Source: Erythrobacter litoralis HTCC2594
GTDB lineage: Bacteria; Pseudomonadota; Alphaproteobacteria; Sphingomonadales; Sphingomonadaceae
DNA length: 64,000 nt
Direction: 5' to 3'
Assembly (NCBI RefSeq): GCF_000013005.1
Contig: NC_007722.1
Coordinates: forward strand, 2,175,501 to 2,239,500
The position numbers and the translations under genes are program-made. Position 1 is the first letter of the stretch, and the number at the start of each line of letters is the position of its first letter. Positions 1 to 64,000 of the stretch are shown here, one piece after another. Under the pieces are notes generated by a model. It saw only the letters and a program-made list of their open reading frames with translations. It ran no database searches and had not been told where the DNA came from.

Positions 1-833
1 AGTACGCGCTGATGTTTGGCGGGCGCGGAGCCAAGGTGGTGGTGAATGATCTGGGTGGCGACGAGAAAGGGAGCGGCAGCTGCTCCACAGCCGCTGACAA
101 TGTGGTCGACGAAATTCGAGCCACGGGCGGTCAGGCGGTGGCAAATTATGCGTCGGTCGAGGAGGGCGCGCTGATCATCCAAGCCGCGGTTGACAACTTC
201 GGAACCGTTGACGTCGTCATCAACAATGCCGGCATCCTGCGCGATGTGAGCTTCCACAAAATGACCGACGAAGACTGGACACTGCTTCAGCGGGTCCATC
301 TGAATGGGACGCGGGCAGTGACGCAGGCAGCATGGCCGATACTGCGCGACAAGGGCTATGGCCGCATCGTCATGACCACGTCTGCAGCCGCAATCTACGG
401 CAACTTCGGTCAGGCCAACTATGCCGCAGCCAAGCTCGGAATATTGGGGCTTGCGAACGCGCTGGCGGAGGAGGGGCGGTCCAGAAACATCCAGGTTAAT
501 ACGATCGCCCCAATCGCCGCATCGCGTATGACCGCGACTGCCTTTCCACAAGAGTTTCTCGCCAATCTCAGAGCGGAAGCGATCAGTCCATTGGTCGGTT
601 GGCTTGCGCACGAGAATTGCAGCGAAACCAAAGGGCTTTTTGAAGTTGGAGCCGGCTATATCGCCAAGCTTAGGTGGGAGCGCGCGCTTGGGCACGCCTT
701 CGGAGCGGACAGGGCGTTCACGCTCGATGATGTCGCCCGGCACTGGGGTAGAATTGTCGACTTCACGGATGCCGAGCACCCGCTCGGGCTGAATGACAGC
801 CTTGAGGCGGTAGAACGGGCGCTGAGAGCGTAA
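1..833 (+). CDS. SDR-family (3R)-hydroxyacyl-CoA dehydrogenase, MFE-2-like (5' end missing)
   Basis: This is a short-chain dehydrogenase/reductase of the peroxisomal multifunctional enzyme 2 type, expected to oxidise (3R)-hydroxyacyl-CoA with NAD+ in beta-oxidation. The frame is open to the window edge (Y-A-L before the first Met at 12), so the N-terminus with the first glycine-rich motif is cut off. Visible are NDLGG, the NNAG motif, the catalytic YAAAK (Tyr near residue 137) and the C-terminal segment containing GLFEVGAG and KLRWER that marks this subfamily. About 60 residues follow as a lid domain. It lies upstream of a TonB receptor and near an alpha-methylacyl-CoA racemase homologue, which suggests branched-chain or steroid side-chain degradation. 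The family call is firm; the substrate is not. Confidence 0.85.
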   Translation, partial: YALMFGGRGAKVVVNDLGGDEKGSGSCSTAADNVVDEIRATGGQAVANYASVEEGALIIQAAVDNFGTVDVVINNAGILRDVSFHKMTDEDWTLLQRVHLNGTRAVTQAAWPILRDKGYGRIVMTTSAAAIYGNFGQANYAAAKLGILGLANALAEEGRSRNIQVNTIAPIAASRMTATAFPQEFLANLRAEAISPLVGWLAHENCSETKGLFEVGAGYIAKLRWERALGHAFGADRAFTLDDVARHWGRIVDFTDAEHPLGLNDSLEAVERALRA

Positions 834-1015
834 TCAACCCGATGAATTACCATGATATTTTTGAGCGGCCGTCGGGCTGCCGATGGCGTCGTGCTGCCGC
901 CAGATATCGATGAGCAGCAGGAATAGTTCTGCAGCGAATTGAATTGGACGACGGCCCTCAAATGCCGCCAAACGGCATGAACTACACAATATCTCCTGGG
1001 AAGAGAGGATCAGCC

Positions 1016-3177
1016 ATGAGAGGATGTCTATTGGCTTCTGCCGCGTTGTTGTGCTCGGGAACAGCATTTGCCCAGGAAGCAACGCCCCAGGCGAACGACC
1101 AAACCGGGAGCGCCACGGAAGCGCTGGCTGAGGACATTGTCGTTACCGCCACCAAAAAGGGCTATGGCGAAAGCGTGCAGAAAGTACCGATGGCGGTCAC
1201 GGCTTTTGGTGAAGCGCAGCTGGATGCCAAGTTCGTCCAGAATCTTCAAAGTCTGAGCTACGACGTTCCCAACGTCCAGCTCGAGGATGTGGGTACGGCA
1301 CCGGGCTATGCCAATTTCACTATCCGGGGCCTCGGCATCAACAGCACGATCCCATCGATCGACCCCACCGTAGGCGTTTTCACTGACGGTATTTACCTCG
1401 GCATCAACGCTGGTGTCGTGCTGGACAACTTCGACCTTGAGGGGATCGAAGTTCTGCGTGGACCGCAAGGCTTGCTTTTCGGTCGCAACGTTACCGGCGG
1501 TGCCGTGGTTGTGCGGACCACGCGGCCCAGCTTCGATTTTGGAGCCAAAGCCAAGCTATCCATTGAAACGGGACTGAAAAAGACCGTAAGCGGCACGGTT
1601 ACCGGACCTATCGTCGATGACGTTTTGGCTGCCAAATTGGCCGTCTACTACAGCGACGACAATGGCTGGTTTCGCAACCGCTTCGACAATCGCAGCTTCG
1701 GTAAATCACATGACCTTATCATTCGCCCGGCACTTTCGCTCAAGGGTGGCGACCGCTTCCGAATGGATCTCCGCTATGAGCATGGCGATGTCGAAAGCGA
1801 TGGAGCCCCTGTCCAGAGTCACGCGCTGTTTCCCGCGACAGCTTCAGGTTTTCGATCAATTTCCCAGGTTTCTATGATGCCAAATGGGACCAGGCGATCG
1901 TGGAAACCAACATCGATGTCGGTCTGGGCGAAGGCGTCTTCACCAACATCGCTGGCTATCGGAAATTCCGATCCTCCGCGGGCGCTGATATCGATGGAAC
2001 ACCACAGTCCTTCTTTCATGCCTTTTTCGAAATCGACCAGGATCAACTCAGCGACGAACTTCGTTATGCCGGAAGGTTCGGTGACGTCGAATTGACAACC
2101 GGTCTATACTATTTTTCCCAGGATCTTCGTTACGCCGAGCTGCGGAATCTTTTGGGCGGTGCTCGGATCGTTTCCGGTGGGGGTACGCAAGACCAGACAA
2201 CATGGGGCATTTTTGCTTCGACCGACTGGCATTTCACCGATACGCTGACCTTGAATCTCGGCGCGCGGTATAGTTGGGAACGCAAAGCCGTTCGGGTCTC
2301 GGCCTTACGCGCAAATGGTTGCAATCTAGACACGCTGATCTGTGCAACCAATTTCGCCGACGCGGCAAAATGGCGAGGGTTTACGCCGAAAATCGGCCTT
2401 CAGTGGAAGCCGGATGACGACACGCAGATTTATGGCCTTTACACGCGCGGGTTCCGCAGCGGCGGATATAATTTGCGCAACACCGATCCCGCTGTGCCGC
2501 CGGGGCCATTCAATCAAGAGACCCAGGACAGTTTCGAACTCGGCGCCAAGAAGCAATTCGGGCGCCACCGGATCAACCTGGCGGCCTTCTACAATCGCAT
2601 GAAGGACCTGCAGCGCGAGATCAACCTGCCCGGACCGCTTGGCGTCAGCCAGGTCATACGGAACACCGCCGACGCCACAATCAAAGGCGTCGAGGCCGAG
2701 GGGCAGTTTTTTCTTTTGTCCAACCTCGTGATTTCGGGTCAGCTCGGCTACGTGAATGGCCAGTATCGCAACGTCCAGTTCGACCTCAGCGGTGATGGCG
2801 TCATCAACGATGTGGATCGTGCGCTCAAATTGCCAAGGCTGTCGCCATGGACCTATGGCGTGGGGCTGACTTATGATCAGCAGCTTGGCGAATTGGGGAC
2901 AGCAACGGCGCGTGTCAGCTTCACGCATCGCGACAAGGCGGCATTCACCGACAACAACGTCGGCTTCCTTCAGGGCGCCGATATGCTCGATGCGAGCCTC
3001 ACATTGGCGACCGACAACAAGCACTGGCGCTTCTCCATCTATGGCCGAAACCTCCTGAATGAGGTGACGATTGGCGGCGATACACCTTTGCCGGCGGCCT
3101 TCGGGGGCACGGGTGCAAGCCTTTCACCGCTAAACAGGGGGCGCGTCATCGGCGGAGAAGTGGCGATTAGCTTCTAG
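1016..3177 (+). pseudogene. TonB-dependent outer-membrane receptor, frameshifted
   Basis: The gene encodes a TonB-dependent receptor of about 720 residues, typical for sphingomonad catabolic islands. The start at 1016 has an AAGAGAGGA ribosome site and gives a signal peptide ending in GTAFAQ, a TonB-box-like DIVVTA and a plug domain (LRGPQGLLFGRN). The reading frame is lost near 1840-1860: codons run in one frame up to about 1840, and the match resumes in another frame (INFPGFYD from about 1855) to the C-terminal aromatic Phe. The total length, 2162 nt, is one base short of whole codons, so a one-base deletion explains it. This may be a real inactivation or a sequencing error. The substrate is unknown; the neighbours point to a lipid- or steroid-like compound. 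Confidence 0.85.
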
Positions 3178-3236
3178 GCCATTTTCGAGGCGAGTGGAAT
3201 CACCCGCCAACTCGGAAAATGCCCAAGATCAATTTG

Positions 3237-3290
3237 CTAGAGCATTTCCTGCCGGAAAGCCGGTTCCCACTTCTGCGCGAAATGCTCTAG
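3237..3290. repeat. palindromic intergenic repeat with 12-bp perfect arms
   Basis: The arms CTAGAGCATTTC (3237-3248) and GAAATGCTCTAG (3279-3290) are perfect inverse complements around a 30-base middle. It lies between the convergent TonB receptor and LysR genes. Similar AGAGCATTT palindromes are common interspersed repeats in alphaproteobacteria; it could also act as a transcription stop for both genes. Confidence 0.7.
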
Positions 3291-3341
3291 CTGATCGCGA
3301 CGGATGCAGCGGATTTCCGATCGCACCCCGCCCCCTTGCCG

Positions 3342-4256
3342 TTAATCCGATGGTGCGGTGCGCCATGCCTGACGAACAAGGCTGACGAGCGCACGGCCAG
3401 CCGGTTTTACCTGCCAGCGGCTACGCACAGCATAACAAAGCGTCAATGGATCGAATAAACCGATTCCCTCCAAGGCCACGAAATTGGCGCGAAACCATGA
3501 GTTCTCGGTGAACTGTTTTGCAACCATCCCGATAGCATCGGATGTGGCAACGATCCGTCGAACCAATTGAAAATAGTCTGTCATGTGGATCCAGTCAGCG
3601 GGACGCTTACCGCTTTTTTCGTACATCTGCTGAATGATCGATGTGTAGGGTTCGGAAGATGAGGGCACTACGAATTCGAACTGGACCAGCGGCTCCTTGC
3701 TGGTCGGGTTTATCCCCAGAATGGGATGATTGTTCCGCACAAAAGGCAGTATTTCGATCGAGGCGACCCGCTCGCACTTGAATTCCGGCCAGCGTGCAAA
3801 GGCCGCTTCAAGTCCAAAGGCGACATCGATATCGCCGCGCGACAGGAGTCGCACGCCCCTTTCGCTGTTGCCCGAAACGACTTCGACGCGCACTGCCGGA
3901 TGGCGCCGCAGCAAAGAAACCAGAGGTTGGGTGAGCAACCAGTCGATTGACCCTGGGAACAGTCCGATTCGAAGCGGGCCCGCATAGGCGTCGGCGCGGC
4001 GGGCTGTATCTCCGAGTAGTTCAGCTGCGTCGGCAAGCAAGCGCGCTGCGCGATCGATAAATTCGCGTCCCTCCTCTGTCGGCATCGCGCCCCGTGAGGT
4101 CCGATGGAAAAGGGAATAGCCAAGATACCGTTCGAGTTCAGCGACACTCTTGGTCACCGCCGACTGCGTGACACCAACCGCATCCGCTGCCCTGGAGAAG
4201 GAACGAAGCTGACCAACCGCGACGGCATGCTTGAGGCGAGAATCGAGCATGGACAT
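3342..4256 (-). CDS. LysR-family transcriptional regulator
   Basis: This is a DNA-binding activator/repressor with the usual LysR layout: an N-terminal winged helix-turn-helix (residues about 4-62, with SFSRAADAVGVTQSAVTKSV as the recognition region) and a two-lobe effector-binding domain. I chose the ATG at 4256 (MSMLDSRLKH) because the frame upstream does not look like LysR sequence; the ATG at 4250 is nearly as good. At 304 residues it has normal length. It is divergent from the CoA-transferase gene at 4424, with about 170 bases between them, so it probably controls that gene and perhaps the TonB receptor. The effector is unknown. Confidence 0.85.
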   Translation of the reverse strand: MSMLDSRLKHAVAVGQLRSFSRAADAVGVTQSAVTKSVAELERYLGYSLFHRTSRGAMPTEEGREFIDRAARLLADAAELLGDTARRADAYAGPLRIGLFPGSIDWLLTQPLVSLLRRHPAVRVEVVSGNSERGVRLLSRGDIDVAFGLEAAFARWPEFKCERVASIEILPFVRNNHPILGINPTSKEPLVQFEFVVPSSSEPYTSIIQQMYEKSGKRPADWIHMTDYFQLVRRIVATSDAIGMVAKQFTENSWFRANFVALEGIGLFDPLTLCYAVRSRWQVKPAGRALVSLVRQAWRTAPSD

Positions 4257-4423
4257 GCCCCACAGGAATAATTGCTCCAGAGAATGAATTAGGCGAATCA
4301 AGGTCATTTTGCCAATCTTACTTTCGACACTGCCGCCCAGCACGACTGCAACCCGTCTCGAAATCTGGAGCGGCGAAACGGCCTGGATCAAAGCGCCAAG
4401 GTCTCAGACGCAGGTATGCCTGA

Positions 4424-5569
4424 ATGACGAAAACTGGTCCGCTTGCAGGCCTCAAAATACTCGAAATTGCGGGCATCGGCCCGGCGCCGTTTTGCGGAAT
4501 GCTGTTGGCCGACCTTGGCGCCGATGTCGTCGTCATTGAACGCGTAAGCCCTAACTCCGAAAATATCGATCTTGGCAGCGGCGCCATTGTGAACCGCGGG
4601 AAACGTGTAATTGCCTTGGATCTGAAGTCCCCCGAAGGCGTCGCGCATGTCCTGGATCTCGTCCAAAGGGGCGATGTACTGATCGAAGGCATGCGGCCTG
4701 GGGTGATGGAGAGGCTCGGCCTTGGTCCCGAGGTTTGCCTAGCGCGTAACCCCCGCCTTGTATTCGGTCGCATGACGGGTTGGGGGCAGCAGGGACCTCT
4801 CGCCCAAGCGGCCGGCCATGACATCAACTATATCGCGCTGTCAGGAGCCCTTTGGTATGCTGGGCATCCTGGTGAACCGCCAATGGCGCCGCCAAGCCTG
4901 GTAGGCGATATTGGGGGTGGAGCGCTTTATTTGGCCATCGGCGTCCTCGCAGCGGCAATGCACGCCCGGGATACCGGGAATGGGCAAGTGGTTGACGCCG
5001 CGATCGTCGATGGGAGCGCTCACATGATGAACTTGCTCCTGAGCCTGAAGGCCGCCGGCCAGGTTGCCAGCATACGCGGCTGCAGCATCCTTGACGGCCC
5101 TCACTGGTACTCGACCTATCGGTGCGCCGACGGGAATTTCATCTCAGTCGGATCACTCGAGCCCAAGTTCTATGCGCTGCTTTGCAAAAAGCTGGGGTTG
5201 GCCGGCGATAGCAGTTTTGACGACGGCTATGATCGTGATGCCTGGCCCGAGCTCAAGCAGCGTTTTAGCGAGATATTCGCCATGCGGACACGGGAAGAAT
5301 GGCGCGCACTGCTGGAAGGCAGCGATGCCTGCTTTGCCCCCGTGCTTGATCCGGACGAAGCGGCGCGCCATCCTCATATGGCAGCGCGAGGCGTCTATCG
5401 GGAGATCGACAATATCCTTCAGGCAATGCCGGCGCCACGTTTTTCGGGCTCGTCACTACCGATCCCCGGACCGATCCCGCTGCATCATGAAGATCCGAGT
5501 ACAATTCGGCGGGGCTGGAGCAAACCGGACCGCTGCGGGATTACCGCCAGAACCGACTGTTGCGAGTAG
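4424..5569 (+). CDS. CaiB/BaiF-family CoA transferase, alpha-methylacyl-CoA racemase-like
   Basis: The protein (381 residues) belongs to family III CoA transferases. The racemase signature is visible: GHDINY with His132, LVGDIGGG with Asp162 and SLEP with Glu246 fall where the catalytic His126, Asp156 and Glu241 of mycobacterial MCR are, with a constant offset of 5-6. It would interconvert (2R)- and (2S)-methyl-branched acyl-CoA so that beta-oxidation can proceed. The MFE-2-like dehydrogenase at the window start fits the same pathway. It is divergent from a LysR gene. The last roughly 25 residues, rich in Arg, Asp and Cys, look unlike the family, so the 3' end may have been altered. The ribosome site is weak. 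Confidence 0.8.
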   Translation: MTKTGPLAGLKILEIAGIGPAPFCGMLLADLGADVVVIERVSPNSENIDLGSGAIVNRGKRVIALDLKSPEGVAHVLDLVQRGDVLIEGMRPGVMERLGLGPEVCLARNPRLVFGRMTGWGQQGPLAQAAGHDINYIALSGALWYAGHPGEPPMAPPSLVGDIGGGALYLAIGVLAAAMHARDTGNGQVVDAAIVDGSAHMMNLLLSLKAAGQVASIRGCSILDGPHWYSTYRCADGNFISVGSLEPKFYALLCKKLGLAGDSSFDDGYDRDAWPELKQRFSEIFAMRTREEWRALLEGSDACFAPVLDPDEAARHPHMAARGVYREIDNILQAMPAPRFSGSSLPIPGPIPLHHEDPSTIRRGWSKPDRCGITARTDCCE

Positions 5570-5970
5570 TCGGTTGGCATGGTGGGCGGCCAGCGGCCCG
5601 ACACGAACGGTGATTTCATAACTATGAACCAATGCGACGCTCCGCTTCGCTGCATTCAAATCAAAGGAGACAACGACACACAGGCACGTCAAACTATCCG
5701 ATGATTCCTGTACGCCACGCCGGAACGGCGATTGCGGACGTGTCCACGGGACGTTGTTCGCATCGTGATTCGCTCGGCGCTTGAAATCAATGCTCGCCCC
5801 GGATGTGACGACGCCGATGGGATTTCCACTGCGGCGGCCACGGCCAATGTCCTGGCGTGAGGGCTTCGGTCATCGACCGATTCGACCGTCCGAATGCGGT
5901 CTTTTGGCGCGCCTGAGAATCCGCATCAGAGTTGAGTGCGCGTTGTTCGGGAATCTCATTTAAATATTTG
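5570..5970. other. non-coding stretch between racemase gene and ISL3 element
   Basis: No gene is recognised here. Short open frames exist on both strands, but none looks like a known family, has a ribosome site or has a signal sequence. I looked on the minus strand for the continuation of the gene that is cut at 10230, and found nothing resembling it. The stretch probably holds decayed gene remnants. Confidence 0.5.
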
Positions 5971-6002
5971 GGGTATCCGGAATTTCTGGTTGATAAAATG
6001 CC
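5971..6002 (+). repeat. left terminal inverted repeat of ISL3 element
   Basis: It begins GGGTATCCGGAATTTC and contains TGGTTGAT. It pairs with 10198-10229 read on the other strand, where the TGGTTGAT core is identical. Confidence 0.8.
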
Positions 6003-6146
6003 AAAGATGTAAAGAAGAAAATCTTTCTCAGCGGATTATCTGATTGATCCTCTTCAGCCTACTCTACTGCCAATTTTCTGTTTCCACCTTCGCCTGAGTC
6101 TTCATAGCGATGCTGACTAGGGAGGACAGCGAGAGCTGGGCAAGCG

Positions 6147-6461
6147 TCAAAGCGGTTCTGGTTCATGCGCAATCCGAACACCTGCACAACATTCCTCTTG
6201 TAAGAAACCGATCAAATTCTCTAGGTGCCCATACTCGGGTATACAGACAATCGTGCGGCTATGTTTCTCCTGCCGGATCAGCCCTACCTTGGCCATGCGC
6301 GCAAGGTGATGTGATAGCGTCGAAGCAGGAATACCCAGCCCCTTCTGGATATCTCCGACCGAAGCCCCATCATGGCCAGCTTTGACCAGAAAGCGGAACA
6401 CGGACAGTCGGTGACTATTCCCTAGCTCAGCTAAGCTGGCTGCAACCTTTTCGTGATCCAT
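6147..6461 (-). CDS. ArsR-family metal-responsive repressor
   Basis: This small winged-helix repressor (104 residues) would release DNA on binding a metal or metalloid. The helix-turn-helix is at residues about 34-64 (IPASTLSHHLARMAKVGLI). A Cys-Cys pair at 91-92 (EECCAG) is a likely ligand site, together with Cys73. The ATG at 6461 is preferred over an upstream TTG because GGGG lies just before it. The gene is divergent from the permease gene at 6573, and the spacer holds two related CTAGAA-type sites, so autoregulation and control of the permease are likely. It is a passenger of the ISL3 transposon. Confidence 0.85.
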   Translation of the reverse strand: MDHEKVAASLAELGNSHRLSVFRFLVKAGHDGASVGDIQKGLGIPASTLSHHLARMAKVGLIRQEKHSRTIVCIPEYGHLENLIGFLQEECCAGVRIAHEPEPL

Positions 6462-6483
6462 AGCACGCCCCAATAATTCGATG

Positions 6484-6560
6484 TTTCTAGAATTATAGTT
6501 GACAGGTCGGATAAACGCAAGTAGGCCGCGTACATCATTTCGACAATACTAGAAATATAG
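6484..6560. promoter_or_regulatory. divergent promoter region with paired putative ArsR operators
   Basis: Two near-identical sites, TTTCTAGAATTATAG (6484-6498) and TACTAGAAATATAG (6547-6560), lie between arsR and the permease gene. Each has a CTAG core followed by an AT-rich half, and the second lies just upstream of the permease ribosome site (GGAG). The spacing is typical for two repressor dimers flanking the divergent promoters. Confidence 0.55.
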
Positions 6561-6572
6561 GAGTAATATTGA

Positions 6573-7277
6573 ATGTCATCTCAACTCCAAGACGCTCTAG
6601 GCATGTTCGCCTTTCTCGCTATCGAGCTATCGGTTTTATTCATTGGCATTAGCTTGCTGGTCGGAGTTCTTCAACGTCACATCCCACCATCCAAGGTGGA
6701 AGCGTTACTGACTTCCAGTGGGAAGCGAGGCTATTTTCTTGCTGCTGGTTTAGGAGCTATAACGCCCTTCTGTAGTTGCTCGACTATCCCCATGTTGAAA
6801 GGGTTGATTCGGGCACGGGCCGGTTTTGGGCCGATGATGGTGTTTCTTTTCTCATCTCCGTTGCTGAATCCTATCGTCGTCGGCCTGCTGGTTGCCACGT
6901 TTGGATGGACACTTACTGCTATCTATGTGCTCGCCGCTTTGGTGGTCGCGGTAGGTGCCGGATGGCTGCTTCACACGCTTGGCTTCGAGCGTTATGTGCG
7001 CCGGACGGCGACACAAGAGAGCAGTGGATGTAGTTCATCAGCAAGCCCGTGCAGTGCTACATCGACCGCATCGAGTTGCGGCACCAACAGCTGCGACACC
7101 ACTCCGAAGACGGCTTCTTGCGGGGCTGATAGGAAGACAACAGTCTCTACGTCTAGCGAATGCTGTGACAGTCAACCCACTGTCACGGTTAAGAAAGAAG
7201 GGAAGTACAGTGGTGTTGACGTGACCCCCAGCTTTCCCCCAGCTGGGATTAGAGCCGGGCGGTTGTTTTGCGCATAA
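6573..7277 (+). pseudogene. SO_0444/DUF318-type metal efflux permease, 5' part cut by IS3 insertion
   Basis: The first 214 codons (to 7216) encode a membrane permease of the UPF0718 type. There are several hydrophobic helices, the motif TPFCSCSTIPM (residues about 66-76) and an unusual Ser/Cys-rich cytoplasmic loop (about residues 148-205, with CSSS, SCG and CC). Such permeases export Cu, Zn or organoarsenicals. After 7216 the frame runs into the insertion sequence and stops at 7277, leaving about 20 foreign residues. The rest of the gene resumes at 8487. Removing 7217-8490 restores a single frame of about 344 residues, so the break is recent and clean. Control is probably by the divergent arsR. 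Confidence 0.85.
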
Positions 7278-8103
7278 GCGCGATTGAAGCAATGGGCTGC
7301 GTAGTGGAGCCCGTAGGGCGTAGCGAAGCAGGCCATTGCTTATCCAGTTCGGCGGCGAACGCCGCCGGTGTTGCGTAGCCAAGCGATGAGTGCGGTCGCT
7401 CCCGGTTGTAATCATCCACCCAGGCGGCGATCTCGACACGGGCATGGGCCATGCTCATGAACAGCGTCTCGTTGAGCAGTTCGTCCCGCATGCGACCGTT
7501 GAAGCTCTCGACATAGCCATTCTGCATCGGCCTTCCGGGCGCGATATAATGCCACTCGACGCCGATCTCGCCGCACCATGCCAGCACGGCGTTGCTGGTG
7601 AGCTCGGTTCCGTTGTCGCTGACGATCATGCCGGGCTTGCCACGCTGGGCGATCAGCTCGGTCAGCTCTCGAACGACACGGCGACCAGAGATCGACGTGT
7701 CCGGCACCGCTGCCAGACACTCCCTTGTCACGTCATCGACCACGTTGAGCACCCGGAACCTCCTGCCCGACGCCATCTGGTCGTGCACGAAGTCCAGGCT
7801 CCAGCGCTGGTTCGGTAAGGCGAGCACCGGAGCAGGTGCCCTCGTGCCGACTGCGCGCCTGCGACTGCGTCGACGCCTCACCGCCAAGCCTTCCTCCTTG
7901 TAGAGCCTCTGGGTCTTCTTCCGGTTGATCATGATCCCCTCCCGGCGCAGCAGGATGTGCAGACGGCGATAGCCGAACCGCCGTCGCTGGTTGGCCAGCT
8001 CGCGCAGCTTCTCACGCAGATCGGCGTCATCGCCCCGGGTGGAACGGTAACGCACGCTCTTGCGATCGGCATCGATGACACGGCACGCCCGCCGCTCGCT
8101 CAT
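7249..8103 (-). CDS. IS3-family transposase OrfB (integrase catalytic part)
   Basis: OrfB carries the retroviral-integrase-type DDE domain: WSLDFVHD (first Asp), VSDNGTE (second Asp) and YVESFNG (Glu), preceded by an HTH_21-like segment ([12 protein letters not shown]). The sequence around [10 protein letters not shown] and [14 protein letters not shown] is characteristic of the IS407 group. In this family OrfB is made mostly as an OrfAB fusion through -1 slippage, and the frame here is exactly -1 relative to OrfA. The stop codon lies inside the left terminal repeat. The listed ATG at 8103 would give OrfB alone. Confidence 0.92.
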
Positions 8104-8153
8104 CCCGTGGCATGCCTGAAGATGAGCGACAGCTTCCCGCTGCGCGGCGGGCG

Positions 8154-8420
8154 TCAGAACTTTTTTGCCAGAAGATCCTTCAACGCCGCTTTGTCCAGCA
8201 TCGTGTCGGCCAGCAGGCGCTTGAGCTTGGCGTTCTCGCTCTCGAGCTCCTTGAGCCGCCGGGCATCAGACACCTCCAGCCCACCATACTTCGACTTCCA
8301 GTTGTAGATCGTCGCTTCCGAAACCCCGTGTCGCCGGGCCAGGTCGGCGGTCTTCGCTCCCGCCTCCGCCTCCTTGAGCACGCCGATGATCTGCTCTTCT
8401 GAAAACCTCGTTCTCTTCAT
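8154..8420 (-). CDS. IS3-family transposase OrfA
   Basis: OrfA (88 residues) has an N-terminal helix-turn-helix ([20 protein letters not shown], then [17 protein letters not shown]) followed by a leucine-zipper-like coiled coil ([15 protein letters not shown]). It binds the terminal repeats and, when fused to OrfB by frameshifting, gives the active transposase. It ends LLAKKF just after a run of six A. It forms one unit with OrfB at 7249-8103. Confidence 0.92.
8160..8166 (-). other. programmed -1 frameshift site (A6G)
   Basis: On the minus strand the heptamer AAAAAAG lies five codons or fewer before the OrfA stop. OrfB lies in the -1 frame, as expected for slippage that makes the OrfAB transposase. 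Confidence 0.7.
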
Positions 8421-8486
8421 CTCGTCCGTCCTTCTGTCAGGGCCGGACTCTAATCCAACTTGGAGGAAAATCAGGGGGTCACGTCA

Positions 8487-8881
8487 GTGTGTGGCGGGAA
8501 GCTTGGTCGGACTTTATCGATGTGTTGCCTTACCTGCTCATCGGTATTGCGATTGGCAGCGTGATCTATGGTTTCATGCCCACTGACTTATTGGAGCAGT
8601 ATGCAGGCCCAGATAATCCCTTTGCCATTCCAGTTGCCGCTGTCATCGGCGTGCCGTTGTATATTCGCGCTGAAGCCGTCATACCTCTGGCAGCGGCTCT
8701 GATGGCCAAAGGCGTGGGTGCCGGGACGGTGCTAGCGTTGATCATCGGCAGTGCCGGAGCCAGCCTGACTGAGCTCATTCTGTTGCGCTCTTTGTTCACG
8801 CTGAAGCTTTTAGCGGCGTTTTTAGCAGTCATTTTTGCTATGGCGATGATTGCCGGTTACGCCACCTACCTGTTTTTCTGA
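8487..8881 (+). pseudogene. metal efflux permease, 3' part separated by IS3 insertion
   Basis: This is the C-terminal half of the permease that starts at 6573. It continues with WREAWSDFIDVLPYLLIG, the motif VPLYIRAEAVIPLA and several membrane helices, ending YATYLFF. An ATG-less fragment, it could be translated only from a GTG inside the junction (8489), so it is unlikely to be functional. With the insertion removed, codon 215 (GTG) joins TGG at 8492 exactly in frame. Confidence 0.85.
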
Positions 8882-8893
8882 TCAAGGCGGGAG

Positions 8894-10171
8894 ATGATTA
8901 ATTCGTTAAGCCTTCCTGGGTACCAGTTGGTGGATTCTGATGAGCAGAATGAAGACATACATTTTCGGCTTGAAGCACCTACACCAGTAGCCTGCGAGGG
9001 GTGCGGCGTGCAGGGTGAGTTCGTACGGTTCGGCAAGCGTGACGTTCCCTATCGTGATCTGCCCATCCACGGCAAGCGGGTCACTCTCTGGGTGGTCCGC
9101 CGCCGATACACCTGCCGGGCCTGCAAGACAACATTCAGGCCCCAGCTACCAGAGATGGTGGACGGATTCCGTATGACACTGCGGCTGCATGAGTACGTGG
9201 AGAAGGAATCCTTCAACCACCCCTACACCTTTGTGGCGGCACAGACCGGCCTGGACGAGAAGACGGTGCGCGACATCTTCAACGCCCGCGCCGAGTTCCT
9301 GGGGCGCTGGCACCGCTTCGAGACGCCCCGCATCCTGGGCATTGACGAGCTATACCTGAACAAGCGCTACCGCTGCATTCTGACCAACATTGAGGAGCGA
9401 ACCCTGCTCGACCTGCTGGCCACCCGCCGCCAGGACGTGGTGACCAACTACCTGATGAAGCTGAAAGACCGGCAGAAGGTCGAGATCGTCAGCATGGACA
9501 TGTGGAACCCCTACCGGGCAGCGGTCAAGGCTGTGCTGCCCCAGGCCCGTATCGTGGTCGATAAGTTCCATGTGGTGCGCATGGCCAACGATGCCCTAGA
9601 GAGAGTGCGCAAGGGCCTCAGAAAGGAGCTGAAACCGTCCCAGAGCCGGACTCTCAAGGGAGACCGGAAAATCCTGCTGAAACGCGCTCACGAAGTCTCA
9701 GACCGGGAGCGCCTCATCATGGAGACCTGGACAGGCGCGTTCCCGCAACTGCTGGCCGCCTACGAGCACAAGGAGCGCTTCTACGGCATCTGGGACGCCA
9801 CCACACGGCTCCAGGCAGAAGCCGCCCTGGACGAGTGGATAGCCACCATCCCGAAGGGCCAAAAGGAAGTCTGGAGCGATCTGGTCAGGGCAGTGGGAAA
9901 CTGGCGCGAAGAGACCATGACCTACTTCGAGACGGACATGCCCGTCACCAACGCTTACACGGAGTCCATCAACCGACTGGCCAAGGACAAGAACCGTGAA
10001 GGGCGCGGTTACTCCTTCGAGGTGATGCGGGCACGAATGCTCTACACCACGAAGCACAAGAAGAAGGCACCGACTGCGAAGGTCTCTCCTTTCTACAAGA
10101 AAACCATCGGTTACGGACTGCCGGACTTCGCAGAGGAACTCAACTACGGAGTCGATCTATCAACCATCTGA
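8894..10171 (+). CDS. tnpA: ISL3-family transposase
   Basis: The transposase (425 residues) has the ISL3 layout: an N-terminal zinc-binding region (CEGCG near 35, CRAC near 75), a helix-turn-helix, and a DDE domain with LGIDELYL (first Asp), IVVDKFHVV (second Asp) and a C-terminal Glu in TESINR. Its ATG follows GGCGGGAG. The gene lies 12 bases after the permease 3' part and is the last gene before the right terminal repeat. It mobilises the unit 5971-10229 and looks intact. Confidence 0.92.
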   Translation: MINSLSLPGYQLVDSDEQNEDIHFRLEAPTPVACEGCGVQGEFVRFGKRDVPYRDLPIHGKRVTLWVVRRRYTCRACKTTFRPQLPEMVDGFRMTLRLHEYVEKESFNHPYTFVAAQTGLDEKTVRDIFNARAEFLGRWHRFETPRILGIDELYLNKRYRCILTNIEERTLLDLLATRRQDVVTNYLMKLKDRQKVEIVSMDMWNPYRAAVKAVLPQARIVVDKFHVVRMANDALERVRKGLRKELKPSQSRTLKGDRKILLKRAHEVSDRERLIMETWTGAFPQLLAAYEHKERFYGIWDATTRLQAEAALDEWIATIPKGQKEVWSDLVRAVGNWREETMTYFETDMPVTNAYTESINRLAKDKNREGRGYSFEVMRARMLYTTKHKKKAPTAKVSPFYKKTIGYGLPDFAEELNYGVDLSTI

Positions 10172-10197
10172 GGGTGGTATCAGATTGATGGGGTGAA

Positions 10198-10229
10198 GGT
10201 GCCCCATCAACCATTAAATCCGTATACCC
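10198..10229 (-). repeat. right terminal inverted repeat of ISL3 element
   Basis: Read on the minus strand from 10229 it is GGGTATACGGATTTAATGG followed by TTGATGGGGC. It matches the left end at most positions of the first 24. Confidence 0.8.
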
Positions 10230-10242
10230 TAGTTTTGAACAT
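10230..10242 (-). pseudogene. first four codons of a B12-riboswitch-controlled gene, cut at the ISL3 edge
   Basis: On the minus strand a GGAGAA ribosome site and ATG (10242) are followed by TTC AAA ACT, then the sequence enters the ISL3 right repeat at 10229. The only thing left is M-F-K-T. The upstream cobalamin riboswitch suggests the lost gene was a B12-related transporter or a B12-independent enzyme. Its remainder was not found on the other side of the ISL3 element. Confidence 0.5.
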
Positions 10243-10438
10243 GGTATTTTCTCCGTGGGCTCTATGCCCTTCACGCCGACATAATGGCTTGGATCTCCGA
10301 ATCCCGGCCGAGCAGCCTGGCCAACGGACGCATTACGCCGACCGGGCGTGCTCGGAGCAATCCAAGCCGCTATCGTCGCTCCGACGAAAATGATTTCGCG
10401 CCTGACCAATCCCATGAGCCAGGCAAGAGCGACTCGCT

Positions 10439-10611
10439 CCGGTCGGTCTCCTGGTTTGCGGGTCATCGCTTGAATACACCTTCCCGAACAAATCATTAGG
10501 TTCAGTGGCTGCGGAGTGACCCGCCTGTATTTCTCGCTCGCCGCTTACAGTTGCAGGGACAGCCGCAGATTTGACCTTGGAAGGCCTCACTGTGTTCCCG
10601 TTACCGGTGCG
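10439..10611 (-). promoter_or_regulatory. cobalamin (AdoCbl) riboswitch, orphaned
   Basis: Minus-strand RNA elements appear in the right order: GGTAACGGGAACACAGTGAG, GCTGTCCCTGCAACTGTAAG followed by CGGCGAG, the B12-box part AGCCACTGA, GGGAAGG, and the 3' P2 strand AACCAGGAGACC. Conserved bases match those of the riboswitch at 14345-14523. It reads toward lower coordinates, where the coding part after four codons has been replaced by the ISL3 element. The riboswitch therefore now controls nothing intact. Confidence 0.88.
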
Positions 10612-10723
10612 AATTTACGCTGAATGCGCGCAACGTAGCATCCAGCTAGCTTGTTGTATCGGTTCGTACCTTAAAAAAGAAGGGGCGAAGGGATCATATG
10701 CGTCGAACGGTGCGGAAACATCG

Positions 10724-11653
10724 TCAATCCCCGCCGATGACCATCCAGTCCCGTCCCATTTCGAATGCGCGAATTGAGCTCGTCCCGAGCAGCTGCGCAA
10801 TAAGCTCGGCAGATTCGACGAGCCGTGGGCCGGGCCGATTGAAATAATGATGGCCATCGACGGCGAAGACCTTTCCTTTGCGAACCGCGGTAAGGTCCTT
10901 CCAACCGGAGCGGTCGACGAGCGAACCGAGATCGGCGAGTGTCTTCGGCAATTGATATCCGCAGGGCATAGCGACGATCAGCTCGGGATCGGCGGCGATC
11001 AAGTCGTCCCATTCCAGCCACGGGGAATGTTCACCGGCTCGCGCGAATAACGGACGACCGCCGGCCGCCTCGATCAGTTCGGGCACCCAGTTTCCTGCCG
11101 CCATCAGCGGATCGATCCATTCGATCGCGGCGACGCTTGGACGATCTATCCTCCGCCCTCGGTTTTCGGCCAGCCCTGCCATGCGCCGTCTCAAGCCGTC
11201 GACCACCGAAGATGTCCGCTCGGACAATCCCGCCGCTTCGGCGACCTTGGCGAAATCGCCCCACACATCCTCCAGCGTGTCGGGCGCCAGCGAGAGCAGG
11301 ACCGGTGCGGTTCCGGTCCACTCGCTCAGTGCCTCCTCCAGATCGGCAGGGGTAACCGCGCAGACCGCGCATTGCGACTGCGTCAGGATGAGGTCGGGCC
11401 GCAGGTCGCGCAGCAGCGCGGTGTCGACCTCGTATACCGACAGACCCTGCCGCACGATTCCCTGAACCCGGTCGTCGATCTGGCACGACGTCAATCCCTT
11501 CTCCAGCTTGGTGGACGTGACGACCGGCAACCCCTTTACGGATGGCGGATAGTCGCATTCGTGAGAGCGACCTACGAGGTTCTGTCCCAACCCGAGCGCG
11601 ACGGCGATCTCGGTCGCGCTCGGCAGGAGAGACACTATCCGCGGATGCGCCAT
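10724..11653 (-). CDS. cobalamin-binding BtuF-like protein
   Basis: The product (309 residues) is a helical-backbone periplasmic-binding-type protein. It opens with PRIVSLLPSATEIAVALGLG and contains GRSHECDYP, typical of BtuF-like cobalamin-binding proteins that include a HECDYP motif. No signal peptide is visible after the chosen ATG at 11653, so it may be cytoplasmic or periplasmic by another route. The ATG lies one base after the stop of the upstream membrane protein, which suggests translational coupling. It is the last gene of the riboswitch-btuB-membrane protein operon and would deliver or handle B12 or corrinoids. The family call is good; its exact role is inferred. Confidence 0.75.
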   Translation of the reverse strand: MAHPRIVSLLPSATEIAVALGLGQNLVGRSHECDYPPSVKGLPVVTSTKLEKGLTSCQIDDRVQGIVRQGLSVYEVDTALLRDLRPDLILTQSQCAVCAVTPADLEEALSEWTGTAPVLLSLAPDTLEDVWGDFAKVAEAAGLSERTSSVVDGLRRRMAGLAENRGRRIDRPSVAAIEWIDPLMAAGNWVPELIEAAGGRPLFARAGEHSPWLEWDDLIAADPELIVAMPCGYQLPKTLADLGSLVDRSGWKDLTAVRKGKVFAVDGHHYFNRPGPRLVESAELIAQLLGTSSIRAFEMGRDWMVIGGD

Positions 11654-11654
11654 G

Positions 11655-12209
11655 TCAGGCGAGCCGCAGCCGCGGCGTGGGTCCGAAGAGTTTTGGAGCG
11701 GTGCTGGTAAGGATCCAGTAGGCGCCCGAAAGTCCTGCGAACCACAGTGCATCGTTCGCGAAGATCTGCCCCACGATCGGCATCGCGAAGGTCTCGGTTC
11801 CGCCTACGACCAAAGTGAGCCCGAAGAGCGCAGCCTCGTAGACGAAGAATCCGATCAGAAAGGCACTCAGCGTCCGAAACGAACTCAGCTCGTCACGTTC
11901 GCCCATGACGGCGGCACCTGCAAGCATTGCCAGAACCGATGCGATGCCGAGCGCACCGCCCCAAGCGAACGCATAACCCGTATGCGGGTAGCCGAGAACG
12001 GTGAACCCCAGCACCTGGTTGGTCGCCCAGATCGCGAGGATCGTCGCCAGCGCGAGCGAGCGGTGCATGGTCGCGGCGGTCACGATCGCCAGAGCCACGA
12101 ACGGCATCATGCAGGCGGCGGCCAGCGATCCGCCCACGGTCGCCAAGGCGAGTGTGACAGGCCATGCGAACCTAGCAGCCTCCGACTGCGCCGTGATTTC
12201 ATCCGTCAT
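11655..12209 (-). CDS. small membrane protein in B12 uptake operon
   Basis: This 184-residue protein has about five or six hydrophobic helices (around 17-45, 50-66, 78-105, 119-140 and 148-168). It has no motif of a known family that I can name with confidence. It sits between btuB and the btuF-like gene under a cobalamin riboswitch and is nearly coupled to both, so an inner-membrane corrinoid transport role is the simplest guess. A Cys at residue 34 in a membrane helix (AAACMM) could matter, since solo BtuM-type B12 transporters use a membrane Cys. I do not claim homology to BtuM. Confidence 0.6.
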   Translation of the reverse strand: MTDEITAQSEAARFAWPVTLALATVGGSLAAACMMPFVALAIVTAATMHRSLALATILAIWATNQVLGFTVLGYPHTGYAFAWGGALGIASVLAMLAGAAVMGERDELSSFRTLSAFLIGFFVYEAALFGLTLVVGGTETFAMPIVGQIFANDALWFAGLSGAYWILTSTAPKLFGPTPRLRLA

Positions 12210-12220
12210 CGAAATTCTCC

Positions 12221-14152
12221 CTAGAAGCGTGCGCGCGCGCCGACGGCGAACGAGCGTCCCGGCGTCGCGAAGCTGAAGACATCCTCGTAGTCGGCGGCCG
12301 TCAGGTTCTCGACCCGGCCGAACAGCTCGACATTATCCATGACCCTCACGTCGGCGGCGACGTTCAGCAGCAGGTAGTCGTCCAGTTGCACGCGAACCGG
12401 CACGAAGGAGGGATCGATGAAGGCGCTGTCGATCGTCTCGCCATTGTAGCGCGCGACGAGCGTGACCCCTCCCGCATCCCCGGGAACGCGCCAGTCGACG
12501 GCCAGACTGGCGGTATGCGAGGGCCGACGTACCTCGCGCGTGCCATTCTCGCGGGAACGCAGATAGGTGTAGGCTCCATTGACGCGCCAGGCCTCGCCCA
12601 AGCGCGCCTCGCCGGACACTTCGACACCGTTTCTTTCAGAGACGGTGTCGCGATTGCTGGGGCTGGCGACGAAGTTCGGGGGCGGAAAGGAAGTGAAGAT
12701 CTCGTCGTCCAGTTCGCTTTCGAAATAGGTGACCCCAATCGAAGCGCGCTCACCGAACAGCGATTGGTCTATCCCGATCTCCCATCCGCTCGACTTCTCG
12801 GGCCTCAAGTCGGGATTGCCTATAAAGCGACCGTCGACGAAACCGTAGAGTTCGTAGAACGAGGGGTTCTTCACCCCCGATCCTGCTGCCCCGCGCACCC
12901 GCGTAGCCGCAGCGATCCGATAGCTCGCCTGAAGTCTGTAGGTCGTCGTATCGGCGAACTGGTCGTTCCAGTCCCTGCGAATCGAGGCGGACGCGCTCGC
13001 CCGGTCTCCCAGATCGATCGCATACTGGCCGACGAGGCCGATATTGTCGATCTGCCGACGACCGGTAAATGCGAAGCCGGTCGGATCGGTGTTACGGAAC
13101 CGTTCGCGTTCGACGTCGAGAGCCGCCGTGACCCGGTGTGTGAGACCGCCAGCTTCGATACGCAACGTCGTATCGTAGGACCCTTTCAGCCTCTGCCCTT
13201 CACTGCCGTAGCTGCGTCCAGTCGAAGCGAAACCGTCGCGCCGGGTGTCCGCGATCTGTGCCGACAGCGCATGGGTCCAACGATCGTCGAGCAGGTCCAC
13301 CTCGCCCCGCACCAGCGCGTAGACAGCCTCGTTCTGGAAACGGTTGCCGGGGCTATCGACCTGGAATCCGAACGTCGGGCTTGCCGGATCGGAATCGCTG
13401 TCGTTGAATTCGGCATCGGTGCGTGCGTAGCGCAATACGCCGGTAAGGCGTGCATCGGACGTAGGCGCGAACGTCGTCTTGAGAGACACCGCACCGCTGT
13501 CGTTCGCAAGGTCGCGCGTGCCGCCGCGGGCGCCTGGCGTGCCATCGGTGGTGTTGAGCGTGGCGGACAGCGCATAGTCGAGATCGCCGCTATATCCGGC
13601 GATCCGGGCAGCACCGTTCAGCGTGCCGAACGAACCGGCTTCGATACGCGCGGCCGCCCCGGGAGCATCGCGGCCGCCGAGCGTGATGTACTGGATGACG
13701 CCGCCGATCGCGTCCGATCCGTAGATCGCGCTCTGCTGCCCGCGCAGCACCTCGATCCGCGCCGCCTCGTCGGCGATGAGCGTTCCGAAATCGAATTCGC
13801 CAGCGTAGGGGTCGGACACCTCGATCCCATCGATCAGGACGAGCGTATGATTGGCTTCGGCCCCTCGCAGCCGGATCTGCGTCTGGCCGGGAACCCGCCC
13901 GACCGCGACACCCGGGACGTCGCGCAGCACGTCGGACACCTCGCGCACTTGCCGCCGATCGAGGACCTGCTGGTCGAGGATCGTGACCGATCCGCCAACC
14001 TGATCGATCGGCACGGGATCGGTCGCGCGGTTCCCGGTAACGACGATCGAGGTCGTGGAGGTTTCAGGATCGGCATCGGGATCGATCGTTTGCGCGAGCG
14101 CCGGACTTGTCAGGAATGCGGAAGACAGAAGCAATAAATGAACGTATTTCAT
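12221..14152 (-). CDS. btuB: TonB-dependent vitamin B12 receptor BtuB
   Basis: This outer-membrane corrinoid receptor has 643 residues from the ATG at 14152. The start gives a clean signal peptide (MKYVHLLLLSSAFLTSPALA). A TonB-box-like TSIVVTG, a plug domain with LRDVPGVAV, IRLRGAEANHTLVLIDG and VLRGQQSAIYGSDAIGG, and a 22-strand barrel ending in Phe follow. The long open frame upstream of 14152 is riboswitch RNA, not protein. It is first in an operon with a membrane protein and a btuF-like gene. The cobalamin riboswitch upstream represses it when B12 is plentiful. ATP-binding and permease genes of a classical BtuCD are not in the window. Confidence 0.9.
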   Translation of the reverse strand: MKYVHLLLLSSAFLTSPALAQTIDPDADPETSTTSIVVTGNRATDPVPIDQVGGSVTILDQQVLDRRQVREVSDVLRDVPGVAVGRVPGQTQIRLRGAEANHTLVLIDGIEVSDPYAGEFDFGTLIADEAARIEVLRGQQSAIYGSDAIGGVIQYITLGGRDAPGAAARIEAGSFGTLNGAARIAGYSGDLDYALSATLNTTDGTPGARGGTRDLANDSGAVSLKTTFAPTSDARLTGVLRYARTDAEFNDSDSDPASPTFGFQVDSPGNRFQNEAVYALVRGEVDLLDDRWTHALSAQIADTRRDGFASTGRSYGSEGQRLKGSYDTTLRIEAGGLTHRVTAALDVERERFRNTDPTGFAFTGRRQIDNIGLVGQYAIDLGDRASASASIRRDWNDQFADTTTYRLQASYRIAAATRVRGAAGSGVKNPSFYELYGFVDGRFIGNPDLRPEKSSGWEIGIDQSLFGERASIGVTYFESELDDEIFTSFPPPNFVASPSNRDTVSERNGVEVSGEARLGEAWRVNGAYTYLRSRENGTREVRRPSHTASLAVDWRVPGDAGGVTLVARYNGETIDSAFIDPSFVPVRVQLDDYLLLNVAADVRVMDNVELFGRVENLTAADYEDVFSFATPGRSFAVGARARF

Positions 14153-14344
14153 AGACACGAATTTCCAGGGCGCCAGGCGACTTGGCCGGAGCGTCCGCGC
14201 AAACGCGGTCGACGAGACTGCCAGGGGACGGACGCGTGCATCCCCCGGCGGTCCTGCCGATGCGGCTCCAACCGCTACTCGTCGCCCAGACGAAATTCGT
14301 TTCGCGCCCGGCCAATCCCATGAGCCCGGCAAGAGCGACACGCA

Positions 14345-14523
14345 CCGGTCGGTCTCCTGGCTCACGGGTCACTGCACGCGACATACCTTCCCAGACGGAC
14401 ATCGCCGCCCAGTGGTCGTGGAGCGAACCCCACTCATGTCACGCGCTCGCCGCTTACAGTTGCAGGGACAGCCGCAGAATTGGCCCGGCAAGACCTCACT
14501 GCGTTCCCGTTACCGGCACGCAC
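14345..14523 (-). promoter_or_regulatory. cobalamin riboswitch upstream of btuB
   Basis: On the minus strand the sequence shows GGTAACGGGAACGCAGTGAG, GCTGTCCCTGCAACTGTAAG plus CGGCGAGCG, the B12 box CCACTGGGC, GGGAAGG, and GAGCCAGGAGACC. The core order and spacing fit an AdoCbl-type riboswitch. About 190 bases lie between its end and the btuB ATG; these hold the expression platform and are otherwise non-coding. Confidence 0.92.
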
Positions 14524-14689
14524 TATCGGCGAGCGATTTCGCCGACGCTGGACGCTCTAGACTTCACCCGAATGTTCGGCAAGCATGAGCTTGCATAGTC
14601 GAGCGACCAATCAGCGCGCTCACTCGGGAGCTTGAAGAACGGATGGCTGGAAGAACTATCGGTGCTGTAACGGCGGACTTAAGTTGGTA

Positions 14690-15202
14690 ATGTTGCCCGG
14701 ACCAAAGTGGGAAACGCCATTGGAGGCCAGAACCTGGCTCATCGAACAGCGCCGCGTATTGAAGTGGTCCCATAAGGACGTGGAGAAAGCCTTTTTTTCA
14801 TGCGCGGTCAAAAGTGATCTTTATATTGGACCCGGCGGAGGCAGCAGATTTGATCGGGCTACGGAAAAGCGCGTGGCTCGATTCGAACGGGAAGGCGACG
14901 CTATCCCGGATTGGATGTTCTGGATGCCTCTTGTCGTTCAGCACGCGCAGGTCGCGTATGAAGATCGCTGGGACTGGGAACGCGAGAACATCCCGCAACA
15001 CAGCGATGTCAGGCGCGAGCGCGAAGAAGAGGAGTATTACGCTCGGCTGTTCGAGCTCAACGATCAGGAGATCGCTCTCTTGTCTCGCTTTCGAGAAATG
15101 GACCGCGACGAGCGCGAGGTTCTCGGGGCGATGCTTGAACCACAAACCTTTTGCAAAATCAGAGCTTCACTGGCGCGAAACTCCAACGGCTCGAAACTCT
15201 AA
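14690..15202 (+). CDS. hypothetical protein
   Basis: The 170-residue product is acidic and charged, with Trp-rich segments (PDWMFWMP, RWDWERENIP) and an Arg/Glu-rich stretch (RREREEEEYYARL). The ATG at 14690 is preferred over a TTG six bases earlier. I recognise no family and see no signal or membrane segment. It lies in accessory DNA between the B12 operon and an antitoxin-like gene, which converges with it. Probably a real gene, since the coding pattern is consistent over the whole length. Confidence 0.55.
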   Translation: MLPGPKWETPLEARTWLIEQRRVLKWSHKDVEKAFFSCAVKSDLYIGPGGGSRFDRATEKRVARFEREGDAIPDWMFWMPLVVQHAQVAYEDRWDWERENIPQHSDVRREREEEEYYARLFELNDQEIALLSRFREMDRDEREVLGAMLEPQTFCKIRASLARNSNGSKL

Positions 15203-15249
15203 GCGGGCCATTCGCTTCAAGGTAGTTTCGAGCAGCCGGCGCACGGCGA

Positions 15250-15534
15250 TCAGTCTGTGTCATCCGGCCAATCGTCATAGCTGTCCGGCAGATGGCTCAG
15301 ATCCTCAGGCGGGGTCATGAACTCTTCTCGCTCCATCTTCGTCATCATGTCGGTCCGGATGCTCTTCTGCAACTGCTCGTCCCAATCGGGAATTGCAGAA
15401 ATGCGCACCAGCATCACTTCGACTTCACCGTTATCATAAATCTCGAACGTCCGCGTCTTCGCAAGTTCGACATAATTGCCGAGATCCTGCGCGAGCTCGT
15501 CGACCGAGATGCGAAAACATGCATGTGGTTTCAT
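15250..15534 (-). CDS. Phd/YefM-like small protein (possible orphan antitoxin)
   Basis: The 94-residue product from the ATG at 15534 begins MKPHACFRISVDELAQDLGN and continues with a strand-turn-strand (TFEIYDNGEVEVMLVRI). That resembles the N-terminal DNA-binding fold of Phd/YefM antitoxins, where a helix precedes a TRNG-V-AVLV hairpin. The acidic C-terminus (PPEDLSHLPDSYDDWPDD) could be a toxin-binding tail. No toxin gene lies beside it, so it is an orphan if the call is right. The similarity is by eye and weak. Confidence 0.45.
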   Translation of the reverse strand: MKPHACFRISVDELAQDLGNYVELAKTRTFEIYDNGEVEVMLVRISAIPDWDEQLQKSIRTDMMTKMEREEFMTPPEDLSHLPDSYDDWPDDTD

Positions 15535-15688
15535 GGGATCAGAACCTTTCGATTGCTTACAACAATCCCGCCGACCGCTGAGCCGTGTGGGCGATGCGGT
15601 CGGGCAGGCAAAAAGGTTCGTGAGCGTGATAGCCAATCGGGCGCGGAATGGAAGCCCCGCTCGCAGCTTTCGATGAAAGCGCGCTCTT

Positions 15689-16594
15689 CTAGCGTTCGAG
15701 CTGACGCATCAGATACCCCGCGCCTGCCGGCGTGACATTCACAGCGATCGCGAGCTTGTTGCGTGTCAGCGAAGGCAGTGCGACCCGCAGCTCGGCCGCT
15801 TCGGCGAGCCGACTGCGCCTGGTCCGCTGGAAACGCGTGCGCAGATCGCCCACATCCCGCTCCATCCGACAAAGCGACCGATAGGCGGCGGGAGCTTGTT
15901 CGGCGATGCAGTCCGCGACCGCCGCGGTCCATTCCTTCGCCGAACCGCACAGGAACTTCTGTCGCGGTACCAGCGAGGGAAGCGTATGCGCCGACAGTCC
16001 TGACCGCCGCAACATGGCCGGGACCATGAGGTAGGCGAGCCAGGCCTTGGGATGGTCGTGGTTGAAAGCGATCTCACGGCCGTCCGGTAGCCAAGCGACC
16101 AGGCGGGTGTGATCGGCGGACCTGTCGATCAGTCGACCCATCTCCGCCATGCGTGCGCCGATCGAGGCGAGCGTAGGTTCGAGGTCGGGTTCTTCCGCCA
16201 TCCGTCGCAGCGCCCGCCACAGCGGGCCGTAGTGCACGAGATCGGCATTCGCCCAGATCGCCGCTTCGCGCTCCGGATCGATCAGTGAACCAAGCAGACG
16301 GCGGACTTGGCGGGCGTGCGGACCTCGGTCCGGTTCGAGACTCTCGAGGAAGTAATGGACGATCGCGACGACGCTCAGCGGATCGTTGCGCCCTTCGCCG
16401 CTACGGGGCGGCAAACCTGAACCGGCGAACCAGGCTTCGATATGGTTGGCGTCGATCGGCACGCCGGCGTTGCATGCGGATCTGGCGGCGCCCTCGAAAC
16501 GCGCGCGGATGGTCCAGGCGACCCGCGCCGGGCTATGGGCGAGGCGCCCGTCGAGCCTTCCGAGCTCGAGGAGAGGGTCTGTCGTTGCAGGCAT
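15689..16594 (-). CDS. DUF1612/RHE_PE00001-like helix-turn-helix protein
   Basis: The 301-residue protein resembles plasmid-borne rhizobial proteins of the DUF1612 type. It has an N-terminal helical region (LLELGRLDGRLAHSP), a middle part with DPLSVVAIVHYFLESLE, and a C-terminal helix-turn-helix (LPSLTRNKLAIAVNVTPAGA). It is divergent from a tyrosine recombinase, and a perfect 12-bp inverted repeat lies between the genes. It may regulate or assist that recombinase. Family naming is from memory and not verified; a DNA-binding role is inferred from the C-terminus and the context. Confidence 0.6.
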   Translation of the reverse strand: MPATTDPLLELGRLDGRLAHSPARVAWTIRARFEGAARSACNAGVPIDANHIEAWFAGSGLPPRSGEGRNDPLSVVAIVHYFLESLEPDRGPHARQVRRLLGSLIDPEREAAIWANADLVHYGPLWRALRRMAEEPDLEPTLASIGARMAEMGRLIDRSADHTRLVAWLPDGREIAFNHDHPKAWLAYLMVPAMLRRSGLSAHTLPSLVPRQKFLCGSAKEWTAAVADCIAEQAPAAYRSLCRMERDVGDLRTRFQRTRRSRLAEAAELRVALPSLTRNKLAIAVNVTPAGAGYLMRQLER

Positions 16595-16692
16595 CGTTTT
16601 CTCGAAAACCCTAACGAACGTAGCCGCCTATAGATTCCGCGCGAAAGCAAAATGGTACGTTGCTTTCCCTCTCTCGTACGGTCCGTGCATAG

Positions 16693-16721
16693 ACATGTGA
16701 TAAGGAGAACTTATCACATGT
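16693..16721. promoter_or_regulatory. perfect palindrome in divergent promoter region
   Basis: ACATGTGATAAG (16693-16704), five spacer bases, then CTTATCACATGT (16710-16721). It lies 98 bases upstream of the DUF1612-like gene and 36 bases before the recombinase gene. It is either an operator for one of the two products or a recombination core site. Confidence 0.65.
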
Positions 16722-16757
16722 TGCGGAGTGTGCTGTTTGAGTTAGTTTTATGCCGGC

Positions 16758-17960
16758 ATGTCCGATATCTCGCCCCCCTCCGCGTTGCCCGGTAGCGCTC
16801 TCGCCGCGCTCGAAACCGACCTCGCGCTCGCGCTACGCGCGCCGAATGTCGCCGTCGATCGCGAACTGCTCGCCGCTTACGTGGAGGCGGCCGCGCCCAA
16901 TTCGATCCGCGCGCTGCGGCAGGATGTCGAGGCGTTCGACCTGTGGTGCCGCCGCAGCGACGCTCGCGCGTTTCCGGCAACGCCCGGGATGGTCGCGGAC
17001 TGGCTGAAGCATCGGGCGAGCGAGGGTGCCGCGCCCGCCTCGCTGGTGCGGTACAAAGCATCGATCGCCAAGGCGCACCGGCTGCTCGACCTCGACGATC
17101 CCACCAAGCACGAGATCTGCCGGCTCGCGATCGCGGCGCATCGCCGCAATGTCGGCTCACGGCAAAAGCAGGCGCGGCCGCTGCGATTTCGCGGCGCGGT
17201 CAAAGATCCGGTGCAGGCCACACCGCGCGGCATCCATATCCGCGCGATCCTCGGGGCCTGCGATAATACACCCACCGGGCTGCGCAATCGCGCGCTGCTC
17301 TCGGTCGCCTACGATACCGGCCTGCGCGCGAGCGAGTTGGTCGCCGTCGCAGCCGAGGATATCGTCGAGGCGCTCGATCCCGATGCACGTCTACTGCGGA
17401 TCGGGCGGCACAAGGGCGACCAGGAGGGTGAAGGCTCGACCGCCTACCTCTCGCCGCGCAGCGTACAGGCGCTCCAAGCTTGGCTGCATGCCGCCGACAT
17501 CAGCGAGGGGCCGGTGTTCCGGCGCGTGATTGTGCGGCGCTACGCCGATCGGCCAGCGCGCAGGCGAATCGATCCAAATACAATCTCAGGGCGCGCGATC
17601 TGGGATCCGCGCAAGTTCGCGGCGAAGGCAGCGGTTGCGGCGCGGACTGAATACAATGTGGGCGAGAAGGCACTGCACCCCGGCTCGGTCACGCCAATCG
17701 TGCGTGGCATGATCGCTAGCGCAATCGATGCGGGCGCGTTCGGCGATCTCGACAAAGAACAGGCGAGGAAATTGGTCGCAGGATTCAGTGCACATTCGAC
17801 GCGGGTCGGGTTGAACCAAGATCTGTTTGCGATCGGCGAAACGCTCGCCGGGATCATGGATGCGCTGCGGTGGAAGTCGCCAAAGATGCCGCTAGCATAC
17901 AACCGCAATCTTGCTGCCGAAGCTGGCGCAGCAGGTCGGCTACTATCGAAGCTAGATTAG
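16758..17960 (+). CDS. tyrosine site-specific recombinase
   Basis: This integrase (400 residues) shows an N-terminal SAM-like core-binding domain (about 35-130) and a catalytic domain with the full residue set: Arg190 (GLRASEL), Lys219 (GRHKGD), His346 and Arg349 (SAHSTRVG), Trp372 in place of the second His, and the nucleophile Tyr381 (MPLAYNRN). It is divergent from a DUF1612-like gene, with a palindrome between them. No att repeats were found around it. The pair may be the remnant of a plasmid or another integrative element inside the larger island. Confidence 0.88.
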   Translation: MSDISPPSALPGSALAALETDLALALRAPNVAVDRELLAAYVEAAAPNSIRALRQDVEAFDLWCRRSDARAFPATPGMVADWLKHRASEGAAPASLVRYKASIAKAHRLLDLDDPTKHEICRLAIAAHRRNVGSRQKQARPLRFRGAVKDPVQATPRGIHIRAILGACDNTPTGLRNRALLSVAYDTGLRASELVAVAAEDIVEALDPDARLLRIGRHKGDQEGEGSTAYLSPRSVQALQAWLHAADISEGPVFRRVIVRRYADRPARRRIDPNTISGRAIWDPRKFAAKAAVAARTEYNVGEKALHPGSVTPIVRGMIASAIDAGAFGDLDKEQARKLVAGFSAHSTRVGLNQDLFAIGETLAGIMDALRWKSPKMPLAYNRNLAAEAGAAGRLLSKLD

Positions 17961-18288
17961 GTCGTTCGGCGAGCGGTGTTTCGCAGCTGACACCGGCAGC
18001 TTTGCGCCCTCATATTGGACATTTGATCGGTCTCGTCGCGATCCTGAAACCTGCCACTGGACTAGGTAGTAGCTGAGGGCGGCTTCGTGCCCTCAATTCG
18101 GAAATCGGAGATACAAATGCCGATCTCGAAAGCCGACATTCTCCAAGTGCAAGGCAGACTGTTCGCGTAAGGCTTTTGACAACACCAGATCAATGATCTA
18201 GCAGTTTGACTTCGGGCACTTATTCCGGCGCCCGGTAAGGCAATGCGCCCAAGTCCGGCTCGATGAGCTGTGTGCGAAGGACGCGTTG
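17961..18288. other. non-coding stretch before chrA
   Basis: No full gene is present. A 17-codon frame (18117-18170, starting MPISKAD, with GGAG before it) may be the truncated start of a lost gene. I looked for the chrB regulator that often precedes chrA and did not see it. Confidence 0.4.
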
Positions 18289-19683
18289 ATGAATTCTCCC
18301 GCTAATTCAGGTTCCGTAGAACAAACTCCGATCCCGTTTTCCGATGGGGTGCGTGTCTGGGCGCGCATAGCCGCGTTGAGCTTTGGTGGGCCAGCCGGCC
18401 AGATCGCGGTGATGCACCGCATTCTAGTCGATGAAAAGCGCTGGATCGGCGAGAACCGGTTCCTGCATGCGCTCAATTACTGCATGCTCCTGCCCGGACC
18501 GGAAGCCATGCAGCTTGCCACCTATATTGGCTGGTTGCTCCACGGCGTTCGCGGTGGCCTCGTCGCAGGATGCCTGTTCGTCCTTCCCGGCTTCCTCAGC
18601 ATTATGGCGCTTAGCGTGCTCTATGCCAGTTTTCAGGAGGCCAGCTTCGTCCAGGCGATTTTCTTCGGCATTAAGGCGGCGGTGCTCGCCATAGTCATCG
18701 AGGCCCTGCTGCGCATCGGGAAAAGGGCATTGAAAACTTGGCCCATGTATCTGATTGCCGCCGCAGCCTTCGTGGCGATATTCGCATTCGATGCACCTTT
18801 CCCGCTGATTATCGCGGCCGCCGCGCTGGTCGGTTTTCTTGGAGGGCATTTCGATCCTGCACGCTTTCTGGTCATTCGCGCCCGTGAAACGACCGAGGAC
18901 GGGGAGAGCGAGCCGGAAGCCGTGCTTCATACAGGCGGTATGGCGAAAGCGCAGCCTACATGGCGCGGAGCAGTCCGCACGGCCTTGATCTGGGGCAGCA
19001 TCTGGGCAGCTCCCATAATTGCGCTGATCCTTCTTGTTGGCCCAAATCACGTGTTCACGGAACTGGCGGTTTTCTTCTCCAAGCTCGCGGTCGTGACATT
19101 CGGGGGCGCGTATGCCGTGCTGGCCTATATGGCGCAGGAAGCCGTGCAGACGCATGGCTGGCTTGCCCCCGGTGAAATGCTCGATGGGTTGGGCATGGCG
19201 GAGACCACGCCGGGTCCACTGATCCAGGTCGTCCAATTCGTGGGGTTCATGGGGGGATATCGCGAAGCAGACATGTTAGGCCCGGTGGCTTCGGGCATCG
19301 CGGCTTCGGTCATCGTCACGTGGGTCACGTTCGTGCCGTGCTTCCTATGGATTTTCCTTGGTGCGCCATTTATCGAAAAACTGCGCGGCGTGAAGCTTCT
19401 GACAGCGGCGCTTTCGGCGGTGACGGCAGCAGTCGTCGGTGTGATCCTAAACCTTGCCATCTGGTTTGCACTGCACGTTGCCTTCGCACGGCTTGACGAG
19501 GTTCGAGGTTACGGCGCACGCCTGCTCGTGCCGGACTTCGCCACGATCGACGTCGCCTCCGTCGTCATTGCCGCTGCGGCCCTGATCGCCATGCTGCGCT
19601 TCAAGATCGGGATGTTGCTCGTTCTCTTCGTGAGCGCACTCATTGGGTCGCTGTATTACCTCGCAATGATGGCTGGCACCTGA
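18289..19683 (+). CDS. chrA: chromate transporter ChrA
   Basis: This is a long-chain CHR-family inner-membrane protein (464 residues) that exports chromate using the proton gradient. Two homologous halves are visible: SFGGPAGQIAVMH and LLPGPEAMQLATYIGW in the first, TFGGAYAVLAYMAQEAV and TTPGPLIQVVQFVGF in the second. Each half has about five or six membrane helices. The ATG at 18289 follows AAGGA. A DUF1259 protein gene follows 23 bases later, so they are probably co-transcribed. The chrB regulator is absent nearby. It is likely cargo of the surrounding island. Confidence 0.92.
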   Translation: MNSPANSGSVEQTPIPFSDGVRVWARIAALSFGGPAGQIAVMHRILVDEKRWIGENRFLHALNYCMLLPGPEAMQLATYIGWLLHGVRGGLVAGCLFVLPGFLSIMALSVLYASFQEASFVQAIFFGIKAAVLAIVIEALLRIGKRALKTWPMYLIAAAAFVAIFAFDAPFPLIIAAAALVGFLGGHFDPARFLVIRARETTEDGESEPEAVLHTGGMAKAQPTWRGAVRTALIWGSIWAAPIIALILLVGPNHVFTELAVFFSKLAVVTFGGAYAVLAYMAQEAVQTHGWLAPGEMLDGLGMAETTPGPLIQVVQFVGFMGGYREADMLGPVASGIAASVIVTWVTFVPCFLWIFLGAPFIEKLRGVKLLTAALSAVTAAVVGVILNLAIWFALHVAFARLDEVRGYGARLLVPDFATIDVASVVIAAAALIAMLRFKIGMLLVLFVSALIGSLYYLAMMAGT

Positions 19684-19706
19684 AATCACATCCAAGGAGA
19701 ACTAAG

Positions 19707-20624
19707 ATGAAGCAATTACGCAGAACATTGTTCGTCGGCGGCTTGGCTCTATCGCTATCAGCGATGTCGGCGGCTCTTCACGCGCAGGATAATCTCGGCA
19801 ATCTCGAGGCACTGATTTTCGAGGCATCGCACTCGGAGGTCACCATGACCGACGATGGGGTCGCACGCATCGGTTGGACGCGCGCCGACGTGCCGGTGAT
19901 GGTCGACGGCATGCGCCTCGATCCCCCGGCAGGTCTCGGCTCATGGGCTGCCTTCAAACCCGTCGATGGCGGAGTGATGGTCATGGGCGACACGGTCGTA
20001 TTCGAGGATGAGATAACAGCCGCGATGGACGCTGCCCTCGCCAACGGGTTGACCGTCACCGCGCTGCACAATCACTTCATATTCGACGATCCGCCGGTCT
20101 ATTTTATGCATATCGGCGGGCATGGGGAAACCGCCAAGATGGCAGCGGGTGTAAAAGCCGTTTGGGATGCCATCAAGGAAGTGCGCGCCGCCTCGCCGAC
20201 GCCGCAGCGCAGTTTCGGTGGCATGACGCCGGATGCAAACGGCACGATCGAAGCCCTGGCGCTGAGCGAAATCTTGGGCACCGAGCCAAGCATCGCCGAT
20301 GGTGTCGTGAAATACACCTTCGCTCGCCAAGGCCGCATGCACGGCGTTGAGATCGGTGGTTCGATGGGGCTTACGACCTGGGCGGCGTTCTCGGGCACCA
20401 ACGACCTTGCCGCCGTGGATGGTGACTTCATCATGACCGAGGACGAAGTCCAGCCCGTGCTCCGCGCACTGCGCGAGCGGGATATCCATATCGTAGCATT
20501 GCATAACCACATGATCGGCGGTGAACCGATGTTTTACTTCCTCCACTACTGGGGAATGGGTCCAGCAAAAGAGCTTGCAGCGGCGATTGCTGCTGCCCGT
20601 AACGCACAGGCCGAAACCGGATAG
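19707..20624 (+). CDS. DUF1259 periplasmic protein next to chrA
   Basis: The 305-residue protein has a signal peptide (cleavage after ALHAQ near residue 27) and two repeats of the DUF1259 (LpqO-like) unit. Each ends in a His-rich motif: ALHNHFIFDDPPVYFMHIGG in the first half and ALHNHMIGGEPMFYFLHYWG in the second. These His residues suggest metal binding. Its ribosome site is AAGGAGAAC. It directly follows chrA, a pairing seen in chromate-resistance clusters, so a periplasmic role in chromate tolerance is likely but unproven. Confidence 0.85.
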   Translation: MKQLRRTLFVGGLALSLSAMSAALHAQDNLGNLEALIFEASHSEVTMTDDGVARIGWTRADVPVMVDGMRLDPPAGLGSWAAFKPVDGGVMVMGDTVVFEDEITAAMDAALANGLTVTALHNHFIFDDPPVYFMHIGGHGETAKMAAGVKAVWDAIKEVRAASPTPQRSFGGMTPDANGTIEALALSEILGTEPSIADGVVKYTFARQGRMHGVEIGGSMGLTTWAAFSGTNDLAAVDGDFIMTEDEVQPVLRALRERDIHIVALHNHMIGGEPMFYFLHYWGMGPAKELAAAIAAARNAQAETG

Positions 20625-21103
20625 GCGCAACCATTCCGATAAAAATCAGTACGGCAGCGATCGCTTGCACCTCATTGCGACAGGCATTGTCTTCGAAATG
20701 GCAGGGAACGTGAGTTATGTCGCTAGCTGGTGGGCATGTCTTTGAATGCGATGTGGATGGGACACGGCGCCGCGATTTGAATCGCGACCGGATTGTCCGT
20801 TTTCTTAGGAAAGCTCCCGAAACCAGACTGTCTCGAAGCGGCCCATGATTTGTCATCGAGTGCAGGCGTGCTGACGGTCGAACTCGGGAAGTCAATATCG
20901 TATTGATGATGCCCGAAAATTAGCGTGGAACGCCGACGTCGCTGGACCTTAAATAGCCTTTCAGTGCAGCGGACAACATGGCCGCAACGCAACCACCACG
21001 TGGGATAAGCTACGCCAGATTTCCTCCGCTTGGACAATTGGGCGCGATCGCCCAAGCAAGTTAGCTGTGGAACAGAAGCTGCAGCGTGCCCATATGCTAA
21101 GCC
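20625..21103. other. non-coding stretch with a possible gene remnant
   Basis: No intact gene is recognised. On the minus strand 20723-20950 there is a protein-like fragment ending GFGSFPKKTDNPVAIQIAA and then a Cys-Pro segment. It has no credible start or family match, so it is probably a decayed gene. Confidence 0.35.
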
Positions 21104-22624
21104 ATGTTGAAGACCCTTCGTATCGCACGCCGGGACCGGAAGCGCTTGGAGGAACTATTCAGCGTCACTTCCCGCTATGGACTCGGCCTTCTGCTGGCGC
21201 GGATAGGGCTGGACCGGACGGGCAGCGACGATGCCGGCGACGGGTCGTCACATAGCCTGCCTCGGCGGACCCGCCTTGCCATGGAAGAGCTTGGGCCAAC
21301 CTTCGTGAAGCTCGGCCAGATCCTGGCGACACGCGCCGATCTCCTATCTCCGGAATGGATCGCCGAACTCGAGCAATTGCATAGCAAGGCGCCGACGCTT
21401 CCCTTCGAGGAGTTGCGACCGATTGTCGAGGAGGCGCTTGGTGAGGCGCCCGAATGCACCTTTGCGGAATTCGATACAGAACCGCTGGCGGCGGCCTCCA
21501 TGGCGCAGGTCCATCGTGCGACGCTGCACGACGGGCGCGCGGTGGTGATCAAAATCCGCCGGCCCGGCATTCGTCCGAGGGTGGAGGCTGATATCCGGCT
21601 CCTTGCGCATATTGCGACCCTTGCGGAACGCGGCAGCACCGAAGCCAAGCGCTTCGGACCGAGCCGGATGATGCGGCAGCTTGCGGACGCGATGGTCGAG
21701 GAACTCGACTTCACGAATGAAGCGCGCAATGCTGATCGTCTGCGGACGGATTTCGCGAACGAGCCCAGTGTCGTTGTGCCCGAAATCCACTGGGAATGGA
21801 CGTCCGAGACGTTGCTCGTCATGGATTACATAAACGGTGTGCCGCCGAGCAATGCGCAGGCTCTGGTCGCTGCAGGGCTCGATCCGACCAGAATAGCAGC
21901 GCTGGGCGCCGACATGGTGCTCGACATGATATTGGTGAACGGCCGGTTCCACGGCGATCCGCACCCGGGGAACCTTCTCTGCCTGCCGGGCAACCATATA
22001 GCTCTGCTGGACCTGGGCATGGTTGGTTATGTATCTCCGCGCAGGAGAGAGGAATTCGTCAGCTTCGTGCAAGCGCTCAGCACTGGCAGCCCCGCGCAGC
22101 TCGCCGACGTGCTGACGCGGTGGTCAGTGGGCGACGACGTTCCGGCCGACCGCGTGCTCTCCGCATCCGAACGGCTGATCGCGCGCCATGGCAGCGGTCG
22201 ATTGGTTCTGGGCGCCATGGTAACCGATTTCCTAGGGCTGATGCGCGACGAGCGCATGACGTTACCACCCGATCTTCTCCTGATCTTCAAGGCGCTGATC
22301 ACGATGGACGGCGTGTTATCGAAAATTGAACCGGATTTCGACCTGACGCATGCCATGCGACGCTCTTCGTTTCGAATCGCGCAAGCGCGGTTGTCGCCCG
22401 AGCACTGGGCTCCCGTTCTGCAGGGCGTCGCCTGGGAATTGCTCAAGATCGGAGATGATGCGCCGCGCCTGATCCGGGCAGCGATCCGCCGGTTGGAGCA
22501 AGACAGAACGCCGCCGGCTTCATCGCCTTCGGATCGCAGCCGCGCGAGTGCCGACATTCGCTGGGTTGCAGCTGCAATCGTCTCAGGCGCCGTGATCATG
22601 GCGATAGCGCCCTGGTTTTATTAA
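21104..22624 (+). CDS. AarF/UbiB (ABC1) family atypical kinase
   Basis: The 506-residue protein carries the family marks: KLGQ (69-72), the Ala-rich nucleotide loop LAAASMAQVHRA (129-139), Lys150 in VVIKIRRPG, HGDPHPGN (catalytic loop, near 285) and DLG. A C-terminal hydrophobic helix (VAAAIVSGAVIMAIAPWFY) would anchor it in the inner membrane. Family members assist ubiquinone synthesis or handle lipids with ATPase activity. This copy stands alone in accessory DNA, not with ubiE or ubiJ, so it is probably an extra copy. Function here is not determined. Confidence 0.85.
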   Translation: MLKTLRIARRDRKRLEELFSVTSRYGLGLLLARIGLDRTGSDDAGDGSSHSLPRRTRLAMEELGPTFVKLGQILATRADLLSPEWIAELEQLHSKAPTLPFEELRPIVEEALGEAPECTFAEFDTEPLAAASMAQVHRATLHDGRAVVIKIRRPGIRPRVEADIRLLAHIATLAERGSTEAKRFGPSRMMRQLADAMVEELDFTNEARNADRLRTDFANEPSVVVPEIHWEWTSETLLVMDYINGVPPSNAQALVAAGLDPTRIAALGADMVLDMILVNGRFHGDPHPGNLLCLPGNHIALLDLGMVGYVSPRRREEFVSFVQALSTGSPAQLADVLTRWSVGDDVPADRVLSASERLIARHGSGRLVLGAMVTDFLGLMRDERMTLPPDLLLIFKALITMDGVLSKIEPDFDLTHAMRRSSFRIAQARLSPEHWAPVLQGVAWELLKIGDDAPRLIRAAIRRLEQDRTPPASSPSDRSRASADIRWVAAAIVSGAVIMAIAPWFY

Positions 22625-22963
22625 GCCGTGGTCGGCGAGCCCGTCGAATTTCGGTTGAGTCATTAGCTGAATGGCAGCCTTGTGCGCTCACGCCGCTAAC
22701 ATCGGACAGTCGGCTTGCGGCCCAGTTTCTGCATCGATCTGTTACCCGTAAGACGCTCAGCCTGGGGAAGTTCGCGTTAAGTCCGAACGCAGCTAGGTTC
22801 CTCGAATTTTTCGAAGAGCCAGGTGATTAAGACTGATTAAGGCTTGACTGCCAAACCTACATCCCCCCTCTGCTTACCAGTCGTCAATTTCGAATCTTGA
22901 TCGTATGCATACGCGATGCGCCTACGACCTACCGATCTTGGGGCTGCGTGATATCCTAGTTGC
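22625..22963. other. non-coding stretch before the Tn7-like module
   Basis: No gene or clear repeat is seen. Two short direct copies of TGATTAAG occur near 22825-22845. This is presumably the border between cargo and the transposition module. Confidence 0.4.
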
Positions 22964-24760
22964 ATGAGCTTCATTCAGCTGCAGCGCGAACCGGGCATCC
23001 ACTACCTCGCCGGGTATCAGAACTTCCGCACGTCGCCGGCTTTCGAACATCTTCTCGAGGCCAAATGCTTGCTCCGAAGCATTACGACCGCAGGCGCCGT
23101 CGGATCGTCGCTTCACGTACCGCTGTCGGATTTCGCGATGTTCCCGATCGGCACGTTGTTCGGCTCGGGTAAAGCGATGATGCTGCGCAATCGCGGTCGC
23201 CGACGAACCCGCAGAACGATCCTTCTGGGCGACGAAGTCGAGATTTGGGACTTCGAGCGCCCGACCCTCGTCAGTCCGCAGAAGCACGCCAAACCCTTCG
23301 ACCTGTCGATCCGCCAAACCGAGAAGGTGTTCATCGACCAGATCGAGGCCCTACACCCCCTCGGTTTGGCCCACGGCGAGCAGTTCCGGTTCATCTGCTC
23401 GGGGGTCAGCTTTCTGCTCGATACGCTTTCGCTGCGCTCCATCGTCTCGCAGAAGAGCCTCGCGGGCATGTTCGTCGACGAGGCGGAGACCGGAATCGAC
23501 GAGAACGGTACCTACGTCATCACGCCGTTGCGTCCGTTTCAGAACGCGACCGCGACGCTGCAGATCGCGCTCCTGCTCACCAATCCCGACCTAGCGGATT
23601 ACATCCGTTTCTTCTTCCGGCGGGTCGGTGCGGCGATGCGCGGGGAACCCGCCGGGTCGGAAGGGGCGCTGACGTTCCGGGACGCCATGGACTGCACGAT
23701 CGAAACCGAGCCGCTCGCGATCGGCCCGCCAGGAAACGAAAGAACGGTCGACTATTGCGACCGGATCATCGCCGACCACCGCAAGCCGAATTTCAGGGAT
23801 ATCGTCGTCCGCATCCGCAATACGCGGGCGGACGAGCAGATCGAGCTGATCGAGGAGCTCCGCACCGAGGCGGAGCGAGAGAAGCTCAGGGTAGCGTCGA
23901 GCACCAAGGTCAAACGCTACCCGGCGGACAAGCGCACCGTTCGCCTTGGCCGCCTGGACGGCGATTTCGGGCGGCTGTTCCCCGAGTTCGCTAAGCTTGC
24001 CATGCGCTTCGATCGGCAAACCGTCCCCGCCGCGGAAGGCGATAGCCGACCGTCAAGGTTCGATCCTCAAAAGGATCGTCCCGAATTCGTAACGCCGATC
24101 GTGTCGTCGGGGCTACCCGAACCCGGCGGCAAGGTCCCCCGGGCGGAGAGCGGGCCGGTCGAGACCGTCGTCTTTGAACGCCCGAGCCTGCCGACCCGGT
24201 TCCTCGCCACGAGCGATGCGCCGGGCCTCGAAGCGCGGATCGCGAAGCTCGACGACGTGCCGCTCTTGATGCGGGAGTTCTTCCTCGCGGGCTACTATAT
24301 GACCGAGCATCGCTCGGCGACGAGCCTGCCGGAATACGATCTCGGACGCGGCGAAGAAGTGCTCTATCGGCTCCCACCGTCATGGGGTGGGTTCGCCGCG
24401 CCCGACGCGAATGGTCTCACCCGCTTTGCGGCCGCCGTCCCGCTCGCCTTCGACCACGGCATAGTGTGGGCCATCGAGATCCTCAGGAACGATGCCAGCG
24501 AGGCATTCGCCATGGGGCTCGTCGCGCAGTTCGACCGCGACGACGGGCTGAGCTTTCTTGGCCGGGCGCTGCGCAGCGTCTGCGATCGCGTCGGTCGGCG
24601 GCGCGGCGACGATCCATCGGGCACCTTCCCGCGCGCCGACTTCCTCGACACGCGGATCGACACCGTCGTCCACAAGAAGACCGTCTGGGACGCGAGGACG
24701 CTGGCGCAGGTCATCCCGGCACGGGCCGAATTGCTCCTGTCGACCGAGCGGAACTTCTAG
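22964..24760 (+). CDS. large protein of Tn7-like module, TnsE-like layout
   Basis: The 598-residue protein has no motif I can assign to an enzyme. Its layout resembles TnsE of Tn7, compared from memory. There is an N-terminal beta-rich part, a helical stretch with FDLSIRQTEKVFIDQ and ICSGVSFLLDTL, then TATLQIALLLTNPDLADYI, a variable Arg/Glu linker (about 290-400), and a C-terminal segment GIVWAIEILRNDASEAFAMG resembling TnsE's LLEVDAS region. In Tn7, TnsE directs insertion to replicating DNA or plasmids. The gene stops in a CTAG shared with the convergent tniQ stop. It also matches tniE of AbaR backbones by position. Homology is unproven. Confidence 0.5.
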   Translation: MSFIQLQREPGIHYLAGYQNFRTSPAFEHLLEAKCLLRSITTAGAVGSSLHVPLSDFAMFPIGTLFGSGKAMMLRNRGRRRTRRTILLGDEVEIWDFERPTLVSPQKHAKPFDLSIRQTEKVFIDQIEALHPLGLAHGEQFRFICSGVSFLLDTLSLRSIVSQKSLAGMFVDEAETGIDENGTYVITPLRPFQNATATLQIALLLTNPDLADYIRFFFRRVGAAMRGEPAGSEGALTFRDAMDCTIETEPLAIGPPGNERTVDYCDRIIADHRKPNFRDIVVRIRNTRADEQIELIEELRTEAEREKLRVASSTKVKRYPADKRTVRLGRLDGDFGRLFPEFAKLAMRFDRQTVPAAEGDSRPSRFDPQKDRPEFVTPIVSSGLPEPGGKVPRAESGPVETVVFERPSLPTRFLATSDAPGLEARIAKLDDVPLLMREFFLAGYYMTEHRSATSLPEYDLGRGEEVLYRLPPSWGGFAAPDANGLTRFAAAVPLAFDHGIVWAIEILRNDASEAFAMGLVAQFDRDDGLSFLGRALRSVCDRVGRRRGDDPSGTFPRADFLDTRIDTVVHKKTVWDARTLAQVIPARAELLLSTERNF

Positions 24761-25746
24761 CGCGCGTTCGAGGAACCAGGGCGAAGATAGGTGTCGAGAA
24801 CGTGGCGCAGCGCGAAGGGTGTCTGGACGCCCGGCTCCTCCGGCACGATCCAGCTTGCCCAGGCGCGCGCCTCGCCGCACGGACCGACGAGGCCGAACGG
24901 CCATCCCCGCAGCAGCCGGCTGACCCCGCGCATCACGCCGTGCGCAGCGCTGACGGTCATGGACCGGATACTGGGGTTCGCAGTCCTGTAGTCGAGGTCG
25001 ATCTCCCCGATCGAAGGATGCAGCGCTTCGCGGACGCGCTTGCCCCAGCGTTTGGCAGCGATCGCTCGGAAGAGCGCCAGCTGGATAGCGAAGAAGGCGA
25101 TCGGATGGATCCCGTGCAGATGGGGCCAAGCCACCGCGCGTCCGTCTAACACCGCTTCGTTATGCGCCTGCAGGACGAGCACGCTCGGAGCGGCGATGGA
25201 CGCGGAAAGGGCGGAAAGGTCGAGGCCGCACCCGTCGCAATGGCGGAAGCCCGAGCGGTGTGGCTGGTATGGGGCATCGCAGTCCGGGCAGGCGTCCATC
25301 AGCACGGCGGCGTGCTTCGTGCATGCCGGAAAGAGCCGCAGCCGCCAGGTCAGCGGCAAATAGGGGGTGTCGTCGGCGAGGCAATGTGGACAGAAGGCCT
25401 GCCCGTGCGCCTTGCGGATCCGGTGGCGCACGCCGAGTGGCACCACCATGAACGACTGGTTGGCGCCGGAGATGGATTCGGCGAGAACGCCTTCGTAGGC
25501 GCCGAGCGTCGTGCGCCGGCAACGCTCGAGCGGTGTTCCCGTCTTCACCGCCAGAGCTCGGACGAGCTCCGGCGATGCGACGAGATCGCCATCCCTGGTC
25601 CAGAACTCGAGGCCGGGCGCGAGTTCCTTCATCAGCGAGTGGTGCTTGGTACCCTTTGCCGCGGCAATGCGGATCAGCCAGGAGCTGACCGATTCCCGTG
25701 GCAATGGGCTTGGACGGATATGCCAGCGGCTCACGCCGGTTCGCAT
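24757..25746 (-). CDS. tniQ: TniQ/TnsD-family target-selection protein
   Basis: The 329-residue protein starts RWHIRPSPLPRESVSSWLIR, the typical TniQ opening. It carries zinc-finger ligands: CPHC (119-122), C142/H145, CPDC (153-156) and CDGC (170-173). In Tn7-like elements TnsD/TniQ binds the attachment site and recruits TnsC, so this protein is the candidate reader of comM. It is shorter than TnsD of Tn7 (about 508) and similar in size class to TniQ of Tn5053/Tn6022. The start at 25746 lies inside the tnsC end (16-base overlap), indicating coupling. It is part of the tnsB-tnsC-tniQ operon. Confidence 0.85.
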   Translation of the reverse strand: MRTGVSRWHIRPSPLPRESVSSWLIRIAAAKGTKHHSLMKELAPGLEFWTRDGDLVASPELVRALAVKTGTPLERCRRTTLGAYEGVLAESISGANQSFMVVPLGVRHRIRKAHGQAFCPHCLADDTPYLPLTWRLRLFPACTKHAAVLMDACPDCDAPYQPHRSGFRHCDGCGLDLSALSASIAAPSVLVLQAHNEAVLDGRAVAWPHLHGIHPIAFFAIQLALFRAIAAKRWGKRVREALHPSIGEIDLDYRTANPSIRSMTVSAAHGVMRGVSRLLRGWPFGLVGPCGEARAWASWIVPEEPGVQTPFALRHVLDTYLRPGSSNAR

Positions 25747-26654
25747 TCCCTGGACGTCTTCACTTCGAGCCGATCGATGACGTCGCAGGCGCGCTCGGAA
25801 AGCGGTACCCACGCCATGTCCTCGAGGGTCTTCGCGTCGATCACCTCGCGGCCGCTTTGGATGGCCGTACGCGCCGCGAGAAGCATCACCCGCCGGATAT
25901 GGCCGATGACGTGATCTCCCTTCTCGAGGATGGTCTCGACGAGCTTGGGATCAGCCACCACATGCGACGTCTTGCGCAGCGGCAGACGCACCTCGAGGTT
26001 GTGGATCAGCACATTCGCCTCGTCGCCGCGTTTCCATGGCGGCAGGACAACCTGCTCGAAGCGGCGCTGCAGCTGCGGATCGTCGTTCAGGATATCGACG
26101 CCCGGCGGCGTTCCGAAGAGAGCAACGCCGCAGCCGCAATCCTCGCCGATCGACTTCACCATGTTCTTGAGCGCCTCGCGGTTGCGATGGGTGCCGTTGG
26201 CAAGATCCTGGAACTCATCGATGAGAAGCAGCCTAGTCTGCATTGTCCTCAGGACCGCGTAGACCATCGAGGTGAGATGCGAGGTCGACCATCGGAGGTT
26301 GAAGGGCTCACTTACGTAGCGCAGGATCCGGATCGCGAACTCGCGAACCGACGCTTCGCCCGGCATCGACACCCGCACCACGTCGGCACGGTCCGCATCG
26401 CCCATCATGCCGGTTTGCACCGGATAGAGCGACGCAAAATGCTTCGAGATGGTGCTCTTGCCGTTGTAGCTGCGCCCGAACACCGCGATGCTGTGCTCGT
26501 GCGGCTCGGGAGCCTCGAGGATCGCCCTGAGGCGATCCTCGATCTCCATCATGCGCGGATGGTAGATGGTGTCGGGCTCGGCGAGATAGGCGAGCCGAGT
26601 GGCATCGTCCGCGAGGCGAAGGTCGTCGATGGATGTGATGGTGTTGCAGGTCAT
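25731..26654 (-). CDS. tnsC: TnsC/TniB AAA+ ATPase
   Basis: This ATP-dependent regulator (307 residues) links target selector and transposase. Walker A is GRSYNGKST (60-68) and Walker B is LLLIDEF (142-148); VALFGTP downstream fits sensor 1. The ATG at 26654 overlaps the tnsB stop (ATGA), so I chose it over the long upstream extension of the same frame, which is a shadow of tnsB. The protein forms the middle of the tnsB-tnsC-tniQ operon. Its size is nearer TniB (about 300) than TnsC of Tn7 (555). Confidence 0.92.
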   Translation of the reverse strand: MTCNTITSIDDLRLADDATRLAYLAEPDTIYHPRMMEIEDRLRAILEAPEPHEHSIAVFGRSYNGKSTISKHFASLYPVQTGMMGDADRADVVRVSMPGEASVREFAIRILRYVSEPFNLRWSTSHLTSMVYAVLRTMQTRLLLIDEFQDLANGTHRNREALKNMVKSIGEDCGCGVALFGTPPGVDILNDDPQLQRRFEQVVLPPWKRGDEANVLIHNLEVRLPLRKTSHVVADPKLVETILEKGDHVIGHIRRVMLLAARTAIQSGREVIDAKTLEDMAWVPLSERACDVIDRLEVKTSRECEPA

Positions 26655-28414
26655 TGGACGGCTCCACTGGAGGGAAGGATGGTGATGCTGGCGGGGTCGA
26701 TCCTGACGACCGGGACCGGCGGTAGCGGCGACTGCTCGGGCGCCGGCAACCAGTTCCGACCACGCTCGCGCTTGACAGCGTTCTGGGCGATCTTGCGCTG
26801 CTTCGCCCGGTCGAGCTTGGACTTCGGGTTCACGACCCTGGCGTGGCGGGCAGCATCGGCGCGCTCCTTCTCGATGATGCCCAGAATACCCGTTGCCGTC
26901 ACCCGGCCGCGTTTTCCGAGCTTGGCCTTGAGGTCGGCCCGCGCCCGTTCCCACTCGGCGACGGTGATCGCCGCGCCCTCGGTGAGCGCGTCGCGAAGCT
27001 CGATGTAGCGACCGTTGCGAGGGTCCTCGACGAACGCGCGGCTGACGTCGGCGGGTTCGCGCTTGACGTTGAGCATGGTCCCCTTGGCGGCGTTCAGCAA
27101 AGGCTGGAGCTCGCGCGCGGTGTAGCTGAGGTAGCTGACGCGAAACCCGTACTTCTCGAGCTTGCGCTTCTCGGTCTTCAGGAAGTCGAGATAGAAGGCC
27201 TGCGGATCGTCGACGCGCCGGGGATCGCCATATTGGGCGACCCCCAGGTTCCACTTCTCCGCCGGCGTCATCCCCAGCGCCGGATGGATGCGGTACGGAT
27301 ATTCGCCAACGAAGTAGCGGACCATGTTCTCGAGGTATTCGTTGAGGGTCAGACTCGCGGTTTGGATAGGATCGATGCGATCCTTCTCCCGCCTCGTCGA
27401 GCTGAAGATGGTGTTGCCCGGCAGCTTGCGAGTTTCCGTCATCGCGGTCCCGATCATCCGCTCGACGATCCCGCCATGATGCGGCTGCGAGCGGTGCGAG
27501 AGGTCGATGCGCCACTTCCCGCATCCGCGATGGAAGGATTTCGACGTGAAGTCGACGCCGCGGTCGACGAAGATCGCCGAGGGTACGCCGAACCACGGCC
27601 AGTCAATCCCATCGATGCCCTTCGCCGCGAGCCAGCCATCCTTGGGTAGGCAGGCGATCGCCATCGCCTCGGCCAGTTCCTCGACGCTCGGATATCCGAA
27701 CGTCACGTGGATACCGAGCGGCAGGCGCGAGAACTCGTCGACCACCATGGTGAAGGTCGGGCGACCGAGGGAGATCCACAGCTCTTCGGAGATGAGATGC
27801 ACATCGCTGTAAGTGTGGTCGATCTGCACCCGCTCGAGCGGATAGGTGCAGAGCGGGGTCGAGCCCTTGTCGCGGTCGTATTTGTCCGCGGCCGCCTGTG
27901 CGCCGTGCTTGTGCGCGTAACGGACACGTACGTCGAGAGCCTCCCAGCGGCGGCGGATGGTCCGATCGGACGGCGGCTTGAGGCCCGCCTTCGCGCAGGC
28001 CTTCCGCACGTTGTCGATGTAAACAGTGACATGCTGGCCCTTGTAACAGCGCAGCCTCAGGAACCTTTTGAGCTCGGCCTCGGAGATGGCCTCGACCGCC
28101 GGATCGAGCTTCGAATGCCAGGGGCGCTTGATCGGCACCTTGGAGAGCCCCAGAGCGTGCCCGGCTTCTTCGTAAGCCTTCAACTTGCGGTAGAACTTAG
28201 ATTTCGACCATCCGAGCATCCGTGCGGCTTTCTCCGCGTTCTCACTCGTGCGCTTGCCGCAACGGAAGGCGTCGATGACGCCCGCTTCTAAGCTGAGGCG
28301 GTTCCAGTCGTCGTCACTGATCGTGTCGATCGTGATCTTGCGATCGTTGCCGGCACACGTGAGTTTCGCGGCGCCCTTGGGCAGGGCGGGGATGATTTTC
28401 TTGAGATCGGTCAT
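26651..28414 (-). CDS. tnsB: TnsB/TniA DDE transposase
   Basis: The 587-residue protein has an N-terminal helix-turn-helix region (ENAEKAARMLGWSKSKFYRK, about 59-78), an rve integrase core with catalytic Asp199 (VQIDHT), Asp284 (IFVDRG) and Glu318 (GGIVERM), and a C-terminal Mu-type beta domain followed by a basic tail (KLDRAKQRKIAQNAVKRERG) that would contact TnsC. It joins the 3' transposon ends to target DNA. The ATG at 28414 has GGAG at the right distance. It starts an operon with tnsC and tniQ. Confidence 0.93.
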   Translation of the reverse strand: MTDLKKIIPALPKGAAKLTCAGNDRKITIDTISDDDWNRLSLEAGVIDAFRCGKRTSENAEKAARMLGWSKSKFYRKLKAYEEAGHALGLSKVPIKRPWHSKLDPAVEAISEAELKRFLRLRCYKGQHVTVYIDNVRKACAKAGLKPPSDRTIRRRWEALDVRVRYAHKHGAQAAADKYDRDKGSTPLCTYPLERVQIDHTYSDVHLISEELWISLGRPTFTMVVDEFSRLPLGIHVTFGYPSVEELAEAMAIACLPKDGWLAAKGIDGIDWPWFGVPSAIFVDRGVDFTSKSFHRGCGKWRIDLSHRSQPHHGGIVERMIGTAMTETRKLPGNTIFSSTRREKDRIDPIQTASLTLNEYLENMVRYFVGEYPYRIHPALGMTPAEKWNLGVAQYGDPRRVDDPQAFYLDFLKTEKRKLEKYGFRVSYLSYTARELQPLLNAAKGTMLNVKREPADVSRAFVEDPRNGRYIELRDALTEGAAITVAEWERARADLKAKLGKRGRVTATGILGIIEKERADAARHARVVNPKSKLDRAKQRKIAQNAVKRERGRNWLPAPEQSPLPPVPVVRIDPASITILPSSGAVQ

Positions 28415-28557
28415 TTCAACGTACTCCTTCTTTCGAAAATGGAGCACGAGCCGGAAAAAGGGTGCGCGCGACCGGCGCCAAGCGCGCGATGGCGCTTGAC
28501 TCGGGGCGGCTTTTCGGCGATGACAAGGGTGCTTAGGGGTCCTCGTATCCCGAAAAG

Positions 28558-28584
28558 GCCTGGCTCTTCGGAGTCAGGCTTTTT
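28558..28584. terminator. bidirectional hairpin terminator
   Basis: GCCTGGCTC, loop ttcg, GAGTCAGGC (28558-28579), followed by five T on the plus strand and preceded by AAAA. It lies between the small gene at 28627-28872 and tnsB, separating their minus-strand transcripts. Confidence 0.7.
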
Positions 28585-28626
28585 CCATTTCGTGCTGGTG
28601 AAGTTTAGTTCTCAGGCACTGGCTGT

Positions 28627-28872
28627 TTACATAATTTTCTCCTTGTCGATCGCGCGCAGCCACTCAGCCACGTCCTGGGTGAAGGCGAAGGTTCCGCTCC
28701 GGTCCGGAAGCTTGAACACGCGAACGCCGAGGCGTCCGCGCTCCTTGGCTTTGCGAAAGGCTGCCGCACTGGGAAACCCGAGGGATTTCCATAGCGCCTC
28801 GCCGGTCAGAAACGGTCCCGATCCATCAACCAGGTGTTCCGCCAGCTTGGTACCCGACGCCTTCGAAGCCAT
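28627..28872 (-). CDS. small putative DNA-binding protein between tnsA and tnsB
   Basis: The 81-residue protein from the ATG at 28872 (GGAAGAG ribosome site) has a segment that looks like a winged or MerR/AlpA-type helix-turn-helix: GEALWKSLGFPSAAAFRKAK then GRLGVRVFKLPDRSGTFAFT. It is divergent from the gene at 28999, with an imperfect palindrome between them, so it may be the repressor of that promoter or an accessory factor of transposition. I know no such gene in classical Tn7. The family assignment is tentative. Confidence 0.55.
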   Translation of the reverse strand: MASKASGTKLAEHLVDGSGPFLTGEALWKSLGFPSAAAFRKAKERGRLGVRVFKLPDRSGTFAFTQDVAEWLRAIDKEKIM

Positions 28873-28945
28873 GTTGTCGCTCTTCCTTTCCGAACCGGAG
28901 AATCGCCAGTTGTCGTGCATGTCACGGCCGTCACGCTTGTCCAAA

Positions 28946-28971
28946 CGACGTTATTGGGGCCAAAATCGTCG
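28946..28971. promoter_or_regulatory. imperfect palindrome between divergent genes in the Tn7-like module
   Basis: CGACGTTATTGGGGCC (28946-28961) is followed by AAAATCGTCG, giving outer arms CGACG/CGTCG and an inner ATTGG/CCAA. The core ATTGGGGC-CAAAA recurs near the transposon end (30590-30602, ATTGGGGCAAAAC). It could be an operator or a TnsB-like binding site. Confidence 0.4.
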
Positions 28972-28998
28972 CTTGACCCGCCTGCGAATCGAAGAGCG

Positions 28999-29769
28999 AT
29001 GGCATATCGGAAAAGAGCGTCGACCGAATGGATCCTGACCCGGTGGGTCATGGCCTGTGTCGACTTTCGTGCGACGCCCGACGACGCGGAATGGATCAAA
29101 ACCGGGCTCAATTGCGGGAAGGATACCTTACGGCATTATCGCTTGGGCGAGCGTCGTATTCGCAGCGATGTGCCAAACTCCGTTCTCGATCGGTTGGACG
29201 GACGCTTTCCCGGAACAGCGGCGATGCTTCGCGGACCGATGGCGCAGATCCTGATGCGCCGCGAATTGGCACCGGGCGGTTTGAGGGTAGCGATCAGGCA
29301 GCTGTCCGATCCGTATCGCACATGCCTGCTCGCGCTCGGCTACGGTGCAGATCGGAGCGAGATCGATCCCGCCGTCCGGTTAGAAACGGCGCTTGATTAC
29401 CTGCTGCGATACAGCGCTTTCGAGACGCTCGAGGCAATCGTCTTCATGCTCGCATGGTGCGACGAGATCGGCGATGAGATTGCGTGGACGACGATCTGCG
29501 GGCGATATCGGAAAGCGCTCCCAAACATGCTGTTCGAGGGCATTCCGGAACATCATCACCCCCTGCTCGACGCGATCGACGACTACGCTCGCACCATCGA
29601 GTTCCGCTATGCGCGGCGGGTCCGATCGAAGCAAAGCTGGCGCACGGCCGTCCCGAAGGCCAGGAAGATCCGCAAGCAGGGTGCAATCGAGGCCCAGCAC
29701 GACTGGGAAGCTCTGCCACGAGATTTCACTCTACGCATCAATCCGCAGGCGAAGGACGTCGACCGTTAG
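28999..29769 (+). CDS. hypothetical protein between tnsA and tnsB
   Basis: The 256-residue product starts at the ATG at 28999 (MAYRKRASTEW). It is mostly helical, with many Arg and Trp residues, a segment FRATPDDAEWIKTGLNCGKD, and a very basic region (RRVRSKQSWRTAVPKARKIRKQ). I recognise no family and see no catalytic motif, membrane segment or signal. It lies within the transposition module and points opposite to tnsA and tnsB, so it is more probably part of the module's biology than random cargo. The basic C-terminal part suggests nucleic-acid binding. Confidence 0.55.
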   Translation: MAYRKRASTEWILTRWVMACVDFRATPDDAEWIKTGLNCGKDTLRHYRLGERRIRSDVPNSVLDRLDGRFPGTAAMLRGPMAQILMRRELAPGGLRVAIRQLSDPYRTCLLALGYGADRSEIDPAVRLETALDYLLRYSAFETLEAIVFMLAWCDEIGDEIAWTTICGRYRKALPNMLFEGIPEHHHPLLDAIDDYARTIEFRYARRVRSKQSWRTAVPKARKIRKQGAIEAQHDWEALPRDFTLRINPQAKDVDR

Positions 29770-29800
29770 ATCTCGAGGCAAGGACCACGCTCAATAAAGG

Positions 29801-30526
29801 TCATCGCAGAAAGACCCGCCGACGCGACCCCCGCCTCAGGATTGCCTCCTCATCCCACGTGCGCGTGATATCGAACCATAGTTCATCGATGGCACATGCG
29901 TGCAGCGCCGCCGAAATGATCTCGCCCCTCTCATATGCGTAACGCTCGGCGTTCGCGATTACCGACCCGAGCGTCGCCGGAAACTCGCCAAGCCTGCCCG
30001 ACAGTATGAGGTCGAGCAACGATCGCTCCGGTCTGTGGCTCGCGCGGTCCAGAATTGCTTTCGCATTCGGCAAACCCTTCTCGATCAGCTTCTCGTCGGT
30101 AACCAAGAGGAACGAGCAGTCTGTCTGTTCCCGGCACCAGCGCATCATCGCGATATGCGCTCGTCCTGCGGCCGACGCGCTTCCCGCCGCCGCAATATGA
30201 TCGGCTTCACGGCGCTCCTTTACCTCGACGATGTAGCGGTAGCGCTGGCCCTCGCGATCATTGATCTCGACGAGATAGTCAGGTGTATAGACACGTGTCC
30301 GGTTGTCGACGAGATCGCGGAATTCGATGGAAAAGGGCTCCCATGAAATGTGCCGCACCTCGTTCGCAAAGTCGCAGAGTTGGACGAATCCACGCTCGAT
30401 CGAGGATTGGAAGGCGACCCTATTTGCGCCATTTCGAAAGCTGTAGAAGCCGGTTTCGGCGCTGGTGCGCGCGGGCTTTTTGCTTCGCGCAGAGGGAGTT
30501 ATCCGGACGTGGTCAACTAGTCTCAC
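29801..30526 (-). CDS. tnsA: TnsA-like endonuclease
   Basis: This 241-residue protein carries the restriction-endonuclease-like core of TnsA: Glu44 (SSIERGF), Asp83 (YTPDYLVE) and Glu101-x-Lys103 (VEVKER). In Tn7, TnsA cuts the 5' ends of the element while TnsB cuts the 3' ends, giving cut-and-paste transposition. The start is a GTG at 30526, about 110 bases from the transposon end. The C-terminal domain (ILSGRLGEFPATLGSVIANA) would interact with TnsC. The frame is intact. It is separated from tnsB by two unrelated genes, unlike in Tn7. Confidence 0.85.
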   Translation of the reverse strand: MRLVDHVRITPSARSKKPARTSAETGFYSFRNGANRVAFQSSIERGFVQLCDFANEVRHISWEPFSIEFRDLVDNRTRVYTPDYLVEINDREGQRYRYIVEVKERREADHIAAAGSASAAGRAHIAMMRWCREQTDCSFLLVTDEKLIEKGLPNAKAILDRASHRPERSLLDLILSGRLGEFPATLGSVIANAERYAYERGEIISAALHACAIDELWFDITRTWDEEAILRRGSRRRVFLR

Positions 30527-30639
30527 CGACTATGACCACGCCGATTTCGAGCCGGCGAAATGGACGCGCCGTCTCACAAAAGGGCTCGAATTGGGGCAAA
30601 ACGCACCCGCCTGAGTCGCATCATTAGTGGAAGTTATCA
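30527..30639. other. comM-proximal end of the Tn7-like element
   Basis: About 113 bases lie between the tnsA start and the first comM bases. Read from comM inwards it begins TGATAACTTCCACTAATG. Related short blocks (TGTGAGACGGCG and GGTGAGACTAGT on the minus strand) may be TnsB sites. No TGT terminus is visible, so the exact end is uncertain by a few bases; the junction with comM falls at GGCGGC (30640-30645). Confidence 0.5.
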
Positions 30640-31311
30640 GGCGGCCTCAAGGTGAAGCCGGGCGAGGTCTCTCTCGCGCATCTTGGCGTGCTGTTCCTCG
30701 ACGAATTGCCAGAATTCCAGCGCGCCGTGCTCGACAGCCTGCGCCAGCCGATCGAGACCGGCCAGGTCGATGTCGCCCGCGCCAATGCGCATGTGACCTT
30801 TCCCGCGCGGGTGCAGCTGGTGGCGGCGATGAACCCGTGCCGCTGCGGGCACCTCGGCGATCCCGCGCTCGCCTGCAGCCGCGCCCCCAAATGCGCCATC
30901 GACTATCAGGCCAAGATCAGCGGGCCGATGCTCGACCGGATCGACCTGCACGTAGAGGTCGACCCCGTCAGCGCCGCCGACCTGGCCCTGCCCCCGCCCG
31001 CCGAAGGCTCGGCCGAGGTCGCCGCAAGGGTCGCCCAAGCCCGCGCCCGCCAGACCGCGCGTTTTGAGCAGACCGGCGCGCGCACCAATGCGGAACTGGA
31101 TGGCGAGGCGCTGGAGACCTTCGCCACGCCCGACGAGGCAGGCCGCAAGCTCCTCATGCAAGCCGCCGAAGCGATGCGCCTGTCCGCCCGCGCCTACACG
31201 CGGATGCTGCGAGTGGCGCGAACAATTGCCGATCTGGCGGGAATGGAGCGGGTGGGGCGCATCCATGTGGCTGAGGCGCTGAGCTATAGACGGCAGGCGC
31301 CTAGGGCTTAG
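30640..31311 (+). pseudogene. comM: comM/yifB Mg-chelatase-like AAA+ protein, 3' part only
   Basis: The frame begins at GGCGGC (Gly-Gly of the family's VGGG) and continues LKVKPGEVSLAHLGVLFLDE, with Walker B FLDELPEF, the ARANAHVTFPARVQLVAAMN sensor region, a CRCGHLGD/CSRAPKC zinc-like motif and the C-terminal Mg-chelatase domain to VAEALSYRRQ. ComM is normally about 500 residues, with an N-terminal Lon-protease-like domain and Walker A; both are missing because the Tn7-like element breaks the gene. ComM is a branch-migration helicase needed for efficient natural transformation, so recombination of incoming DNA may be impaired. Confidence 0.9.
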
Positions 31312-31340
31312 ATCAAACCACTGAAGTAAGGAGTATTAAA

Positions 31341-32120
31341 ATGAGAGCTTTGAGACTTGGACTGATTTGCATGGCTGCATTCGGTGTAGCGGCATCTGGT
31401 TCACATCAAATGTTTATTGCGGGAGGCTCATCCTTCGAGGAAGAGCGCGCCCTACAAAATCTTGTGAACGAATCTTACGACACGTTGAGATCGGAAGAGT
31501 TTCGAGCAAATCTGGCGAGCATTTCCAAACAGTTCGACGAAGCGTTCGTTGGGACAGAAGTTCTAAATGCTCCCAACGCGGCTCGCTACGAAAAAATTGG
31601 CGAGCTGGCAGATATGGTCGCCGCCCAAGGAACGTATCGTTACGTATACTCGCCAGTATTTCCTATCGGGGGCACCGGTCATTACAACGATACGACGGTG
31701 AGTAGAACCGCCAACGGAACCGGCACTCTCAGCGTAGGCCGCGGTCACCTCTATAATTGGAAGCAAGACAATGTCGTTCATCGATCATGCGCAGTAAATT
31801 CTGTTGCGCACGAATTAACTCATTTGATTAGCAAATCCCCAGACAGTTTCGAACTCAGCGATCAAGTTTTGCGAGATTGGGGCGCTGGAAACCTCGATGA
31901 CGATCGGCCAGTAGCTAGCTACCTGTTGGGAACGGTTGCTCAATGTACGTGGCTGCAAAGATCGGGCTACCAACCCGAAGTGGACATTAAAGACTGTGTC
32001 GCGGCGTTTGGACATCGCGGCTTTAACGGGCTTCGCTGCACAGCTTATCCCGAGGGCTCGGCAGTTGAAGTCCGGGCTGATCTGCCGCCACCGCACGTTC
32101 TCTTTCCAGACACCAATTAG
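31341..32120 (+). CDS. secreted protein with HELTH zinc-metallopeptidase motif
   Basis: The 259-residue product has an N-terminal hydrophobic signal (LRLGLICMAAFGVAASG) and the zinc-peptidase motif VAHELTHLI near residue 157 (HExxH). Several Cys (about 151, 195, 214, 234) could form disulphides. The ATG at 31341 follows AAGGAG. The base composition is visibly more AT-rich than that of its neighbours, which suggests transfer. I recognise no family beyond the motif; M35-like or other deuterolysin-type enzymes are possible. It lies directly after comM, where alphaproteobacterial genomes vary. Confidence 0.6.
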   Translation: MRALRLGLICMAAFGVAASGSHQMFIAGGSSFEEERALQNLVNESYDTLRSEEFRANLASISKQFDEAFVGTEVLNAPNAARYEKIGELADMVAAQGTYRYVYSPVFPIGGTGHYNDTTVSRTANGTGTLSVGRGHLYNWKQDNVVHRSCAVNSVAHELTHLISKSPDSFELSDQVLRDWGAGNLDDDRPVASYLLGTVAQCTWLQRSGYQPEVDIKDCVAAFGHRGFNGLRCTAYPEGSAVEVRADLPPPHVLFPDTN

Positions 32121-32150
32121 AGAAGGATTAGATCACTTACTGCAGTCGGT

Positions 32151-32305
32151 AACGCGTATTCTTCACTACCTTCCGGCTGTAATCCGGCGCGCCGTTGTTC
32201 CATCCGACGAGGCCGCGCTCGCCCAGCGCGACTTTTGCTTAATGTGTCTTGGCGCCGCCGGCTCTTTCCGCGTCCGCATCGTCTGAACGTTTCGCTGCCA
32301 CCCTG
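32151..32305 (-). pseudogene. decayed copy of the small gene at 33049-33369
   Basis: About 150 bases resemble the 3' half of the intact gene at 33049-33369 in the same orientation, for example TGTAATCCGGCGCGCCG and GCCCAGCGCGACTTT appear in both. The reading frame has several changes, and the ending reads DYSRKVVKNTRYRLQ instead of DYNRKLVKNTPYA. Neighbouring bases up to about 32603 hold no other gene. Confidence 0.7.
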
Positions 32306-32603
32306 CCGGCGTGACGTTCCGCATGCCGCTGATGAAAGCCGCCAAGCGATGCGTCTCAACGCCCGCGTTGTACCCACATGCCAAGGGTCCCCCGGGCGAT
32401 TGCGAGTCTGGCGGAAAACGAGCGAGCAAGACGGTTGTATGTCGCCCAAGCTTTGACCTGCCGACAGCGGCTCCTAGGCCGTAACGCTCTAAAATCGCGA
32501 TGAATTTCGGACCTAGTCTTTGGTCCATGCGTTGGAGGGGTATGGGATGCTATGGGGCGCCCTTTTCGGCATCCCTCCTTTGATAAACGCACAGGAGAGA
32601 GAC

Positions 32604-32969
32604 ATGCTTGACCAAAAGACGAGAGAGAGTTCGGTAATTGCAAGTGACAGGGTCGAAGGCACCAATGTCTACGGCGCGAATGGCGACAAGATCGGTTCGG
32701 TGAAGCGGATCATGATCGACAAGACGTCGGGCCAGGCGCGCGACGTCGAAATTTCGGTCGGGGCGTTTCTCGGCATGGGCGGCGAACTGCACAGTCTGCC
32801 GTGGCAGAAGCTGCGCTATGATACGGAACTGGGCGGCTACAAGCTCGATGTGACCGAGGACCAGCTGCGCAAGGCGCCGACCTATTCGGACAATGATCGC
32901 GACCGGCAGTTCGATCGCGAATACCAGAACCGCGTCTACACCTATTACACGGTCACACCGTACTGGTGA
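32604..32969 (+). CDS. PRC-barrel domain protein
   Basis: The 121-residue protein has the PRC-barrel pattern: VEGTNVYGANGDKIGSVKRI, then IDKTSGQARDVEISVG and LHSLPWQKLRYD. It ends in an acidic, Tyr-rich tail (VYTYYTVTPYW). The ATG at 32604 follows AGGAGAGA. PRC barrels occur in photosynthetic reaction centres, RimM and many small stress-linked proteins of alphaproteobacteria; the specific job is unknown. A strong hairpin terminator follows at 32997-33021. Confidence 0.85.
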   Translation: MLDQKTRESSVIASDRVEGTNVYGANGDKIGSVKRIMIDKTSGQARDVEISVGAFLGMGGELHSLPWQKLRYDTELGGYKLDVTEDQLRKAPTYSDNDRDRQFDREYQNRVYTYYTVTPYW

Positions 32970-32996
32970 TGCAAAGTCCGCTTTGCAGACCTTCGA

Positions 32997-33021
32997 GGGG
33001 GCGGTTTTTCCGCCCCCTTTT
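32997..33021. terminator. rho-independent terminator after PRC-barrel gene
   Basis: GGGGGCGG, loop of five T, CCGCCCCC and four T (32997-33021). The preceding genes converge here, so it may serve both strands. Confidence 0.8.
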
Positions 33022-33048
33022 CGTCGGCTGGAAAGCTGGTCGGCGGAC

Positions 33049-33369
33049 TCACGCGTAAGGCGTATTTTTCACCAGCTTCCGATTGTAATCCGGCGCGCCG
33101 TCGTCCCACCAGACAGGGTCGCGTTCGCCCAGCGCGACTTTCGCTTCGTGCACCTTGGCGCGCGCCGCTTTCTCGGCCGCCGCATCGCCTGCGCGTTTCG
33201 CGGCGCCCACGGCGCGGCGGGCGTCCATCAGGGCGTCGACCCAGCGCTGGCGCTCGGCTTCGGGGAGGTTCGGATTGGTGGCGCGCCAGAGGCGGCCATT
33301 TACGATGATGTAGCGGCCGTCGGGGGTGCGCTCGACGGGCTTGCGATCCTCTGCGGGCTTCTCAGCCAA
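33049..33369 (-). CDS. conserved small hypothetical protein
   Basis: The 106-residue product is charged and soluble. It contains RYIIVNGRLWRATNPNLPEA, an Ala/Arg-rich helix (DALMDARRAVGAAKRAGD) and a conserved-looking end (ALGERDPVWWDDGAPDYN). The start is a TTG two bases after the stop of the HxlR gene upstream, so the two are co-translated. No enzyme motif is visible. A decayed second copy lies at 32151-32305. The family is widespread in proteobacteria as far as I recall, without known function. Confidence 0.75.
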   Translation of the reverse strand: MAEKPAEDRKPVERTPDGRYIIVNGRLWRATNPNLPEAERQRWVDALMDARRAVGAAKRAGDAAAEKAARAKVHEAKVALGERDPVWWDDGAPDYNRKLVKNTPYA

Positions 33370-33371
33370 GC

Positions 33372-33929
33372 CTATTCGGCGGCGACGGCGGCTCCGCCCT
33401 CATCCTCATCGACCCAGGCCGTACGCGCATTGGGGAGCTGGCCTTCCTGCCAGTCGCGCTTGTCGGCGGGTAGATCCTTGCGGGCAACCATGTTGAGGTC
33501 CGCCGGGCCGAGCAGGCGACCATCGTGGCTGAGGATCGCGACCGGGCCGACCGGCAGCCGATCGCGCTCGTCGACGAGCACAGGATCGGTGGTGACGAAA
33601 TCCTCGCCATATTTCTGGCCCCACTGGCGCAGCGCCAGCATGGCGGGCAGAAGGTCGAAGCCCTTTTCGGTCAGGCGATATTCGATCCGGCGGCGATCGT
33701 CCGGGTGCGGCTCACGATCGAGGATACCATGCTCGACCAGCCGGCTGAGGCGGTTCGAGAGGATGTTGCGGGCAATGCCGAGCTCGTTGAGAAATTCCTC
33801 GAAGTGATGCAGGCCGTTGAAGCTCGCGCGCAGGATCATGAAGCTCCAGCGCTCGCCCATCACTTCCAGCGCCTCCGGCAGGCCGCATTCCTGCAGCTCG
33901 CGTAGAGGTTCTCTGACTTCGCCACCCAT
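33372..33929 (-). CDS. HxlR-family transcriptional regulator
   Basis: The 185-residue protein has the HxlR winged helix: ALEVMGERWSFMILRASFNG, then FNELGIARNILSNRLSRLVE-like sequence and HPDDRRRIEYRLTEKG (about residues 20-95). The C-terminal extension of about 75 residues (VGPVAILSHDGRLLGPADLN) is longer than in the basic family. Members respond to aldehydes or redox changes. It is followed by the small gene at 33049, with coupled starts. The target is unknown. Confidence 0.88.
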   Translation of the reverse strand: MGGEVREPLRELQECGLPEALEVMGERWSFMILRASFNGLHHFEEFLNELGIARNILSNRLSRLVEHGILDREPHPDDRRRIEYRLTEKGFDLLPAMLALRQWGQKYGEDFVTTDPVLVDERDRLPVGPVAILSHDGRLLGPADLNMVARKDLPADKRDWQEGQLPNARTAWVDEDEGGAAVAAE

Positions 33930-34133
33930 ACATTCAGTCCTTTCCCGGCAACCGTTCTAACGGGAATTCGCGCGGTCACCAATTTAATATCAGTTTTCAG
34001 TTGCAACCTAAAACCTAGTGGATTAGGTAGTGATTCGCAACTGATTGCTGAGCAGCCAGTTTCACCCCCGCTGGGGACCTCGACAACGAGGCCCCAAAGA
34101 ACCGCAACGCACGATACAAGAAGGACCCTCTCC

Positions 34134-34481
34134 ATGACTTCTTTCGCACACACCGCCCGCAACGCCACCGTCGGTGGCCTGGCCCTCGTCTACACCGCGC
34201 TGACCTTCGGCGTGGCGACCGCCCCCACCCCCGCCCTCGCTTCGGATGGCGTCTACTATCGTGCCGAGCTCGCGCAGCCGGTCGAGAGCAAGACCGAAAT
34301 CGTCCGCGGCACCGCCTGGACGTGCAAGGGCACCGTCTGCGTCGCGCGCAAGTCGAACTCGCGCCCGGTCGTCGTCTGCCAGCGCGTCGCCAAGGAATTG
34401 GGCGATGTGAAGACCTTCACGGTCGAAGGCGAAACCATCGCTGAAGACAAGCTGGCCAAGTGCCAGGGCAAGGCTGCCTGA
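34134..34481 (+). CDS. secreted CC_3452-family protein
   Basis: The 115-residue product has a long signal peptide (cleavage near ALAS, residue 37) and the segment GVYYRAELAQPVESKTEIVR, a Cys pair (WTCKGTVCVA) and VVCQRVAKELGDV, matching the sphingomonad/caulobacter CC_3452 type. It is probably a small periplasmic protein with two disulphides (four Cys). Function is unknown. A strong terminator follows at 34548. Confidence 0.8.
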   Translation: MTSFAHTARNATVGGLALVYTALTFGVATAPTPALASDGVYYRAELAQPVESKTEIVRGTAWTCKGTVCVARKSNSRPVVVCQRVAKELGDVKTFTVEGETIAEDKLAKCQGKAA

Positions 34482-34547
34482 GCGGCCTCCTCGCAGGATA
34501 CTCCCCCGCCTGTACCTACTCCGTCCGGGCGGAACTTCCCCAAGGCT

Positions 34548-34579
34548 CCCGACCACCCCCGGTCGGGGGCCTTTTTTTT
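34548..34579 (+). terminator. rho-independent terminator after CC_3452-like gene
   Basis: CCCGACC (34548-34554), a short loop, GGTCGGG (34561-34567), then GGCC and eight T (34572-34579). Confidence 0.85.
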
Positions 34580-34590
34580 CCAAGGATCGC

Positions 34591-35208
34591 TTAGAGCAGC
34601 CCGCGCGCCGCGAGATCCGTCTGCAGGGTCGCAGCATCGGTGAACAGATGCGTGTGCCAGCCGAGCGCGGCGGCGCTTTCGACATTGGCCGGATTGTCGT
34701 CGATGAAGAGCATGGCCTCCGCCGGGTGTCCGAAGCGCTTTTCCGCCAGCCGGAAGATGCGCGGATCGGGCTTGGCCACCCGCTCGACGCCCGAGACGAC
34801 GATATCGCGCATGTTCTCCAGCACCGGCTCGGTCGGCAGGAACTGGTCCCAGAACTCGGCCCCGAAATTCGTGATGCCGTAGAGCGGGATATTCTGCGCG
34901 GCGAGCCGCTCGATCAGGTCGGCAGTGCCTTCGACCCGGCCCGGCACGGTCTCGACGAAGCGTGTCGCATAGGCGTGGAGGTGGTCGGCATACTGGGGGA
35001 AGAGCGCCTGCCGTTCGGGCACCATATCGCTGAGCGGACGGCCTGCATCATGCTGGAAGTGCCAGCGCTCGGTCACGACATGATCGCAGAACCAGTCGAG
35101 CTCCGCAGGATCGTCGATCAGTTTGGCGAAGAGGTGGCGCAGGTCCCATTGGACGATCACCCGCCCGACGTCGAAGACGACGGCTTCGATTTGTCCGGCG
35201 TCATGCAT
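34591..35208 (-). CDS. HAD-superfamily hydrolase
   Basis: The 205-residue protein has HAD motif I as VVFDVGRVIVQWD (nucleophile Asp13). The second Asp is replaced by Gly, as in YihX-like phosphatases (FDLGGV). Motif II is YGITNFG, the Lys is in RVAKPDPRIF, and motif III is LFIDDNPANV. The ATG at 35208 is chosen because upstream codons overlap an intergenic hairpin. It probably dephosphorylates a small sugar phosphate or similar metabolite. Genes on either side are unrelated. Confidence 0.88.
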   Translation of the reverse strand: MHDAGQIEAVVFDVGRVIVQWDLRHLFAKLIDDPAELDWFCDHVVTERWHFQHDAGRPLSDMVPERQALFPQYADHLHAYATRFVETVPGRVEGTADLIERLAAQNIPLYGITNFGAEFWDQFLPTEPVLENMRDIVVSGVERVAKPDPRIFRLAEKRFGHPAEAMLFIDDNPANVESAAALGWHTHLFTDAATLQTDLAARGLL

Positions 35209-35249
35209 CCGTGTCACTCTGCGGCAAATGTCGGGCGCCGGAAACGGCT

Positions 35250-35320
35250 CCGGCCCGCTCCCCCTACCGGCCACTCTGACAGGATAATCCCATGGGTGGC
35301 CGGGAGGGGGAGCGGGCCGG
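35250..35320. repeat. 25-bp near-perfect inverted repeat (long hairpin)
   Basis: Arms 35250-35274 (CCGGCCCGCTCCCCC...) and 35296-35320 (ending GGGGGAGCGGGCCGG) pair with one mismatch over 25 bases around a 21-base loop. It lies upstream of the HAD gene and downstream of rpmJ's region, without a T run, so it is not a standard terminator. Confidence 0.8.
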
Positions 35321-35373
35321 CACCGCGCGAGGATCGGGGCTGAGCATCGCTCTGACCCGATCCGGTCAACGCA

Positions 35374-35499
35374 TTAACCCTGGCGTGCTTTGAAGCGACG
35401 GTTGGTCTTGTTGATCACATAGGTACGGCCACGACGGCGAATGACGCGGCAATCGCGGTGGCGGTTCTTCAGCGACTTGAGGCTGTTGCGGACTTTCAT
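35374..35499 (-). CDS. rpmJ: 50S ribosomal protein L36
   Basis: This 41-residue protein starts [20 protein letters not shown] and ends RRFKARQG, the typical short alphaproteobacterial L36 with a basic core ([16 protein letters not shown]). It has a single Cys, so it is the form without a full zinc ribbon. It stands alone between the HAD gene and galE, as is common for rpmJ in alphaproteobacteria. The start is the ATG at 35499; longer frames over it are shadows. Confidence 0.93.
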
Positions 35500-35585
35500 C
35501 GATCTGATCCTGAAATGAAAAGGCACCGGAGAACAGCTCCGATGCCGGAAATCTGTGGCGCAGGTAGGGCGAGAATCGCCTGTCG

Positions 35586-36599
35586 TCAACCTTCTGTGCG
35601 CAGGTCGGTGAGCTTGCGCTCCCATTGCAGCGCATGGTCGATGATCGTGTCGAGATCGTCATATTGCGGCTGCCACGGCACGGTGGCGCGAATACGCGTA
35701 GGATCGGAAATCAGCGAGGCCGGATCGCCCGCACGGCGCGGCGACATGACGCGCTCGATCGCCTTGTTGGTCACCCGGTCGACCGCGTCGAGGACTTCGA
35801 GCACGGAGAATCCGCGCCCATAGCCGCAATTCATGGTGAGCGAGCGCTTCGGCTGCTCGATCAAGGCATCGAGCGCGTGCAGATGCGCAGCCGCCAGGTC
35901 GCTGACATGGATATAATCGCGCACGCCGGTGCCGTCGGGCGTGTCGTAATCGGTCCCGAACACCGCCACGCTGTCACGCTTGCCCAGCGCCGCTTCGACC
36001 GCGACCTTGATCAGATGTGTTGCGCCTGCCGTCGATTGCCCGGTGCGCGCCTGAGGGTCGGCGCCCGCGACGTTGAAATAGCGCAGGGTGCAATAGTTGA
36101 TCGCATGGGCAAAGGCGGTATCTGCCAGCATCTGCTCGGTCATAAGCTTGGACCAGCCATAGGGGTTGATCGGCTGCTTGGGCGTGTCCTCGGTAACAGG
36201 CGACACGTTCGGCACGCCATAGGTCGCAGCGGTCGAGCTGAAGATGAAGTGCCTCACCCCGGCCTTGACCGCAGCCTCTATCAGCGCGCGGCTCTTGACC
36301 GTATTGTTGTGATAATAGCCAAGCGGGTCCTCGACCGAGTCCGGGACGACTATGGACCCGGCAAAATGCATGACCGCGCCAATCTTCTCTTCGGCGAAGA
36401 TGTTGGCCAAAAGCTCCGCATCCTGGATATCGCCTTGGTAGAACGGCACATCTTCGGGCACGGCGAAGCGAAAGCCGGTGGTGAGGTTGTCGATCACTGC
36501 AACCTTGCGTCCCGCGTCGCGGAGCGCCAGCACGGCGTGGCTGCCGATATACCCGGCGCCGCCGGTGACGAGGACAGGAATTTCCTTGGGGTCGGTCAT
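35586..36599 (-). CDS. galE: UDP-glucose 4-epimerase
   Basis: The 337-residue protein interconverts UDP-glucose and UDP-galactose with bound NAD+. It shows the Rossmann motif [11 protein letters not shown] (about 10-20), [19 protein letters not shown], catalytic Ser-Ser-Thr (FSSTAATYG) and Tyr-x3-Lys (YGWSK), plus YFNVAGAD and [13 protein letters not shown]. The ATG at 36599 begins [11 protein letters not shown]; the longer upstream frame has no such features. It probably supplies galactose units for surface polysaccharide. Confidence 0.95.
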
Positions 36600-36725
36600 G
36601 CCTCGGCCTGTATCAGCAATGCCGAAGAATGTGGTTAACGACAGCAAAGCTTTCGCCAGCAAATCGCGAGGCACTGGCCGACGTTGCGACGCTGCGCTAG
36701 TGTTCCACGCAATTGGAGACACCTT

Positions 36726-37340
36726 ATGCGTTTGAAATTGCTTGCAGCCTTCGCCCCGCTCAGCCTTGCCGCCTGCGTCACACCGCCTGGCGATGTCGAG
36801 GTCACCCGCTTCGTCGCAGCCGATACCGGCAGCCGCCTCGGCACCGGGACGATATTCGTGGAAACCGCGGCAGGCACCGACGGGCAAGCGCTCGAACTCG
36901 CTCCCTACAAGGCCGCCGTCGCGCGCGAGCTTGCCGCGCTCGGCTATCGCGAAGCGGCACGCAACCAGGCGAACCAGATCGCGCAGGTCAGTATCGATCG
37001 CGGTGTGCTGGATGCGGGCGACCGGCGCGGCCCAGTCAGCGTCGGGGTCGGCGGATCGACCGGCAGCTACGGCTCGGGCGTGGGGCTCGGCGTCGGCGTC
37101 AACCTCGGCGGCGGACGCAAGGAAGAAATCGCGACCCGGCTCGAAGTCAGGATCCGCGACAAGGCCAATGAGGCTGTCTTGTGGGAGGGGCGCGCATTAT
37201 TCGATGTTGCAACATCGTCGATCCTCGCAGATAGCGCCCAGAACGCGAGCGTGATGGCCGAAGCGCTGTTCCGCTCCTTCCCCGGCAATAGCGGCGAGAC
37301 CGTGCTGGTCCCTGTGCAGCGATCCAATCCCGACGAGTGA
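36726..37340 (+). CDS. DUF4136 outer-membrane lipoprotein
   Basis: The 204-residue product has a lipobox (LSLAAC, Cys at residue 17) and a DUF4136 body: [20 protein letters not shown], a Gly-rich turn ([13 protein letters not shown]) and [20 protein letters not shown]. It is likely anchored in the outer membrane facing the periplasm. The next gene starts four bases after its stop, so they share a transcript. Function is unknown. Confidence 0.85.
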
Positions 37341-37344
37341 GTGC

Positions 37345-38472
37345 ATGAGCGACATCGCAATCGACGCCAATTTCGACAGCGGCAATATCGAAGTCCTTGA
37401 GGTGAACGGCGCGAGTGCGAAGCTCGCCATCCGCAAGGATCGCCATTCGGACTTCGCGCAGTGGTTTCACTTCCGCGTCAGCGGCGCGGAAGGGCGCGAA
37501 TTGACGCTGAAGATCACCGGTCTCAACGACAGCGCCTATCCTGCCGGTTGGCCCGGATACGATGCCTGCGTTTCCGAAGACCGCGAATACTGGGCGCGCA
37601 CGCCCTCGAGCTTCGATAAGGGCGAAGACAACGGCACGCTGACCTTTCGTTATACGCCCGCCAGCGACATGGCATGGTTTGCCTATTTCGCGCCCTATTC
37701 GATGGAGCGGCATCACGATCTCGTCGCCGAAGCCGCCGCCAGCGAAGGCGTGCGCTACGAACGGATCGGCGAAACGCTCGACGGGCAGCCGCTCGATTAC
37801 CTGACCTTCGGCACGGGCCAGACGGTGGTCTGGCTGATCGGACGCCAGCATCCCGGTGAGACGCAAGCCGAATGGTGGATGGAAGGCATGCTCGAGACGA
37901 TGACCGATCCGGCGGATTCGGTCAGTCGGGCCTTGCGCGAACGCTGCACGTTCCATGTCGTCCCCAATTGCAACCCGGACGGCTCGCGCCGCGGGCATCT
38001 GCGGACCAACGCGGCCGGCTCCAACCTCAACCGCGAATGGGAAAGCCCTAGCGCGGAAAAATCGCCCGAAGTCCTCGCTATTCGGAACAAGATGGATGAA
38101 ACCGGCGTCGATTTCGCGATGGACGTCCATGGCGATGAAGCGATCCCTGCGGTGTTCCTGGCCGGGTTCGAAGGCATTCCCGACCTGACCGAGGAGCATA
38201 TCGGCGGCTTCAACCGCTATCAGGCGATCCTCGACCGCCGCACGCCCGATTTTCAGACCAGGCTTGGCTATCCCAAGGCCGCGCCCGGCCAGGGCAATAT
38301 GACGATGTGCACCACGCAGGTCGCGCGCCGCTTCGACGCCACCGCGATGACCCTCGAAATGCCTTACAAAGACCACGACGACTGCGCCGAGCAGGAACAG
38401 CAGTGGTCGCCCGAACGTTGTAAGCAACTGGGCAAGGACTGCATGGGGGCATTGCTGGAGTGGCTGGACTAG
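37345..38472 (+). CDS. M14-type zinc carboxypeptidase, cytosolic Nna1/AGBL-like
   Basis: The 375-residue protein has an N-terminal beta-sandwich (about 1-125, with WFHFRVSG and [11 protein letters not shown]) followed by a carboxypeptidase domain. Zinc ligands appear in [16 protein letters not shown] (His and Glu) and AMDVHGDEA (His); the catalytic Glu is in [29 protein letters not shown] forms the substrate pocket. This is the architecture of bacterial relatives of cytosolic carboxypeptidases. It starts four bases after a lipoprotein gene and overlaps the next gene by 13 bases. It removes C-terminal residues of an unknown peptide. Confidence 0.9.
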
Positions 38473-39461
38473 ACGCGATAGACGAATTCGAGTCCCCGTG
38501 GTTCTCACGGGCGCTCGCCGGTGTCCTCGCGCTGGTCGCGATTGCGACCGTCGCCTCCCTCATTCCCGGCCCGCAATGGTGGCTCAGGATCTTCGACTTC
38601 GTGCTCGAAGTGCTGCTGTATGTTTGCCTTATCGGCGGCGTGCTGGCGCTGTGGGCCGATCGCTGGCGGTGGAAACTGATCGCCGGTTTCACGCTCTTCG
38701 GCAGTATGCTTCTGGCGCTGATCTGGCCCTATGTCGTCGTGGCTCCGAACGAGATCGACCTCGGCAAGCCCGAAGGCGCGGAGTGTTTCTCGCTGCTGAC
38801 GCTCAACGTGCTGCAGGAGAACGACCAGTACGACCGCACGCTGGACCTGATCCGGGAGCGTGATCCGGACATGCTGCTGCTGACCGAGACCAACCAGGTC
38901 TGGCTCGATCGGCTGATGCCGGTGCTGGAGCGCTATCCCCAGCGCATGGCCGAGCCGCTCGACAATACCTACGGGATGATTTTCGCTACCCGTTTGCCCG
39001 TCCAGCGCGCGCAGATGCCGATGGACCGGATCGCCGACTTGCCGACGCTCTATGCGACGGTCACCATCCCCAATGCCGGCGACTTCGAGCTGATCGGCCT
39101 GCACCCGCGTCCACCCAAGCCGGGAGAAGATGTCGAGACCCGCAACCAGAACATCATCGAGGCCGGGGCCAAAACGCCGGACGGGCTGGAAGAGGCGCTC
39201 GCCATCGGTGACTTCAACGACGTGCCATGGTCGAAGACGACCGAGCAGTTCCGCGAGATGGGCAATTACGGCGATCCGCGGGCCGGGCGCGGCACCTATC
39301 CGACCTTCCCGTCATGGGCGGGCAAATTCGGCTGGCCGCTCGATCATATCTTTGTGAAAGGCGGGCTGCACGTGCGCAATTTCGCCGTGCTCGATGATGT
39401 CGGTTCGGACCACCGCCCGCTGGCGGCAGATATCTGCATGGTGCCGGAAAGCTCCAACTGA
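38460..39461 (+). CDS. membrane-anchored endonuclease/exonuclease/phosphatase-family protein
   Basis: The 333-residue protein has three hydrophobic helices (about 17-35, 42-62 and 69-92) followed by an EEP domain: LTLNVL (near 114), a metal-binding Glu in [30 protein letters not shown] and GSDHRPL at the end. The domain faces the periplasm by inference. The GTG start at 38460 lies within the end of the carboxypeptidase gene, so it is coupled. The substrate could be a nucleic acid or a phospholipid head group. Confidence 0.87.
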
Positions 39462-39471
39462 TCGCTTTGGG

Positions 39472-39894
39472 CTAGTCCAGCGCCGCCGGGCCGAAGGCAT
39501 CGGGCAAAAGCCGGCTCAGCCTCAGCTTGCGGACTTCGTCATTGCCGACACAGAGGATTTCGGGATCGGTCCCGCCCAGTTGCGCCAGCTCCTTGAGCAC
39601 CTGTCGGCACCGCCCGCACGGTGTGATCGGCGCGCCATTCCCCTTGTCTGCCGGGCCCACGACCGCAACCGCTTCCAGCCCGCCGCGCATACCGTCTGCC
39701 ATCGCCTTCGAAACCGCGACCGTCTCCGCACACAGCGCCAAGCCATAGCTCGCATTTTCGATATTGGTGCCGGTGACGACCGACCCATCCGAAAATCGCA
39801 GCGCGGCGCCGACGGCATAATTGGAATAGGGCGAATAGGAGCGCGTAGCCGCTTCGCGGGCGGCATTCGCCAGTGCTTCGTCTTGGTCGGACAT
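39472..39894 (-). CDS. cdd: cytidine deaminase
   Basis: This homotetrameric-type cytidine deaminase (140 residues) hydrolyses cytidine or deoxycytidine to the uracil form in pyrimidine salvage. Zinc and catalytic residues are Cys55-Ala-Glu57 (LCAET) and Cys93/Cys96 (PCGRCRQ). The substrate site TNIENASY is present. It converges with the EEP gene. The next gene on the same strand is the GIY-YIG gene flanked by repeats. Confidence 0.95.
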   Translation of the reverse strand: MSDQDEALANAAREAATRSYSPYSNYAVGAALRFSDGSVVTGTNIENASYGLALCAETVAVSKAMADGMRGGLEAVAVVGPADKGNGAPITPCGRCRQVLKELAQLGGTDPEILCVGNDEVRKLRLSRLLPDAFGPAALD

Positions 39895-39917
39895 AATTAT
39901 ACCCTAACTCCACCAAT

Positions 39918-39958
39918 CCGTCATTGCGAGCCGCCGCAGGCGGCGTGGCAATCCATGG
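39918..39958. repeat. palindromic repeat, copy at 3' side of GIY-YIG gene
   Basis: It begins CCGTCATTGCGAG and ends CAATCCATGG. It is inverted relative to 40261-40299. The stop codon of the GIY-YIG gene directly follows it. The inner part GCCGCCGCAGGCGGC is itself palindromic. Confidence 0.8.
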
Positions 39959-40264
39959 TCAAACGGCAATGTCATGGAAAAGGTCTCGCCCCTCGGGGTT
40001 CTCCGCCTCGATCAACATAGTCTTGCGCGCGCGATTCCCCGTCTTGAGTTGTTTCTCGCGCAGGATGGCCTGCTCCATGCTGCCATGCAACTCGAAGCAG
40101 AAGAGTCTCTTGCAACCATACCGCCTTGTGAACCCTTCAATCACCCCTTCGCGATGTTGCCCTACACGCTGGGGAAGGTTGGAAGTCACGCCAATATAGA
40201 TCGTGCCGCTTTTGTGATTTGCCATGATGTAGACGGCAGGCTGGAACACTTCGCGTTGGGCCAT
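39959..40264 (-). CDS. GIY-YIG nuclease-domain protein bounded by inverted repeats
   Basis: The 101-residue single-domain protein of the UPF0213 type has VYIMAN (11-16), YIG (23-25), Arg33, a His in QHREG, and Glu64 (SMEQA) as the metal-binding Glu. Such domains cut DNA with one metal ion. The start codon lies inside the repeat at 40261-40299, and the stop is adjacent to the other copy at 39918-39958, so the gene fills the whole space between two inverted copies. This suggests the nuclease and the repeats move or spread together, much as RAYT transposases do with REP sequences. The family call is firm; mobility is inferred. Confidence 0.88.
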   Translation of the reverse strand: MAQREVFQPAVYIMANHKSGTIYIGVTSNLPQRVGQHREGVIEGFTRRYGCKRLFCFELHGSMEQAILREKQLKTGNRARKTMLIEAENPEGRDLFHDIAV

Positions 40265-40299
40265 GGATTGCCGCGTCGCTACGCTCCTCGCAATGACGG
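40261..40299. repeat. palindromic repeat, copy at 5' side of GIY-YIG gene
   Basis: On the minus strand it reads CCGTCATTGCGAGGAGCG and ends CAATCCATGG, whose ATG is the start codon of the nuclease gene. The middle (GCGTAGCGACGC) differs from the other copy, while the ends match. Confidence 0.8.
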
Positions 40300-40325
40300 G
40301 GCGAGATATGAAGTGACGAGGAACA

Positions 40326-41033
40326 TCATGGCCTCACCACCACCCATTCGAGCAGTTCGTCGCTGGCTTCGGTGCGCAGGTTCTCGTTGGCGCTCCATAG
40401 CAGCCACGGGCGCTGGGCATAGGTCGGCTCGAAGCGCGTGCCGTTGACCCATAGCTGGCGCTCGAGCTTGCCGGAGATCGCATAGGCAGCTTCGAATTGC
40501 GGCTTTACCTTGAGGATCACAGGCTTACCGGTGTGCTTCTCGACCTGGTTGATGAAGGTCATCAGCTCGCTTTCGACCGCCGCTTCGCTGACGCGTTCAT
40601 CGCAGGTCTCGGCCGTGCGACCGAGGGCGATGGCCGGCGGGAGCATGTTGTCGGTGCGCGGCACCATGGTGACGAAATTGGCCGACTGCCCATCGGCCTT
40701 GGTGCAGGGATCGAACAGGTGGACGGCCCCCACCTGCAGTCCTGCCTCGTTGGCACGCGCGAAATTGCGTGCGAAACGATCATCCTGTCCCTCGGCCCCG
40801 ATGCTGGCTTCGAGATAGGCAAAGCGCCCGCCGATAGCCCCGACGGTGCGGAAATTGACATTGCCGTGGTGCGCGCCGACCAGCACGCCCTGATCGGGAA
40901 AGGCGTCCTCCGACGGGCGCCAGTGCTGGACATCCCACCACAGCCATGCCCCGCCGACGGCAACCACCAGCAGCACCAGCGCGACGATCCGCACCAGCCA
41001 GCTGCCCCCTGTGCGCTTTCGCCCCCTCGCCAT
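40326..41033 (-). CDS. GH25 lysozyme-like membrane-anchored protein, probably inactive
   Basis: The 235-residue protein has an N-terminal anchor (WLVRIVALVLLVVAVGGAWL) and a GH25-like fold: GVLVGAHHGNVNF, GRFAYLEASIGAEGQDDRF, and NEAGLQVGAVHLFDPCTKAD. In active GH25 enzymes the first motif reads GVDVS and a DxE pair follows; here the first Asp is replaced (GVLVG) and I see no DxE in the expected place (KPVILKV). It may bind peptidoglycan rather than cut it. It starts three bases after the UPF0262 gene, so they are co-transcribed. Confidence 0.7.
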   Translation of the reverse strand: MARGRKRTGGSWLVRIVALVLLVVAVGGAWLWWDVQHWRPSEDAFPDQGVLVGAHHGNVNFRTVGAIGGRFAYLEASIGAEGQDDRFARNFARANEAGLQVGAVHLFDPCTKADGQSANFVTMVPRTDNMLPPAIALGRTAETCDERVSEAAVESELMTFINQVEKHTGKPVILKVKPQFEAAYAISGKLERQLWVNGTRFEPTYAQRPWLLWSANENLRTEASDELLEWVVVRP

Positions 41034-41036
41034 CCG

Positions 41037-41519
41037 TCAGCCCTTGATGTGCAGCACGCAGATCAGCGTGAAGAGCCGCCGCGCGGTAGGAAAATCGGTT
41101 TCGACCTTGCCTTCCAGCCGCTCGATCAGCAGCTCGGCGGCATGGTTGTGAACGCCGCGCCGGGCCATGTCGATGGTCTCGATCTCGGACGGGGTCGCCT
41201 TGCGGATGGCCTGGTAATAGCTGTCGCAGATGGCGAAATATTCGCGGATCGGGCGGCGAAAGCGGGCGAGGCCGAGAATGAGCATCTCCAGCTCCTCGTC
41301 GTCGCGGTCGCGGATATCCATCGCCAGCCGCCCGTCTTGGACCGACAGATGAAGCCGATAGGGTCCGGTGTGCCCCGCTGCATTGGAGCGGACCGGCTTG
41401 AAGGTGTTTTCCTCGATCAGATCGTAGATCGCGACCCGCCGTTCCTGCTCGATATCGGCATTGCGCCACAGGATCGTGTTCTCGTCGAGCGAGATATGCG
41501 AGATGCGGTGCTGGGCCAT
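41037..41519 (-). CDS. UPF0262 family protein
   Basis: The 160-residue protein matches the alphaproteobacterial UPF0262 family: MAQHRISHISLDE at the start, GPYRLHLSVQDGRLAMDIRD in the middle, RFRRPIREYFAICDSYYQAI and MARRGVHNHAAELL. The start at 41519 is chosen over the upstream extension. It is divergent from dnaB and upstream of the GH25-like gene. Function is unknown. Conservation next to core genes suggests a cellular housekeeping role. Confidence 0.9.
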   Translation of the reverse strand: MAQHRISHISLDENTILWRNADIEQERRVAIYDLIEENTFKPVRSNAAGHTGPYRLHLSVQDGRLAMDIRDRDDEELEMLILGLARFRRPIREYFAICDSYYQAIRKATPSEIETIDMARRGVHNHAAELLIERLEGKVETDFPTARRLFTLICVLHIKG

Positions 41520-41648
41520 CGGTCGCGCCTGCTTTCGCAGATTTGCAGCGGGCCAAGCAAGCCGCTTGCGCACTCTTCCCCACTATCCACATGACGATGA
41601 TGCAAAGCGGCACTTGCGCATGTCTGCCAGCATCCGCAAACAGGTGCG

Positions 41649-43187
41649 ATGGACGATCAGGACCTACTCGTCCGCAGCGATGCGGACAGCGACACGCAAG
41701 ACGGCGGAGGCAAGGCGCATACCCGCCGTCTCCCGGCCAATGTCGAGGCCGAGGCGGCGTTTCTAGGCGCAGTCCTGATCGACAACCGCGTGGTCGAAGA
41801 CCTGCCCATTGCGATTCGGCCCGATCATTTCTTCGCATCGATCCACCAGCGCATCTACGACCGCATCCTGACCTTGCTCGATCGCAGTGCGACGGCGAGT
41901 CCGGTTACGCTCAAGCCTTATTTCGACGGCGATGAGGAGCTGAAGGAACTCGGCGGGACAACCTACCTCGCCAAGCTTACGGCCGATGGGCAAGGCCTCC
42001 TCGCCGCGCGCGATCTCGCCCAGCAAATCTACGATCTTGCGTTGTTGCGCGAGCTGGTGACGGTCGGGCGCACACTGGTGGAGGGCGCGCTCGATACGTC
42101 CGACGAAGTCGAGCCGCTGCGGCAGATCGAACTGGCCGAAAGCTCGCTCTACAAGGTCGCCGAGGGCGCCAGCAGCGGCAGCGAAGCCAAGGATTTCAGG
42201 ACCGCGGCGATGACCGCGATCAAGATGGTCGAAGCGGCGATGAATTCGGGCGGCGGCCTGTCGGGCAAGACCAGCGGCATCGCCGTGATCGACGACAAGA
42301 CCGCCGGCCTGCACAATTCGGACCTTATCATCCTCGCCGGGCGTCCGGGCATGGGCAAGAGCTCGCTCGCCATGAATATCGCGTTCAATTGCGCGGAAGA
42401 GCATCTCAAGTTCCAGCGCGATGGCGGTCCGCACAATTACGGCGCGCCGACAGCCTTCTTCAGCCTGGAAATGAGCGCCGACCAGCTCGCCACGCGTATC
42501 CTCGCCGAGCAGGCCGAGATATCCTCCGAGGCGCTGCGCAGCGGCGACATGGACGCGCGCGATTTCCAGCGGCTGGCCATGGCGAGCCAGAAACTGTCCG
42601 AATTGCCGCTCTATATCGACGACACGCCTGCCCTCACCATTGCCGGGCTGAGAGCGCGCGCGCGGCGGCTCAAGCGGCGGCACGATATCGGCTTGATCGT
42701 GGTCGACTATCTGCAGCTGCTGCAAGGCTCGGGCCGGGCCAACGACAACCGCGTGAACGAAATTTCGGAGATCAGCCGGGGCCTCAAAACGCTCGCCAAG
42801 GAGCTCGAATGCCCGGTAATCGCGCTCTCGCAGCTCAGCCGTGCGGTCGAGCAACGCGAAGACAAGCGCCCGATGCTGTCCGACCTGCGTGAATCCGGCT
42901 CGATCGAGCAGGATGCCGACATGGTCTGGTTCATCTACCGCGCCGACTATTACCACGAGGCGATACGGCCCGACATGCCCAATCCGGACGGGTCCAGTTC
43001 CCCGGACGTGGAGGAAAAATATCGCATCTGGGAAGAGCGCTATCTCGAGCTCAAGAACAAGGCGACGCTGATGGTCGCCAAGCAGCGCCACGGCTCGACC
43101 GGCAATGTACCGCTGCATTTCCAGAGCGAATTCACCAAGTTCACCTCGCCCGTGATGAAGGACTATTCGAGCTGGGGCGAGGGTTAG
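41649..43187 (+). CDS. dnaB: replicative DNA helicase DnaB
   Basis: The hexameric fork helicase (512 residues) has an N-terminal domain (PANVEAEAAFLGAVLIDNRV, about 28-47), a linker, and a RecA-like domain: Walker A AGRPGMGKSSLA (near 228), FFSLEMSADQLA, Walker B GLIVVDYLQLL, and SEISRGLKTLAKEL with ALSQLSRAVE and ESGSIEQDAD (the Arg-finger region). It translocates 5'-3' on the lagging strand. A proline- and Asp-rich insertion (HEAIRPDMPNPDGSSSPDVE) is usual in alphaproteobacteria. The gene stands alone. Confidence 0.96.
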   Translation: MDDQDLLVRSDADSDTQDGGGKAHTRRLPANVEAEAAFLGAVLIDNRVVEDLPIAIRPDHFFASIHQRIYDRILTLLDRSATASPVTLKPYFDGDEELKELGGTTYLAKLTADGQGLLAARDLAQQIYDLALLRELVTVGRTLVEGALDTSDEVEPLRQIELAESSLYKVAEGASSGSEAKDFRTAAMTAIKMVEAAMNSGGGLSGKTSGIAVIDDKTAGLHNSDLIILAGRPGMGKSSLAMNIAFNCAEEHLKFQRDGGPHNYGAPTAFFSLEMSADQLATRILAEQAEISSEALRSGDMDARDFQRLAMASQKLSELPLYIDDTPALTIAGLRARARRLKRRHDIGLIVVDYLQLLQGSGRANDNRVNEISEISRGLKTLAKELECPVIALSQLSRAVEQREDKRPMLSDLRESGSIEQDADMVWFIYRADYYHEAIRPDMPNPDGSSSPDVEEKYRIWEERYLELKNKATLMVAKQRHGSTGNVPLHFQSEFTKFTSPVMKDYSSWGEG

Positions 43188-43193
43188 GTCAGC

Positions 43194-44396
43194 TTACGGC
43201 GCACCTTCGCTGCCGACATTGAGCGTGCTGCTGACGGTGTAATCGACCGTGGTCACCAGGAACCACCCGAAATAGCTCTTCAGGGTCGAAAGCCAGGTGC
43301 GATTCTTCTTGTGCGATTCGTAGGTGATCTGCTCCGAGACCTCGGTCATGCCGTCGACGAATTCGCGCACCATCTTGGCCAGGTCCGGGTCCTCGACACG
43401 GAACATCAGTTCCAGGTTGAGGCGGATCGAGCGATGGTCGAAATTGGCGCTGCCGAAATAGACCGCATCGTCGATCACCAGCAGCTTCATGTGCAGCTTG
43501 CACGGCTGGAATTCATAGACCTCGCAGCCCGCCCGCAGCATTGAGCCATAGGTCGCGCGTGCTGCCGAGACGGTCGCCGGATTGTCCGACTTGGCGGCCA
43601 TCACCAGCCGCACCTTGCCCCGCTCCCCGACCCGGCGGATCAGGCGCCGGAAACTGCGCGGCGGGGAGAAATAGGCCATGACGAGATCGAGTTTGCTGGC
43701 ATGGGCGAGATCCTTCTTCACCCGGCGCGCCCAGTTGCTGGGGATCGAGGTCGGGCCGCCGACCAGCAGCTGGTATTTGCCATCCCCCGGCTCCCAGTCG
43801 CGCACCATCGTGCGGATCGCGCGGTACTGCGCCGACGGCGTGGTCGCCCAATCGTAGATCTGACCATACCAATCGAGCAATTGCTCGACCAGCGGCCCTC
43901 GCACTATCACGCCCATGTCGCACCAGCCGTTTTCCTCGGGCGGCTTGAAGTAGTGCTCCGACACGTTGAACCCGCCAACCAGCGCTTTTTCGCGATCGGC
44001 TATGGCCATCTTCTGGTGGTTGCGGATCAGGTAGCGCCGACTCTTCTTGGGGTTGAAGAAGGCGAAGCTGCCGCCTGCATCGACGATCGGCTGGAAAAAT
44101 TCCTTGTCCGCATCGGTCCCGAAGCGATCCACCACCAGGCACACGGTCACGCCGCGCTCGGCGGCTTCCACCAGCGCATCGCGCACGGGATTGCCCGCTT
44201 CGTCATCCTGGAACATGTAGTAGAACAGGTGCAGGCTTTCCTGTGCTTCCTGGACAAGCTCCAGCAATGCGTCGAAGCGATGCACCCCGTCGGGCAGGAA
44301 GGTCAGCGTATGGTCGCCCGCTTCCACGCAGAACGGTTCGGGATAGCTGTATTCGACCGGATCGGGCTCGGTATGCACCTGTCTCGTCTCCCCCAT
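43194..44396 (-). CDS. phospholipase D-type cardiolipin synthase
   Basis: The 400-residue protein carries two HKD motifs: His127-x-Lys129-x4-Asp134 (RNHQKMAIAD) and KLHMKLLVID near 300 with GSANFDHRSI. This is the ClsB/ClsC-like layout without obvious membrane anchors. It would make cardiolipin or another phosphatidyl-transfer product from phosphatidylglycerol. It is convergent with dnaB and divergent from rpoZ. Confidence 0.88.
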   Translation of the reverse strand: MGETRQVHTEPDPVEYSYPEPFCVEAGDHTLTFLPDGVHRFDALLELVQEAQESLHLFYYMFQDDEAGNPVRDALVEAAERGVTVCLVVDRFGTDADKEFFQPIVDAGGSFAFFNPKKSRRYLIRNHQKMAIADREKALVGGFNVSEHYFKPPEENGWCDMGVIVRGPLVEQLLDWYGQIYDWATTPSAQYRAIRTMVRDWEPGDGKYQLLVGGPTSIPSNWARRVKKDLAHASKLDLVMAYFSPPRSFRRLIRRVGERGKVRLVMAAKSDNPATVSAARATYGSMLRAGCEVYEFQPCKLHMKLLVIDDAVYFGSANFDHRSIRLNLELMFRVEDPDLAKMVREFVDGMTEVSEQITYESHKKNRTWLSTLKSYFGWFLVTTVDYTVSSTLNVGSEGAP

Positions 44397-44499
44397 CGCT
44401 TAGCGCGCACCCCATTAGCGCACGATTTCTTGACTCGTTCCGAGCCCCACCCTATTTCGCGCGCAATCCCGAAATTCATTTTTGTCTGGAGTGCCCGAT

Positions 44500-44844
44500 A
44501 TGGCGCGCGTTACCGTCGAAGATTGCGTCGACAAAGTTCCCAACCGTTTCGACCTCGTCCTGCTGGCCGCACAGCGCGCTCGCGAAATCTCGGGCGGTGC
44601 GGAAATGACGATCGACCGTGATCGCGACAAGAACCCCGTCGTCGCGCTGCGCGAGATTGCCGAGCAGACAATCAAGCCGAAGGACCTTCAGGAAGCGGTC
44701 GTCACCAATCTGCAGAAGATCCTGCCGGACGATGACGACGAATTCGATGAAGTCGGCTCGCTCAGCCAGTCGGCAGAGGCGCTGCGCATCACCGCTTCCG
44801 CACCGACGCGCTCGACCTCGATCGGGGCCGATTTCGACGGTTGA
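44500..44844 (+). CDS. rpoZ: RNA polymerase omega subunit
   Basis: The 114-residue omega subunit begins [20 protein letters not shown] and has the family core [11 protein letters not shown] followed by [14 protein letters not shown]. It stabilises the beta' subunit. The C-terminal acidic tail ([11 protein letters not shown]) is typical of alphaproteobacteria. The ATG at 44500 fits; an upstream frame extension is not conserved-looking. A terminator follows at 44869. Confidence 0.95.
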
Positions 44845-44868
44845 TCGCCGCGCTAAGTGACAAAAGAG

Positions 44869-44896
44869 GCCGTCCCGTTTCGGGGCGGCTTTTTTT
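44869..44896 (+). terminator. rho-independent terminator after rpoZ
   Basis: GCCGTCCCG, loop TTTCG, GGGCGGC with seven T (44869-44896). It separates rpoZ from the ParA-like gene. Confidence 0.85.
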
Positions 44897-44997
44897 GTGC
44901 GCGTGCTCGTGCTGGCCTGTCGCGGAATCGTAAGGCTTGTCATGCAACCGAGCGATTGCATGCGATGTGCGCTGCAATTGGAGAATGCGGAACCACG

Positions 44998-45738
44998 ATG
45001 GCAGTCGTTGCGATCTACAGCGTGAAGGGCGGCGTCGGGAAGACGACGACGTCGGCGAACCTTGCCTGGTGCTCGGCGCGCATCTCCAAGCGAGCGACGC
45101 TGCTGTGGGATCTGGATGCCGCGGGCGGGGCCGGTTTCCTGCTCGGCATGGGAGCGAAGCAGAAAAAGCGCGCCGAAAGCGTGTTCGCGCTCGATCGCAG
45201 CCCGGCCAAGCTGATCCGAAAGAGCGGCATTCCCAGGCTCGACCTTCTGCCCGCCGATGAATCGATCCGCGCGCTCGACAGCCAGTTGACCATGATCGGC
45301 AAGAAGAAGCGGCTGGTGAAGCTGACGCAGGCGCTGGCGAAGGATTATGACCGGATCCTGTTCGACTGCCCGCCGGTGCTGAACGAGTTGAGCGCGCAGG
45401 TGATGCGCGCCTCCGATCTGGTCATTGTGCCGATCCCGCCCTCGCCGCTGTCGGCCCGCGCCTTCGACCTGGTGGTCGAGGAAGTCGAGCGGCACACCAA
45501 GGTGCATCCGCCGATATTGCCGGTGCTGTCGATGCTCGACATGCGCAAGGCCCTTCATCGCAGCGCGCGCGAGGAGAATCCGCGCTGGCCCGCCATTCCC
45601 TATGCCAGCGCTGCCGAGCAATGCGCGGTGCGGCAACAGCCGGTCGGCGAATTCGCGCCCACCAGTGTGGCGCAACCAGCCTACAGGTCGCTCTGGACCG
45701 CGATCGAACGCAAGCTGGTGAAGGGCAAAGCCGGCTAG
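44998..45738 (+). CDS. ParA/MinD-like ATPase
   Basis: The 246-residue P-loop ATPase has the deviant Walker A motif IYSVKGGVGKTTT (about 6-18), switch I LLWDLDAAGG and Walker B ILFDCPP. It has no ParB partner nearby, so it belongs to the orphan ParA group that positions cell components. The ATG at 44998 starts MAVVAIYSVKG. It overlaps the convergent sterol-desaturase-like gene at the stop codons. Confidence 0.88.
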   Translation: MAVVAIYSVKGGVGKTTTSANLAWCSARISKRATLLWDLDAAGGAGFLLGMGAKQKKRAESVFALDRSPAKLIRKSGIPRLDLLPADESIRALDSQLTMIGKKKRLVKLTQALAKDYDRILFDCPPVLNELSAQVMRASDLVIVPIPPSPLSARAFDLVVEEVERHTKVHPPILPVLSMLDMRKALHRSAREENPRWPAIPYASAAEQCAVRQQPVGEFAPTSVAQPAYRSLWTAIERKLVKGKAG

Positions 45739-46544
45739 CTCCGCCGGTTCGAAACAAACGGCAGCAGCAGGCTCCACCCCAGCCTTGCAGGCTGATCATC
45801 CTGATATTCGCCGAGGCCGATCCGCACGCCTTCCTGACCCGCTTCCGGCTCGGCGCGATAGGTGCCGAAGAGCCGGTCCCACAGCGACAGCATCGTCCCG
45901 TAATTGCTGTTGGTCTCCCGCTCGACCACCGAATGATGCACACGGTGCATGTCGGGCGTGACGATCAGCGCGCGCACGGCCGGTTCGATCCGCTGCGGCA
46001 GGCGGGTGTTCGAATGGTTGAAGATCGTCAGCATGGTGAAGACCACTTCGAACAGGAACACCGCCAGTACCGGGGCGCCCAACAGCGTGACGATGGCCAG
46101 CTTGTAGAGCATCGACAGTAGGATCTCGAACGGATGGAACCGCGCGGCGGTCGTGATATCGAAATCGCGGTCGACATGGTGCACGCGGTGCATGCGCCAC
46201 AACAGCGGGACGCGGTGCGTCGCCCAATGCTGGAGGTAGAGGGCGAGATCGAGCGCGAGGATCGCCAGCGTCACTTCGAGCCATGCCGGCCAGCCAAGCA
46301 TATTGAAAAGCCCCCAGCCGCGCGTTTCGGCCAGCGCCGCCATGCCGACCAGCACCACCGGCACCAGCAGGCGCAGCGCCAGTGTGTCGATTGCGAACAG
46401 CGCCAGGTTGGTCAGCCATCGGCGCGGTTTCGACTGCGTCAGCGCGCGGAACGGCACGGCGAACTCGATCGCCGCGAAAATCACGAAGGTCGCCGCGATG
46501 ATCGCGAAAGCCGCCAGCGGGGCATCGAGGCCGAAAACCTGCAT
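45735..46544 (-). CDS. sterol desaturase/fatty-acid hydroxylase superfamily protein
   Basis: This 269-residue integral membrane protein has four or five helices and the three His clusters of the family: LQHWATHRVPLLWRMHRVHH (HxxxH and HxxHH) and PDMHRVHHSV. A di-iron centre is bound by these His residues. Members hydroxylate or desaturate lipids, carotenoids or sterols with O2. The ATG at 46544 (MQVFGLDAP) is preferred. The lipid substrate cannot be told from the sequence; sphingolipid or carotenoid modification is possible in this group. Confidence 0.9.
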   Translation of the reverse strand: MQVFGLDAPLAAFAIIAATFVIFAAIEFAVPFRALTQSKPRRWLTNLALFAIDTLALRLLVPVVLVGMAALAETRGWGLFNMLGWPAWLEVTLAILALDLALYLQHWATHRVPLLWRMHRVHHVDRDFDITTAARFHPFEILLSMLYKLAIVTLLGAPVLAVFLFEVVFTMLTIFNHSNTRLPQRIEPAVRALIVTPDMHRVHHSVVERETNSNYGTMLSLWDRLFGTYRAEPEAGQEGVRIGLGEYQDDQPARLGWSLLLPFVSNRRS

Positions 46545-46664
46545 ATTTGTTAAGTCGGCGATACCGGCGCACACTTCAAGACCGCCTTTGGAAGGCCCCT
46601 TCCGGAGCGCACATTGCGCAGCCGCACACGCGCCCTATACTGCCACAACTGACGAGGGGACCGC

Positions 46665-47747
46665 ATGAGCGAGATCGGCGAAGCATTGGGTACCGCGGCC
46701 GAAGGCGGTTTGTTCGCGCGGGTCGTCGGGGGAAAATTCGGCAAGGGTCGCACGCCCGCCGCTGCCGAGGCCGAAGCGATACCGGAGGGCGCGTGCCTCA
46801 ATTGCGGCACCGAACTGATTGGCGAGCACTGCCATGCCTGCGGGCAGAAGGTGCATATCCACCGCACCATTACCGCAATCTTCCATGACCTGATCCACGG
46901 CGTCCTGCATCTCGATGGGAAACTATGGACCACGCTCCCTCTGCTCACCTTCAAGCCGGGACTGCTCACGCGGCGCTATATCAATGGCGAGCGGGCAAAG
47001 TTCGTCAGCCCGATGGCAATGTTCCTGTTCAGCGTCTTCCTGATGTTCGCCGTCTTCCAGGCCGTCGGCATCACCACGCCGTCGGACCTGCAAAGCAGTG
47101 ACGCAATCAAGGTCGACATGCGCGATGCGCGCGAGAGGATTGCGGAACGGGTTGCGGAAATCGAGCGGGAACGCGATGCCAGTGCGCCCCGCAGCGACGA
47201 ACGCGCGCGACTGGATGCCGAACTGGCAGACGCGCGCGCCGCTCTCAGCGGGGTAACGACGGGTGCCGAGTTCACCGGTGCAATGGCCGACGATCCCGAA
47301 TTCAACGTTACGGGCATCGACTGGATCGACCGAGGCATCGTCAGGAAATGGCAGGAGAACCCGGGCCTGATGCTCTACAAATTGCAGGCCAACAGCTACA
47401 AATTCAGCTGGCTCCTGATCCCCCTGTCGATCCCGTTCGTGTGGCTGTTGTTCGTCTGGCGGCGGCAATTCAAGGCCTACGACCACGCCATTTTCGTGAC
47501 CTATTCGCTGGCTTTCATGTCGCTGCTGTTCATATCGCTTTCGGTGCTCGGCACGATCGGCGTGCCGCTGGCGATCGTGCTGACGGCAGGTACCTTCATC
47601 CCGCCGATCCATATCTACAAGCAGCTGCGCGGAACCTATGGGCTCGGCCGCTTTTCCGCCTTCTGGCGACTGCTGGCGCTGAGCGTGTTCATCTGGGTGG
47701 TCGTGACGCTGTTCCTGCAGGTATTGCTGCTGCTGGGCGCATTCTGA
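46665..47747 (+). CDS. DUF3667 zinc-ribbon membrane protein
   Basis: The 360-residue protein has a zinc ribbon (CLNCG...CHACGQ at about 44-61), then HRTITAIFHDLIHGVLHLDG and LLTFKPGLLTRRYINGERAK as in DUF3667. A helix pair follows near 117-137, then a charged coiled-coil insertion (about 150-190, ERIAERVAEIERERD) and three or four C-terminal helices. Location is the inner membrane; function is unknown. It is divergent from the desaturase-like gene. Confidence 0.88.
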   Translation: MSEIGEALGTAAEGGLFARVVGGKFGKGRTPAAAEAEAIPEGACLNCGTELIGEHCHACGQKVHIHRTITAIFHDLIHGVLHLDGKLWTTLPLLTFKPGLLTRRYINGERAKFVSPMAMFLFSVFLMFAVFQAVGITTPSDLQSSDAIKVDMRDARERIAERVAEIERERDASAPRSDERARLDAELADARAALSGVTTGAEFTGAMADDPEFNVTGIDWIDRGIVRKWQENPGLMLYKLQANSYKFSWLLIPLSIPFVWLLFVWRRQFKAYDHAIFVTYSLAFMSLLFISLSVLGTIGVPLAIVLTAGTFIPPIHIYKQLRGTYGLGRFSAFWRLLALSVFIWVVVTLFLQVLLLLGAF

Positions 47748-47750
47748 AGG

Positions 47751-47984
47751 CTACTGTCCGCGTCCGGTCTCGGCCTGCAGCTCGTCGATCAGTTTCGAGG
47801 CATCGGCCTTCGACAACTCATTGTCGTAACGCTCCGGCGTGCCCGCCTCTTCGCGCAGCGTCTTGAGATAGCTCGCCTGCGCGCCGGTCATGCGTTCGTC
47901 GCCGGTGGTCCAGTTGTCCGGCGCCTTCTCGGCGTTAGAGACCGGATCGGACTTGGGATGGGCGGTGGGGGTGGGTGCGGTCAT
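47751..47984 (-). CDS. DUF3072 small protein
   Basis: The 77-residue acidic protein ends with a DUF3072 signature: MTGAQASYLKTLREEAGTPE and KADASKLIDELQAETG, a two-helix unit. The N-terminal half is disordered and rich in Pro and Thr. Family members are small soluble proteins of unknown role. It converges with the DUF3667 gene, three bases apart. Confidence 0.85.
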   Translation of the reverse strand: MTAPTPTAHPKSDPVSNAEKAPDNWTTGDERMTGAQASYLKTLREEAGTPERYDNELSKADASKLIDELQAETGRGQ

Positions 47985-48084
47985 GCGTTTTCTCCTTTCC
48001 AGAGAAACGTCGTCGTTCTTATTTTGTTCCGGTCAAGGGAAGAGTCCGCACGACGTGAGTAGCCGAGCCAACGCCGTGCTGGCC

Positions 48085-48462
48085 CTAGGAGCAGGGAAAC
48101 CGCTTCTGCATCAGATCGGCGAAGGCGGTTTTCATGCTGACGGAGGGCCGTTTTGCCGCCGGATAGCTGCGCAGATGGCCCAGCAATTCGTCGGAGGTCA
48201 TCGCCTGCTTGCCCTTGGGCGGGCAGCTATGGGGCTGGCGCCCCGCCTCCTGATCGGCAACGATCCGCGTCCGATAGGTTTTCGCCGCCCCTTCGGCTTC
48301 GCGCTTGAGGACCTTCAGATCGCTGGAGAGCAGCGCGAGCGCACCCTTCTTTTCCAGCTTCTCGGCCTTGGCCAGGAACGTCTGCACGTCCATGTCGCCC
48401 GGCGCAGCTGCCGCGGGCGCAGTTGTCGCGAGCAAGACCGAGCCGATAAAGACAAACCGCAT
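48085..48462 (-). CDS. small secreted hypothetical protein
   Basis: The 125-residue product has a signal peptide (MRFVFIGSVLLATTAPAAAA, cleavage near residue 20), a Lys/Leu-rich helix (FLAKAEKLEKKGALALLSSD) and a C-terminal pattern ending FADLMQKRFPCS, with two Cys (near 80 and 124). The start codon touches the T run of the terminator behind ftsH, so no ribosome site is visible and translation may be leaderless or the start may be wrong. I know no functional name for it. Confidence 0.65.
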   Translation of the reverse strand: MRFVFIGSVLLATTAPAAAAPGDMDVQTFLAKAEKLEKKGALALLSSDLKVLKREAEGAAKTYRTRIVADQEAGRQPHSCPPKGKQAMTSDELLGHLRSYPAAKRPSVSMKTAFADLMQKRFPCS

Positions 48463-48496
48463 AAAAAACGCCCTCCCGATTGAGACCGGGAGGGCG
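48463..48496 (-). terminator. rho-independent terminator after ftsH
   Basis: On the minus strand CGCCCTCCCG, loop, CGGGAGGGCG, then six T, directly followed by the ATG of the next gene at 48462. Confidence 0.85.
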
Positions 48497-48536
48497 CTAA
48501 TCCTGTCCTGCTGAACGGCAGATTGCGACGTGAGAA

Positions 48537-50495
48537 TTAGGCCCCTTGCGGAGCCGGTCCGCCGCCGAACTTCTTGCCGGCCCTGGGCACGGTCGCACCG
48601 GCGACCGGCTTGACCGCGCTCGGGCCCTTGGGCTCGTCGGGCCGGTCGAGCTTGCCGTCTTTCAGCAGCTGGTCGATCTCGTCGCCGGTCAGGGTTTCAT
48701 ATTCCAGCATCGCCTGCGCCAGCAGGTGCAGCTGGTCTTCCTTTTCCTTCAGGATCTTGGTCGCACGCTGGTGTGCGCCTTCGACGAGGCCCTTGATCTC
48801 GGCATCGATCAGCTTGTTGGTCTCGTCAGAGCCCATGGTCCGCTGGCTCGCGCTCATGCCGAGATAGCCTTCCTGCTGGTCCTCGTACTGGAGCGGGCCG
48901 AGCTTGTCGGACATGCCCCACTTGGTGACCATGTTGCGGGCAAGACTGGTGGCGTACTGGATGTCCGAGCTTGCGCCCGACGACACCTTGTCATGCCCGA
49001 AGATCAGCTCCTCGGCCACGCGGCCACCCATGGCGACAGCCAGGTCGGCATGCATCTTGTCGCGGTGGTAAGAGTAATTGTCGCGTTCCGGCAGGCGCAT
49101 AACCATACCCAGCGCGCGACCGCGCGGGATGATGGTCGCCTTGTGAATCGGGTCGGATGCCGGCTCGTTGATGCCCACCAGTGCGTGGCCCGCCTCGTGA
49201 TAGGCGGTCATCTTCTTCTCGTCGTCGGTCATGACCATGGAGCGGCGCTCGCTGCCCATCATGACCTTGTCCTTGGCGTCTTCGAATTCCTGCATTGCGA
49301 CAAGGCGCTTGTTGCGGCGCGCAGCCAGCAGGGCGGCTTCGTTGACTAGGTTGGCCAAGTCAGCGCCCGAGAAACCCGGCGTACCGCGCGCAATCGTGCG
49401 CGGGTTTACGTCGGGCGCCAGCGGCACCTTTTTCATATGAACGCCGAGGATTTTCTCGCGCCCGTCGATATCGGGCACGGGCACGACGACCTGCCGGTCG
49501 AAGCGGCCCGGGCGCAGCAGCGCCGGGTCGAGCACGTCGGGCCGGTTGGTAGCGGCGATGATGATGATGCCTTCGTTGGCCTCGAAGCCGTCCATTTCGA
49601 CCAGCAGCTGGTTGAGCGTCTGCTCGCGCTCGTCGTTGGAGTTACCCAAGCCATGTCCGCGCGAGCGGCCGACCGCGTCGATCTCGTCGATGAAGACGAT
49701 GCACGGGGCGTTCTTCTTGGCCTGTTCGAACATATCGCGCACGCGGCTAGCCCCGACGCCGACGAACATTTCGACGAAGTCCGAGCCGGAAATGGTGAAG
49801 AAGGGCACACCCGCTTCGCCCGCGATGGCGCGTGCGAGCAGCGTCTTGCCGGTACCGGGCGAGCCGACCAGCAGAGCGCCCTTGGGGATCTGGCCGCCGA
49901 GCTTGGAGAAGCGCTGCGGGTCCTTCAGGAACTCGACGATTTCTTCGAGCTCTTCGCGCGCCTCGTCGATGCCGGCGACGTCTTCGAAGGTCACCTTGCC
50001 CTGCTTCTCGGTCAGCATCTTGGCCTTGGACTTGCCGAAGCCCATCGCGCCGCCCGCGCCGCCACCCTTCTGAACTTGGCGCAGCGCGAAAAAGGCGATA
50101 CCGAGGATCAGGATGAACGGCAGCGACTGGATCAGGATGACCCAGAGAATGTTCATCTGCTCGGGCGCTTCGCCCGAATATTCGACGCCGTTCTCATCGA
50201 GCAGCGCGGGAAGCGAGGTATCGTTCTCCACCGGAACCGTCGAGAAGCGCTCCTCATTCTTGAGCGTGCCGGTGATCTGGTCCGGCGCGATCTGCACCGA
50301 CTCCACCGCACCTTCGGCGACGCGCTCACGGAAATCCGAATAGCTGATCTGCGTGCCCGCCGGCGTACTGTTGCCGCCGAACATGGAGACCACCAGCAGC
50401 AGGGCAAGAAAGATCCCTCCCCACATCATCAGGCTCTTCACCCAAGGGTTGGGCCCACCCTGATTGGGATCCTGCGGCGCGTTCTGGTCACTCAT
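48537..50495 (-). CDS. ftsH: ATP-dependent zinc metalloprotease FtsH
   Basis: The 652-residue membrane protease degrades membrane and regulatory proteins. It has two membrane helices (about 20-38 and 115-138) around a periplasmic domain, an AAA+ module with Walker A GSPGTGKT (211-218), Walker [12 protein letters not shown] and the second region of homology ([20 protein letters not shown]), and the zinc site HEAGH with a distal Asp. The ATG at 50495 is chosen; upstream residues do not match the family. The C-terminal tail is proline- and lysine-rich. A strong terminator follows. Confidence 0.97.
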
Positions 50496-50621
50496 CGAAT
50501 GGGAGTCCTTTCTGAAGCTCCCAATGTAGGAGCGCACGGGTGAATGGCAAGTTAGGCCAAAGGCGGGGATTTGCGCATTTATCGATCAGGATGATCGCCT
50601 GGCCGGACCTCTTGCGGAGGC

Positions 50622-50649
50622 CATGACTTGATCGATCGATCAAGTCATG
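50622..50649. promoter_or_regulatory. perfect 28-bp palindrome, putative TetR operator
   Basis: CATGACTTGATCGA (50622-50635) is followed at once by its exact inverse complement to 50649. It lies 33 bases before the TetR gene at 50683 and is the most likely autoregulatory operator. Confidence 0.75.
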
Positions 50650-50682
50650 CTTGATTGGTCATTCAACCGGAGGGTGATTCGC

Positions 50683-51282
50683 ATGAATGCCGCGACCCGC
50701 CAGCGCATCGTCATGACCGCGCTCGAACTGTTCTATGAAAAGGGGTTCAACTCGACCTCGATCGCGGACATCCTCAGCCGCAGCCAGGTCCATTCGGGCA
50801 GCCTTTATCATTTCTTCCCCGGCAAGCAGGACCTGCTCGTCGCCGTGCTCGAATTCTATCGCGACGGCATTCGGGAAAACCTGCTCGATGTCGCATGGGT
50901 CGAGGTGGACGATCCGATCGACAGGGTCTTTGCGCTGCTCAATGGCTATCGCGTCGGCTTGCTGATGAGCGACTATCGCCTCGGCTGCCCGATCGGCAAT
51001 CTGGCGCTGGAAATTGCCGAGCCCGATCCGCGCATCCGCGACCTGTTGCAGGTCAATTTCACCAACTGGATCGGCGCGGTCGAGCAGTGCCTCGACGAGG
51101 CCGGCGACCGCCTGCCGCACGACACCGACCGGCGCGCTTTGGCCGAATTCATCCTCACCACCATGGAGGGCGCGATCATGCAGGCACGCACGGCGCGGGA
51201 CATCGCCGTGTTCGACCGCAACATCGGCGTCCTGCGCGCTCATATCGACACGCTGACGGAAAAGGCGAAACAACCGACATGA
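50683..51282 (+). CDS. TetR-family transcriptional repressor
   Basis: The 199-residue regulator has the N-terminal helix-turn-helix: RQRIVMTALELFYEKGFNST, then IADILSRSQVHSGSLYHFFP (residues about 6-48). The remainder is the helical ligand-binding and dimer domain, with Cys near 101 (LGCPIGN). It has a perfect palindromic site just upstream. Its stop overlaps the start of the SRPBCC gene (ATGA), so it is the first gene of an operon with the SRPBCC and perhaps the DUF1761 genes. The ligand is unknown. Confidence 0.9.
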   Translation: MNAATRQRIVMTALELFYEKGFNSTSIADILSRSQVHSGSLYHFFPGKQDLLVAVLEFYRDGIRENLLDVAWVEVDDPIDRVFALLNGYRVGLLMSDYRLGCPIGNLALEIAEPDPRIRDLLQVNFTNWIGAVEQCLDEAGDRLPHDTDRRALAEFILTTMEGAIMQARTARDIAVFDRNIGVLRAHIDTLTEKAKQPT

Positions 51283-51845
51283 CGCTCAAGACGCTAAGAC
51301 AGGCCGTGGCGCTGGCCGCACTGGTGGCAGCGGCGCCCGCTGCGGCCAACGAAGCTGCGATCACCTCATCCGTGGTCGCCGAGAACGACGGCACCCGCAC
51401 GCTGATCCACGACGCAGTGGTCGAGGCACCGGTCGCCGACGTCTGGGCGAGCCTGTCGACCGCCAAGGGCTGGAAGGCATGGGGCCCGAAAGAGGCCTGG
51501 TTCGATTTCCGTATCGGCGGCTCCATCGAAACGTCCTATTCCGAGGGCGCGCAGCCGGGCGATGCGCAGAACATCCGCCACCGCATCCTTGCCTTCGTGC
51601 CCGAGCGCATGATCGCGCTGGGCATCGAGAAAGTGCCCGACGGCGCGTTCGAACCGGGCGTGCTCGACGGAATGTGGAGCGTCTACGAGCTCGAGCCGAT
51701 CGACGAAGACACGACCGGCCTGCGCATCATCGGGCTGGGCTACAAGGCAGACGAGGCCTCCAGCCGGATGCTCGAATTCTTCAAAAGCGGAAATGCCTAT
51801 TCGATCCGAATGCTGGAGCGAAACCTGCAGGCTGTTGCGAAGTAG
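51279..51845 (+). CDS. secreted SRPBCC (START-like) domain protein
   Basis: The 188-residue protein has a signal peptide (VALAALVAAAPAAANEAA, cleavage near 24) and a polyketide-cyclase/SRPBCC fold: LIHDAVVEAPVADVWASLST, WKAWGPKEAWFDFRIGGSIE and VYELEPIDEDTTGLRIIGLG. It would bind a hydrophobic ligand in the periplasm. It overlaps the TetR stop, so it is probably the main target of that repressor. The ligand is unknown. Confidence 0.85.
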   Translation: MTLKTLRQAVALAALVAAAPAAANEAAITSSVVAENDGTRTLIHDAVVEAPVADVWASLSTAKGWKAWGPKEAWFDFRIGGSIETSYSEGAQPGDAQNIRHRILAFVPERMIALGIEKVPDGAFEPGVLDGMWSVYELEPIDEDTTGLRIIGLGYKADEASSRMLEFFKSGNAYSIRMLERNLQAVAK

Positions 51846-51880
51846 CACCTGCGCTTGCGGTCGCACATCGAAGGGAGGGA

Positions 51881-52276
51881 ATGATGGAAGTGAACTGGAT
51901 CGCCGTGCTGGTCGCGGCAGTGTCGGCCTTTGTCCTGGGCGGCCTCTGGTACGGCCCGCTGTTCGGCAAGAAATGGCTCGCCTATAACGGCATGAGCGAA
52001 GAAGAGGCGCGGTCGGGCCATCCGGCAAAGGTTTTCGGCGGCGCATTCGTACTCTCGCTCATCGCCGCCTTCGTGTTCGCGATGTTCCTGGGGCCGGAGC
52101 CGGGCCTGCAATTCGCCGTTTCGGCTGGCTTCGCCGCGGGCCTGTGCTGGGTCGCCGCCACATTCGGGATCAACTACCTGTTCTCGCGCCGTCCGCTCGG
52201 CCTGTGGCTGATCGACGGCGGATACGCGACGGCGATGTTCACCCTTTACGGAGTGGCGTTAGGCCTGCTCGGCTAG
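51881..52276 (+). CDS. DUF1761 membrane protein
   Basis: The 131-residue protein has four hydrophobic helices (about 5-25, 51-72, 78-97 and 108-129) and the DUF1761 opening NWIAVLVAAVSAFVLGGLWY with GPLFGKKWLA. It may be a small transporter or scaffold. The ATG at 51881 has GGGAGGGA before it. It is in line with the TetR-SRPBCC pair. It overlaps the stop of the convergent TetR gene by four bases. Confidence 0.85.
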   Translation: MMEVNWIAVLVAAVSAFVLGGLWYGPLFGKKWLAYNGMSEEEARSGHPAKVFGGAFVLSLIAAFVFAMFLGPEPGLQFAVSAGFAAGLCWVAATFGINYLFSRRPLGLWLIDGGYATAMFTLYGVALGLLG

Positions 52277-52926
52277 TCGTCGCAGCCTTTTGCGGCATAG
52301 GCCGCGCAAAACACATCGACCGCGCCGACCACTCTCTGCCGGTCGCGTTCTTCGTCCTTGGGCAGCCCGAAACGCCGATCGAGATCGCCCATGCCCTTGC
52401 ACATGGCGGCGAATTGTTCGGCGGCCAGTTCCGCGTCTTCGACCTCGACTTCTCCGGCTGCCTGCATGGCCTGGATCAGCATCGTGAAAGCAGCCTTCAT
52501 GCGATGCGGGCCGGCCTCGAGAAAGGCCTCGCCGACAGCCGGCTCGTGCTCGGTCTCGGCCGCGATGCGGCGTTCGAACTGGACCATTTCGGGCCGCGAA
52601 AGAAATGCGCTCATCGCCTCGCCGATGGCCAGCAATCGCTGGCGGAGCGAGCCACGCGAGGTATCGTCGAGGCTGAAGTGGCCACGCATCTTTTCGCACT
52701 CGCGCTCGACCGCGGCGGTGAACAGGCCGCGCTTGTCGCCGAAGTGATTGTAGACGGTGACCTTGGACACGCCCGCAGCGGCGGCGACCTGCTCGATCGA
52801 GGTTGCGGCATAGCCCGCATCGAAGAAACTGTCCGCCGCGGCCCTGACGATGGCAGCCCGCTTGGCCTCATCGGCCGGGCGACCGATCCGGCCTTGCGAA
52901 CCACGTGCTTTGGACTGTGTTGACAA
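52273..52926 (-). CDS. TetR-family repressor of the divergent exporter operon
   Basis: The 217-residue protein has a TetR helix-turn-helix (KRAAIVRAAADSFFDAGYAA, then IEQVAAAAGVSKVTVYNHFG, about 22-63) and a C-terminal TetR_C domain (REFE-type: MVQFERRIAAETEHEP, then FAAMCKGMGDLDRRFG). The start is a TTG at 52926 because no other start fits and a stop lies nearby upstream. It is divergent from a four-gene exporter operon with a palindromic site between, so it probably represses that operon. Confidence 0.88.
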   Translation of the reverse strand: MSTQSKARGSQGRIGRPADEAKRAAIVRAAADSFFDAGYAATSIEQVAAAAGVSKVTVYNHFGDKRGLFTAAVERECEKMRGHFSLDDTSRGSLRQRLLAIGEAMSAFLSRPEMVQFERRIAAETEHEPAVGEAFLEAGPHRMKAAFTMLIQAMQAAGEVEVEDAELAAEQFAAMCKGMGDLDRRFGLPKDEERDRQRVVGAVDVFCAAYAAKGCDD

Positions 52927-52928
52927 AG

Positions 52929-52964
52929 TGAACGGCCCCGTTCAATTAAACGCTACCGTTCAAT
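52929..52964. promoter_or_regulatory. putative TetR operator between regulator and exporter operon
   Basis: TGAACGG-CC-CCGTTCA (52929-52944) is a 7-bp inverted repeat. A further half site ACCGTTCA follows at about 52956-52963. The arrangement fits TetR binding over both divergent promoters. Confidence 0.6.
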
Positions 52965-53023
52965 AATGGCCGCTCGCGCTTGATTCGACAACCCCGGCCG
53001 AAAGCAGAGGTTTCCCCCGCCCT

Positions 53024-54160
53024 ATGCTCTGGATCGCGATCCGCATGCTTACCGGCGACAAGCAGAAGTTCTACGGGCTCGTGTTCGGGATCGCGTTCTC
53101 TACCCTGCTCATCACCCAGCAGCTGACCATCTTCGTCAACCTGATCGAGCGCGGCGCAAGCGGGGTTTACAATGTCCCGACCGCCGACGTGTGGGTGATG
53201 GACGAGGTCAGCCGCACCACCGAGGTTAACTTTCCCATGCCCTCGACCGCGCTCGACAAGGTACGTGCCGTACCCGGTGTCGAATGGGCGGTGGTCCATC
53301 TGCGCGCCGGCGCATCGGTGCGGACACGCGAGGGCGATCTGGAAGGTGTCGCCGTGATCGGGGTCGACGACGCCACGCTGATCGGCCTGCCCAAGAATAT
53401 TCTGGAAGGTAGCGCCGACGTCCTGTCCCAGCCCGACAGCGTCATTATCGACGATGTCGGCGTAACCAACATGTTCGAGGATGGCCGCAGCCCGATCGGC
53501 GAGCGGCTGGAGCTCAATGACCAGCGTGCCGTCATCCGCGGCGTAGCCGACTCGATCCCCAGCTTCACCAGCCAAGTCACGCTCTATACCAAATACAGCC
53601 AGGCGCTGCGTTACGTACCGGGTACGCGCAACCGGCTGAGCTTCGTGCTGGTCGGTGCTGCCGACGGCGTGACGCAGGCCGAACTCGCCGCCCGCATCGA
53701 GGAACAGACAGGCCTCCGCGCCCGGACCCGCGACCAATTCGCACAGGACGGTGTCGACTTCATCATCGAGAACACCGGCATTCCGCTCAATTTCGGAATC
53801 ACCGTCGCGCTGGGCTTCATCGTGGGTGTCGCGATCGTCGGCCTGACCTTCAGCCTCTTCATCCGCGACAACATCAAGCAGTTCGGCGCGTTGAAAGCGA
53901 TCGGCGTGACCAATGCCAAGATCAGGAAGATGGTCGCTACGCAGGCGGGCTTGGTCGGACTGATCGGCTATGGGCTTGGCGTACTCGGCACCATCGGCTT
54001 TATCTATGCCTTCTCCGGCGTGCCCACTTTCAAGGGGTTCTACATTCCCTGGCAGATCCCGCTGGTCAGTCTCGCCGCGGTCTTCATCATCCTCGCGCTG
54101 ACCGGCTGGCTGGCGCTGCGCAATGTCCTCAAGACCGAACCTGCGGCGGTGTTCCGGTGA
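53024..54160 (+). CDS. ABC transporter permease, DevC/MacB-FtsX type
   Basis: The 378-residue permease has one helix near the N-terminus (about 17-36), a large periplasmic domain (about 40-250) and three C-terminal helices (around 252-275, 305-328 and 340-365) with FSLFIRDNIKQFGALKAIGV, the FtsX-family coupling motif. It is the first gene of an ABC-type tripartite exporter: permease, ATPase, HlyD-like adaptor, TolC-like protein. Starts of the next genes overlap. The substrate is unknown; DevBCA relatives export glycolipids or toxic compounds. Confidence 0.9.
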   Translation: MLWIAIRMLTGDKQKFYGLVFGIAFSTLLITQQLTIFVNLIERGASGVYNVPTADVWVMDEVSRTTEVNFPMPSTALDKVRAVPGVEWAVVHLRAGASVRTREGDLEGVAVIGVDDATLIGLPKNILEGSADVLSQPDSVIIDDVGVTNMFEDGRSPIGERLELNDQRAVIRGVADSIPSFTSQVTLYTKYSQALRYVPGTRNRLSFVLVGAADGVTQAELAARIEEQTGLRARTRDQFAQDGVDFIIENTGIPLNFGITVALGFIVGVAIVGLTFSLFIRDNIKQFGALKAIGVTNAKIRKMVATQAGLVGLIGYGLGVLGTIGFIYAFSGVPTFKGFYIPWQIPLVSLAAVFIILALTGWLALRNVLKTEPAAVFR

Positions 54161-54918
54161 GCGACGTGCAGGAAAGCGATGCCCGCGAAAGCCTCGACGC
54201 CACGCTCAGCAACGGTGGCACGGTTGCGATCTGCACACGCGGTGTCACACGCGACTTCGAATCTGGGCAGCAGACCATTACCGTGCTGCACGGAATAGAC
54301 GCCGATATTCGCGCGGGCGAGATGACCTATGTCGTCGGCGAATCCGGGTCCGGCAAGACCACGCTGATCTCGATCATGTGCGGCATTCTCTGGCCGACGG
54401 AAGGCGATGTGAAAGTGTTCGGCACCGACATCTACAGCCTGTCCGACACCGAGCTGGTCAACTTCCGCCTGCAAAACATCGGTTTCATCTTCCAGCAGTA
54501 CAACCTGATTCCCTCCATCGATGCCGCCTCCAACGCCGCAGTGCCGCTGATTGCCCAGGGCATGGATCGCGAGGAAGCACGCGATCGCGCCAAGGCAATG
54601 CTGGAAAAGCTCAATATCGGCGATCAGGCCGACAAGCTGCCCAACCAGCTTTCGGGTGGCCAGCAGCAGCGCGTCGCCATCGCCCGCGCGCTGGTGCACG
54701 AACCGCGGCTGGTGGTGTGCGACGAGCCGACCGCCGCTCTCGATGCCAGCTCGGGCCGCCGCGTGATGGACCTGCTGCACGATGTCGCTGTCGCCGAAGA
54801 CCGCGCGTGTATCATCGTCACCCATGACAACCGCATTTTCGATCTCGCCGACCGGATTCTCGTGCTCGAGGACGGCCGCATCACCCATGACGGCACCGAA
54901 ATGCCGGAAGGCCACTAG
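54157..54918 (+). CDS. ABC transporter ATP-binding protein, DevA/LolD-like
   Basis: The 253-residue ATPase has Walker A GESGSGKTT (about 65-73), Q-loop QQYNLIPSIDAA, signature LSGGQQQRVAIARALVHEPR and Walker B LVVCDEPTAALD, with the H-loop His in IIVTHD. The start GTG at 54157 overlaps the permease stop by four bases. It energises the DevC/FtsX-type permease. A 35-residue N-terminal extension is somewhat longer than in LolD. Confidence 0.93.
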   Translation: MSDVQESDARESLDATLSNGGTVAICTRGVTRDFESGQQTITVLHGIDADIRAGEMTYVVGESGSGKTTLISIMCGILWPTEGDVKVFGTDIYSLSDTELVNFRLQNIGFIFQQYNLIPSIDAASNAAVPLIAQGMDREEARDRAKAMLEKLNIGDQADKLPNQLSGGQQQRVAIARALVHEPRLVVCDEPTAALDASSGRRVMDLLHDVAVAEDRACIIVTHDNRIFDLADRILVLEDGRITHDGTEMPEGH

Positions 54919-54942
54919 AGACCCCCATCAGGACGACACGCC

Positions 54943-55953
54943 ATGGCTCTACTCCCCGAAAAATTCAGCTTTTCCCGTTTGGGCCTGCCGATCATCGCCG
55001 TGATCGGCCTGATAATCGCGGTGTTCTTCATCATGGGCGGCCTGCCCGATCGCGAGCTGGAAGAGCCCGACCGCGAACCGCCGCGCGCTACCGGGGCCTT
55101 GGCCAATTCGCCACGCGTTGCCGGGGCGGGTGTGGTGGAACCGTCGAGCGAGACGATCCAGATCGGCACGGCACTGTCCGGCCTCGTCACCGACCTGCGT
55201 GTCCAGCCCGGCGATTATGTCGAGAAAGGCCAACCGCTCTTTACGGTCGATACCCGCGCCATTCGCGCTCAGTTGCAGCAAGCCAACGCGCAGATTTCCG
55301 AAGCGCGCGCCGCCATCGCGGAGGCGCAGACCGCGCAATCGACGGCCGCGCAGCAACTGGCCCTTTACCGCAATGTCGACGATCCCGCCGCAGTCAGCCG
55401 CTCCGAAGTCATCCGCGCCGAAGGCGAAGCCAATGCGGCACGCACTCGGCTGCAACTGGCCCGCGCGCGCCTGCAATCCGCACAGGCCACCGCTGACAGC
55501 GCGCGCACCGAGATCGGGCGCGCAACCGTCCGTGCGCCGATTGCCGGCGAGATTTTGGCAGTCAACATCCGCCCCGGCGAGTTTCTCTCGACCATGGGCG
55601 GCGGCGGATCGCAGCCTTTCATCGAGATGGGGCAGACCCGCCCGCTCTACATTCGCGTCGATGTCGACGAGGAACAGGCCCCGCGCGTCGCCATGGGCGA
55701 ACCTGCCATCGTCAGCCCGCGCGGTGCGGCGGACCAGCAGGTCAAGGCCAGCTTCGTGCGCGCCGAGCCGCTGGTCGTGCCCAAGCGCTCGCTCACCAAC
55801 AGCGCGCAGGAACGCGTCGATGTGCGCGTGCTCCAGATCATCTACGAATTGCCGGACAGCGACCTTTTCCGCGTCGGCCAGCAGATCGATGCCTTCATCC
55901 CCGCACGCAACGGCACTGCGCCCAAGCCCGCGCAGGCGGAGGCGGCGGAGTGA
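54943..55953 (+). CDS. HlyD-family membrane fusion (adaptor) protein
   Basis: The 336-residue adaptor has one N-terminal membrane helix (about 15-32), a lipoyl half domain (SGLVTDLRVQPGDYVEKGQP), a long coiled-coil hairpin (about 105-190, rich in Ala, Gln and Arg), the second lipoyl half (ATVRAPIAGEILAVNIRPGE) and a beta-barrel domain. It links the inner-membrane ABC pump with the outer-membrane channel. It starts 24 bases after the ATPase gene and overlaps the next by four. Confidence 0.92.
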   Translation: MALLPEKFSFSRLGLPIIAVIGLIIAVFFIMGGLPDRELEEPDREPPRATGALANSPRVAGAGVVEPSSETIQIGTALSGLVTDLRVQPGDYVEKGQPLFTVDTRAIRAQLQQANAQISEARAAIAEAQTAQSTAAQQLALYRNVDDPAAVSRSEVIRAEGEANAARTRLQLARARLQSAQATADSARTEIGRATVRAPIAGEILAVNIRPGEFLSTMGGGGSQPFIEMGQTRPLYIRVDVDEEQAPRVAMGEPAIVSPRGAADQQVKASFVRAEPLVVPKRSLTNSAQERVDVRVLQIIYELPDSDLFRVGQQIDAFIPARNGTAPKPAQAEAAE

Positions 55954-57377
55954 CCGTGCGCCTCGCTCTCCCCATGCTGGCCGTTGCTGCGCTGAGCGCC
56001 TGCGTCGCCGGCCCTCCGCCGGAAATCGACACGACCCCTCCGCCGCTGCCGCTGGAATTCGCCTTCGCGCCCGATGCGGCGACCGGCAGCGCGGTGGCAT
56101 CGCTGCTGCCGACAGGCGATCCGGCCTTCCAGGACCTTGCCACGCTCGCGCTTCAGGATGCACCGACGCTGGCGCAGGCCGCCGCGCGGATCGAGCAGGC
56201 GCGCGCCCGCGCCGCGGGTGCTGGAGCCAACCGCTTGCCTAATATCGGCGCGAATGCGTCGGTCACCGGCACCCGGACCAATCCCGCGCAGTTCGGCACC
56301 AACCTGCCGCCGGGCATTTCCATCGACACCGAGCAAGTCTTCTACGGAGCCAACCTGACGGCGAGCTGGGATCTCGACCTGTTCGGTCGCCTGCGCGCGC
56401 AGGAACGTGCGGCGCTTGCGCGGCTGGGCGCTGCGACAGTGGAAGCGACAGCGGTGCGGAACGCGCTGCTAGCCGAGATCGCCGGCTCGGTGATCGACTG
56501 GCGCACCCTAGCCGCGCGGCAGGACGCGCTGGAACAGGACCTCAAAGCCGCCGCCAGTCTTGCCCGCCTGGCAGGCACGCGCGAGCGCGCCGGTCTCTCG
56601 CCCGGCTTCGACCGCGTGCGCGCAGAAAGCGTTGCCGAGGCCACCCGCAGCCGCATCGCCGCGCTTGCGACCGACCGTGCGCGCATTGCCGGTCGGCTCG
56701 TCGCACTGACGGGCCAGCCGGCGCAGAAGGTTCTCGACCTTTTGCGACAAACTGCACCCGATCCGGCCCAGCCACCTGCGCCAATGACCTTGCCGAGCCA
56801 ATTGCTGGCCAATCGCCCCGATGTCGTTGCCGCCGCCGCCAATCTCGAAGCGGCCGATGCCGATCTGGCCGCCAGCGCAGCGCGCCGCTTCCCGCAGTTC
56901 ACTCTGTCTGCGGCGCTCGGCCTGCTGGCTTTCGATCTGGGCGACCTGTTTGACGAGGACTCGATTGTCGGAAATGTCTCCGGCGGATTGGTCGCGCCGC
57001 TGCTCGATTTCGGGCGCATTCAGGCCGAGATCGATGCTTCGGCGGCAGGCAAGCAACTGGCCTTCGCCAACTATCGCAATGCCGTCTTCACCGCTCTCGG
57101 CGATGCCGAAGCGGGTTATGGCCTCGTCGCCGCCGCCGACCGGCAACTAGCTGCCGCATCGCGCGAATTCGCCAGCGCGGAACGCGCCGCCGATCTCGCC
57201 GACACCCGCTATCAGGCCGGGCTGTCCGACTTCCTCACAGTGCTCGAAGCGCGCCGCGCTGCCGATGCCAGCGGCGAGAGGGTGGCGATTGCCCGCGGTC
57301 AGGCTGAAAGGGCGCGGGTGGTGTTGTGGCAAGCGCTTGGCGGCGATCAGCCGACCAGCCGGTCGACCAGCCAGTAG
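55950..57377 (+). CDS. TolC-like outer-membrane efflux lipoprotein (NodT family)
   Basis: The 475-residue protein is a NodT-type outer-membrane factor with a lipobox (LSAC, Cys near 18) and two repeats of the channel unit. Typical pieces are LALQDAPTLAQAAARIEQAR, ASWDLDLFGRLRAQERAALA, LLANRPDVVAAAANLEAADA and LLDFGRIQAEIDASAAGKQL. It starts at a GTG at 55950. It completes the four-gene ABC exporter. Its end overlaps the convergent HupE/UreJ-like gene by 31 bases. Confidence 0.92.
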   Translation: MTVRLALPMLAVAALSACVAGPPPEIDTTPPPLPLEFAFAPDAATGSAVASLLPTGDPAFQDLATLALQDAPTLAQAAARIEQARARAAGAGANRLPNIGANASVTGTRTNPAQFGTNLPPGISIDTEQVFYGANLTASWDLDLFGRLRAQERAALARLGAATVEATAVRNALLAEIAGSVIDWRTLAARQDALEQDLKAAASLARLAGTRERAGLSPGFDRVRAESVAEATRSRIAALATDRARIAGRLVALTGQPAQKVLDLLRQTAPDPAQPPAPMTLPSQLLANRPDVVAAAANLEAADADLAASAARRFPQFTLSAALGLLAFDLGDLFDEDSIVGNVSGGLVAPLLDFGRIQAEIDASAAGKQLAFANYRNAVFTALGDAEAGYGLVAAADRQLAAASREFASAERAADLADTRYQAGLSDFLTVLEARRAADASGERVAIARGQAERARVVLWQALGGDQPTSRSTSQ

Positions 57378-58318
57378 GATCCGGTGATGCCGATGGCGTA
57401 ACTGGCATAGCGCACCATCGGTGCCAGCGCGTCGGCGCGAATACGGCGCAGAGCTTCGAGCACCAGCAGGACCACCGCAACGACTGCCAGCTGGCCCGCC
57501 TCGACCCCGAGGTTGAAGCTGATCAGCGCCGCGGGCACTTCGCCCTCGGGAAGGCCGATCTCGCGCAGGGCCCCGGCAAAGCCGAAGCCGTGGATCAGGC
57601 CGAACAGGAAGGCGACGAGCCAAGGCCAGCGCCGTGTCCAGGTTTGCCGCTGGTCGCGCACCGTCTCGACCGCGAGCAGCACGATAGACAGCGCGATCAC
57701 GGCCTCGACCGGCCGCCCCGGCAGGCCGAAGAACCCTAGCGACACACCCGCCAGCGTCAGCGAATGCGCCACGGTGAAGGCCGTCGTCGCCTTCGCCACC
57801 GCCCAGCCGCGCCGCACCAGCAGCACCAGCGCGATGACGAACAGCAGGTGGTCCCAGCCTTCGAGAATGTGTTCGATCCCGAGGCTGAAATAGCTGCGCC
57901 AAACTTGCGCGCTGGTCGGCGCGGCGGCGATGGTGGCAATCGGCTCGGCCTCGGTCAGGCGGTAGGTCTGCACCTGCCGACCGAGCGGTTGGACCCGCAG
58001 CAACACGTCGCCCCCGCCGAAAATCGCTTCGAACCCGATCTGCCCGTCCGCCACTTCCCCTTCGCAGCGTATTTGGGCCGAACCGATCAGCGCCAAAGGC
58101 ACCGTGCGCGCGAGGGGCTCGCCGACGATGGTGCAGCCTTGCGGCACAATCGGGATCGCCAGCTCGGCAGGGCCCGGAGCGGGGAGCGGCTGCTTCCAGT
58201 TGAGCTCCCACATTTCTGCGTCGCGCTGGGCAAATTCGACATAGCCGGGGCGCAGCTCATCGGCAGCGACCGGAGCGGCGACCAGCGTAAGAACAAAGGC
58301 CAGCAGGCGGCGGATCAT
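57347..58318 (-). CDS. HupE/UreJ-like membrane protein
   Basis: The 323-residue protein has a signal-like N-terminus (MIRRLLAFVLTLVAAPVAADE), a periplasmic part (about 20-145) and a C-terminal HupE/UreJ_2 membrane domain with about six helices. Motifs are YFSLGIEHILEGWDHLLFVI, FTVAHSLTLAGVSLG, HGFGFAGALREIGLP and LISFNLGVEAGQLA. Conserved His residues suggest metal (nickel or other) transport. It is the last gene of an operon behind DUF3604 and a PpiC-like gene, with ATGA overlaps. There is no hydrogenase or urease here, so the role is different. Confidence 0.88.
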   Translation of the reverse strand: MIRRLLAFVLTLVAAPVAADELRPGYVEFAQRDAEMWELNWKQPLPAPGPAELAIPIVPQGCTIVGEPLARTVPLALIGSAQIRCEGEVADGQIGFEAIFGGGDVLLRVQPLGRQVQTYRLTEAEPIATIAAAPTSAQVWRSYFSLGIEHILEGWDHLLFVIALVLLVRRGWAVAKATTAFTVAHSLTLAGVSLGFFGLPGRPVEAVIALSIVLLAVETVRDQRQTWTRRWPWLVAFLFGLIHGFGFAGALREIGLPEGEVPAALISFNLGVEAGQLAVVAVVLLVLEALRRIRADALAPMVRYASYAIGITGSYWLVDRLVG

Positions 58319-59130
58319 CGCTCGATCCGCACTTGGTAGGCGTCGCGCAGCAAGCGATAGGCCTCTTCCTCACGCGTTTTCGAGGTTTCCAGCCGCCAGT
58401 CTTCGATCACGCGCTGACGAACTGCATCGAGGGGCGGAACCTCGCCTACTTCGACCGCGCGCAACCGAACGAAATGCCACCCGACGCCCGAGCGCACCGG
58501 CCCTTCCCAAGCGGCGCTCGGTTCCATCCCAGCAAGCCGATTGGCGAAATCTTGCCCGAATTGCGCCGCCACCGCAGGCAGGCCGCGCCCTTCGATTGAG
58601 CCTGGCAGCGAGGCGGGATCGCCCACGCCCTGCCAGCCTTGCCGCAACTGCGTTAGCACGGCAGCGGCCTCGGGCTGTTCGGCAAAATAAACCTGGTCGA
58701 AGCTGAGCCGCGTATCTTCGGCATAGCGCCCAGCATTGGCGCGATACCAATCCGCCAGCTCGTCCTCGTCCGGCTCGGTCGCTTGCGCCGAGCTGGCGGC
58801 AAGAAAATCCATCTTCTTCGCCAGCCGCCGCCGCACTACCGGGTCGCCCGCATCCAGTCCCAATCGCAAGGCTTCCCGGTAAAGAACTTCCTCACGGACC
58901 CAGCGATCTATCAATGCGTCGAGCTCGGCATCGGTCGGCGGACGCTGCATCGTGCGCTCGTAAGTTAGCGCGATCTGCGCCTGCACCTGCTCGTCGACGT
59001 CGATCACGCGGCTGGCCGGATCGGCTTCCTCGCCCTGCCAAGCGAAGAAGGCAAAGATCAGCGCCCCGCCGAGCAGGAAATGGACCAGCGGTTCGCGCAG
59101 GATTGTCCGCGCGCGTTCCGTCAGCGTCAC
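58315..59130 (-). CDS. PpiC-type peptidyl-prolyl isomerase, membrane-anchored
   Basis: The 271-residue protein has an N-terminal anchor (LVHFLLGGALIFAFFAWQGE), a SurA-like helical region (RWVREEVLYREALRLGLDAG) and a parvulin domain near 130-240 (LSFDQVYFAEQPEAAAVLTQ, then SGVGWHFVRLRAVEVGEVPP). It would help fold periplasmic proteins, perhaps those encoded by the same operon. The GTG start at 59130 overlaps the DUF3604 stop; its own stop overlaps the HupE start. Confidence 0.87.
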   Translation of the reverse strand: MTLTERARTILREPLVHFLLGGALIFAFFAWQGEEADPASRVIDVDEQVQAQIALTYERTMQRPPTDAELDALIDRWVREEVLYREALRLGLDAGDPVVRRRLAKKMDFLAASSAQATEPDEDELADWYRANAGRYAEDTRLSFDQVYFAEQPEAAAVLTQLRQGWQGVGDPASLPGSIEGRGLPAVAAQFGQDFANRLAGMEPSAAWEGPVRSGVGWHFVRLRAVEVGEVPPLDAVRQRVIEDWRLETSKTREEEAYRLLRDAYQVRIER

Positions 59131-61043
59131 GTTTCCTCCGCAGCAGGCATCAGCCAGATCGGCGAGGTATAGGCGCGCTCCTGGACGACCTTGACGACTT
59201 CATCGGGCAGCTCCACTCCGAAGCGCAGCGCATCGAACAACACCCAGCGCGGCGTCGGGATTTCGATCACGCGGACGTAGTAGAAGGCGCGCTGGCCTTC
59301 GCGATACTCCGGATCGCTCCACACCGTGCGCAGCTGCGCCGCGCCGATAGTGTTGGTGTAGCTCGCCGTGGCCTCGTCGACGGTATTACCAACGGCGGGC
59401 ACCGGGCTGTCGGACGCGCCGTCCATCGGCCGTTCGCTCCACGCCGCGTCGAAGATTTTCTCCTGCGGATTGCCGTTGGCATCGACCCAGCCCTTCACGA
59501 CCTGAACCCGGTCGAGATTGGCGCCTTCCGGGTCCTTTAGCGCTTCGATCATGAAGGCCGGCGCAGTGCCATTATCGGTCAGCACGCCGCCCATCGGCAC
59601 GCCTTCGCGATAGCCGGTCGCGACCCAGTCGCTGCCGAAGCTGTCCTCGGTGAATCCCGGCCCGCCGAAGATCCGTACGCTCATCCGGGAGCCGGTCGTG
59701 GCATAGACTTCGCGCCGTTTGAAGGCGTCGAAGATTTCAGCCCGCGTATTGCCCCGCGCCCAGGCGGCCGCATAGCCGCTGGCCAGGTAATGCCAGCCGA
59801 AACGGCCTTCGCGGGTGCCGAGGTTCTGCCCGGCCATCGCGCGGTCCGGCCCTGGTTCGTTGCCCGTATGCTTGCCGAAGAAATTGTCTTCGTCCGCCGT
59901 GGCCAGCGAGGTGTGCGAGTCGGTCGATCCGATCAGGCCGAAGCGGTAAGGGTTCACCCCCAAGCGCTGCTCGAGCGACAGACCGCGCTTGAGCGCTTCG
60001 CGGACATAGCTGCCGCCATACATGTCGGGCGTCGCCTTCGCAGTGAGCGGCAAATTGCCCAGCTCCCATCCCCAGATGCCGTAGCCCGCAAATTCGTCGT
60101 TCGGCGACAAAAACGGGTGGCTCTCGCTGTCGCCCTTGATCTGCGTGACTTCGACCACCGGCTCCCACCGCGCGCGCTTTGCGGCGTACTCGGCCGTCAA
60201 CGGCGCACCGTCGGGCCCGGTCATTTCGAACATCATGCCATTCGAAAGGTTGGAATTGTGCGGGATCGCCAGCGCCTGCCCTCCGGACCCTTGCTCGTAA
60301 GCGGCCAGATAGTCCCATAAGTCGGTGACGTCGGTATCGAGCCCTGGGAACGGCAGCGTGTCGCCGATCGTCGGCGCGCCGTCGCGGAACATCACCACGC
60401 GATGCAGATTATTGCCATCCGGCATCAGCGTCCATTCGAACCCTGCGAAGGCGGTGAACCTGCCCGGCTCGTTAAAAAGGTCGATGATCCGCAAGTGCTC
60501 CTGCCAGATATCGCGGGTCGCTTTCTCCTGCCGTTCGGGATCGCGCAGCGCCTCGGGAATATTGCCGGTCGCCGCGGCATCGATCAGTTCGCCGGTCGCA
60601 ATGACCGACTGCCGGCCTCCTTCGCGCAGCATGGCCTGCCAGCGCTTGAGCGTCGGGTCGCGCACCAGGGCGCTGGGCGCATTCATCAGCCGCTTGGTGG
60701 CGCCGAGCGCGTCGGAGTGATCGGAGATGACAAGGAAGTCGAGCGGCCTGTCTAGCTGCGCTTCCATGCCCATCGTCGCGGTCACTTTCTCGCCCCGCGC
60801 AAAGCGAAGCGCCGCTTCCGGCCCTATCCTGACGCCGAAACCGAAAGCATCGACCGAATTGTCGGTGTGCAAGTGGGTGTCGCCCCAATAGGGCCGGTCG
60901 GGATATTCGGAGAGTGCGATCGTGTCTTCGCCATTACCCGCCTGCGCCGCACTGGCGCGCTCCTTGAAAGCACCTGAAAACCAGGCTGCCCCGGCCGCAA
61001 TCGCGACGGCTGCGACCCCGGCTGCGATCCACTTCTTCTGCAT
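59127..61043 (-). CDS. DUF3604 secreted metal-binding protein
   Basis: The 638-residue protein has a signal or anchor helix (about 6-25) and a PHP-like metal-binding domain: YWGDTHLHTDNSVDAFGFG, FLVISDHSDALGATKRLM, FAGFEWTLMPDGNNLHRVVM, IPHNSNLSNGMMFE and GLIGSTDSHTSLATADEDNF. These His/Asp clusters suggest a phosphoesterase or hydrolase with several metal ions. DUF3604 genes are frequent in marine bacteria with the PpiC and HupE companions found here. The operon order is DUF3604, PpiC, HupE with four-base overlaps. Confidence 0.9.
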   Translation of the reverse strand: MQKKWIAAGVAAVAIAAGAAWFSGAFKERASAAQAGNGEDTIALSEYPDRPYWGDTHLHTDNSVDAFGFGVRIGPEAALRFARGEKVTATMGMEAQLDRPLDFLVISDHSDALGATKRLMNAPSALVRDPTLKRWQAMLREGGRQSVIATGELIDAAATGNIPEALRDPERQEKATRDIWQEHLRIIDLFNEPGRFTAFAGFEWTLMPDGNNLHRVVMFRDGAPTIGDTLPFPGLDTDVTDLWDYLAAYEQGSGGQALAIPHNSNLSNGMMFEMTGPDGAPLTAEYAAKRARWEPVVEVTQIKGDSESHPFLSPNDEFAGYGIWGWELGNLPLTAKATPDMYGGSYVREALKRGLSLEQRLGVNPYRFGLIGSTDSHTSLATADEDNFFGKHTGNEPGPDRAMAGQNLGTREGRFGWHYLASGYAAAWARGNTRAEIFDAFKRREVYATTGSRMSVRIFGGPGFTEDSFGSDWVATGYREGVPMGGVLTDNGTAPAFMIEALKDPEGANLDRVQVVKGWVDANGNPQEKIFDAAWSERPMDGASDSPVPAVGNTVDEATASYTNTIGAAQLRTVWSDPEYREGQRAFYYVRVIEIPTPRWVLFDALRFGVELPDEVVKVVQERAYTSPIWLMPAAEET

Positions 61044-61102
61044 GTGTCCTCCCCCACGCGCCCTTGCAGGAGAGAGTTGCGCGTTACCGGCGGCTCGTCA
61101 AG

Positions 61103-61720
61103 TCAGCCATTGCCGCCCAGGCTGGTCAGCGCGAAGATCATCGAACCACCGCCCAGCACTAGCGCGACGATCATCAGCAAGCCGTCACGCACCAGCAGCG
61201 CGAGACCGATCGCGGCAATGGCGATCATCGGCACGGTGCTGGCAAAGGGCAGGAACTCGAGCGGCGGGACCGACAGGCAGAGCAACAGGATGCCGACGGC
61301 AGCCACCCGCGCGCCGACGCCTTCGACCATGAAGTCGAACCGGTCGGTTAATTTGCTGTCGATCCATGCCGCCGCCCTGTCGAGCTTGTGCACGGCCTTG
61401 GCGAGCTTCTCGCCGTCGGTCTCGCGCCGCTCGACGAAACCAGGCAGCCAGACATGCTCGCGCCCGATCAGCAATTGCAATGCGATGAAAGCAATGATCA
61501 GCGCCAGCGCGGTCGGCACACCGGGAATGCCGCCAACGGGCGTAATTTCGAGAACTGGCAGGAGAATCAGCAAAGGCGCAAAACTGCGGCGCCCGAACGC
61601 GTCGAGGGCGCGGCCGAAGCTCACTTTCTCGTGATCTTCGCCAAGAGTCTCGATGTCGCCGAGAACGTCTTCTAAATTTTGCGGCTCTTCCGCTATCGCG
61701 CCACTCCTTCGCCAAACCAA
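61103..61720 (-). CDS. ExoD-family exopolysaccharide synthesis protein
   Basis: The 205-residue membrane protein resembles ExoD of rhizobia: VSFGRALDAFGRRSFAPLLI, PVLEITPVGGIPGVPTALAL and FLPFASTVPMIAIAAIGLAL, with about five helices. ExoD affects exopolysaccharide production and alkali tolerance in Sinorhizobium. The start is uncertain: a TTG at 61720 fits the frame, but the best ribosome site (AAGGAG, near 61705-61710) does not precede a standard codon in frame. It lies in line after the acyl-CoA dehydrogenase gene. Confidence 0.78.
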   Translation of the reverse strand: MVWRRSGAIAEEPQNLEDVLGDIETLGEDHEKVSFGRALDAFGRRSFAPLLILLPVLEITPVGGIPGVPTALALIIAFIALQLLIGREHVWLPGFVERRETDGEKLAKAVHKLDRAAAWIDSKLTDRFDFMVEGVGARVAAVGILLLCLSVPPLEFLPFASTVPMIAIAAIGLALLVRDGLLMIVALVLGGGSMIFALTSLGGNG

Positions 61721-61753
61721 CGGCTGCGGGCGCGATAGTTTCCTCCCCTCCAG

Positions 61754-62917
61754 CTACATCGAACGCGCGATCAGCATCTTCATGACTTCGTTCGAACCAC
61801 CGAAAATCCGTGTGATGCGGGCATCGCGGTACATCTTGGCGATGGGATATTCGTTGATATAGCCCGCGCCGCCGTGGAGCTGGAGACACTTGTCGACCAC
61901 TTCGCTCTGCAATTCGGTGACCCAGTATTTCGCCATGGCCGCTGTTGCCACGTCGAGTTCGCCCTTCAGCAGCTTGGCGATGCAATCGTTCACGAACACG
62001 CGCGCCGCCGTGCCGCGCGCCTTGAGGTCGGCAAGCACGAACTGGGTGTTCTGGAAATCCCAGATCGTCTGCCCGAAGGCCTTGCGTTCTTTGACGTATT
62101 CGAGCGTCACTTCGAGCGCTTTCTCAATGCCGGTGGCCGCGCCCATCGCGATCACCAGCCGCTCCTGCGCCAGTTCGCCCATCAGCTGATAGAAACCCTT
62201 GCCTTCGACCCCGCCGAGCACGTTTTCAGCCGGAACGAAGACATTGTCGAAGAACAGCTCCGACGTATCGGCAGCGTCCAGCCCGATCTTGTCGAGCTTC
62301 TTGCCGCGCTGGAAGCCTTCCGCGCCTTCGGTTTCCAGCAGCATCAGCGAGATGCCCTTGGCGCGCTCGTTCGGGTCGGTCTTGGCGACGACAACGATGA
62401 AGTCCGCCGTCTGGCCGTTGGAGATATAGGTCTTGGCCCCGTTGATGCGGTAACCGTTGCCGTCCTTGAGCGCGGTCGTGGTGATGCTCTGCAAATCGCT
62501 GCCGACACCCGGCTCGGTCATGGCGATTGCGCTGACGAGCTCGCCGGTCACAAGCTTGGGCAGGTATTTCTTCTTCTGCTCCTCGGTGCCGTGACGCACG
62601 AGGTAGGGCAGGATGATGGTGTTGTGCAGGCTGGCGGCGAAGCCATCGACGCCGTGCTTGGCCTGCTGGTCGATCACCACCATGTCATGACGGAAATCGC
62701 CGCCGTGGCCGCCATATTCTTCGGGCACGGAAACGCCGAGCAAGCCTGCCGCGCCCGCCTCGTTCCAGAACTCGCGCTCGACCTGCCCCTCTTCGCGCCA
62801 TTTCTTGACGCGCTTCTCCGGCGCATGCTGCTGGTAGAACTTGCCGACGGCATCGGCGAAGATCGAAATCTCTTCGTCTTCCATGAATTCGGGCTGGGGT
62901 ACGTCGATGGCGGGCAT
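61754..62917 (-). CDS. acyl-CoA dehydrogenase
   Basis: The 387-residue FAD enzyme shows the three-domain ACAD fold: an N-terminal helical domain, a middle beta domain with AIAMTEPGVGSDLQSI (FAD contacts) and TYISNGQTAD, and a C-terminal domain with RKAFGQTIWDFQNTQFVLAD and LQLHGGAGYINEYPIAKMYR. The catalytic-base Glu lies at the end (IFGGSNEVMK region). It introduces the double bond into acyl-CoA in fatty-acid degradation. The specific acyl chain is not determined. Confidence 0.93.
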   Translation of the reverse strand: MPAIDVPQPEFMEDEEISIFADAVGKFYQQHAPEKRVKKWREEGQVEREFWNEAGAAGLLGVSVPEEYGGHGGDFRHDMVVIDQQAKHGVDGFAASLHNTIILPYLVRHGTEEQKKKYLPKLVTGELVSAIAMTEPGVGSDLQSITTTALKDGNGYRINGAKTYISNGQTADFIVVVAKTDPNERAKGISLMLLETEGAEGFQRGKKLDKIGLDAADTSELFFDNVFVPAENVLGGVEGKGFYQLMGELAQERLVIAMGAATGIEKALEVTLEYVKERKAFGQTIWDFQNTQFVLADLKARGTAARVFVNDCIAKLLKGELDVATAAMAKYWVTELQSEVVDKCLQLHGGAGYINEYPIAKMYRDARITRIFGGSNEVMKMLIARSM

Positions 62918-63041
62918 GGGTGTGGTCCTCTCCAGTATTTAGATGTTGCGTCGCACCGTATCATGTCGGTAGCGGACCGCAACGCATTCCAAAGGCCGTA
63001 AAACACGCGGCGCATGGCAGGACAGGCATGGACCGCAGCTC

Positions 63042-63917
63042 ATGGATTTAATCGGCCCCACTTCGCAGAGCTTCATCAGCCAGCGCACCAAGCTGCACTA
63101 CGCCGATTGGGGCAATCACGATGCCCCGCCGCTGATCCTGTTGCATGGCGGTCGCGATCACTGCCGCAGCTGGGACTGGATGGCGGAGAAGCTGCGCAAG
63201 AACTGGCACGTGATATGCCCCGACCTGCGCGGCCATGGCGACAGCGAGTGGACCAATACCGGGGTCTACCAGGTCAGCGGCTATGTCTACGATCTGGCGC
63301 AGCTGATCCACCAATTGGAACTCGCGCCCGTCACCATCGTGGCGCATTCGCTCGGCGGCAATATCGCCACGCGCTATGCCGGGCTTTACCCTGAGAACTT
63401 GCGCAAGCTGGTCGCCATCGAAGGGCTCGGGCCGAGCCCCAAGGTGATGGACAAGATGGCGGAAACGCCGTGGTACGAACACCGCAAGCAATGGATGGAG
63501 AAGAAGCGCGACGCTTCATCGCGCCTGCCGCGCCGCTACGACACGTTCGAATCCGCGCTCGACCGGATGCACGAAGCCAACAGCTATCTGAGCCGCGAGC
63601 AGGCCGAGCACCTGACCCGCCACGGTACGATCCGCAACGAGGACGGCACCTGGAGCTGGAAGTTCGATCCGCACCTGCACGCCTGGCCGCCCCACGACCT
63701 GACCCATGCGCAGATCGAGGAACTATGGGGCCGTGTGAGCTGCCCAACCTTGCTGGTCTATGGCAATGACAGCTGGGCTTCGAACCCGGAGAAAGACGGG
63801 CGGATGAAGCACTTCGGCGACAACGTCAGCGTCAGCGCCTACGATCGCGCCGGGCACTGGGTGCATCACGACCGGTTCGATGATTTCCTCGCCGAGGTCG
63901 AAGCTTTCATCGCCTAG
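63042..63917 (+). CDS. alpha/beta hydrolase
   Basis: The 291-residue hydrolase has the oxyanion segment LLHGGRDHCRSWDWM, the nucleophile elbow AHSLGGN (Ser near 106), an acid Asp in LLVYGNDSWASNPEKD and the catalytic His in DRAGHWVHHDRF. The cap is helical, with many Trp and His (WYEHRKQWMEKKRD). It could be an epoxide hydrolase, esterase or haloalkane dehalogenase-type enzyme; the sequence alone does not decide. It is divergent from the acyl-CoA dehydrogenase gene, with about 120 bases between. Confidence 0.9.
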   Translation: MDLIGPTSQSFISQRTKLHYADWGNHDAPPLILLHGGRDHCRSWDWMAEKLRKNWHVICPDLRGHGDSEWTNTGVYQVSGYVYDLAQLIHQLELAPVTIVAHSLGGNIATRYAGLYPENLRKLVAIEGLGPSPKVMDKMAETPWYEHRKQWMEKKRDASSRLPRRYDTFESALDRMHEANSYLSREQAEHLTRHGTIRNEDGTWSWKFDPHLHAWPPHDLTHAQIEELWGRVSCPTLLVYGNDSWASNPEKDGRMKHFGDNVSVSAYDRAGHWVHHDRFDDFLAEVEAFIA

Positions 63918-64000
63918 GGCCTCATCGATTGACTACGCTGTTCCCGACAACCATAGCGACGCGCCATGGCTTCGGGACCTTCCGACATACTTCGGCGTGC
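63918..64000. other. end of window, possible start of another gene
   Basis: A plus-strand ATG at 63966 opens a frame (MASGPSD...) to the window edge, without a clear ribosome site. There is too little sequence to assign it. Confidence 0.25.

What the first reader, a model, noticed from the sequence alone, without database searches (positions are those of the whole stretch)
22964..31311. Tn7-like transposon broken into comM in a sphingomonad
TnsA, TnsB, TnsC and TniQ are all present with intact catalytic residues, in Tn7 order from the junction inwards. The comM gene is cut exactly at its VGGG-coding stretch (GGCGGC at 30640). comM is the target of Tn6022/AbaR elements in gammaproteobacteria, so this would be the same target choice in an alphaproteobacterium, and target recognition by TniQ may be conserved across classes.
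Basis: partly seen in the sequence, partly recalled or inferred. Interest (0 to 1): 0.85.

Follow-up and report, generated by a model that had tools for sequence, protein, structure and literature searches.

The report
Tn7-like transposon in comM without TnsF
A 47-kb mobile DNA element has jumped into the middle of the comM gene of a sphingomonad bacterium, within a base of the spot used by relatives of the Acinetobacter resistance islands, but without the helper protein those islands use to find comM, so its short TniQ protein probably reads the gene alone or with a host factor.

Summary
Both ends of a 47,153-bp Tn7-like element were found: comM's 5' half ends 16.5 kb left of the window, the 3' half resumes at window 30640, and GGCGG is duplicated at both ends. 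TnsA, TnsB, TnsC and TniQ are intact; the opposite-strand 598-aa ORF is TnsE by predicted fold. comM is uninterrupted in the three congeners examined. In Erythrobacter sp. HI0063 an element identical over the 17.1 kb compared sits in comM 14 bp away with its own duplication, although comM flanks are only 79% identical; a 30-kb relative sits on plasmid pWH01K. Ten TnsF-less alphaproteobacterial copies were found at this place, nine within 1 bp of one another and all in one orientation; two TnsF-bearing (Tn6022-type) elements of other classes have a right junction 1 bp away. TnsF, the proven comM selector of Tn6022, was not found in 14 of 14 alphaproteobacterial genomes searched, and one complete 7.0-kb element has TnsABC and TniQ as its only recognised transposition genes. 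TnsB data reject one clade with TnsF-bearing elements (p 0.007). Best reading: TniQ directs these elements to comM without TnsF; TnsE serves a plasmid pathway. A new variant of a known kind; whether TniQ acts alone is untested.

The parts
30640..31311 (+). 3' part of comM; bases 30640-30644 (GGCGG) are the right copy of the 5-bp target duplication; the left copy is at C1:2158982-2158986, outside the window
   Evidence: PF01078/PF13335 and TIGR00368 positions 287-499; junctions
30490..30639 (-). right transposon end (read inward TGATAACTTCC...), with GAGAYT-like motifs, putative TnsB sites; the left end TGTCAAAAG... lies at C1:2158987
   Evidence: 16 motifs in 8 ends (150 bp each) of four elements against a mean of 1.1 and a maximum of 5 in 1000 base shuffles; in this right end itself one exact motif, in the left end one
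29801..30526 (-). tnsA, 241 aa endonuclease subunit
   Evidence: PF08722 E 9.7e-9; TPD/VEVK motifs
28834..29769 (+). conserved ORF of unknown function between tnsA and tnsB (311 aa from the first start)
   Evidence: KY5 69%, UBA2510 28%, WH01K copy 1 82%, copy 2 in two pieces; not between tnsA and tnsB of S. abaci; no Pfam
28627..28944 (-). small conserved ORF upstream of tnsB (true start probably internal, about 81-83 aa)
   Evidence: KY5 78%, UBA2510 60%, WH01K copy 2 85% identity
26651..28447 (-). tnsB, DDE transposase
   Evidence: PF09299 E 8.3e-6; D210, D295, E329 columns conserved with Tn6022
25731..26657 (-). tnsC (TniB), AAA+ regulator, 308 aa by comparison with KY5
   Evidence: PF05621 E 6.4e-56; KY5 start
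24757..25746 (-). tniQ, 329 aa, the proposed comM target selector
   Evidence: PF06527 E 3.5e-23; alignment with 16 relatives, eight invariant Cys/His that look like zinc ligands; model pLDDT 75 with N-terminal helices, a zinc-type region and C-terminal helices, no added domain seen
22964..24760 (+). tnsE, 598 aa, convergent with tniQ
15250..17960 (.). module of the Erythrobacter-type elements: small ORF (15250-15636 -), HTH/DUF1612-like ORF by my reading (15689-16594 -), tyrosine recombinase of 400 aa (16758-17960 +)
   Evidence: all three in KY5, UBA2510 and WH01K copy 2; the recombinase and part of the second ORF in WH01K copy 1 at the edge of the stretch; an identical recombinase in HI0063 on another contig; PF00589
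1..22624 (.). cargo inside the element (continues 16.5 kb to the left): CoA-transferase, split ArsP-like permease, TonB receptor, chromate transporter, DUF1259 protein, UbiB/ABC1-type kinase; to the left genes of acyl-CoA degradation

Best explanation
It is a cut-and-paste Tn7-like transposon with two target pathways. For the chromosome, TniQ binds the comM coding sequence around the Gly-Gly-Gly and Walker B codons and loads TnsC, which brings in TnsA+TnsB; insertion falls in the second and third Gly codons, tns end towards the 3' half, with a 5-bp duplication. This happens without TnsF. For spread between cells, TnsE sends the element to plasmids. Shown: element limits, duplication, orientation, site sharing, no TnsF found, TnsE fold, plasmid copy, recent transfer between species.
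For: Ten TnsF-less chromosomal copies at the same codons: seven at the identical offset, two 1 bp further, one (HI0063) 14 bp further; both junctions read in nine, the right junction only in G1236; one orientation in ten of ten. TnsF profile: 0 of 14 site-A/site-B/WH01K alphaproteobacterial genomes, 2 of 2 controls, one of which (G641) is a congener of a profile member; no ORF with six or more CxxC in the loci read other than the TnsF controls. What the ten share as far as read is TnsB, TnsC and TniQ: no tnsE-sized ORF beside tniQ in G340, G394 and G1236 (in G486 the contig ends there), and no TnsA found in G394 and G486. The G340 element is complete at 7,014 bp with TnsA, B, C, TniQ, a FolP-like gene, a DUF2293 gene and small ORFs. 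Matches between element and comM are no longer than with shuffled comM in G000, KY5 and G340, so no guide is seen. TniQ of nine of the ten copies cluster, with the two pWH01K copies and L010 (12 rows, 88/84). Plasmid copy on pWH01K with its own duplication AGCGC.
Against: TniQ here is short and shows no added domain; Faure 2023 suggest that a small TniQ is a hallmark of elements that employ additional selectors. TniQ relatives of about 26-35% identity also sit elsewhere: G055 contig C3 and G411 without comM beside them, another part of comM in G055/G160/G164, and four class-level loci with another gene order. TniQ of the tenth copy, G1236, does not group with the other nine. Stretches of the G394, G486, G1236, S. 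abaci, UBA2510 and HI0063 elements were not read and could hold another selector; the genome-wide test there was for TnsF only. ORFs under 80 aa were not examined. No binding or transposition was measured.
Confidence: 0.68

Rival explanations
1. TniQ is only the bridge, and an unrecognised partner reads comM: a host protein, or in the Erythrobacter-type elements the small ORFs or the conserved tyrosine recombinase, in the way that TnsF (a degenerate tyrosine recombinase) does in Tn6022.
For: Short TniQ; a tyrosine recombinase is kept in the Erythrobacter-type copies read or searched; TnsF is of that superfamily (PMC10293859). A 60% relative of the recombinase exists elsewhere in the G340 genome (contig C182), so help in trans is not excluded there.
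Against: The recombinase has no counterpart in the stretch of the S. abaci element read, in the complete G340 element, or in the genomes of G400 and G1236, all inserted at the same place; it lacks TnsF's Cys-rich region, and by eye keeps R, K, HxxR, W and Y (sequence). The small ORFs are not between tnsA and tnsB of S. abaci. A host factor is not excluded.
Confidence: 0.22
2. TnsE, or TnsE with TniQ, is the comM selector.
For: tnsE lies next to tniQ in the Erythrobacter-type elements, and TniQ+TnsE look exchanged as a block: 99.7% DNA identity to WH01K copy 1 against 87-93% for tnsABC.
Against: No tnsE in the complete G340 element and none beside tniQ in the stretches read of G394 and G1236; site-B elements with an opposite-strand ORF of similar size, only weakly alike, hit another part of comM; Tn7 TnsE acts on conjugating plasmids (PMC11406308, passages).
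Confidence: 0.06
3. The comM location is a tolerated spot with little protein specificity: comM is dispensable and often broken, and these elements landed there by chance or by recombination.
For: comM C-domain frames under 400 aa in 22 of 149 genomes among the 150 rows listed of a cut list (324 of 337 genomes had a match, counted by hand; some are frame slips or contig ends); large serine recombinase elements and an IS-like insert also hit comM.
Against: None of 19 other comM regions read shows a break at this site or tns genes by tblastn, although three of them end at or near contig edges, while nine of ten Tn7-like copies fall within 1 bp, with duplications of their own.
Confidence: 0.02

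Closest known systems
Tn6022 / AbaR (Acinetobacter), TnsABC + TniQ + TnsF + TnsE
   Same: TnsA/TnsB, TnsC, short TniQ, TnsE on the opposite strand, comM target; two TnsF-bearing elements (G909; G811, whose TnsF is cut by the contig end) have their right junction 1 bp from ours in the same orientation
   Different: No TnsF found; TniQ 329 against 371 aa; proteins about 27-30% identical where aligned; TnsB data reject one clade with TnsF-bearing elements. The insertion base in Acinetobacter itself was not read here.
Tn7 (glmS, TnsD/TnsE)
   Same: TnsE fold, 5-bp duplication, oriented insertion, chromosomal and plasmid copies
   Different: Inserts inside a coding gene, one short TniQ and no long TnsD seen
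Tn402/Tn5053 (TniA, TniB, TniQ, resolvase)
   Same: TnsB falls on the same side of the tree as Tn402-like TniA (91/96)
   Different: Has TnsA and TnsE; comM target; no resolvase gene beside tniQ as in L175
Tsy (tyrosine recombinase transposon with TnsF, comM)
   Same: comM target (PMC10293859, passages)
   Different: Described as lacking Tn7 components; another transposition enzyme
CAST I-B1 with a comM crRNA (PMC11406308, passages)
   Same: comM as att site, a TniQ
   Different: RNA-guided; no guide-like match here and no cas gene among the genes named, but the cargo was not searched for cas genes as a whole

Membership tests
Tn7-like transposons | TnsB DDE transposase with TnsC and TniQ | tested here: met
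Tn7-like transposons | TnsA endonuclease partner | tested here: met
Tn7-like transposons | 5-bp target duplication and ends with spaced TnsB sites | tested here: met
   GGCGG; ends TG..CA; motifs. Binding not tested
Tn7-like transposons | fixed orientation at a chromosomal att site | tested here: met
   ten of ten TnsF-less chromosomal copies at this place
Tn6022 family | inserted in comM | tested here: met
Tn6022 family | TnsF encoded after TniQ | tested here: not met
   0 of 14 genomes, controls 2 of 2
Tn6022 family | TnsB in one clade with TnsF-bearing elements | tested here: not met
   one clade rejected, p-AU 0.007; the group was named after the first tree was seen, which weakens the test
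Tn6022 family | TniQ in one clade with TnsF-bearing elements | tested here: inconclusive
   separate in the tree, one clade not rejected, p 0.158
TnsE | C-terminal TnsE fold | tested here: met
TnsE | PriB/OB-type N-terminal domains | tested here: inconclusive
TnsE | directs transposition to conjugating plasmids | not testable with these tools
   a copy lies on mobilizable plasmid pWH01K with duplication AGCGC, consistent only

The most novel reading that the evidence does not exclude
A TniQ of about 325-330 residues, without TnsF, a long TnsD tail or a guide RNA, itself recognises comM and positions insertion almost to the base, and this protein-only selector arose or was exchanged independently of the TnsF system that reaches the same spot.
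Probability: 0.55. Interest if true: 0.75.

Novelty: new variant of a known kind. Interest (0 to 1): 0.6.

Why it matters
Tn6022's choice of comM was explained in 2023 by a new selector, TnsF. Elements that reach the same spot of comM, within a base of TnsF-bearing ones, without TnsF show either that short TniQ proteins can read DNA alone or that a partner is still unknown; both are directly testable, and a small protein-only selector would be useful for DNA insertion. It also shows comM-disrupting Tn7-like islands with catabolic and metal-related cargo moving recently between sphingomonad species, with loss of ComM as a possible cost to natural transformation.

Tried and rejected
TnsF hidden in cargo or elsewhere in the genome: not found. 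CRISPR-like guide to comM: longest matches no longer than with shuffled comM; no systematic search for cas genes was made (the PADLOC call, 74, failed on a coordinate of mine and was not repeated). Spread by recombination of the comM locus: rejected for HI0063 by the different insertion base and duplication. A first ORF selection made me think that G340, G400 and KY5 lacked TnsA; a fuller ORF search found it in all three. A record labelled 'Tn7 TnsB' (L199) proved to have a Tn5053-type gene order and gave no TnsE. PDB sequence search with the TnsE alignment: no match up to E 1; the fold comparison gave it. Viral contigs: no TniQ relative. Foldseek 'pdb' searches of the two models were never accepted; the TniQ model was therefore not compared by fold. 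Papers: PMC10293859 sections 11 and 14 whole, otherwise passages; PMC11406308, PMC8649781, PMC7253598, PMC10201428, PMC3384475 and PMC7031236 passages only; all others as search listings. In the listings and passages of searches I saw no TnsF-free comM targeting by protein and no comM Tn7-like element of alphaproteobacteria; the library holds open-access papers only, and no supplement was read, so earlier mention is possible.
Full report
WHAT IS THERE. The window is C1:2175501-2239500 of a one-contig 3.05-Mb genome. comM is split: its N-terminal domain is found 17 kb left of the window and the rest resumes at window 30640. Between them lies one element of 47,153 bp, C1:2158987-2206139, ending at window 30639. 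Its left end reads TGTCAAAAG, its right end TTATCA, and GGCGG stands on both sides. In three genomes of the same genus (G002, G096, G158) comM is one frame through this stretch; a fourth, incomplete one (G208) was not examined.

THE SITE. TniQ relatives were sought in 397 genomes of the family (18 with a match, many weak), 396 of the order (19) and 385 of the class (9), draws that overlap and include the window's genome, and in the GTDB contigs (4 loci). Counting the window, ten TnsF-less copies split comM at or next to the Gly-Gly-Gly codons before Walker B: the window, HI0063, KY5 (G498), UBA2510, S. abaci, G394, G486, G400, G340 and G1236. Seven have the identical offset, G400 and G340 lie 1 bp further, HI0063 14 bp further; both junctions were read in nine (in G486 on two contigs), the right one only in G1236. 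The tns end faces the comM 3' half in all ten. Two TnsF-bearing elements of other classes, G909 and G811 (TnsF cut by the contig end), have their right junction 1 bp from the window's, in the same orientation. TniQ relatives not at this site: two copies on pWH01K, a fragment in G320, G055 contig C3, G411, four class-level loci with TniQ before TnsA, one contig (L010) where comM is not in the stretch, and three elements (G055, G160, G164) at another part of comM, residue about 394. Weak partial matches were not followed.

NO TnsF. Tn6022 needs TnsF to hit comM (PMC10293859). A TnsF profile from six proteins finds nothing in 14 of 14 alphaproteobacterial genomes that hold such elements (ten at this site, three at the residue-394 site, and WH01K) and rings in both controls, G811 and G641, the latter a congener of one profile member. 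A single TnsF query over 398 genomes of the phylum matched 8, the only one of the class being a weak 73-residue hit. The G340 element is complete at 7,014 bp; its recognised genes are TnsA, TnsB, TnsC, TniQ, a FolP-like enzyme and a DUF2293 protein. So TnsF does not seem to be needed for this site, and the genes shared point to TniQ. TnsE is not beside tniQ in G340, G394 and G1236; in G486 the contig ends there. TnsA was not found in G394 and G486.

TREES. TnsB: nine site-A rows lie with Tn402-like TniA on one side of a branch (91/96), the TnsF-bearing rows and G1236 on the other. One clade of the site-A core plus TnsF rows is rejected (p-AU 0.007); the site-A core alone is not (0.435). TniQ: nine site-A rows, two pWH01K copies and L010 cluster (88/84), G1236 apart; neither one clade of all these with G1236 (0.124) nor the core plus TnsF rows (0.158) is rejected. 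The groups were named after trees were seen; the trees have long branches and 28-30 rows.

MOVEMENT. Window and HI0063 elements have no mismatch over the 10,422 and 6,693 bp compared, while comM flanks are 79% identical. The insertions differ by 14 bp, with duplications GGCGG and GAAGC, so they are separate events. WH01K has two copies on a mobilizable plasmid; copy 1 runs 30,005 bp from 64,654 to 94,658 with duplication AGCGC; the left end of copy 2 was not found. In copy 1 TniQ and TnsE are 99.7% identical to the window, TnsC 92.9, TnsB 89.1, TnsA 87.1%, with a sharp change near window 25,890, so TniQ+TnsE appear to have been exchanged as a block. WH01K's own comM is split by a prophage at another site.

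CONTROL. In 337 order genomes the comM C-domain was found in 324; of 149 genomes in the 150 rows listed (the list was cut), 22 have a frame under 400 aa (counted by hand). Apart from G000, G400, G160 (already known) and G551 (contig edge), 19 regions of 18 genomes were read, most of 8-10 kb, four of 1-6 kb: none shows TnsA, TnsB, TnsC, TniQ or TnsF by tblastn, and none shows a break at this site; two (G346, G518) match ComM end to end, one (G137) looks like a frame slip, three end at or near contig edges, and seven have a boundary at residues 197-216. So comM is a common victim, but in what was read this site belongs to Tn7-like elements.

HOW IT WORKS. Likely TniQ reads comM and recruits TnsC, then TnsA+TnsB; TnsE serves plasmid transfer. 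What argues for caution is TniQ's small size and lack of an added domain, suggested in print to be a mark of partner use. A host factor or an unseen partner keeps about a fifth of my belief. Named cargo genes are of acyl-CoA and carbonyl catabolism, TonB receptors and a chromate transporter.

Noticed in passing
L115-L117 (G130:C1, WH01K chromosome), comM residue about 215: comM split by a prophage-like insert of about 39 kb; a serine recombinase-type reading frame starts at the junction.
   Followed up: partly
L180 7432-9003, L188 7512-9197; also L181, L183, L189, L196, L197: Seven Sphingomonadales comM genes have a boundary at residues 197-216 (Walker A); the two inserts read carry large serine recombinase-like ORFs next to comM. 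Possibly a second recurrent comM att site.
   Followed up: partly
L067, L068, L065 (G160, G164, G055): A separate Tn7-like group splits comM at residue about 394, with a 401-aa TniQ in G160 and G164 and an opposite-strand ORF of 559 (G160) and 585 aa (G055).
   Followed up: partly
L069 8331-9257: The 7.0-kb comM element of G340 carries a FolP-like pterin-binding enzyme as cargo; its effect is unknown.
   Followed up: no
window 15250-17960: Tyrosine recombinase plus two ORFs kept in the Erythrobacter-type elements, possibly for resolution or maintenance; function unknown.
   Followed up: partly
window 6573-8881: ArsP-like permease gene in two pieces (Pfam), with an ORF on the other strand between them that looks like an IS transposase by eye.
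   Followed up: no
L195 5817-9431 (G304): comM interrupted right after Walker B by a 3.6-kb insert with an IS1595-like transposase (my reading of the sequence).
   Followed up: no
L004 6378-7307: Cargo gene over the NCBIfam cut-off for 3,5-dioxohexanoate:acetyl-CoA acetone transferase, beside genes of acyl-CoA catabolism.
   Followed up: no
L185, L186 (G454); L158 (G999): G454 has three comM C-domain pieces, and the UBA2510 assembly has two N-terminal ChlI matches 1.3 kb apart.
   Followed up: no
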